Below, piece after piece: positions 1 through 21,135 of a stretch of 21,135 nucleotides of DNA. The number at the start of each line of letters is the position of its first letter. Positions within the stretch are counted from its first letter, which is position 1. This stretch comes from a virus. The notes under the pieces are model-generated. The model was not told where the DNA came from, searched no databases, and worked only from the letters and a program-made list of their open reading frames with translations. The stretch spans positions 1 through 21,135 of IMG/VR virus record IMGVR_UViG_3300009551_000129, one strand, 5' to 3'. A program made the translations under genes and the position numbers.

Positions 1-13
1 GGAGACAACGTGT

Positions 14-598
14 TTGGCCGAACAGCGCACAGGGATGGGCGTAGACGCGATGGGCGGTCCTGTGATCGACCCGACAAAGAACGTCCTCGATCTAACCAAC
101 GCGGCCAACAAGCGGCAAGACGACCTGCGCGAGATGTACAACCGCTACATTGTGGCGGAGATAGGGCGGATAGGAGAAACAGTCAAGCGGGTTGAGCAGC
201 TTTCAGATCTAAGGGCCGAACATGCCCGAGAAGTGAATCTGATTCACCAGAGCCATGATAGAGAAATCCACAAGATGGAGCAGGACAAGCTGGCAGCGTT
301 TCGAGCCAGCGATGAAATGGCCCGCATCACAGAGGCAAACAGAAGCCTTGCGGCGATTCAGGTAGTTGAGCGTACGCTGAATTCCACAGCAACCGCACTA
401 GCGAGTCAGAACGCAGAGAACAACGTCGAAGTAAATCGCAGGCTAGCAGCACTTGAAAAGTCAAGCTATGAAGGCGCGGGTAAAGGCACAGGCGCAAAGA
501 ATACAGTCGCTTATGTAGTGTTGGCAGTTGGTTTACTTGTTTCGCTGTTAACAATTGGTTCGGTAGTAATAGGGATCGCGTTCGCTATTAGGAAGTAA
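14..598 (+). CDS. Coiled-coil protein with C-terminal membrane anchor (unknown function)
   Basis: 194 residues if translation starts at TTG 14, which has GGAGA at 1-5 about 8 bases upstream; an in-frame ATG at 35 is the alternative. Residues about 35-150 are charged, helical and heptad-like, with many Glu, Arg, Gln and Ala. Residues about 165-191 form one strongly hydrophobic segment followed by a short basic tail (IRK), so the protein should be tail-anchored in the inner membrane with a long cytoplasmic coiled coil. I do not recognise a family. Small coiled-coil membrane proteins lying before the terminase in phages can belong to the lysis module (holin or spanin-like), but nothing here proves that. 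The next gene begins 36 bases downstream with its own strong ribosome binding site. Confidence 0.7.
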   Translation: MAEQRTGMGVDAMGGPVIDPTKNVLDLTNAANKRQDDLREMYNRYIVAEIGRIGETVKRVEQLSDLRAEHAREVNLIHQSHDREIHKMEQDKLAAFRASDEMARITEANRSLAAIQVVERTLNSTATALASQNAENNVEVNRRLAALEKSSYEGAGKGTGAKNTVAYVVLAVGLLVSLLTIGSVVIGIAFAIRK

Positions 599-607
599 AA
601 TCACAAG

Positions 608-625
608 ATAGTTGAAACCATCATA
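608..625 (+). repeat. Leader repeat, copy 1
   Basis: ATAGTTGAAACCA followed by TCATA, immediately before the AGGAGG ribosome binding site of the gene at 635. An identical 13-base core occurs at 895-907, again directly before a ribosome binding site. It could be a translational operator, a conserved leader or a duplication trace. Confidence 0.55.
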
Positions 626-634
626 GGAGGCAAA

Positions 635-898
635 ATGAATTCACAAACTGGCGATATCTTTCAAGTATTCGATGAGAAAACACTGGCAGCGAATTTTGGT
701 AAGCCATTGGAGTTAGCAGAAGCCGTTGAATTACGGAAGCACTCAGATACGCAGGAGCGATTGCGCCGCTATAAGCAGATGCACGCCGATGATACTTGCG
801 GCAACTGTCAACAAGTTCTTCGTTCCCACTCTCTCAAAGAATGGCAGCACTGCGAAGCTCTTACGAGCCACGCGCAGTTAGTAGCACAACTAAAATAG
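635..898 (+). CDS. Small Cys/His-containing hypothetical protein
   Basis: 87 residues starting at ATG 635 with a full AGGAGG at 625-630, so the start is well supported. The C-terminal half holds C55-x2-C58 followed by H65, H72 and C73, a spacing that could bind one zinc ion as a small knuckle. The N-terminal half is acidic to neutral and helical. No family is recognised. It is one of several small CxxC proteins in this window. Its stop codon lies inside the second copy of a leader repeat that also precedes this gene, which ties it to the next gene and suggests the two leaders are related by duplication or share regulation. Confidence 0.75.
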   Translation: MNSQTGDIFQVFDEKTLAANFGKPLELAEAVELRKHSDTQERLRRYKQMHADDTCGNCQQVLRSHSLKEWQHCEALTSHAQLVAQLK

Positions 899-912
899 TT
901 GAAACCACATAG
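895..912 (+). repeat. Leader repeat, copy 2
   Basis: Second copy of ATAGTTGAAACCA (895-907), followed by CATAG, overlapping the TAG stop of the preceding gene and lying just before AAGGAG (916-921) of the gene at 932. Compared with copy 1 the only difference over 18 bases is one missing T. Confidence 0.55.
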
Positions 913-931
913 AACAAGGAGTGACCTCCCA

Positions 932-1084
932 ATGAGTAAACGAGATGATAAAAAACCGGATACACAAGATCCAAAACCACCTCAGAAACCAGCTCCGGGC
1001 AAACCCCCGCTTGAGCCACAAGACGATCCTACTAACCCCGGCGATACTCCTGGTCCGGGAAAGAAACCTAAGACTTATGGTTGA
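932..1084 (+). CDS. Short proline-rich, low-complexity protein
   Basis: 50 residues from ATG 932, supported by AAGGAG at 916-921. The product is almost entirely Pro, Lys, Asp and Gly with KPP, PGKP and PGPGKK motifs, no hydrophobic core and no predicted fold. It would be an extended, disordered polypeptide. A longer reading from ATG 899 is possible but has no ribosome binding site. It overlaps the next gene by 8 bases (ATGGTTGA), indicating translational coupling. No function can be assigned; phages often carry such linkers or decoy-like peptides but this is only a comparison. Confidence 0.6.
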   Translation: MSKRDDKKPDTQDPKPPQKPAPGKPPLEPQDDPTNPGDTPGPGKKPKTYG

Positions 1085-1511
1085 TGACGATTTGAGAACT
1101 GCATATGTGGCTCTGCAAACGAAGTCACTAGATGACGATCCTGAGATCCCGTATTGGGTGAAGTGGATACTGAGGCGCATCTATCATCGCTACGGCTGGA
1201 CAGCGATGGACCGTGAGGGCAAGAGCTATTGTAAGTGGTCTTTCCTTGGCATCTTCGACACGGCTACTGCGGCGCGTTGGGCGGCAATGGTTCCGGGTGG
1301 ATCTTGGATGGAGTTACCGCTCAATGTGTCGCTACCCGAGGAGACATGCCAGTTTCGCGTTCATGACTTCCCGCACTCTTCTGTCTCCCACGAGTACCGC
1401 AACCGACGACTCCCACTCGTAGCGGTGCCCGCTGACGAACTCGAACAACTACAACGAGTGACTCACTCCACCGATGATCTCGTTCAGGAGTATCACGCTA
1501 AGTCCGCATGA
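1077..1511 (+). CDS. Hypothetical protein, 144 residues
   Basis: I place the start at ATG 1077, which overlaps the stop of the proline-rich gene by 8 bases and begins an ordinary-looking sequence (MVDDDLRTAYVALQ). The open frame continues upstream to 945, but that part is basic and reads as the shadow of the preceding gene. The product is rich in aromatic residues, with WVKWILRRIYHRYGW near residues 27-41 and a second Trp cluster further on, and it lacks signal peptide or membrane segments. It looks like a compact soluble protein of unknown family. The downstream gene overlaps it or begins 7 bases after it. Confidence 0.65.
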   Translation: MVDDDLRTAYVALQTKSLDDDPEIPYWVKWILRRIYHRYGWTAMDREGKSYCKWSFLGIFDTATAARWAAMVPGGSWMELPLNVSLPEETCQFRVHDFPHSSVSHEYRNRRLPLVAVPADELEQLQRVTHSTDDLVQEYHAKSA

Positions 1512-1518
1512 ATACTCA

Positions 1519-1941
1519 ATGCAAATCCTACCGACATCCTCCGGCACTGTCGAGCAGACTATCCTAGAGCTTGCAAAGTTTATTGCTTCTGGAATCGTGG
1601 GATCGTTCCTCACTTGGCTCAACCTGAGAAAGAAATTAAAGCCTGAGATTCAGGTCATTGAAGCTACTGCGGCAAAGACGTACGCCGAGGCGCGACATCT
1701 TAACGGGGAGACGTTAGCGAACGCCTACGAAAGAATCGAAGAACTGTACGTAATTGCCGACAGTCAGAGAACACAGATTAGCCGCCTACAGTTCGCCAAT
1801 GATAAGCAAATGATGGAGTTACAGTTTCAGGAAAGCGAGTTAAAGTGGCTCAAAGGCGTGTTGGATGCTGCACAAGTCAAGCTGAGCGATTATGATTACC
1901 TACGTCGCAAGGCCGTCCCATCCGAAGAACCGAAAGTCTAA
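1519..1941 (+). CDS. Membrane-anchored coiled-coil protein, possibly lysis-related
   Basis: 140 residues from ATG 1519; an earlier in-frame ATG at 1474 overlaps the preceding gene. AGGAG lies at 1486-1490, which is rather far from 1519, so the start is uncertain. Residues about 14-35 are hydrophobic (ILELAKFIASGIVGSFLTWL) and followed by a basic stop-transfer patch (RKKLK). The rest is a charged helix with heptads, Gln- and Glu-rich. This layout, one N-terminal membrane segment plus a coiled coil, is seen in phage spanin-type and other small envelope proteins, but no specific family is recognised. The gene at 14-598 has the mirror layout with a C-terminal anchor, so the two could work as a pair. 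Confidence 0.65.
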   Translation: MQILPTSSGTVEQTILELAKFIASGIVGSFLTWLNLRKKLKPEIQVIEATAAKTYAEARHLNGETLANAYERIEELYVIADSQRTQISRLQFANDKQMMELQFQESELKWLKGVLDAAQVKLSDYDYLRRKAVPSEEPKV

Positions 1942-1972
1942 AACACAAAAGCCAGAGAATTTCTTCTCCGGC
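1941..1972 (-). terminator. Candidate minus-strand intrinsic terminator (distal)
   Basis: GCCAGAGAA (1951-1959) pairs with TTCTCCGGC (1964-1972) around a TTTC loop, nine positions with one A-C mismatch. Read on the minus strand the stem is followed by TTTTGTGTTTT, a good U-rich tail; on the plus strand the tail is weak. Confidence 0.45.
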
Positions 1973-2316
1973 GATAATTTGTAAGTTATTATCTGCAACA
2001 GAAAAGGCCAGCCGTGAAGCTGACCTAATCTTTTCACCCTCAGTGAAGCATTGCGCAACACGGACGGCAGCACGTGGATAGATATTACCACAAACCTCGT
2101 CCGCATGTGCAAGGGTTCTTTAAGAGTCTGAGAACCTAACAAAATCAGACTAAGCCTAAACGCGCACAGCACGAGGGACTGTGGTTTGAAATACCAGAGG
2201 GAACTGGTGGACAAAGGCTGAATTCCGGGCAATCGGTGACGACTTCTGAACCCGGTCAACTGGTGCGGCGAAATTCCGTCAAGACTAAGGCTGAGTCTCA
2301 AACCTGAAAAGCGCTC
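1942..2316. other. 375-base gap without a convincing gene; possible structured or antisense RNA
   Basis: No plus-strand frame gives a credible gene. A minus-strand frame stays open across the gap but gives an unconvincing, Leu/Ser/Arg-rich product. The stretch holds several short inverted repeats: GGTTCT (2114-2119) with AGAACC (2131-2136), ACCAG (2193-2197) with CTGGT (2204-2208), and CCGGG (2225-2229) with CCCGG (2251-2255). Two further hairpins near the left end look like minus-strand terminators and are listed separately. The layout would fit a small RNA read leftwards, or the decayed remains of a gene; neither is proven. Confidence 0.4.
1996..2025 (-). terminator. Candidate minus-strand intrinsic terminator (proximal)
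   Basis: GGCCAGC (2006-2012) pairs with GCTGACC (2019-2025), seven pairs with one G-U, around a six-base loop. On the minus strand the stem is followed by TTTTCTGTT, as expected of a Rho-independent terminator for leftward transcription. Confidence 0.5.
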
Positions 2317-2535
2317 ATGGCACAAAATACGGCTTCACTAATATCTGCAAAGAGGCGAGATCCCATACCACGGGGTAAAAGTCGAGGTATGCCTGTTTCT
2401 TGTGTTGGCTGTGGAGCGAAGAAGAAACGCAACGTTCTGTTCTGTAAGAAGTGTCGATTTGGCTACCTCGCAGCACGACGCGCGGAGGAGCAATTAGACG
2501 ACTTGTTTATCAGAGCAGTGGAGCGCGACCCGTAA
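2317..2535 (+). CDS. Small zinc-ribbon protein
   Basis: 72 residues from ATG 2317. C29-x2-C32 and C43-x2-C46 (CVGC ... CKKC) make a classic two-knuckle zinc ribbon of about 18 residues. It is flanked by a basic N-terminal stretch (AKRRDPIPRGKSRG) and an acidic amphipathic C-terminal helix (EEQLDDLFIRAVERD). Such proteins bind nucleic acid or act as small adaptor subunits; the specific role is unknown. No clear Shine-Dalgarno sequence precedes the start, and an internal ATG at 2389 would leave the ribbon intact. It sits between two non-coding stretches (375 and 213 bases), so it may be a stand-alone unit rather than part of an operon. Confidence 0.65.
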   Translation: MAQNTASLISAKRRDPIPRGKSRGMPVSCVGCGAKKKRNVLFCKKCRFGYLAARRAEEQLDDLFIRAVERDP

Positions 2536-2710
2536 AACATTGCAAACCGATTAACGTAGCAACCTACTAACTCTGCCCAAGGCTTAAAGAGTCTGGAAAG
2601 GAATGCACTCAAAGCATTCAGATCACCTTCCGGCAGGGATGCGGGTTTGTTTAATTCTTGAAGCGAGCCAGCCGTGACGTGAAATAGTATGAAATAATCC
2701 CAGTCAGCTA

Positions 2711-2739
2711 TAGACACGCCTACATAGTTATGTTATTCT
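2711..2739 (+). promoter_or_regulatory. Candidate sigma-70-type promoter
   Basis: TAGACA (2711-2716, five of six to TTGACA), a 17-base spacer, then TATTCT (2734-2739, four of six to TATAAT). It lies in a 213-base non-coding stretch. A start of transcription about 7 bases downstream would be at 2746-2749, essentially on the ATG at 2749, predicting a leaderless or near-leaderless message; indeed no ribosome binding site is visible there. Confidence 0.4.
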
Positions 2740-2748
2740 GCTTTTACT

Positions 2749-2982
2749 ATGAAGCCAATCAAACAAAACGTTTACGGAGATGGGCACACAGACGGACATA
2801 CCTGTATAGATATCAACAATAACCTAACAGGCGTGCCATGTGCTGCGTGTAAGCAGGAATCAGAGCTCAGGTGCGCAGAATGCCGAGTTGAAATTGACCC
2901 CGAAGTCGATCACCGTATTCCGGCTGGCGAGTCCACGTCGGGTCAAGAGTTGTGGTTATGTGAGGTATGCGCTATTGACTGA
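2749..2982 (+). CDS. HNH-like zinc protein, catalytic helix apparently truncated
   Basis: 77 residues from ATG 2749. CAAC (31-34) and CAEC (42-45) precede a PEVDHRIP stretch with the D54-H55 pair, then a Gly-containing loop and CEVC (71-74). This order, CxxC, DH, CxxC, is that of HNH (beta-beta-alpha metal) endonucleases, where DH supplies the general base and the second CxxC is normally followed by a short helix carrying an Asn or His. Here the protein stops three residues after the last Cys (CAID-stop), so the third catalytic residue is missing. It may be a structural zinc protein or an inactive nuclease remnant. The last 8 bases overlap the methyltransferase start. A promoter-like sequence sits directly upstream. 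Confidence 0.6.
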   Translation: MKPIKQNVYGDGHTDGHTCIDINNNLTGVPCAACKQESELRCAECRVEIDPEVDHRIPAGESTSGQELWLCEVCAID

Positions 2983-3520
2983 CATCCGTCGCGCCTGGGC
3001 TATGCCAAATCTGGAAACATTTAGCGTTACACCAATCGGTGAATTGGTCCAGCGCTATTTGCGACGCGCCACAGTGAGTATTGATCCCTTTGCGCGAAAC
3101 AAACGCTGGGCGACGTACACCAACGATCTTAACCCGACCACTGAGGCTGAGTACCATATGGAAGTGGTCGATTACCTGAATCTGTTAACTGAGCGCGGAG
3201 TGAAAGCTGACCTGTTCCTGTTCGATCCGCCCTACTCACCGCGTCAGATTAAAGAATGCTACAGCTCAATCGGCAAAACGATGACTACTGCTGATGGACA
3301 AAGCGCCAGACTAAAGAAACTTTGGCGACAGGCGGCCCTCCCGCTGCTGACAGATGATGCGATTGTGATCTCCTGCGGCTGGAATAGCGTAGGATTCGGC
3401 GTGATGCTCGGATTTGAGTTGATAGAAGTACTGCTGGTCTGCCACGGCGGGGACCACAACGATACGATTGTTACAGTCGAGCGCAAGACGGCTGCTAGTC
3501 AGTCCGATTTATTTCAATGA
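2975..3520 (+). CDS. Phage amino-type DNA methyltransferase (probably adenine)
   Basis: 181 residues starting at TTG 2975, which has GAGG at 2962-2965 nine bases upstream and gives the N-terminus MTDIRRAWAMPN, similar to phage homologues as I remember them; ATG 3002 is the alternative. The catalytic motif DPPY is at residues 84-87 (FLFDPPYS), the signature of amino-methyltransferases that transfer methyl from S-adenosylmethionine to adenine N6 or cytosine N4. An upstream DPFAR (37-41), followed by TNDLNP, probably lies in the cofactor pocket. A separate target-recognition domain is not apparent, as in other short phage enzymes. The likely role is to mask phage DNA from host restriction. The target sequence cannot be read from here. 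It overlaps both neighbours, giving a coupled three-gene cassette. Confidence 0.8.
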   Translation: MTDIRRAWAMPNLETFSVTPIGELVQRYLRRATVSIDPFARNKRWATYTNDLNPTTEAEYHMEVVDYLNLLTERGVKADLFLFDPPYSPRQIKECYSSIGKTMTTADGQSARLKKLWRQAALPLLTDDAIVISCGWNSVGFGVMLGFELIEVLLVCHGGDHNDTIVTVERKTAASQSDLFQ

Positions 3521-3669
3521 CCACAATTCTGAAACAACTGCATTGTCTTCGCTGCAACGCCTACTGGTGGCCCAAATCACCAAAGAGGCCCGCTCGCTGC
3601 GCGAAATGCAACTCGCCCTATTGGGATCGTCCTCGCGGCGCAAAGCAAGGCAGACCAAAGAAGACCTAA
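3517..3669 (+). CDS. Small two-knuckle zinc-ribbon protein (SPYWDRPR type)
   Basis: 50 residues, starting at an ATGA overlap with the methyltransferase stop. C10-x2-C13 and C28-x2-C31 form a zinc ribbon. The second knuckle continues into NSPYWDRPRG, a conserved ending I recognise from many short phage and bacterial zinc-ribbon proteins, followed by a basic tail (KQGRPKKT). The gene is real despite its size: two paired knuckles, conserved motif and exact coupling. The overlapping frame beginning near 3468 encodes nothing recognisable and is treated as its shadow. The function is unknown; the basic surface suggests nucleic-acid binding, possibly helping the methyltransferase it is coupled to. 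Confidence 0.8.
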   Translation: MTTILKQLHCLRCNAYWWPKSPKRPARCAKCNSPYWDRPRGAKQGRPKKT

Positions 3670-3729
3670 CCGCACATTTCACGCTTTTCTCTTCCACCAA
3701 AGCAGAGTAATGCCTTATAGTGCGAGAGC

Positions 3730-6066
3730 ATGAGCCTTCCCCGTATCTTCTCTAAGGCAATTCTAGTATTACTCTTGCTAGTACGGCCAGCGATGGATCT
3801 GGCGGCGGAAGGGTATATAGGCCCAGTCATTTCCAGCGTTTCGATCTCACAAATCACTGACACCTCTGCGGTGGTGTTATGGACCACGGACCAAGCCTGT
3901 GATCAACGAATCGAATGGGGCACGACAGTCTCTTATGGTAAGAGTTACCTCTATCCGATTTCTCAGTATCCGCGCTCTACAACGCACTCGGCTCGGTTCG
4001 TCGGCCTTCAACCTTTAACTACTTATCATTATAGAATAAGTAGTACCAACGCCGATCTAGAATCTGTCGCTTCCTCGGACGCAACGTTTACCACGTCGGC
4101 AACTTACATAATTCCAGTGCTGCCACAGTTGACGGTGGATACTTCAATGCCCGACATGACAGGGGCCGTTGAAAAGACGGTCAAGGCGAGTGGCGGGGAT
4201 TACACTACCTTACAGGCAGCGCTTGATTATGCGTCCACACAAACAGGGAAGGTCATCATAACTGTCGATGCGGGCATGGTGTTTACGACCGGAGTAAATC
4301 CACACCTATTTAACGTGAACCGCGCAAACACAAACGGGACTATTGTCCGAAGTTCGGCCTATGCAACTTTGACTGAGGGTGTGCGCGTTACAGCCTCACA
4401 GGCCAACTTGATGTTTAAGCTGGAGACCACGAGCACTAAGGCTGCGCTTTATATACTGAGAAACGCGCATCACGTTCGATTCATTGGGATGGAAGTGGCT
4501 CCGTCTTCTTCAAACACAGCCGCAGTATACGAGTTGGTAGCCCCTGACGATCAGACAGCTACCGGCTTAAGTCAGGGCATTTACGCAGATATCGCCTATC
4601 AGCCCCATCACGTCATCTTCGATCGCTGCTACATCCATGGCACTAGCGCAATCGGAGGGATTGGTCGCGGAGTCTCACTTAACTTTGACTACGGCGCGGT
4701 CATTAACTCCGAACTGAGCAATATCGACAGTGACAACGTTTGGGCTTTAGAGGCGAAGGCAATTGGATTCTGGCAAGTCTCCGGCCCCTTAAAGATCGAT
4801 AACAACTACATTGAGTCGTCCGCAGAATGGATCATGAGCGGCGGGACAACTGCGTGGACTTCTGCTCTGCCTTCGGATGTCACGATCACTAGGAACTATT
4901 TCACCAAGCGAACCAGCTGGAGAAACGGGGGCGTTGGCTGGGATGGCTCCAACCATATCGTCAAGTTTGGCTTAGAGGTGAAGTTCGGGCAGCGTTTTCT
5001 AATAGACAGCAACATATTTGATACTAGTTGGGCCGAGGACGAGAGCGGTGACATGCTGCTCGTTCGGCCTCTGCTTACCTCGCAGTCCCAGTCTCCCACA
5101 GAAACCCGCGACATAACCGTGCAGTGGAACTGGTTCCGCCACATGGCTACCGGGTTCAATTTTTCAGGCGAGGATACCGTTGGATCAGCCGTCGAGAAAA
5201 TGGGTTCACATTTTCTAATTCAACAGAACTTGTTAGAGGACATCAATCGGACCATTTGGGCGGACGGCGGCGGTAGAGGGTGGTTACAAATCTCGGTCCG
5301 GTGGCTGACGTTGAATCACAACACGATTGTTGGTGGCGACATGGGTTCGGCTATGTCTATCAACAGAACTGAGAACAACAGTGAGGGGCTGGTAGTTAAG
5401 AACAACGTTATCACGAATAGCCTGCATGGATTCTCGGGGAACGCCGTTGGCTCTGGCACCGTAGCGTTCACAACCTACGCCCCGACCTACTCCCTGCTGA
5501 GGAACGTGGTTGTCAATCCAGGCGTCTTAATCGGCACTGACGCGACGAATAACGCGGTTCCCGTAAGCAACGCGGCAATAGGATTCGTGAACTTCAATTC
5601 AGGCAATGGAGGAAATTATACACTAAGCGAGTCGAGCCCATATAAGAAGTATTCTGACGATGGATCCGATCCCGGCGTCGATACTACAGTCCTAGCCGCT
5701 AAACTGGCTGGCGTGGCTCCGGGTAAATCCGTTCCTCCACCTGTCAGTACTCCTAGCCCAACGCCAACACCCACACCCGCTCCTAGTCCTGTACCCATTC
5801 CTACACCTTGTACGATGACAGTTGACAACCCTGTTGCGCCTCAGTGGGGCAACGGAAAGATGGTTGTAACGTTTACTGGCATCACTCAAGCTTCAAATGT
5901 GAACGTGGTAAGCACATCAGGACAGGTAACAGTGAGCCCGAGCTCGAGACTGGTGAATGGAACTTCAATGATTGCAGAGTTTCTACTCCAAGCGAAAAAG
6001 AAGTCCAGTAGTGTTATAGTTACCGGACCTTGTGGATCTAAGACTGTGATGGTGACTGTTCAGTGA
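3730..6066 (+). CDS. Secreted-type right-handed beta-helix protein with fibronectin III domain
   Basis: 778 residues. Residues 1-26 look like a Sec signal peptide (basic start, LVLLLLV core, AA before E27). Residues about 31-123 are a fibronectin type III domain with WTTDQ and LTTYHYRI motifs. Residues about 145-660 form a right-handed parallel beta-helix: repeated strands such as HVIFDRCYIHG, IDNNYIES, ITRNYF, LIDSNIFD and LNHNTIVG, resembling pectate-lyase-like surface proteins. A Pro/Thr/Ser linker (669-693) leads to a beta-rich C-terminal domain with two Cys (C694 and one in GPCG). Beta-helices are used by phage tailspikes to bind or cut polysaccharides, but a signal peptide is unusual for a virion protein. 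It may be a host-derived surface protein. ATG 3793 would remove the signal peptide. A weak ribosome site precedes 3730. Confidence 0.75.
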   Translation: MSLPRIFSKAILVLLLLVRPAMDLAAEGYIGPVISSVSISQITDTSAVVLWTTDQACDQRIEWGTTVSYGKSYLYPISQYPRSTTHSARFVGLQPLTTYHYRISSTNADLESVASSDATFTTSATYIIPVLPQLTVDTSMPDMTGAVEKTVKASGGDYTTLQAALDYASTQTGKVIITVDAGMVFTTGVNPHLFNVNRANTNGTIVRSSAYATLTEGVRVTASQANLMFKLETTSTKAALYILRNAHHVRFIGMEVAPSSSNTAAVYELVAPDDQTATGLSQGIYADIAYQPHHVIFDRCYIHGTSAIGGIGRGVSLNFDYGAVINSELSNIDSDNVWALEAKAIGFWQVSGPLKIDNNYIESSAEWIMSGGTTAWTSALPSDVTITRNYFTKRTSWRNGGVGWDGSNHIVKFGLEVKFGQRFLIDSNIFDTSWAEDESGDMLLVRPLLTSQSQSPTETRDITVQWNWFRHMATGFNFSGEDTVGSAVEKMGSHFLIQQNLLEDINRTIWADGGGRGWLQISVRWLTLNHNTIVGGDMGSAMSINRTENNSEGLVVKNNVITNSLHGFSGNAVGSGTVAFTTYAPTYSLLRNVVVNPGVLIGTDATNNAVPVSNAAIGFVNFNSGNGGNYTLSESSPYKKYSDDGSDPGVDTTVLAAKLAGVAPGKSVPPPVSTPSPTPTPTPAPSPVPIPTPCTMTVDNPVAPQWGNGKMVVTFTGITQASNVNVVSTSGQVTVSPSSRLVNGTSMIAEFLLQAKKKSSSVIVTGPCGSKTVMVTVQ

Positions 6067-6251
6067 ACGTGGAATTTGAAATTGACCGACTCAACCGTCA
6101 AGTCGAGAGCCTGAAACGTGAACTGAGGCAAAAGAGCAAGCTTTGGGACACGGTCTGCTCTGCACCTTGGCAAAGACTTTGGTGGTTCCTGCAAGGGTTT
6201 AGATTGTGGCGCGTTGGTCGCTGGTATGGGAAGACAGACGATTTGAAGTGA
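6063..6251 (+). CDS. Small helical protein, Trp-rich C-terminus
   Basis: 62 residues starting at GTG 6063, whose last two bases overlap the TGA of the beta-helix gene, so it is translationally coupled to it. Residues 1-28 are a short amphipathic coiled coil (EIDRLNRQVESLKRELRQK). The second half is rich in Trp and Arg (PWQRLWWFLQGFRLWRVGRWYG), which could lie in the membrane interface. No family is recognised. The coupling suggests it is a partner of the beta-helix protein, perhaps for membrane docking, but that is inference. Confidence 0.6.
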   Translation: MNVEFEIDRLNRQVESLKRELRQKSKLWDTVCSAPWQRLWWFLQGFRLWRVGRWYGKTDDLK

Positions 6252-6258
6252 GGTGGTT

Positions 6259-6681
6259 ATGCCAATTACAAGCAACGAAGATTTTGTGTTGACCTACGAC
6301 GCTGACTCTCAAGTTGCGTCGACACGTGTGTTCTCTCATGACGCACCAACCCAACTAGAATTTGGTGGACAATGTCTGATTATTGAGATTGTCCGCGGTG
6401 TGTTGGCTGACGGCATCTCGGCAGACGATTGGAATAACACCGGGCAGGGATTCAGGTTCGCAGACCAAGCCGCTTGGGACGAATGGTTTTTAGGTATACG
6501 CAACGCCGCTCAGGAACGGGCTGCACTGAACGTGGCATCTCACGTAAACGAATTAACCGAGGCACAGTTGGGCCAAGCGGCAAATCTTGCGGCTAACTTC
6601 TGTGAGCGCGGCTATGTAGGTGTTATGGCGGGAACGCAGCAAGCCGACAAGATCACGTTTACGAGGCTAGGGGGAATCTAG
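6259..6681 (+). CDS. Hypothetical structural-region protein, 140 residues
   Basis: The start is ATG 6259, with TGAGGT at 6249-6254 just upstream overlapping the stop of the previous gene; a GTG at 6253 lies within that ribosome site. The N-terminal half is beta-rich and acidic, the C-terminal half mostly helical. No membrane segment, signal or catalytic motif is visible. I do not recognise a family. Its place between the beta-helix gene and the fibre-type genes suggests a virion or adsorption-module component. The following gene begins 3 bases after its stop, at a probable ATC codon. Confidence 0.65.
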   Translation: MPITSNEDFVLTYDADSQVASTRVFSHDAPTQLEFGGQCLIIEIVRGVLADGISADDWNNTGQGFRFADQAAWDEWFLGIRNAAQERAALNVASHVNELTEAQLGQAANLAANFCERGYVGVMAGTQQADKITFTRLGGI

Positions 6682-6683
6682 CC

Positions 6684-7325
6684 ATCGCTTCTCTGCTCTA
6701 TTTAAGGAATTCCCAACTCCACGGTATAAGCGGGACCGGAGACGGAATTCTGTACGACATGCTGAAGGACGCGCCCGGATCTTCAGCCGATACCGTAGTG
6801 ACCAATACTGTAGCAAGTGGCACTGAGATTCAAGCGACAAAGACTGCTGGTGGATCCACTGTTGCGTGGATCAGCGGCCGCGTCCCTGCGGGCGGCTTCA
6901 CGCTCACAGCGGTGGATATTTCGCTGTGGCAAGTCGAGTCAAACATGAATGCCAACATCGGAGGGCGGTTTAGATTATTCAAACGCACGGCGGCCGGGAC
7001 AATTACAGAGTTGGGGGGCGGGCCGTTTGACGATGGATCCGAAATGGGAACCTCCAACACGGAGGACACATGGACTGGCAACCCTACCGATACAGCATTC
7101 TCCGAAGATGATCGGATCATCCTTCGTTACTATTTAACTAACATTTTAACTATGGGCGGGAGTTTTACAGGAACCATGACTTTCAATGCTGCCGCAGGGG
7201 CGACTGGCGATTCGTTTCTTAATCTGGCGGAAACCGTAGCGTTCAAATCTGATGGAGGTCTGTTTCCATTCTTCCAAGATAATACGCTTACAGGGGGACT
7301 GCAATCGGGCGGATTTGGAGATTAA
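6684..7325 (+). CDS. Beta-rich virion protein with a probable ATC start
   Basis: 213 residues if read from ATC 6684 (MASLLYLRNSQLHGISGTGD). The frame opens after a TGA at 6603 and contains no ATG, GTG or TTG before 6759, yet the residues before 6759 look like genuine protein and resemble the N-terminus of similar phage proteins. AGGGGG at 6669-6674 sits nine bases before the ATC. Starting at ATG 6759 would give 188 residues and lose this part. The body is Gly/Thr/Ser-rich with alternating strands (VAWISGRVPAGGFTLT, NANIGGRFRLFKRT), typical of a jelly-roll or Ig-like phage surface protein. It is likely a decoration, baseplate or fibre component; the exact role is unknown. Confidence 0.7.
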   Translation: MASLLYLRNSQLHGISGTGDGILYDMLKDAPGSSADTVVTNTVASGTEIQATKTAGGSTVAWISGRVPAGGFTLTAVDISLWQVESNMNANIGGRFRLFKRTAAGTITELGGGPFDDGSEMGTSNTEDTWTGNPTDTAFSEDDRIILRYYLTNILTMGGSFTGTMTFNAAAGATGDSFLNLAETVAFKSDGGLFPFFQDNTLTGGLQSGGFGD

Positions 7326-7331
7326 AAACAC

Positions 7332-8285
7332 GTGTTAGTAGACTACAAACGTGGTACCACTTCAATCATCCTGCGGGTCAAGATTCGCGATAGTACAGTA
7401 TCCACTGGCGCTGGGAAAACGGGTCTGACAAGTTCGTCCTCTGGCCTGATCATTTCAACGATAGCGAACAATGAAGCGACACCAACTGTCTACGCACAAG
7501 CCTCGTCAAACGTTGAGACGATTACAACATTAGGCACTTATGCGGCGCCGACTGCTAGCAAATGTCGTTTCAAAGAAGTTGACGCAACTAATCACAAGGG
7601 CATCTATGAAATCCAACTTGCCGACGCTCGATTCGCCGTTTCAAACGCCCGCACCTTGCTTGTTTCGATTTCTGGCGTCACAGCTATGGCAGAGACCGAT
7701 TTCCTCATTCCGCTTCGTGACGTTGATCCTTATGATGCAGTGCGCTTCGGTCTCACGGCTTTGCCTAATGCGGCCGCAGAAGCATCGGGGGGTTTGTACA
7801 CGAGGGGTACAGGAGCAGGGCAGGTTAATCAGCCAGCAAACGGAATGATCGATAGTAACGTGGTTCGTAACGCCGGAACTGCTATCACGTCGGCAGCGGG
7901 AATTCAGGAAGTTAAGGTTGCGAGCATCGCCGCCAATGCGATTGCCGATGCTGCGGTTGCGGCTGATATGGACAGCTACGCGGCGAAGATTTGGGTCATC
8001 AAGGAGAGCACAACCACAGACCATTACGCCGTGAGATGGTTTAAGAACGGAACTCCAATCACGTCGGGAATCACGAGTCCAACAATTCAGGTGATCAAAG
8101 GTTCGGATGGTACGGACTTGATCGCTTCGACCGCATTGACGGAGATTGGATCGACGCATCGGTTCAAGAAAGACGAATCAACTAACAAGATGGTGGCGGG
8201 AGCGATTTACTTCGCGGTAATATCAGCAACTATCGACGGTTCAACTCGAACTTGGGATCAACAAGTAGGCAGAGATTCTACCTAG
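7332..8285 (+). CDS. Phage fibre/baseplate-type protein with N-terminal Ig-like domain
   Basis: 317 residues from GTG 7332, with GGAG at 7317-7320. The N-terminal 135 residues (starting LVDYKRGTTSIILRVKIRDS) contain SSGLIISTIA, TLGTYAAPTASKCRFKEVD and GIYEIQLADARFA, motifs I recognise from many environmental phage proteins annotated as tail or baseplate proteins. A middle section is Ala-rich with LPNAAAEASGGLYTRGTG. The C-terminal about 100 residues are another beta domain (YAVRWFKNGTPITSGITSP). It probably forms part of the host-binding apparatus, alongside the LamG-type repeat protein 6 bases downstream. Recognition is from memory, not from a search. Confidence 0.7.
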   Translation: MLVDYKRGTTSIILRVKIRDSTVSTGAGKTGLTSSSSGLIISTIANNEATPTVYAQASSNVETITTLGTYAAPTASKCRFKEVDATNHKGIYEIQLADARFAVSNARTLLVSISGVTAMAETDFLIPLRDVDPYDAVRFGLTALPNAAAEASGGLYTRGTGAGQVNQPANGMIDSNVVRNAGTAITSAAGIQEVKVASIAANAIADAAVAADMDSYAAKIWVIKESTTTDHYAVRWFKNGTPITSGITSPTIQVIKGSDGTDLIASTALTEIGSTHRFKKDESTNKMVAGAIYFAVISATIDGSTRTWDQQVGRDST

Positions 8286-8291
8286 TATGTC

Positions 8292-10364
8292 ATGGCTCTA
8301 TTTGACGGATGCGTAGCGGCGTGGAAACTCTCGGATCTCACGGATGCGACGGGTCGTGGCAATACACTCACAAACAATAATTCAGTAACTTTCGTTGCAG
8401 GCAAGATCGGCAATGCCGCTTCCCTCGCAACCGCTTCTAGTAAATATCTTTCTAAGGCCAGCAGTGCCGATGTAAATCCTGGAAACAGCGAGTGGTCTAT
8501 AGGTTTTTGGTACAAGCCTGCCAGCACTACAGCAGAACAAATCCTTATTGGTTTACAGGACGACGCAAGCGGAGGCGGCTATGTAGTCACATCTGCGGCG
8601 GGAGGGAATAGCCTTGTTTTCAATCCTAAAAATGCAGCAGGCTCGAATTCAGCCAGCGTCACGGTCAACCCCTCATTCTCCAACGGCACTTTCTATTGCA
8701 TTGTGGTCCGCCACAGCCCGGCTGACGGCCTTGTCTATATCAACGTCAACGACACGGCTTTTTCAGCTTCAAATTCCATTGATAACGGCCCTACGGCGGG
8801 CAGTACGGCTGAGTTTAGAATAGGGGCACGGGCGTATCCGGGATTTCAGGAATACACGGATGGGCTCATTGACGCGGTTCACATCTGGTCACGGAAGATA
8901 AGCAATGCTGAGGTAACGGAGTTCTACAACTCCGGCAACGGAGTGGAATTCACTGCGGCGGTGACTGGTGCTGGTCCTGCTTTATTCCGCGGCCGCAACA
9001 CTCCATTCTTTGATGATGATCAAGTAAATAGATTTGAGTTCTGGCCAGCGCGAACAGAGGTTCCTACATTAAACGTTTCGGGTACACTAGCTCCAGCGGG
9101 GTCGTTAGCCAGAGCAGTTACACGCGCTCTAGCTGCCAATGAGACTCCTGTTGGGGTTCCTTTGAGGCTTAACTCTAAGCCGTTGAGCGCGGCTGAGACT
9201 CCCTCGGGCGGTCTAATTCGCCAATCGCAAAAGTCGTTTTCTGGATCTCAGGCGGGGTCAGCAGTCGTAATCAAATCAGTCTCAAAATCACCGAGCGGAT
9301 CAATTGTCCCGACTGGTGTAAACCTAAAAACCGCAAATAAGACTTCCAGCGGATCTCTCGCACCATCAGGGACTAAGGTCCTCGCGTTTACGAAGCTGCT
9401 CATAGGTTCATTGGTTCCAAGCGGTTTAGTGAGCAAGATTGACTCAAAGAGTCCGGTAGGCCAACTGACTCCTTCATCTCTGATAACCCGATCCACGCAA
9501 GCATCGAAATCAGGCTCTCTCATTCCGTCTGGCTTGCTCGGTGCTCTAAAGCTGACGCTGCAATCATTGGCGGGCTCGCTGACTCCGTCTGGCACTATTC
9601 GTCAACTTTTCAGTCTTTCACCCTCTGCTCAAACTACGCCATCGTCGGTTGTCGCAAAGATTGTTACGAGAGTTCTATCCGCAGCGATCGTTGCTACCGG
9701 AGCCCTGACTACGCTCAAGGCCATCCTGCAATCATTGGCAGGGCTTCTCAATACATCCAGTGCCGTGACTCAAAGTGTTGGCAAGAATCCATCCAGCCAA
9801 GTGCTTCCAACATCATCGGTGAGTAAAGCAACTTTGCGAACCCTCTCAGCAACGGTGACTCCCACAGGATTATTAACAGCGGTTAGATCGTTTCTATTAC
9901 ATCTTACTGGCTCAAGTACTCCCTCAGCCCTAAGGGCAAAACAGTCAATCAAATCTGTCAGTTCGTCTCAAACTGCGGCGGGAGAAGCGGCTAATACAAC
10001 ATCGAAGGCGCTCACTGGAGCGTCCACACTTTCAGGGATCGTATTCACCGCAAGACAAGTATTACTTGCGCTTGAATCGATAGTGGTTCCCCTCGGTTCA
10101 GTGGCTAGAAACATCAATCTATTCGTTGCTGGAGAGTCTGGCCCATTTGGTTCTGTCAGTAAATTTGTATCCCGTCTATTGAGTGCTGTGCTATCTTTAG
10201 GCGGCTCGCTGGTCAACCTTCTACTTAATCCGCAAGTAAAACTAGACGTAGTGAGCGCGGATTTTGTAGTTACACAACTAGTCGCGAGTGACTTTGCGGT
10301 AACACGGCTAGAGGTAAGAGACGCGACAGTAAATTCTCTCTCCGGTGGAGACAGCGCTTTGTGA
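8292..10364 (+). CDS. LamG-type fibre protein with about twenty 18-20-residue repeats
   Basis: 690 residues from ATG 8292. Residues 1-225 are a concanavalin A/LamG-like jelly roll (VAAWKLSDLTDATGRGNTLT, WSIGFWYKPAS, GLIDAVHIWSRKISNAEV), a fold that commonly binds glycans. Residues about 260-646 are a tandem array of roughly 21 degenerate units on the pattern S-x-G-S-L-x-P-S-G-x-L followed by 8-9 residues. Residues 650-685 hold a different, ten-residue repeat (VSADFVVTQL / VASDFAVTRL / VRDATVNSL). The only Met is the initiator. The array should form a long, regular beta fibre, with the LamG domain at one end. It is probably a receptor-binding or virion side fibre. It is coupled by GTGA overlap to the next gene. 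Confidence 0.75.
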   Translation: MALFDGCVAAWKLSDLTDATGRGNTLTNNNSVTFVAGKIGNAASLATASSKYLSKASSADVNPGNSEWSIGFWYKPASTTAEQILIGLQDDASGGGYVVTSAAGGNSLVFNPKNAAGSNSASVTVNPSFSNGTFYCIVVRHSPADGLVYINVNDTAFSASNSIDNGPTAGSTAEFRIGARAYPGFQEYTDGLIDAVHIWSRKISNAEVTEFYNSGNGVEFTAAVTGAGPALFRGRNTPFFDDDQVNRFEFWPARTEVPTLNVSGTLAPAGSLARAVTRALAANETPVGVPLRLNSKPLSAAETPSGGLIRQSQKSFSGSQAGSAVVIKSVSKSPSGSIVPTGVNLKTANKTSSGSLAPSGTKVLAFTKLLIGSLVPSGLVSKIDSKSPVGQLTPSSLITRSTQASKSGSLIPSGLLGALKLTLQSLAGSLTPSGTIRQLFSLSPSAQTTPSSVVAKIVTRVLSAAIVATGALTTLKAILQSLAGLLNTSSAVTQSVGKNPSSQVLPTSSVSKATLRTLSATVTPTGLLTAVRSFLLHLTGSSTPSALRAKQSIKSVSSSQTAAGEAANTTSKALTGASTLSGIVFTARQVLLALESIVVPLGSVARNINLFVAGESGPFGSVSKFVSRLLSAVLSLGGSLVNLLLNPQVKLDVVSADFVVTQLVASDFAVTRLEVRDATVNSLSGGDSAL
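9069..10229 (+). repeat. Coding tandem repeat, period about 54-60 bases
   Basis: Encodes about 21 units of 18-20 residues in the fibre gene. The best-conserved units read SGSLAPSG, GSLVPSG, SGSLIPSG and AGSLTPSG; outer units are more diverged. One near-identical DNA stretch recurs at 9562 and 9728 (CTGCAATCATTGGC), suggesting recent duplication or recombination within the array. Confidence 0.75.
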
Positions 10365-10651
10365 ATCAGTACGATGTTGGTGATCTGGTACGAGTTACGG
10401 GCGTATTCAAAGACGCTGAAGGCGTCGCGATTGACCCTTCAACAGTTGCGTTCAAGTTGAGAAAGCCTAACAGGTCGATCACGACATATCTTTACGGCAC
10501 GGATATACAACTGGTAAAAGATTCGACCGGAAATTATCGTGTCGATATCAGCGCCGATGTAAAGGGCATCTATAAATATCGTTGGTACTCAACAGGTAAC
10601 GGACAAGCGGCTGGAGAGAATCAGTTCGAAGTAGTCAAGAGCAATTTCTAG
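10361..10651 (+). CDS. Small Ig-like phage structural protein
   Basis: 96 residues from GTG 10361, overlapping the TGA of the fibre gene. The sequence reads as one Ig-like beta-sandwich: LVRVTGVFKDAEGVAIDPS, VAFKLRKPNRSITTYLYG, NYRVDISADVKGIYKYRWY, and GENQFEV near the end. Proteins of this pattern (VxGxFxDxxGxxxDP...VxFxxxxP...) are very common beside fibre and baseplate genes of environmental phages, as I remember them. It probably acts as an adaptor or accessory unit of the fibre with which it is co-translated. No enzymatic motif is present. Confidence 0.7.
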   Translation: MNQYDVGDLVRVTGVFKDAEGVAIDPSTVAFKLRKPNRSITTYLYGTDIQLVKDSTGNYRVDISADVKGIYKYRWYSTGNGQAAGENQFEVVKSNF

Positions 10652-10663
10652 GAGGCTTCGCCA

Positions 10664-10996
10664 ATGGATGCGCAAGGAAACCTAAATTCAAGTGGCAGCG
10701 TCAGTCTTGTACTAAACCCTCCCGAGACCTATGGCGAGATCGCCGGCGTTGAGTTCGTTGGCGCGTGGGTCCGAGCAGAGTTAGATGATGGCGTACTGAG
10801 TGTGAAGATCACGGGCCAAGTTGATTATCTGGGCCGCACTCTCACGCACGCTTTGGATATCACAGACGATCTAGCTCCCGTTCAGGCTTTGCTGCAACAG
10901 ATCCTTGATGCTTACCTGCCAGTTGTGAAGCAAGCCGCACTTGCCGATGCTTATCAAGCCCACGCTGTAGCCACCGTGAAGGGGGAAACAAAGTAA
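10664..10996 (+). CDS. Hypothetical virion-region protein, 110 residues
   Basis: ATG 10664 is preceded by AGGAGG at 10651-10656, so the start is well supported. The first 70 residues are beta-rich (SGSVSLVLNPP, FVGAWVRAELDDGVLSVKIT, VDYLGRTLTHALDI); the last 40 are helical (VQALLQQILDAYLPVVKQAALADAYQAHA). No known domain is recognised. The gene abuts the next start at 10997 with no gap, pointing to coupled expression with it. Confidence 0.65.
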   Translation: MDAQGNLNSSGSVSLVLNPPETYGEIAGVEFVGAWVRAELDDGVLSVKITGQVDYLGRTLTHALDITDDLAPVQALLQQILDAYLPVVKQAALADAYQAHAVATVKGETK

Positions 10997-11638
10997 ATGC
11001 AAAACGTCTCTACACTCCCACTGCCCCGAACTAAATCCAGCGACATCGGATTGTTAAAGTTACTTAGTCATGGTCTGCCGTTGCGTGGAGAAGTCTTCTG
11101 GTGGAAGTTGAGAAACCTCCCGAACTTCATGCGTGGCTTCTGGCGCATTGCGCTTGCTCGCTTACTGAGGCTGCCACATTTCAGCGGCCACGTATCAATG
11201 GTTGTCATTAAAGCGACTGGCGAGCACGTCAACTACGGTCTGGTTTCATTGCGTGTTCTGACGGATACAGGAGTCGGCTACATAGTTGATGCCTTCCAAA
11301 ATTCCGTCGAGCTCGAGAATATGAAGTTTCATGGCTACGGTACAGGAACCAACGCCGAAGCCGCTGCCGACGCCGCGCTACAAACGGAACTCACAACTGA
11401 GTATGCAGTGAACAGCACGCGACCGACAGGCTCAACTACAGAAGGAGCGTCGGCGAACATCTATCGCACAGTAGGAACGTTAAGCCCTGACGCCAACGTT
11501 GCCATCACCGAACATGGAATCTTTTCTGCGGCATCGGCTGGTGTACTCTTGGACAGATCGAAGTTCTCAGTGATCAATTTGATTTCAGGGGATAGCCTCC
11601 AGACAACCTACGATCTAACGTTTACAAGCGGGTCTTAA
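10997..11638 (+). CDS. Phage structural-region protein (FHGYGTGTNAEAAADAAL type)
   Basis: 213 residues starting directly after the preceding TAA. The N-terminal about 65 residues are basic and hydrophobic (WWKLRNLPNFMRGFWRIALARLL). The remainder contains MKFHGYGTGTNAEAAADAAL, ELTTEYAV, TTEGASANIYRTVGTLS, ITEHGIFSAASAGVLLDRS and SLQTTYDLTF, a pattern I recognise from many environmental phage contigs where it lies near fibre genes and before the terminase. No function has been firmly linked to it to my knowledge. It is probably a virion or adsorption protein. The N-terminal basic part looks like an addition to the core family. Confidence 0.7.
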   Translation: MQNVSTLPLPRTKSSDIGLLKLLSHGLPLRGEVFWWKLRNLPNFMRGFWRIALARLLRLPHFSGHVSMVVIKATGEHVNYGLVSLRVLTDTGVGYIVDAFQNSVELENMKFHGYGTGTNAEAAADAALQTELTTEYAVNSTRPTGSTTEGASANIYRTVGTLSPDANVAITEHGIFSAASAGVLLDRSKFSVINLISGDSLQTTYDLTFTSGS

Positions 11639-11656
11639 ACCTGAGGAGCTAAACAG

Positions 11657-11824
11657 ATGATTTCAACGCCCTTCATGGTCTGCCTAATCGGTGCTTTACT
11701 GTGGTTGATCTTCACCAAGTGGCAGAAGATTGCTGATGCCTGGGTATCTGAGTTTGGTAAGTGGTGTTTCATCATCGGTTTATTCTGGACTCTCTCAGTG
11801 TACGCGGGTAAGGTGGCGCTCTAA
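11657..11824 (+). CDS. Small two-segment membrane protein
   Basis: 55 residues from ATG 11657, with GAGGAG at 11643-11648 eight bases upstream. Residues about 6-20 (FMVCLIGALLWLIFT) and 37-51 (CFIIGLFWTLSVYAG) are hydrophobic, joined by a short loop with charged residues (KWQKIADAWVSEFGK), so a helical hairpin in the inner membrane is expected. Proteins of this size and layout occur just before the terminase in many phages and are sometimes proposed as holin-like, but there is no proof here and no endolysin is in the window. It could alternatively be a superinfection or membrane-stress factor. Confidence 0.75.
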   Translation: MISTPFMVCLIGALLWLIFTKWQKIADAWVSEFGKWCFIIGLFWTLSVYAGKVAL

Positions 11825-11841
11825 GCCTTTAATGTTACGCA

Positions 11842-12291
11842 ATGCCTACGCAATTCGAGTGGAATGAGAAGCGAACAGCAGCGGCTATCGCTTTGGCAGA
11901 GGGACGCACAGAGCAGGAGATCGCTGACACCCTTGAACTTGAGAGAAAAACTCTGTGGAATTGGAAACAAGTCCCTGAATTCGCAGCCGAAGTTGATCGT
12001 CTCTCGCTAATGGTGAACATTGCCGGTCGTGCTGAGAGGCTGCGTATCGCAATGCGAGTGGCACGGCAGAAGGTCCGAGAGGACGGGGTTGATACTGATA
12101 AGGATTTGTTAGATTGGCTGAAATTCGCCCAAAGTGAAACCGATGGAGTCAAGCTCGATCTCAACAAACTTGCCGCCGTCTTTGCGACTGACTCATCTAT
12201 GGCCGATAGCGGATCAAATCGACAGAGCGCTAACCAAAGCACAGCAAACAACAGCGGGCCTGCAAGCGACCAAACCAAGCCTATCAGTTGA
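11842..12291 (+). CDS. Terminase small subunit
   Basis: 149 residues from ATG 11842; no clear ribosome site. Residues about 8-45 are a helix-turn-helix (EKRTAAAIALAEGRTEQEIA followed by LERKTLWNWKQVPEF), the DNA-recognition domain with which small terminases choose the packaging site. The middle is helical (oligomerisation), ending in a low-complexity Ser/Asn/Gln tail. It lies immediately before the large terminase, and its 3' part overlaps the long frame of that gene by up to 158 bases in a different frame. The residues up to about 120 read as a normal protein, so I keep the full length. Product oligomers would recruit the large subunit ATPase. Confidence 0.8.
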   Translation: MPTQFEWNEKRTAAAIALAEGRTEQEIADTLELERKTLWNWKQVPEFAAEVDRLSLMVNIAGRAERLRIAMRVARQKVREDGVDTDKDLLDWLKFAQSETDGVKLDLNKLAAVFATDSSMADSGSNRQSANQSTANNSGPASDQTKPIS

Positions 12292-13645
12292 AGACTTACT
12301 GCCTCATCCCCAGCCCGGTCCACAACAAACCTTCCTAGCCAGTAACGCAGACATTGTAATCTTCGGCGGTGCTGCTGGAGGTGGTAAAACTTGGGCGCTA
12401 CTCATGCAGCCGTTGAAGCACATGAGTAATCCTCACTTTGGCGGTGTCATCTTTCGTCGCACCTCGCCACAAATAAGAAATCAAGGCGGATTATGGGATG
12501 AGTCAACGCAGATCTATCCATTATTGAACGCCGAGCCTCGGCAGACCGTTTTAGAGTGGCGCTTTCCTGCTGGCTCAAAACTCAAGTTCGCACATCTTCA
12601 ATACGATCTTGATGTTCACGATTGGCAAGGCGCACAAGTACCCTTCATCGGCTTTGACCAGCTTGAACACTTTTCAGAATCACAGTTCTGGTACATGTTC
12701 TCTCGTAATCGCTCGACTTGCGGGGTGCATCCTTACATTCGAGCCACGGTCAATCCCGACGCTGATAGCTGGGTAGCGAGTCTTATTGCGTGGTGGATCA
12801 ATCAAGATACTGGCTTCCCGATTGAAGAAAGATCAGGCGTCATTCGGTGGTTCATTCGCAGAGACAACGAACTTATTTGGGCTGACACTCGTGAGGAGTT
12901 GACTAGAGACGCGCCGGATGAGGAACCTAAATCGCTAACGTTTATCCCCGCAAAACTATCCGACAATCAGATCTTGATGCAGAAAGATCCGGGCTACCTC
13001 GCAAACCTCCGCGCACTGTCGTTTGTTGATCGTGAGAGACTGTTGGGCGGCAACTGGAAGATCGTTGCAACGGCTGGAAAGATCTTCAACCGCGCATGGT
13101 TTGAGATAGTAGATGCGGTTCCAGCCGGCGGTGAAGAGGTCCGGTTTTGGGATCTCGCTGCTACTGAAAAGAAGATGCTAGCAAAGACCGACAAAACCAT
13201 TGACCCTGACTTCACTGCGGGATGTGACATGAAGTTGGTAAGCGGCATCTTTTACGTGTTGGACGCTATTGCGGAGCAAATCGGACCCACTGATGCGGAT
13301 AACCTTATAAAAAATACCGCAAGCCAAGACGGCAAAGGATGTAAGGTGAGGTGGGAAATCGAAGGCGGGGCATCGGGAGTCAGAGATAATCAGCACCTTG
13401 TTCAACTGCTCGCCGGGTATAACTGCAAGGGTGTGAGGCCAGAGGGCGACAAAATCGTGCGAGCGAAGCCTTTAGCGGCACAAGCGGAGGCGGGCAATGT
13501 TAAGCTGCTCCGCGGGCCGTGGAACAATAGATGGCTGAATCACATGCACGGACAGCCCGAACTGCCGCATGATGACGAAATGGACGCAGCAAGCGGTGCA
13601 TTTAACGAACTGGCAGATCCAAAAGCGAAACTTCTCACTTGGTAA
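12134..13645 (+). CDS. terL: Terminase large subunit (packaging ATPase and nuclease)
   Basis: Up to 503 residues from GTG 12134. The ATPase domain has a Walker A-like GGAAGGGKTW (79-87), FRRTSPQIRNQGGLWD, and Walker B FIGFDQLEH (171-179). The nuclease domain has FWDLAAT (Asp 340), WEIEGGASG (Glu 410) and HDDEMDAASGAF (480-490), the acidic residues that bind metal. This enzyme pumps DNA into the procapsid and cuts concatemers. The start is uncertain: relatives as I recall begin about 15-20 residues before the PQPGPQ motif (59-64), near 12255, yet no ATG, GTG or TTG lies in frame between 12182 and there. The candidates are GTG 12134, ATG 12143 and TTG 12182, none with a good ribosome site. Confidence 0.93.
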   Translation: MKPMESSSISTNLPPSLRLTHLWPIADQIDRALTKAQQTTAGLQATKPSLSVEDLLPHPQPGPQQTFLASNADIVIFGGAAGGGKTWALLMQPLKHMSNPHFGGVIFRRTSPQIRNQGGLWDESTQIYPLLNAEPRQTVLEWRFPAGSKLKFAHLQYDLDVHDWQGAQVPFIGFDQLEHFSESQFWYMFSRNRSTCGVHPYIRATVNPDADSWVASLIAWWINQDTGFPIEERSGVIRWFIRRDNELIWADTREELTRDAPDEEPKSLTFIPAKLSDNQILMQKDPGYLANLRALSFVDRERLLGGNWKIVATAGKIFNRAWFEIVDAVPAGGEEVRFWDLAATEKKMLAKTDKTIDPDFTAGCDMKLVSGIFYVLDAIAEQIGPTDADNLIKNTASQDGKGCKVRWEIEGGASGVRDNQHLVQLLAGYNCKGVRPEGDKIVRAKPLAAQAEAGNVKLLRGPWNNRWLNHMHGQPELPHDDEMDAASGAFNELADPKAKLLTW

Positions 13646-13650
13646 CTTGA

Positions 13651-15027
13651 ATGATAGAAGATCTCAAATGGGCCTTAGGTGAGTTCGCGAGACTGGCGAA
13701 CGGTTACAAGATTGCTCGCGACTACTACGATGGGGATCATCGACTGGCATTTGCTACGGAGAAGTTTAAGAGCACGTTCGGCTCCCTGTTTGCGGCCTTC
13801 GCAGATAACCTTATGCCTGTAATAGTTGAGACTCCCCGAGACAGACTCAAGCTCGGAACGTTTAGCCTGGAAAACGAATCCGCTAAAGAACAAGCTACAG
13901 AGATTTGGCGCCGCAATAGGATGAAGAAACGAGCAGGTGAAGTGCATCTCGACTCGTTTATTGAAGGTGACGCTTATGTGGTTGTGTGGCCCGATGCTGA
14001 AGGGTTTCCAGTCTTCTATCCGAACCGGGCGTCAAGAATCGTGATTCAGTACGATGACGAGCAACCAGGATACATTGTTAAAGCCGCAAAAGCATGGGTT
14101 ACAGTGGATAAGCTCGCACGCATAAATCTCTACTACCGCGATCAAATTGAGAAGTACGTCACGCGAAGTAAGGTGCACGGCGGACTCCCGATCAACAATA
14201 AGCTATTCATACCATTTGAAACAGAAGGCGAAACATGGCCGCTTGATAATCCTTACGACAAGGTTCCTGTGTTTCACTTTGGCAACAGAACAAGCGTGGG
14301 GCAGCTAGGAAGGAGCGAGCTGTCAGAAGCGATTCCTCTACAAGACGCACTGAACAAATCCATTGCCGATATGTTGGTAGGCTCGGAGTTCTATGGAATT
14401 CCGCAACGCTGGGCTATCGGACTGGAGGAGATGGACGAAGAAACCGCAAATAAGAAGTATAAACTGATGGCTGGCGGCGTGTGGGGCACGACTAGCGAAA
14501 AGGCGTCATTCGGCGCATTTCCCACTGGAGACTTGAATCAATTCGTGACTGTGATCAATGACTTTCGTAAAGAGATCGCGCGAGTTTCACGTACGCCTTT
14601 ACATCACTTCACTCTTGAAGGCACTCCACCATCTGGCGAGTCGATGAAGACGGCAGACAGCCCTACGCTTGCGAAGGTGGATGATAGACAAGATGGCTGG
14701 GGAATGGTGTGGTCAGACGTGATGCGATTTGCTCTGGAGATTGCCGGGATAAAAGACACTGAGCCAGAACCTGTCTGGATTGATACGACGCCTCGAAATG
14801 AGACAGATGAGATCAATAACGCGGTAACGAAAGTCGAGCACTTAGGCGTAGACATGGAGACGGCTCAAAAAGAGATCGGGTACACCGATATTCAAATCCA
14901 GAAGTTTGCAGATGAGCGTGTTAACAGCGTGACGAATGGACCGCTCGCCGCTAAGGTTGCAATACAGAATGCACCGCCGGGAATTAAAGGGCTTCTGACC
15001 GCCCAAAGTAACGGGCGTGGCCGATGA
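13651..15027 (+). CDS. Portal protein (SPP1 gp6-like)
   Basis: 458 residues from ATG 13651, five bases after the terminase stop. Features of the family are YKIARDYYDGDHRLAFATEK near the N-terminus, DNLMPVIVETPRDRLKLGTF, a long middle with FHFGNR and RSELSEAIPLQDALNKSIADM, and a C-terminal helical region. Portals form the twelve-subunit ring at one vertex through which DNA enters and to which the terminase docks. Position and length fit the family (usually about 430-500 residues). The ribosome site is weak, so expression may depend on coupling to the terminase. The stop overlaps a short out-of-frame ATG, and the head operon then meets a terminator at 15295. Confidence 0.9.
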   Translation: MIEDLKWALGEFARLANGYKIARDYYDGDHRLAFATEKFKSTFGSLFAAFADNLMPVIVETPRDRLKLGTFSLENESAKEQATEIWRRNRMKKRAGEVHLDSFIEGDAYVVVWPDAEGFPVFYPNRASRIVIQYDDEQPGYIVKAAKAWVTVDKLARINLYYRDQIEKYVTRSKVHGGLPINNKLFIPFETEGETWPLDNPYDKVPVFHFGNRTSVGQLGRSELSEAIPLQDALNKSIADMLVGSEFYGIPQRWAIGLEEMDEETANKKYKLMAGGVWGTTSEKASFGAFPTGDLNQFVTVINDFRKEIARVSRTPLHHFTLEGTPPSGESMKTADSPTLAKVDDRQDGWGMVWSDVMRFALEIAGIKDTEPEPVWIDTTPRNETDEINNAVTKVEHLGVDMETAQKEIGYTDIQIQKFADERVNSVTNGPLAAKVAIQNAPPGIKGLLTAQSNGRGR

Positions 15028-15061
15028 ATCAAGGTGACCGGCTTGCCTGCTTAGAATTGAT

Positions 15062-15268
15062 ATGGGAGTGTGCGAGGGCTGCACCTATCAATACTTTAGC
15101 TGCACGACCGAGGCGCGAATTTACGTGGTTGGTCGATCCGTTGCTGATCGGTTGCTATCGGCGAGAGCGATGGTCAAAGCGGACTCTGAGAAATCTATGG
15201 CTCAAGGAGCATCGCAATTAGCAAGCTGCTCCGAATGGAAGAAAGTAGTGCTTTACAATCCCTTCTAG
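15062..15268 (+). CDS. Small Cys-containing protein after the portal
   Basis: 68 residues from ATG 15062 (MGVCEGCTYQYFSCTTEARI). The C4-x2-C7 pair and C14 could bind metal, and the rest is helical (VADRLLSARAMVKADSEKSM ... LASCSEWKKVVLYNPF). Two frames overlap here: this one and one starting at the ATGA overlap at 15024. The 15024 frame gives an Arg/Leu/Trp-rich product that looks like a shadow, so I prefer this one, though its start lacks a ribosome site. AAGGTG at 15031-15036 lies ten bases before an in-frame CTG at 15047, so a nonstandard start is possible. The terminator follows 26 bases after the stop. Confidence 0.5.
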   Translation: MGVCEGCTYQYFSCTTEARIYVVGRSVADRLLSARAMVKADSEKSMAQGASQLASCSEWKKVVLYNPF

Positions 15269-15294
15269 TCGCATACAATTTAGCTTTCTGAATT

Positions 15295-15325
15295 GACCGG
15301 GATTTAGCCTCCCGGTCTTTTCATT
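15295..15325 (+). terminator. Rho-independent terminator after the packaging genes
   Basis: GACCGGGA (15295-15302) and TCCCGGTC (15310-15317) form a perfect eight-pair stem around a seven-base loop, followed by TTTTCATT. It ends the terminase-portal transcription unit and separates it from the accessory cassette that begins at 15371. Confidence 0.85.
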
Positions 15326-15336
15326 GCCCTCTCAAT

Positions 15337-15370
15337 ACCTACTTGCATTCCTACAGGGTGTAGGTGTAGG
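15337..15370 (+). promoter_or_regulatory. Nested hairpin covering the ribosome binding site of the next gene
   Basis: CCTACA (15350-15355) pairs perfectly with TGTAGG (15359-15364) around GGG. A second CCTAC (15338-15342) can pair with GTAGG (15366-15370), enclosing the first stem. ACCTAC (15337-15342) can instead pair with GTAGGT (15360-15365), so the structures compete. The AGGTGTAGG run that must serve as ribosome site for ATG 15371 lies inside the stems. It could be an RNA switch or, as DNA, an inverted-repeat operator. Confidence 0.45.
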
Positions 15371-15898
15371 ATGCGTAAAATGATAACGCCAATCTTTAGC
15401 AACGGGGAAAGATACGCGCTACGGTGGGCGGTCTTACCACTGAGTTCACTGATGTTGTTCTACTGTGTGTGGGCCTGGCATCCCGTCGTTGGGCTATTCG
15501 CTCTGCTGTCGGTGGCTATGGCGAGCGTTTTTGGATTTGATATGAGAAGACGGAACGTTCTTATTGATAATCGTGCGCCGCATGAACGCTGGCCCGAGAT
15601 ATTACATTGGCAAAAGGATGACTTGTTCGAGGTAAGAGGGGCGTACTGTGGTCAAGCATTTTTAGAGTCAGTTACAGAGAGCGGCTCGGCCTACGTTATA
15701 GAAGGGCTATCACCGCAGGGCGGTCGCCCTGAGAAGTGGGCCGTATCCGATTTGGTAGGTAAAAATCGCAGCCTGAGATCGCGATATATCTCCGCTGAAA
15801 TGAAGCAATCAAACGAATACATGGAATTACTAGATGCTTTTCACCAATCGGTCGAAGAACTACGCGCGCGAGATAGAACAAATGGCCTACCAAAGTAA
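15371..15898 (+). CDS. Two-pass membrane protein with cytoplasmic domain
   Basis: 175 residues from ATG 15371 (ATG 15380 is an in-frame alternative). Residues about 17-36 and 38-57 are hydrophobic (ALRWAVLPLSSLMLFYCVWA, VVGLFALLSVAMASVFGF), forming a hairpin with both ends inside given the RR-rich border (DMRRRNVLID). The remaining about 115 residues are a soluble domain with mixed strand and helix (DDLFEVRGAYCGQAFLES, SAYVIEGLSPQ). No family is recognised. It sits after a terminator, inside the head operon, with a structured leader. This is the typical placement of an accessory (moron) gene such as a superinfection-exclusion or immunity protein, though that is inference. It overlaps the next gene by 17 bases. 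Confidence 0.7.
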   Translation: MRKMITPIFSNGERYALRWAVLPLSSLMLFYCVWAWHPVVGLFALLSVAMASVFGFDMRRRNVLIDNRAPHERWPEILHWQKDDLFEVRGAYCGQAFLESVTESGSAYVIEGLSPQGGRPEKWAVSDLVGKNRSLRSRYISAEMKQSNEYMELLDAFHQSVEELRARDRTNGLPK

Positions 15899-16196
15899 AA
15901 CCTATTCTCTCTCAGATGAAGTGATCGCGTGGCTGGGCACGTTGAAAGATGACTATGGCTCAGTCAACAAAGGACTCTTGGCGATGATGGCCGGGCAGAA
16001 TACCGACGTCGCTAAAACCGACGCCATCGGAGAGGGCGAGTACGTTGACAACCGTCCAAAGAACGCCTACTGCAAGCACTGTGGGAAGCGTTTCGCCGGA
16101 GCGAAGTTCGCAACCATTTGTCCTGAATGTAAATCCAGTGGGCATACTTTAACTCCTGCTGAATGTCCTGTATGTAATGAAGCGAGAGCTCTATGA
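15882..16196 (+). CDS. RHH-like N-terminus fused to zinc-ribbon domain
   Basis: 104 residues from ATG 15882; the frame is open further upstream but that part is antisense-like to the end of the preceding gene. Residues 7-36 (TYSLSDEVIAWLGTLKDDYG plus SVNKGLLAMM) resemble a ribbon-helix-helix or similar short DNA-binding unit. Residues 61-98 hold three Cys pairs, C64/C67, C80/C83 and C95/C98, consistent with a zinc ribbon plus an extra knuckle. The likely role is a small DNA-binding regulator, possibly of its own cassette, whose leader contains an inverted repeat. It overlaps both neighbours (17 bases before, ATGA after), so the three genes are co-translated. Confidence 0.65.
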   Translation: MAYQSKTYSLSDEVIAWLGTLKDDYGSVNKGLLAMMAGQNTDVAKTDAIGEGEYVDNRPKNAYCKHCGKRFAGAKFATICPECKSSGHTLTPAECPVCNEARAL

Positions 16197-16366
16197 GTTC
16201 TAGGGACACGGGATTCTTTGCGACCATATGTCTAATCCACTGGTGCCTAGGGGTGGCGGCCTTCATTTTGAGTATTTTTGATTTGCGACTTGCAATCTTT
16301 GGATTAGGCTGCTGGTTGATTGCGGCCTTATCTTTGTCGGAATGTGCGCGAGTGAATGACAACTAA
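16193..16366 (+). CDS. Small two-segment membrane protein
   Basis: 57 residues from ATG 16193, an exact ATGA overlap with the preceding stop. Hydrophobic segments lie at about 8-29 (FFATICLIHWCLGVAAFILSI) and 31-49 (RLAIFGLGCWLIAALSLS), separated by one Asp-Leu-Arg turn, with a polar tail (ECARVNDN). This is a minimal helical hairpin of unknown function. Being the second membrane protein of a three-gene coupled cassette, it may act with the protein at 15371. No database family is recognised. Confidence 0.65.
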   Translation: MSSRDTGFFATICLIHWCLGVAAFILSIFDLRLAIFGLGCWLIAALSLSECARVNDN

Positions 16367-16396
16367 TGTCCTCGTGTGTGGGGAGGGAAGGGCTAT

Positions 16397-16744
16397 ATGA
16401 GGGAACATAAACCGGGTAATCAGTATTTCACTGTGACCGAGGAACATATCAAGCTATTACGCCGTGCCGTTGTCGGCTGGGAAGATGGCGAGTTTGGCGC
16501 ACCCTCAATCGACTGTAAACGCCCTTACGGAAACTCGTCTGTCTACAACGACATTGCGGAGATTCTCGGAATCGAACCGACAGATGCCGATAATCAGGAT
16601 TTTAGTTCTGAGCAGCTTGACGACATGAGATCTTTGCACGAAGAGACGAGGACTGCATTGCAGATATTCCTAACTACTGGCCAGATGCTCGCAGGTGAGT
16701 ATGAAGCAGATCGATATCGGGATGACTGGAGACTAATGAAATGA
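16397..16744 (+). CDS. Phage hypothetical protein (conserved GWEDGEFGAPSIDCKRPYGN motif)
   Basis: 115 residues from ATG 16397, with GGGAGGGAAGG at 16381-16391 upstream. The sequence YFTVTEEHIKLLRRA then WEDGEFGAPSIDCKRPYGNS and VYNDIAEILGI is a pattern I recognise from many phage hypothetical proteins, usually about 100-120 residues long. The C-terminal half is helical (SSEQLDDMRSLHEETRTALQ). Its function has not been shown to my knowledge. It begins the chain of ATGA-coupled genes leading to the minor head protein, so it is co-expressed with the head genes. Confidence 0.75.
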   Translation: MREHKPGNQYFTVTEEHIKLLRRAVVGWEDGEFGAPSIDCKRPYGNSSVYNDIAEILGIEPTDADNQDFSSEQLDDMRSLHEETRTALQIFLTTGQMLAGEYEADRYRDDWRLMK

Positions 16745-16944
16745 GCGATAACAACGAACTACTAACCGGGATTGAAGAAATCGACAGAGAGATTCTCGCA
16801 CTGCTACCACAGACACAGACCATGTCAGCAGAGAGCGGAATGAACGATCGCGTCAGCCAATTGGGCAGCATGGCGGCATCGCAGAGAATTGCCGGATTAA
16901 GACAGGCGGCAGAGATTATCAAAGCGCGCGAGAGCGACAAATGA
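16741..16944 (+). CDS. Small helical protein, 67 residues
   Basis: Starts at an ATGA overlap with the preceding gene and ends in another with the next, so it is translationally coupled on both sides. The product is acidic and almost wholly helical (LLTGIEEIDREILALLPQTQ, SQRIAGLRQAAEIIKARES). No domain is recognised and there is no Cys, membrane segment or signal. The position suggests a small helper of head assembly, which is inference. Confidence 0.6.
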   Translation: MSDNNELLTGIEEIDREILALLPQTQTMSAESGMNDRVSQLGSMAASQRIAGLRQAAEIIKARESDK

Positions 16945-17354
16945 TTTGGGACAAAGTTCAGCGCAGATTTGAGCACGATGACGGTACTCCCTTGACTCCT
17001 GCCGAGGTAAAGAAGCACATTCACGACTTCATCGAATTAGAACAAAAGCTGATCTCTGCACAAGCTGAGAAGCTTGTACGCGATGAATTGACCGTTGCTG
17101 AGTTCTTTCAGTTCATGCGTCACAAGATTACAGCCATGCACCAAGTAACCGGAGCGATTGCTTATGGAGGTCAATCTCAACTCAACAGAGAGCGGCAAAA
17201 GAGAATCAATCAAAAGATACTTTCAGAGTTGAGGTATCTGAATGAGTTTGAAGCACAAGTTGAGCAATCATTTGCGGTAGTTGATAAAATAGCGGATAAG
17301 GTTGCAATTAGTGCAAAGAGAGGTAAGGACGGTAATGCAAACACTTCAGCCTGA
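16941..17354 (+). CDS. Minor head protein, N-terminal half
   Basis: 137 residues from an ATGA overlap. Residues about 30-112 match, from memory, the N-terminal part of phage minor head proteins: a helical lead, then DELTVAEFFQFMRHKITAMH, AIAYGGQSQLNRERQKRINQ and SELRYLNEFEAQVEQ. In ordinary relatives this pattern (xISVxEWxxxMRxxIKxxH ... GG ... YxFLxxFAxxI) continues straight into a Cys-rich C-terminal part. Here the protein ends after a short basic tail, and the expected continuation is found in a separate gene at 17783. The minor head protein links the portal or head interior to the shell and is needed for head assembly in related systems. The next gene starts 20 bases before its stop. Confidence 0.6.
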   Translation: MIWDKVQRRFEHDDGTPLTPAEVKKHIHDFIELEQKLISAQAEKLVRDELTVAEFFQFMRHKITAMHQVTGAIAYGGQSQLNRERQKRINQKILSELRYLNEFEAQVEQSFAVVDKIADKVAISAKRGKDGNANTSA

Positions 17355-17553
17355 ATCCGACTGGCCCGACTGGACGGATGCTGGAAAGCGCGTGGAAGTG
17401 AAACTAGAAAGCGGCGTCACGGTGCGGGGCGAATTAATCGTTGATGACTTTATCCCTAGTGATAGTGGCGAAGTCCCGCTATTTATAGTACTGGGCGACG
17501 ACGATACTAAGCACGGGTTTTCCGCAAATGACGGATGGATGTTTGAGCCATGA
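17335..17553 (+). CDS. Small SH3-like beta-barrel protein between the minor-head halves
   Basis: 72 residues from ATG 17335, overlapping the preceding gene by 20 bases and the next by an ATGA. AAGGA lies just upstream. The core RVEVKLESGVTVRGELIVDD ... VPLFIVLGDDDTKHGFSAND is a run of five or so strands as in Sm- or SH3-like barrels. It is short, acidic and soluble. No specific family is recognised. It separates the two halves of the minor head protein and may be an inserted accessory gene or a partner of the halves. Confidence 0.65.
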   Translation: MQTLQPESDWPDWTDAGKRVEVKLESGVTVRGELIVDDFIPSDSGEVPLFIVLGDDDTKHGFSANDGWMFEP

Positions 17554-17771
17554 ACATACTTAGCGATGAGGAATTCGACCGACACATGGAAGATCTGCGG
17601 CAACGCGCAGGCATGTCTAGTGCGGACGCTGCGCACAGTCGCCTAGCCGCAGCGTTGGATGCCGTAACGAATGCACTTCAACGCTTCGGGAGTGCGTTAG
17701 AAGTAGCAGTCGAGCAATGGCCCGAGCTCGTATACGAAGATATGTTAGATGCAGAATATTTAGAAGATTAA
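17550..17771 (+). CDS. Small acidic helical protein
   Basis: 73 residues from an ATGA overlap with the previous gene. It is helical throughout (DEEFDRHMEDLRQRAGMSSA, AAALDAVTNALQRFGSALEV) with an acidic tail (YEDMLDAEYLED). No motif or family is recognised. With the gene before it, it occupies the interval between the two halves of the minor head protein. The following gene begins 11 bases downstream at a GTG with TAAGG as its ribosome site. Confidence 0.6.
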   Translation: MNILSDEEFDRHMEDLRQRAGMSSADAAHSRLAAALDAVTNALQRFGSALEVAVEQWPELVYEDMLDAEYLED

Positions 17772-17782
17772 GGCCGCTTGCT

Positions 17783-18280
17783 GTGGCACGCAAAGGCTCA
17801 CGTAAAGACATCCAGGATGAAATCAGGCAGAAGGTAAGAAGAGCAATTCTCACCGCTGCTCCCTCTGAGGCTGAAGATCTCATTGCTGAAGCCCTCGGTG
17901 AAGACGTAGCAATCCCTGCTATTGGAAATCTGGTTGAAGATTTAATCGGCGGGCAGATTGTTAACCGAGCAACGATGTATGCGGAAGCTGCCTATGCTAC
18001 TTACGAGAACAACGTAGTCGAGAGAGAGAAAGACGAAGGCGTAACGCTCGGGCGCAGGGTACTTGAGGAAGGTGATAACTGTGAGGACTGCATCGCTGCC
18101 GCAACTGAAGAGTTCATCCCGCTTGATGAGATACCGGAAATTTCTGACAGCATCTGCGGGGTAAGATGCAGATGCAGCATAGAATTTTCGATAGACGGAG
18201 TTCAGTTTTCAACATCTGATTTATTCAGTGCAGTTGTTGGTGGTCAAGATCAGTATGGTGGAGACGTGGAGATTCGATGA
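17783..18280 (+). CDS. Minor head protein, C-terminal half (head morphogenesis Cys-rich domain)
   Basis: 165 residues from GTG 17783, with TAAGG at 17769-17773; the frame is open upstream but that part is Arg-rich shadow of the previous gene. Residues about 55-135 match the C-terminal part of phage minor head proteins: RATMYAEAAYATYEN, GRRVLEEGDNCEDCIAAA, EFIPLDEIPEISDS, ICGVRCRCSIEF, with Cys at 100, 103, 125, 129 and 131. The N-terminal 50 residues are a helical extension I do not recognise, and about 30 residues follow the core. The N-terminal half of the family is encoded separately at 16941. It is coupled by ATGA to the next gene. Confidence 0.65.
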   Translation: MARKGSRKDIQDEIRQKVRRAILTAAPSEAEDLIAEALGEDVAIPAIGNLVEDLIGGQIVNRATMYAEAAYATYENNVVEREKDEGVTLGRRVLEEGDNCEDCIAAATEEFIPLDEIPEISDSICGVRCRCSIEFSIDGVQFSTSDLFSAVVGGQDQYGGDVEIR

Positions 18281-18495
18281 CGCTTGAGGTATTCGAGATT
18301 GGTTCCCATGTGGTGATTGACGGTGAGATTCCCGCGATCGTGACCGCGATTAACGTGCGCGGAACTGAGCACCGATTACAGTATGAAGTTACGTGGTGGG
18401 ATGAGCGCACGCGGAAAAGTGAATGGGTTGAGCCTTTCGAGATCAAGCCGAAGGACGCAAAGACGCGGACAATGACATTCAAACCGCCATCGTAA
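18277..18495 (+). CDS. Small SH3/KOW-like protein
   Basis: 72 residues from an ATGA overlap with the minor head C-terminal gene. FEIGSHVVIDGEIPAIVTAI then RLQYEVTWWDERTRKSEWVE reads as a small barrel of the type that opens with a GxxVxxxxxxxGxVxxI turn. Such short proteins are common in phage head modules but their role is not known. The C-terminus is basic. It is the last plus-strand gene before the minus-strand cassette, and a terminator-like hairpin follows at 18528. Confidence 0.7.
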   Translation: MTLEVFEIGSHVVIDGEIPAIVTAINVRGTEHRLQYEVTWWDERTRKSEWVEPFEIKPKDAKTRTMTFKPPS

Positions 18496-18527
18496 ACGGC
18501 GCACAACAAACACCGTTGCGATAGCGA

Positions 18528-18574
18528 GCGGCTCTGGAGGCGGTGACACGTTTCAGGGCCGCTTCTCTCTTTTG
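18528..18574 (+). terminator. Candidate plus-strand terminator overlapping a minus-strand gene end
   Basis: GCGGCTCTG (18528-18536) pairs with CAGGGCCGC (18554-18562), nine pairs with one G-U, around a 17-base loop; TTCTCTCTTTTG follows. It would end rightward transcription after 18495. The tail falls inside the last codons of the minus-strand gene at 18553. Confidence 0.55.
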
Positions 18575-18753
18575 AGAATGGCCCAGCCGAAGTTTTTGCC
18601 TCCCGGCTCATAAGCAACTACGTCACCCTCGCGTACATTGAAATCGGCCCTCGGTATGTCCGCTATAACGGCGTAATGCGGATCGTCTCCGAACAGGAGC
18701 GGTCTTCCATTCGGCACGAACTGTATTCTCTTTACTTGTATCGTATCTGCCAT
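18553..18753 (-). CDS. Small minus-strand hypothetical protein
   Basis: 66 residues read leftwards from ATG at 18753. The sequence is beta-rich (IQVKRIQFVPNGRPLLFGDD, HYAVIADIPRADFNVREGD) and ends VVAYEPGGKNFGWAILKREK, which looks like a small barrel. No family is recognised. It begins 7 bases after the stop of the other minus-strand gene, so the two form a short operon against the direction of the head genes. No terminator for leftward transcription is visible downstream, so read-through would be antisense to the minor head genes. Confidence 0.65.
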   Translation of the reverse strand: MADTIQVKRIQFVPNGRPLLFGDDPHYAVIADIPRADFNVREGDVVAYEPGGKNFGWAILKREKRP

Positions 18754-18760
18754 CGTTCAT

Positions 18761-19072
18761 TCATTTAGATGTTATGTCGGGCGGTAATGGCTGGCGGATC
18801 TCAATCTCGATACCGAATCGCGGCTTAAGAGGATCAAGATGATTTATGTTCTCACCGATGTCTTTGGGGAACACACTCAGGCGCGTATGGGCTAGGCGAG
18901 GATCATAAAAGTACGGGCACTCTTTCAGTAGTTTGCGCTCCATGTGTTCAAGAGCCACCTCCAGAATAGCACTCGGATAATACGCCCGCTCCAAGGTCCC
19001 GAAACTGATCCGCTCTCTCACGTAGGCGTACCCGTTGGGTGCGTAAGTTTTGCGCCACTCAAAGTCTTTCAT
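18761..19072 (-). CDS. Minus-strand hypothetical protein, 103 residues
   Basis: Read leftwards from ATG at 19072 (MKDFEWRKTYAPNGYAYVRE). The frame is open further upstream to 19180 but that would run through the promoter. The protein is mixed helix and strand with SFGTLERAYYPSAILEVALE, CPYFYDPRLAHTRLSVFPKD and FGIEIEIRQPLPPD; no domain is recognised. A perfect extended -10 (TGATATAAT) ends 7 bases before the ATG, so the message is probably leaderless, and indeed no ribosome binding site is seen. With the gene at 18553 it forms a moron-like cassette between minor head and scaffold genes; an accessory or lysogeny role is possible but unproven. Confidence 0.65.
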   Translation of the reverse strand: MKDFEWRKTYAPNGYAYVRERISFGTLERAYYPSAILEVALEHMERKLLKECPYFYDPRLAHTRLSVFPKDIGENINHLDPLKPRFGIEIEIRQPLPPDITSK

Positions 19073-19079
19073 GGCTGGG

Positions 19080-19088
19080 ATTATATCA
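19080..19088 (-). promoter_or_regulatory. Extended -10 promoter for the minus-strand cassette
   Basis: Read on the minus strand, TGATATAAT (19088 to 19080) is a perfect TATAAT with a TGN extension. No good -35 is seen, which is normal for extended -10 promoters. Transcription should begin about 7 bases on, at the A of the ATG at 19072. Confidence 0.55.
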
Positions 19089-19150
19089 GTACTTGACTGC
19101 GGCTTAGCCGTATTAAGTTGACCCGCCCGACAAGCCTTAGCACAAACTCT

Positions 19151-19179
19151 TTGACACACTGACCGTATTCCGTGATACA
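19151..19179 (+). promoter_or_regulatory. Candidate plus-strand promoter for the scaffold-capsid unit
   Basis: A perfect TTGACA (19151-19156), 17 bases, then GATACA (19174-19179), a weak -10 with only three of six matches. It faces the gene at 19262 and diverges from the minus-strand promoter. If active it would restart transcription for scaffold and capsid after the terminator at 18528. Confidence 0.4.
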
Positions 19180-19261
19180 TTCAGCACGGTTAATCCAAAG
19201 ATGCGTCAAAAAGACTCGCAAGCCAAGCCCGATAGCAAGGTTGATACAAGCAGATTGACTG

Positions 19262-19534
19262 ATGCCAAAAGCTAAAGCGCAAACAGTACAACAGGAACCG
19301 CACACGTCGTTTGGGCAGAATGGTTCATGTCCTGATTGTGAGGCTGATAAAAGCACGCTCACAGACGATGAATGCGACTTCATCATCCGACGCTTACTTT
19401 GGAAACTAAGAGACTCGACAAGTCCAATTGATTTCTTTCGTGAGATGAAACGAGGCGTGGTGTTTGAAGTATCTGACGCAAGTAGGGCCCGTGATTTAGT
19501 GCGGCTATTTGCCAAGGCTGAAGGAGCTAAGTGA
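19262..19534 (+). CDS. Small Cys-containing protein before the scaffold gene
   Basis: 90 residues from ATG 19262; no clear ribosome site. An N-terminal polar tail leads to C23-x2-C26 (GSCPDCEADK) and C38, a possible incomplete zinc knuckle. The rest is helical and strand-forming (FIIRRLLWKLRDSTS, MKRGVVFEVSDASRARDLVR). No family is recognised. Its TGA overlaps the scaffold ATG by one base, so the two are coupled. It may be the first gene of the unit driven by the promoter at 19151. Confidence 0.65.
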   Translation: MPKAKAQTVQQEPHTSFGQNGSCPDCEADKSTLTDDECDFIIRRLLWKLRDSTSPIDFFREMKRGVVFEVSDASRARDLVRLFAKAEGAK

Positions 19535-20184
19535 TGCCAGATGATCCCGGTCAAGGAGCCGATCCGACCCAGGCATTTCAGAATCGTCTGAACAAACTGA
19601 ATGGCGATGCAATGCTATTCGCTACTCAACTGTTTGATGAGAACTACCGTCTCAGGGAAGACAAAAGAACGCTTGGCGCTCAACTCGAAGAATTGAAAAC
19701 CAAGGCTCCGGCAGAGGGTGCATTGGTCCTCGTCGGCGATGAGGCTAAGGCTTACGAAGCTTATAAGGCGCTCGGAACTCCAAAGGAACTGAAGGACCGC
19801 ATTGATGCCTATCCAACACTCGAAAATGAAAACAAGGGATTGAAGCTTCGAGACTCGCTGCGCGAGGTCGCAGATGTTGGGTTTGGCGGCAGTAAGTTGA
19901 AGTTTGGGATACTTGAAGATCGAGTGAAAGCTGCCGGTGGAAACCTTCAGTTTGTGATCAAGGAAGAGGGTCGAGATAAGCGCAAGGTCGCTTACGTGAA
20001 GGACGGAGACAAGGAAACTTCGTTAGAACAGTACGCCGAAAAGAATTGGGCGGACTACATGCCATCTCTCAAGGCAGAGCAGGCCAAACGGACAGGCTCA
20101 GCTAATGGCGGAGAGGGCAATGGACAGCCCGCAAAGTTCGATATGAACACGATGATCCGTCAGCAGGCTGGCTACCCTTCCTAA
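19534..20184 (+). CDS. Scaffold-like head assembly protein
   Basis: 216 residues from ATG 19534, with AAGGAG at 19521-19526 (GTG 19531 is too close to that site). An N-terminal helical stretch holds a coiled coil (NRLNKLNGDAMLFATQLFDE ... LREDKRTLGAQLEELKTK). The middle is mixed (LVLVGDEAKAYEAYKALGTP), with a second charged helical part and a Gly/Asn-rich linker near the C-terminus (SANGGEGNGQPAKF). Position directly before the major capsid gene, coiled coil, charge and length all fit a phage scaffolding protein, which templates procapsid assembly and then leaves. A catalytic protease motif is not evident. The TAA is followed at once by the ribosome site of the capsid gene. Confidence 0.7.
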   Translation: MPDDPGQGADPTQAFQNRLNKLNGDAMLFATQLFDENYRLREDKRTLGAQLEELKTKAPAEGALVLVGDEAKAYEAYKALGTPKELKDRIDAYPTLENENKGLKLRDSLREVADVGFGGSKLKFGILEDRVKAAGGNLQFVIKEEGRDKRKVAYVKDGDKETSLEQYAEKNWADYMPSLKAEQAKRTGSANGGEGNGQPAKFDMNTMIRQQAGYPS

Positions 20185-20190
20185 AGGAGG
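20183..20190 (+). promoter_or_regulatory. Strong Shine-Dalgarno sequence of the capsid gene
   Basis: AAAGGAGG, the longest match to the anti-Shine-Dalgarno sequence I see in the window, ends six bases before the ATC at 20197. Its spacing fixes the capsid start at that codon, since the next in-frame ATG (20308) is 117 bases away. Confidence 0.8.
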
Positions 20191-20196
20191 TGTGCC

Positions 20197-21135
20197 ATCG
20201 CTTACGACAATATTATATCTAGAACTGACGCACAGGCTCTCATCCCTGAAGACGTTGCGGCAGAGATAATCCAAAACACAATCAAACAGTCCGCGGCCCT
20301 TACGCTGATGCGGCGCGCGACAATGGCGACGAATCAGCAACGTATGCCGGTCCTGTCTGCGCTCCCGATCGCCTACTTCGTCAATGGCGATACCGGACTC
20401 AAACAGACAACTGAAGTCGCGTGGGGCAACAAGTTTCTCAACGCAGAAGAGATTGCCTGTATCGTCCCTATCCCTGAAGCGGTGTTGGAAGATGCGAGCT
20501 TTGATGTGTGGGGGGAAATTCGACCTAAGCTGGAAGAGGCAGTAGGCCGCACGTTGGACGCAGCGATATTCTTTGGCACTAACAAGCCTTCAAGCTGGCC
20601 AACTGACATCGCGGCATCGGCTGTCTCTGCTGGTAACGTCATTGCTCGTGGTACAGCGAACGCCGCAGCCGGTGGAATCGCTACTGACATCTCCGACACT
20701 ATGGCGACCGTCGAGGCGGATGGTTTTGACGTGAACGGATTTGTTACCTCCCGATCCTATCGTCGGTTTCTCCGCAATGCTCGTGACACTACGGGTCAGA
20801 AGCTTCTTGACATCGCATTGAACACAATCGAAGGTGAGCAGGTAGTCTATGCGCTTAATGGTCTATGGCCGACAGGCGCGAGTGCGGCTGAATTGTTTAC
20901 CGGAGACTGGATGCAATTCGTCCTTGCTGTTCGACGCGACATGACCTACAAACTGCTCGATCAGGCGGTGATTCAGGACAACACCGGAGCCATCGTCTAT
21001 AACCTAGCCCAACAGGATATGGTTGCGATGCGGTTGACGTTCCGCGCAGCGTGGCAAGTCGCAAATCCGATCAGTTATGACAATCAAGTCGAAGCCAACA
21101 GATATCCAGTTGGCGTACTTCGTTCGCCTGCCTAA
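20197..21135 (+). CDS. Major capsid protein (HK97 fold), ATC start codon
   Basis: 312 residues when read from ATC 20197 (MAYDNIISRTDAQALIPEDV). That beginning matches the N-terminus of HK97-type capsid proteins as I know it. In frame a TAA lies at 20182, and no ATG, GTG or TTG occurs until ATG 20308, which would delete 37 conserved residues. AAAGGAGG sits six bases before the ATC. The rest fits the fold: an N-arm, MPVLSALPIAYFVNGDTG and EVAWGNKFLNAEEIACIVPI (E-loop and sheet), the long helix FDVWGEIRPKLEEAVGRTLD, and a C-terminal domain ending DMVAMRLTFRAAWQVANP. This protein forms the icosahedral shell. Its stop is the last base of the window. Confidence 0.92.
   Translation: MAYDNIISRTDAQALIPEDVAAEIIQNTIKQSAALTLMRRATMATNQQRMPVLSALPIAYFVNGDTGLKQTTEVAWGNKFLNAEEIACIVPIPEAVLEDASFDVWGEIRPKLEEAVGRTLDAAIFFGTNKPSSWPTDIAASAVSAGNVIARGTANAAAGGIATDISDTMATVEADGFDVNGFVTSRSYRRFLRNARDTTGQKLLDIALNTIEGEQVVYALNGLWPTGASAAELFTGDWMQFVLAVRRDMTYKLLDQAVIQDNTGAIVYNLAQQDMVAMRLTFRAAWQVANPISYDNQVEANRYPVGVLRSPA

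Follow-up and report, generated by a model that had tools for sequence, protein, structure and literature searches.

A phage gene for a predicted jelly-roll protein very probably starts at ATC: one of two seemingly separate start-codon losses in a 21-kb fragment

Results

The window analysed here, a phage fragment of 21,135 bases, carries two genes that very probably start at ATC, and the features described at both sites lie on the + strand. One is a predicted structural/adhesin-like gene (6684..7325, 213 codons plus stop) that begins with ATC (6684..6686) at a start column shared by its homologues. The other is the major capsid gene of HK97 type (Pfam Phage_capsid; 20197..21135), which runs to the end of the window. 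The open frame of the 6684 gene extends from 6606, just after the TGA at 6603-6605, to the TAA at 7323-7325, and its earliest ATG, GTG or TTG is the ATG at 6759, exactly as the initial annotation had described. The Shine-Dalgarno sequence AGGGGG (6669..6674), identified by sequence and duplex energy, pairs with the 16S tail at -9.3 kcal/mol and stands nine bases ahead of the ATC, a spacing that was also read correctly at the outset. This site and that of the capsid gene rank among the strongest in the window. The 6684 gene thus combines an AUH codon at a conserved start position, no canonical in-frame alternative and a Shine-Dalgarno sequence at working distance. A perfect 6-bp inverted repeat, GGCTAG ... 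CTAGCC (6666..6683), the same in relatives, lies directly 5' of the ATC and encloses both the Shine-Dalgarno sequence and the stop codon of the upstream gene. G6663 can pair with the third base of the start codon in both alleles seen at this site (C or T), and could not do so with ATG.

Two small genes precede the 6684 gene in this lineage. The nearer one, of about 140 amino acids (the 142-aa gene, 6259..6681), belongs to an open reading frame listed from GTG 6253 (6253-6681), and a strong Shine-Dalgarno sequence favours ATG 6259; its stop codon TAG (6679-6681) ends two bases 5' of the ATC. A homology search with its product found the same two contigs as the 6684 protein (L001 and L002, from other metagenomes) and is consistent with a gene restricted to this lineage. 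It is preceded by a small 'WRVGRWY' gene (6063..6251), look-alikes of which directly abut the 6684-type gene elsewhere: a small gene with GRWY or GVWY at or close to its end touches or overlaps the 6684-type gene, stop to start, in about ten other phages, where the two form a coupled pair, whereas in the window and in L001 the 142-aa gene sits between them. The pairing of a small 'SPLWKR..QG..GRWY' protein with a jelly-roll protein, here at 6063-7325, recurs in many phage contigs of the set.

Initial searches for homologues of the 6684 protein returned either these two near-identical contigs or no match; a degenerate DNA pattern built on the GPFDDGxE motif opened up a wider family, which a profile search extended. 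At the column of ATC 6684, the 16 distinct homologues with an intact 5' end (about 30-59% identity) have ATG in 13 cases, GTG in two and TTG in one, and none of the 16 starts at Met 6759. Their N-termini read M-A-T-x-L-[Y/F]-L-R, with M/V/L-A/S/P-T as the first three residues, and the window has I-A-S-L-L-Y-L-R. The protein shares with this grouping, which we defined here as the MATxLYLR jelly-roll phage protein family, the A/S-[ST]-x-L-[YF]-L-R motif, GPFDDGxE and co-linear homology; in two homologue alignments L5, L7 and R8 are among the invariant residues, and the start codon is the sole feature in which it departs from the family. Translation of the gene therefore very probably starts at ATC 6684, and this assignment is as firm as homology allows. 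The proposal that the ATC, and not Met 6759, is the start is thus upheld by the alignment of homologues, which begin at exactly that residue. The 25 residues ahead of 6759, likewise proposed to be genuine protein, contain the conserved A..L.LR motif and strand 1 of the predicted fold.

The closest relatives carry a different allele. L001 and L002, two near-identical contigs, have ATT where the window has ATC; they agree at the start site and represent one close lineage. Between the window and L001 there are three substitutions in 6606-6683, all at third positions of the upstream frame, and three in 6684-6758, all at third positions of the 6684 frame and synonymous, so that the pattern changes frame at 6684. 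In addition, a C-to-T change at 6648 in the relatives creates TAA in the 6684 frame, and their start must therefore lie 3' of 6648, where ATT is the only plausible start in frame; a start farther upstream in this frame is ruled out in these relatives by the same stop codon. A search for a copy of the 6684 gene in sister phages with near-identical capsids found none.

AlphaFold2 models the 6684 protein as a beta sandwich (mean pLDDT 84.6), in which residues 1-190 form a predicted jelly roll followed by a low-confidence tail, and strand 1 comprises residues 3-7 (pLDDT block 88). Structure matches in PDB cover residues 1-184 of the model, the best being to the C-terminal jelly rolls of CocE/X-Pro peptidases (Z 13.8, rmsd 2.8, 160 aligned), and the viral matches are mostly fibre-like proteins of Caudovirales, with collagen-repeat and chaperone domains. 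The predicted fold is the same as in the CocE/X-Pro dipeptidyl-peptidase C-terminal domain and in phage fibre-like domains; with these domains, however, the product has the fold alone in common, at about 10-14% identity, and it lacks a catalytic domain. The model suggests a phage jelly-roll structural/adhesin-like protein.

At the capsid gene, the product IAYDNIISRTDAQALIPEDV read from ATC 20197 aligns residue for residue with MAYDNIISRTDAQALIPEDV of relatives, and the conserved N-terminus MAYDNIISRTD falls at this ATC. Among 134 distinct capsid 5' regions read, 125 other capsids have a canonical codon near the column (ATG 78, GTG 42, TTG 5). The Shine-Dalgarno sequence AAAGGAGGTG (20183..20192) is the strongest in the window, at -15.5 kcal/mol, and translation of the capsid very probably starts at ATC 20197. 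ATC occupies the capsid start column in two lineages, that of the window, which includes L005, and the distant L048 (about 60% identity). The L048 capsid (L048:1665-1740) has an apparent ATC start, preceded at a distance of nine bases by a Shine-Dalgarno sequence of -9.9 kcal/mol; a start at the in-frame GTG (1674) that lies 33 bases upstream of the ATC, and whose Shine-Dalgarno sequence is weaker, would add 11 residues. Six further capsids (L216, L219, L227, L229, L230 and L232) lack a canonical start codon around this column; their N-termini appear to be extended, in place of an AUH start. Another one, L237, is cut by the end of its contig.

The ten bases GCCATCGCTT are indeed, as first observed, identical at the two starts (6681-6690 and 20194-20203). 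Two copies of the 9-mer GCCATCGCT are present in the window, where 0.26 would be expected, and 2 of 100 shuffles reach that number of copies. However, the shared 10-mer is not conserved, since relatives carry GCCATTGCTT at the 6684 site and GGCTAGATGGCC at the capsid; the comparison indicates that what is conserved is the start position and not the ATC context.

Discussion

Taken together, these observations are best explained, with a probability of about 0.8, by a jelly-roll structural/adhesin-like gene that starts at AUC 6684 by means of initiator fMet-tRNA, a strong Shine-Dalgarno sequence and re-initiation, having lost its old start at a rebuilt junction, the loss at the capsid gene being a separate event. 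Most likely, the strong Shine-Dalgarno sequence places the ordinary fMet-tRNA of the host on AUC, which this tRNA would read with a third-position mismatch, and ribosomes that terminate on the upstream gene, two bases before the AUC, would assist via re-initiation. By analogy with known AUH starts, a strong Shine-Dalgarno sequence and adjacent termination could make such a mismatch tolerable. The origin of the start can be suggested from gene order: since the GRWY gene directly abuts the 6684-type gene elsewhere and the 142-aa gene lies between them here, the ancestral ATG or GTG was probably lost when the upstream gene was inserted and the junction rebuilt. In the simplest history, the insertion would have replaced the old junction together with its ATG, the new junction would provide both AGGGGG and a stop codon two bases ahead of AUC or AUU, and one or the other of these codons would have been retained in the lineage ever since. 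The capsid ATC 20197 would be a separate, lineage-specific loss of the start codon, offset by a near-perfect Shine-Dalgarno sequence.

The least probable of the other explanations is a downstream start, at Met 6759 or at ATT 6747, with the preceding 25 residues untranslated: although 6759 is the first canonical start, no homologue begins there, the A..L.LR motif ahead of it is conserved, strand 1 of the predicted fold would be deleted, and its Shine-Dalgarno sequence is weak (-3.5). Also very improbable is that the ATC stands in place of ATG through an error of sequencing or assembly. The data are metagenomic, and the capsid ATC of the window comes from one lineage, yet both other contigs of the relatives show ATT, not ATG, at 6684, and L005, a contig from another dataset, is identical to the window over a 1152-bp overlap that includes the capsid ATC. 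No start codon would be needed if a -1 ribosomal frameshift near A-GGG-GGA-ATC-TAG joined the 142-aa gene to the 6684 gene, since their reading frames overlap in the -1 direction, with the stop adjoining the ATC; however, the zero frame reads CTA GGG GGA ATC TAG, in which A-GGG-GGA lacks the first identical base of an X-XXY-YYZ heptamer, the homologues are genes in their own right, each starting at the residue aligned with 6684, and a different gene precedes them in other phages, so that we consider frameshifting highly improbable. Less remote, though unlikely, is an adaptive role of a weak AUY start, which would limit the protein to a level that is low, coupled upstream or sensitive to IF3, perhaps together with the hairpin before the start. 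The retention of both AUC and AUU in the lineage, the span of the hairpin over the Shine-Dalgarno sequence, the upstream stop and the start, and the precedents of infC and sigR are all consistent with it. Against it, the folding energy of the hairpin is not beyond chance when compared with shuffled sequences (z -0.66 and 0.05), the relatives, being identical across the hairpin, offer no covariation in its support, and the strong Shine-Dalgarno sequence argues for rescue over low expression.

The initial annotation had gone further and proposed that this phage uses ATC systematically; a factor from the host or the phage that loosens the choice of start codon would be one way to achieve this. 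The occurrence of two ATC starts within a 21-kb fragment, each on a structural gene that has a strong Shine-Dalgarno sequence, and the ATC of the further capsid lineage L048 agree with this proposal, but other evidence speaks against it, and we regard it as very unlikely. The capsid of a sister phage (L002/G001, 65.4 kb), 99% identical to that of the window in amino acids and 93% in nucleotides, nevertheless starts with ATG, and the 6684 homologue of the same phage starts with ATT, not ATC. This ATT was the single convincing case in a scan of the 65-kb sister contig for AUH starts. Among about 3,800 open frames from the related contigs analysed, ATC codons preceded by a Shine-Dalgarno sequence upstream of the first canonical start were not enriched (28 against 26.9 expected, ratio 1.04), in a noisy test dominated by spurious frames. 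Neither the window nor the sister contig yielded a tRNA gene, and four related phage records yielded no IF3 domain. If the start code were relaxed or reassigned phage-wide, the codon should stand at the conserved start of numerous genes; in the window it does so in two, and the remaining likely genes begin with ATG, GTG or TTG. Finally, the Ala that follows both ATC codons, which had been taken as a signature, is the family norm (MAT..., MAY...) with any start codon. A somewhat broader variant, still improbable, is that this phage group repeatedly tolerates or selects AUC and AUU as starts of late structural genes, that of the major capsid among them, through a host factor or an unrecognised phage factor relaxing start discrimination, the capsids of the window and of L048 having reached ATC independently. 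Instead of phage-wide use of AUC, the two starts look like two separate start-codon losses supported by strong ribosome-binding sites.

Rare starts of this kind have been described in several systems. The infC gene, encoding IF3, starts with AUU in E. coli and with AUC in Streptomyces, under IF3 control (PMC5472188). Like the 6684 gene, it is a conserved gene with an AUH start, in Streptomyces with the same codon; however, its weak start serves autoregulation of IF3, and no such loop is evident for a phage structural protein. Streptomyces sigR starts with GTC after AGGAGGTG (PMC5472188) and similarly combines a strong Shine-Dalgarno sequence with a rare start codon overlooked by standard start rules, but it differs in its codon, in its regulation by IF3 and in an N-terminus proven experimentally. 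Among phages, orf28 of Streptococcus thermophilus phage TP-J34 was predicted to start at AUU, and its authors resequenced the site to exclude an error (PMC3952083). This gene too belongs to a phage and is assigned an Ile codon as its start, but it is a different gene, its codon is AUU and its start was predicted, whereas the start column of the 6684 gene is set by many homologues. In the literature searched for phage AUC/ATC starts, we found this AUU case and general work only. The 6684 gene is thus a clear, well-supported new example of a class of rare start codons already known, and few AUH starts are fixed this cleanly through homology.

Most gene callers accept only ATG, GTG and TTG, and both genes would therefore be truncated in automatic annotation, the 6684 gene by 25 residues and the capsid gene by 37. 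Of the two, the capsid gene with its AUC start is the greater surprise: AUC initiates poorly in E. coli, and such a start sits oddly with a capsid required in large amounts. It would be a useful test of the rescue of a poor start by a strong Shine-Dalgarno sequence or by coupling in a highly expressed gene. As for the surroundings of the 6684 gene, a large 778-aa protein, a candidate beta-helix, is encoded at 3730-6066, and 8292-10364 encodes a protein of 690 aa that carries a LamG-like domain at its N-terminus (Pfam Laminin_G_3) and has a long, repetitive C-terminal part rich in Ser and Leu; both belong to the same cluster, which is likely to be an appendage cluster.

What the first reader, a model, noticed from the sequence alone, without database searches (positions are those of the whole stretch)
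16941..18280. Minor head protein split into two genes with two other genes between them
The product of 16941-17354 resembles the N-terminal half of phage minor head proteins, and 17783-18280 the Cys-rich C-terminal half. Between them lie two coupled small genes (SH3-like and acidic helical). Each half has extra residues at the break, as if they had adapted to work in trans. I see no intron or intein motifs. The arrangement could be a functional split caused by gene insertion.
Basis: partly seen in the sequence, partly recalled or inferred. Interest (0 to 1): 0.58.

Follow-up and report, generated by a model that had tools for sequence, protein, structure and literature searches.

The report
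Phage head-gene split around swappable genes
A gene that helps build a bacterial virus's head is broken into two pieces with unrelated small genes in the gap, yet both pieces are kept under strong selection, so the head protein probably works as two parts.

Summary
N-half (16941-17354) and C-half (17783-18280) match adjacent parts of one family, PHROG 24776 (positions 10-137 and 123-207 of 218), and adjacent parts (residues 1-119 and 135-272) of one uninterrupted 291-aa protein in a relative. Nothing conserved is lost. Intact homologues exist in eight other phage types, mostly just after the portal gene. One related phage type, found in five assemblies, has the same split at the same place (halves 91% and 95% identical), but its gap holds a different, shorter gene. 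Both halves are under strong purifying selection (dN/dS 0.10 and 0.05). The break falls in a predicted loop of the intact protein. No intron, intein or homing endonuclease signal was found. So this is very likely a stable, functional split head-morphogenesis gene whose gap acts as an exchange slot. That the two genes now present caused the split is not supported, because the relative has other cargo there. Phage genes-in-pieces are known for enzymes (Aeh1 nrdA, phage 25 gene 43). New here are the head-assembly gene, the non-endonuclease cargo and its turnover. Head function is inferred; association of the halves is untested.

The parts
16941..17354 (+). N-half of the split head-morphogenesis gene (137 aa)
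   Evidence: PHROG 24776 positions 10-137, E 1.1e-7; residues 1-119 of the intact L021 protein; dN/dS 0.10 against L002
17306..17782 (+). Exchange slot: DNA between the two halves that shares no homology with the slot of the closest split relative L002 (blastn block ends at 17305, next begins at 17783)
17335..17553 (+). Gap gene A, 72 aa, start overlaps the end of the N-half; relatives in Vibrio phages lie beside their head-morphogenesis gene
17550..17771 (+). Gap gene B, 73 aa, acidic, overlaps gene A by ATGA; no relatives found
17783..18280 (+). C-half of the split gene (165 aa, GTG start), Cys-rich motif C..C and CRC
   Evidence: PHROG 24776 positions 123-207, E 7.6e-12; residues 135-272 of the intact L021 protein; dN/dS 0.05
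13651..15027 (+). Portal gene (SPP1 gp6-like), context: intact homologues of the split gene usually lie directly after the portal gene
   Evidence: PF05133 E 4.8e-28
15371..16944 (+). Small genes inserted between portal and N-half, partly exchanged relative to L002
18277..18495 (+). 72-aa gene directly after the C-half, overlapping it; a relative follows the intact gene in L076 (50% identity)

Best explanation
A single head-morphogenesis (minor head) gene that normally lies directly behind the portal gene was broken, in an ancestor of this phage and of the L002 type, at the codons for a loop between two long helices. Each piece acquired its own start or stop and stayed in the operon. The two polypeptides probably associate again after translation, giving the same structure at the portal as the unbroken protein. 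The gap then became a permissive slot in which small accessory genes are gained, lost and replaced by recombination between the conserved flanks. Shown: the split, its position, its presence with different cargo in a second phage type, and the selection on both halves. Inferred: head function, reassociation in trans, and recombination as the way of exchange.
For: Both halves hit adjacent parts of PHROG 24776 and of the intact L021 protein; alignments with L021 and L075 show no loss at the break. Intact homologues as single ORFs: L021, L075, L076, L050, L051, L036 (fused to a portal; L034 is the same phage), Cr-LKS4 with RM-2018a, and S-CBS4. Head role: direct adjacency to the portal; fusion with a portal domain in one ORF in L036 (PHROG 3753 E 7.8e-42 plus PHROG 24776 E 1.1e-16); Foldseek against viral models, 27 of the 50 rows shown named minor capsid, head or capsid morphogenesis (562 matches with E up to 10 in all, 13 with E up to 0.001). 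Split conserved with 91% / 95% identical halves but unrelated gap in L002-L006. dN/dS 0.10 (N-half) and 0.05 (C-half) at dS about 0.45-0.48, against 0.03 for the portal and 0.015 for the capsid protein. The intact L021 protein is predicted with high confidence as one unit (pLDDT 86.4, pTM 0.80) and the break maps to the loop at residues 124-128; the C-half predicted alone is not confident (pLDDT 42.6, pTM 0.24), as expected if it needs its partner.
Against: No experiment. The head function rests on position, a fusion and weak fold matches (E 1e-4 to 6e-3, mostly low TM-scores); there was no PDB match of note and no match to Pfam Phage_Mu_F. Closest portal relatives L009 and L010 (83% portal identity) have no recognisable copy of either half (0 of 2 records, L010 a 7.9-kb fragment), so the gene may be dispensable or replaceable. 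The low confidence of the C-half model may come from the thin alignment (5 rows against 8). Only two phage types carry the split; the five L002-type contigs are near-identical and count as one. The tree that places the split pair next to intact L021, L075 and L076 is poorly resolved.
Confidence: 0.77

Rival explanations
1. The two halves are made as separate proteins and stay separate: the break fell between two domains that each do their own job (for example one on the portal, one elsewhere), without reassociating.
For: The break lies at a loop followed by a linker of very variable length in intact homologues; both pieces are conserved individually.
Against: The intact protein is predicted as one compact unit (pTM 0.80), while the C-half alone is predicted poorly; both are consistent with, not proof of, mutual dependence.
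Confidence: 0.12
2. The gap is a self-splicing intron, so one joined protein is made, as for the capsid gene of mycobacteriophage LittleE.
For: Removing the gap could restore an in-frame protein of about the right length (by inspection); LittleE shows that spliced introns occur in phage capsid genes (PMC3706429, section read).
Against: No intron family matches the window (gathering threshold), or, at E up to 10, window 17200-17900 or L002 5640-6120. The gaps of the two phage types share no sequence (longest common word 9, shuffles average 8.2, maximum 12) and differ in length (428 against 236 bases), whereas introns at one site should share their core and ends. The gap here is filled by overlapping genes, one with relatives that are free-standing genes in Vibrio phages.
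Confidence: 0.05
3. The halves are remnants of a gene no longer needed.
For: L009 and L010, with 83% identical portals, have no detectable copy.
Against: Strong purifying selection on both halves with about 0.45 to 0.48 synonymous changes per site; intact reading frames, start codons and cysteines kept in both phage types.
Confidence: 0.04
4. Two separate genes are the original state and the intact proteins are later fusions.
For: The rooting of the tree is not certain (midpoint only).
Against: The intact form is found in eight phage types, several of them much more distant from the window than L021 is, and PHROG 24776 itself is built over both parts; the split is seen in two close types only.
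Confidence: 0.02

Closest known systems
Split nrdA of Aeromonas phage Aeh1 (mobE insertion)
   Same: A phage gene broken into two separate coding regions, no splicing, both products functional together (passages of PMC2988022; PMC3653736)
   Different: There an enzyme and a homing endonuclease in the gap; here a head-assembly gene and small genes without endonuclease match
Split gene 43 (43A/43B) of Aeromonas phages 25 and 44RR
   Same: Same kind of split with different intervening DNA in two related phages (a seg endonuclease in 25, an untranslated stretch in 44RR); the products of phage 25 co-purify (passage of PMC2988022). This is the closest match to the swapped cargo seen here
   Different: DNA polymerase, not a head protein; cargo here is ordinary small coding genes
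Mycobacteriophage LittleE major capsid gene
   Different: There an intron is spliced out and one protein is made; here no intron signal and cargo without homology between relatives
PHROG 24776 (intact in Cr-LKS4, RM-2018a, S-CBS4)
   Same: Both halves are homologous to it; it lies next to the portal gene
   Different: Continuous gene there; annotated as hypothetical or of unknown function

Membership tests
PHROG 24776 (portal-linked family, unknown function in PHROGs) | Sequence match to the profile | tested here: met
   N-half 10-137 (E 1.1e-7), C-half 123-207 (E 7.6e-12) of 218
PHROG 24776 (portal-linked family, unknown function in PHROGs) | One continuous gene | tested here: not met
   Two genes 428 bases apart, with stops in all three frames of the gap
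PHROG 24776 (portal-linked family, unknown function in PHROGs) | Position directly after the portal gene | tested here: not met
   About 1.9 kb with small genes lies between portal and N-half; intact L021, L075, L076 and S-CBS4 overlap the portal gene
Phage_Mu_F (PF04233) / SPP1 gp7-type minor head proteins | Match to the Pfam profile | tested here: not met
   No hit for either half at E up to 1; 0 of 11 records at E up to 1
Phage_Mu_F (PF04233) / SPP1 gp7-type minor head proteins | Fold of minor capsid / head morphogenesis proteins | tested here: inconclusive
   27 of 50 rows shown in the viral library carry such names, E 1e-4 to 5e-3, mostly low TM-scores
Phage genes-in-pieces (Aeh1 nrdA type) | Both pieces retained and constrained | tested here: met
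   dN/dS 0.10 and 0.05
Phage genes-in-pieces (Aeh1 nrdA type) | Homing endonuclease in the gap | tested here: not met
   Gap genes of the window and of L002 have no Pfam, PHROG or NCBIfam endonuclease match at E up to 1
Phage genes-in-pieces (Aeh1 nrdA type) | Products act together | not testable with these tools
   Needs co-purification or genetics
Group I or II intron | Match to an intron model | tested here: not met
   None in the window or in the L002 gap

The most novel reading that the evidence does not exclude
The split head gene is a standing docking slot: because the gap lies inside a gene under strong selection, its cargo is flanked on both sides by sequences that relatives share, so recombination swaps accessory genes there while the virion part keeps working from two polypeptides. 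Gap gene A, whose only relatives found sit beside the head-morphogenesis gene of Vibrio phages, would be one such travelling gene adapted to this neighbourhood, possibly acting on the portal and head complex.
Probability: 0.25. Interest if true: 0.62.

Novelty: new variant of a known kind. Interest (0 to 1): 0.5.

Why it matters
Head-assembly proteins are usually thought of as hard to break. A split that keeps both halves and lets neighbours come and go would show how small accessory genes can lodge inside a constrained structural gene cluster. It gives a natural break point for testing how the portal-linked head protein assembles, and points to a head role for a family still listed as of unknown function.

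Tried and rejected
Intron: rejected on Rfam and on lack of shared sequence between the two gaps. Intein: no match in Pfam, PHROG or NCBIfam for either half. Homing endonuclease cargo: none found in either gap. Transposition marks at the gap: no direct or inverted repeats at its borders. Weak Pfam and NCBIfam names for the halves (Ino80 subunit, TolQ and others, all below cut-off) were taken as chance.

Searches that led nowhere: tblastn of either half in 50,697 phage records; scans of genome contigs with the C-half and N-half alignments, so no host could be named; scan of viral contigs with gap gene A; gap gene B and the L002 gap gene in phage records; a DNA search with gap gene A. Gap gene A was found in 1 of 18 records (the window itself). 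Fold search in the PDB gave no match with E up to 0.001; the best second-look rows, Z up to 7.5, are helical proteins without a phage-head link, which the tool's own note treats as possibly only a common arrangement. The C-half model was too poor to search with.

Mistakes of mine: gap gene A and the capsid gene, and the capsid gene, were translated in a wrong frame; those rows were not used. The capsid comparison uses the right frame, without the first codon. Papers: ten searches; none of the searches aimed at a split minor head or head-morphogenesis gene listed a paper. This covers only the open-access library.

Full report
What is there. The window is a 21,135-base virus record. It reads terminase (12134-13645), portal (13651-15027), small genes, N-half (16941-17354), two small genes (17335-17553 and 17550-17771), C-half (17783-18280, GTG), small genes, scaffold-like gene (19531-20184; named by position only) and major capsid gene (to 21135). 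The N-half overlaps the start of the first gap gene, that gene overlaps the second by ATGA, and the C-half starts 11 bases after the second. The two halves match adjacent stretches of PHROG 24776, positions 10-137 and 123-207 of 218.

Intact relatives. A terminase scan brought 41 loci. In L021 one ORF of 291 aa matches both halves: the N-half covers residues 1-119 and the C-half 135-272. Two further intact genes, L075 (299 aa) and L076 (306 aa), came from scans with L021 and with a C-half alignment. Searching 35 records with PHROG 24776 found it in 8; three of these are the L002-type contigs L003, L005 and L006, and the other five are L021, L034, L036, L050 and L051. L034 and L036 are the same phage (99.98% over 5,627 bases), and there the domain is fused behind a portal in one 762-aa ORF. 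Among named phages intact copies lie in Cr-LKS4, RM-2018a and S-CBS4, in Cr-LKS4 one small gene behind the portal and in S-CBS4 overlapping it. In sum, the intact form was seen in eight phage types and the split in two.

Second split type. Five contigs (L002-L006) from five metagenome assemblies are essentially identical to each other (99.97-100%) and count as one type. Their halves are 91% and 95% identical to those here, and the genes are again separate. The homologous DNA ends at 17305 here and resumes exactly at the GTG of the C-half. The gap there is 236 bases with one 80-aa ORF carrying a CxxC motif (start codon uncertain), against 428 bases with two genes here; longest shared word 9, shuffles average 8.2. 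Elsewhere in the portal-to-capsid region the two types alternate between 87-92% identical blocks and unrelated cassettes, so the gap is one of several exchange points.

Selection. Between the window and L002, dN/dS is 0.104 for the N-half (126 codons; 0.081 over the 122 codons before the break), 0.050 for the C-half, 0.033 for the portal, 0.015 for the capsid protein, 0.156 and 0.134 for two small neighbours. The halves are thus under real constraint since the two types separated.

Structure. The intact L021 protein is predicted confidently (pLDDT 86.4, pTM 0.80) as long helices followed by a small mixed part; the break maps to residues 124-128, the loop between the helix ending at 123 and the one starting at 129 (with the alignments). 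In the viral structure library 27 of the 50 rows shown are named minor capsid, head or capsid morphogenesis; 17 rows have no name, 3 are uncharacterised, and one each is a portal protein, Gp15 of phage G and a zeta toxin domain protein. The PDB gave nothing useful. The C-half alone was predicted poorly; this fits a need for the partner but may reflect a thin alignment.

Gap genes. Gene A has relatives in three Vibrio phage records (1.198.A, 1.198.B, 2E1; 39-41% over 51 residues, E 6e-4 to 8e-4). In the two records whose regions I viewed, 1.198.B and 2E1, it lies next to a 356-aa gene, pointing the other way, that matches head-morphogenesis PHROG 241 (E 2.7e-79 and 4.7e-83); in 1.198.B the annotated portal gene lies on its other side. 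The two A and B isolates are one phage type in effect, and 2E1 is 96% identical in this protein, so independence is limited. Gene B and the L002 gap gene have no relatives found.

Reading. A portal-linked head-morphogenesis gene was broken at a loop; both pieces stayed functional and the gap has hosted different small genes. What opened the gap is unknown. A homing endonuclease that was later lost would fit the precedents (passages of PMC2988022), but nothing here shows it.

Against. The halves are missing in L009 and L010 (0 of 2 records), whose portals are 83% identical, so the protein is not universal in this group. The tree of the C part puts the split pair next to L021, L075 and L076 (91/95) in an unresolved fork, and in the N-part tree the split pair forms one group (96/99) beside the same three. 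Only two split types are known.

Literature. Seen: passages of PMC2988022, PMC3653736, PMC2993671 and PMC7824862; passages and section 19 of PMC3706429. Other papers were seen in search listings only. No paper describing a split minor head gene was listed by searches.

Noticed in passing
window 20190-20202: The capsid gene here reads ATC where both relatives L002 and L009 have the ATG start codon, behind a good AAAGGAGG site: a rare start codon or a sequencing error.
   Followed up: partly
window 19531-20184; L002 7232-7819; L009 10155-10805: The scaffold-like protein is 87% identical to that of L009 over its length but shares only a 30-residue stretch near its end with L002, so a recombination point lies inside the gene, before a conserved tail.
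   Followed up: partly
L009 9613-10110: Where L009 lacks the head gene it has a 165-aa ORF with an HELMH motif, like a metalloprotease (by eye; only a weak PHROG hit).
   Followed up: no
window 18277-18495: The 72-aa gene overlapping the end of the C-half has relatives after the intact gene in L076 (50%) and after a long ORF in the portal position in L019, a record with no head-gene copy found.
   Followed up: partly
window 15295-15317: Terminator-like hairpin of 8 pairs with a T run after the portal gene, before the small genes (such sites are not more frequent than in shuffles).
   Followed up: no
L036 6584-8872: Portal and the PHROG 24776 domain are fused in one 762-aa ORF, the opposite of the split seen in the window.
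   Followed up: partly
window 2840-3520: ORF with a DPPY motif, like an adenine DNA methyltransferase (by eye).
   Followed up: no
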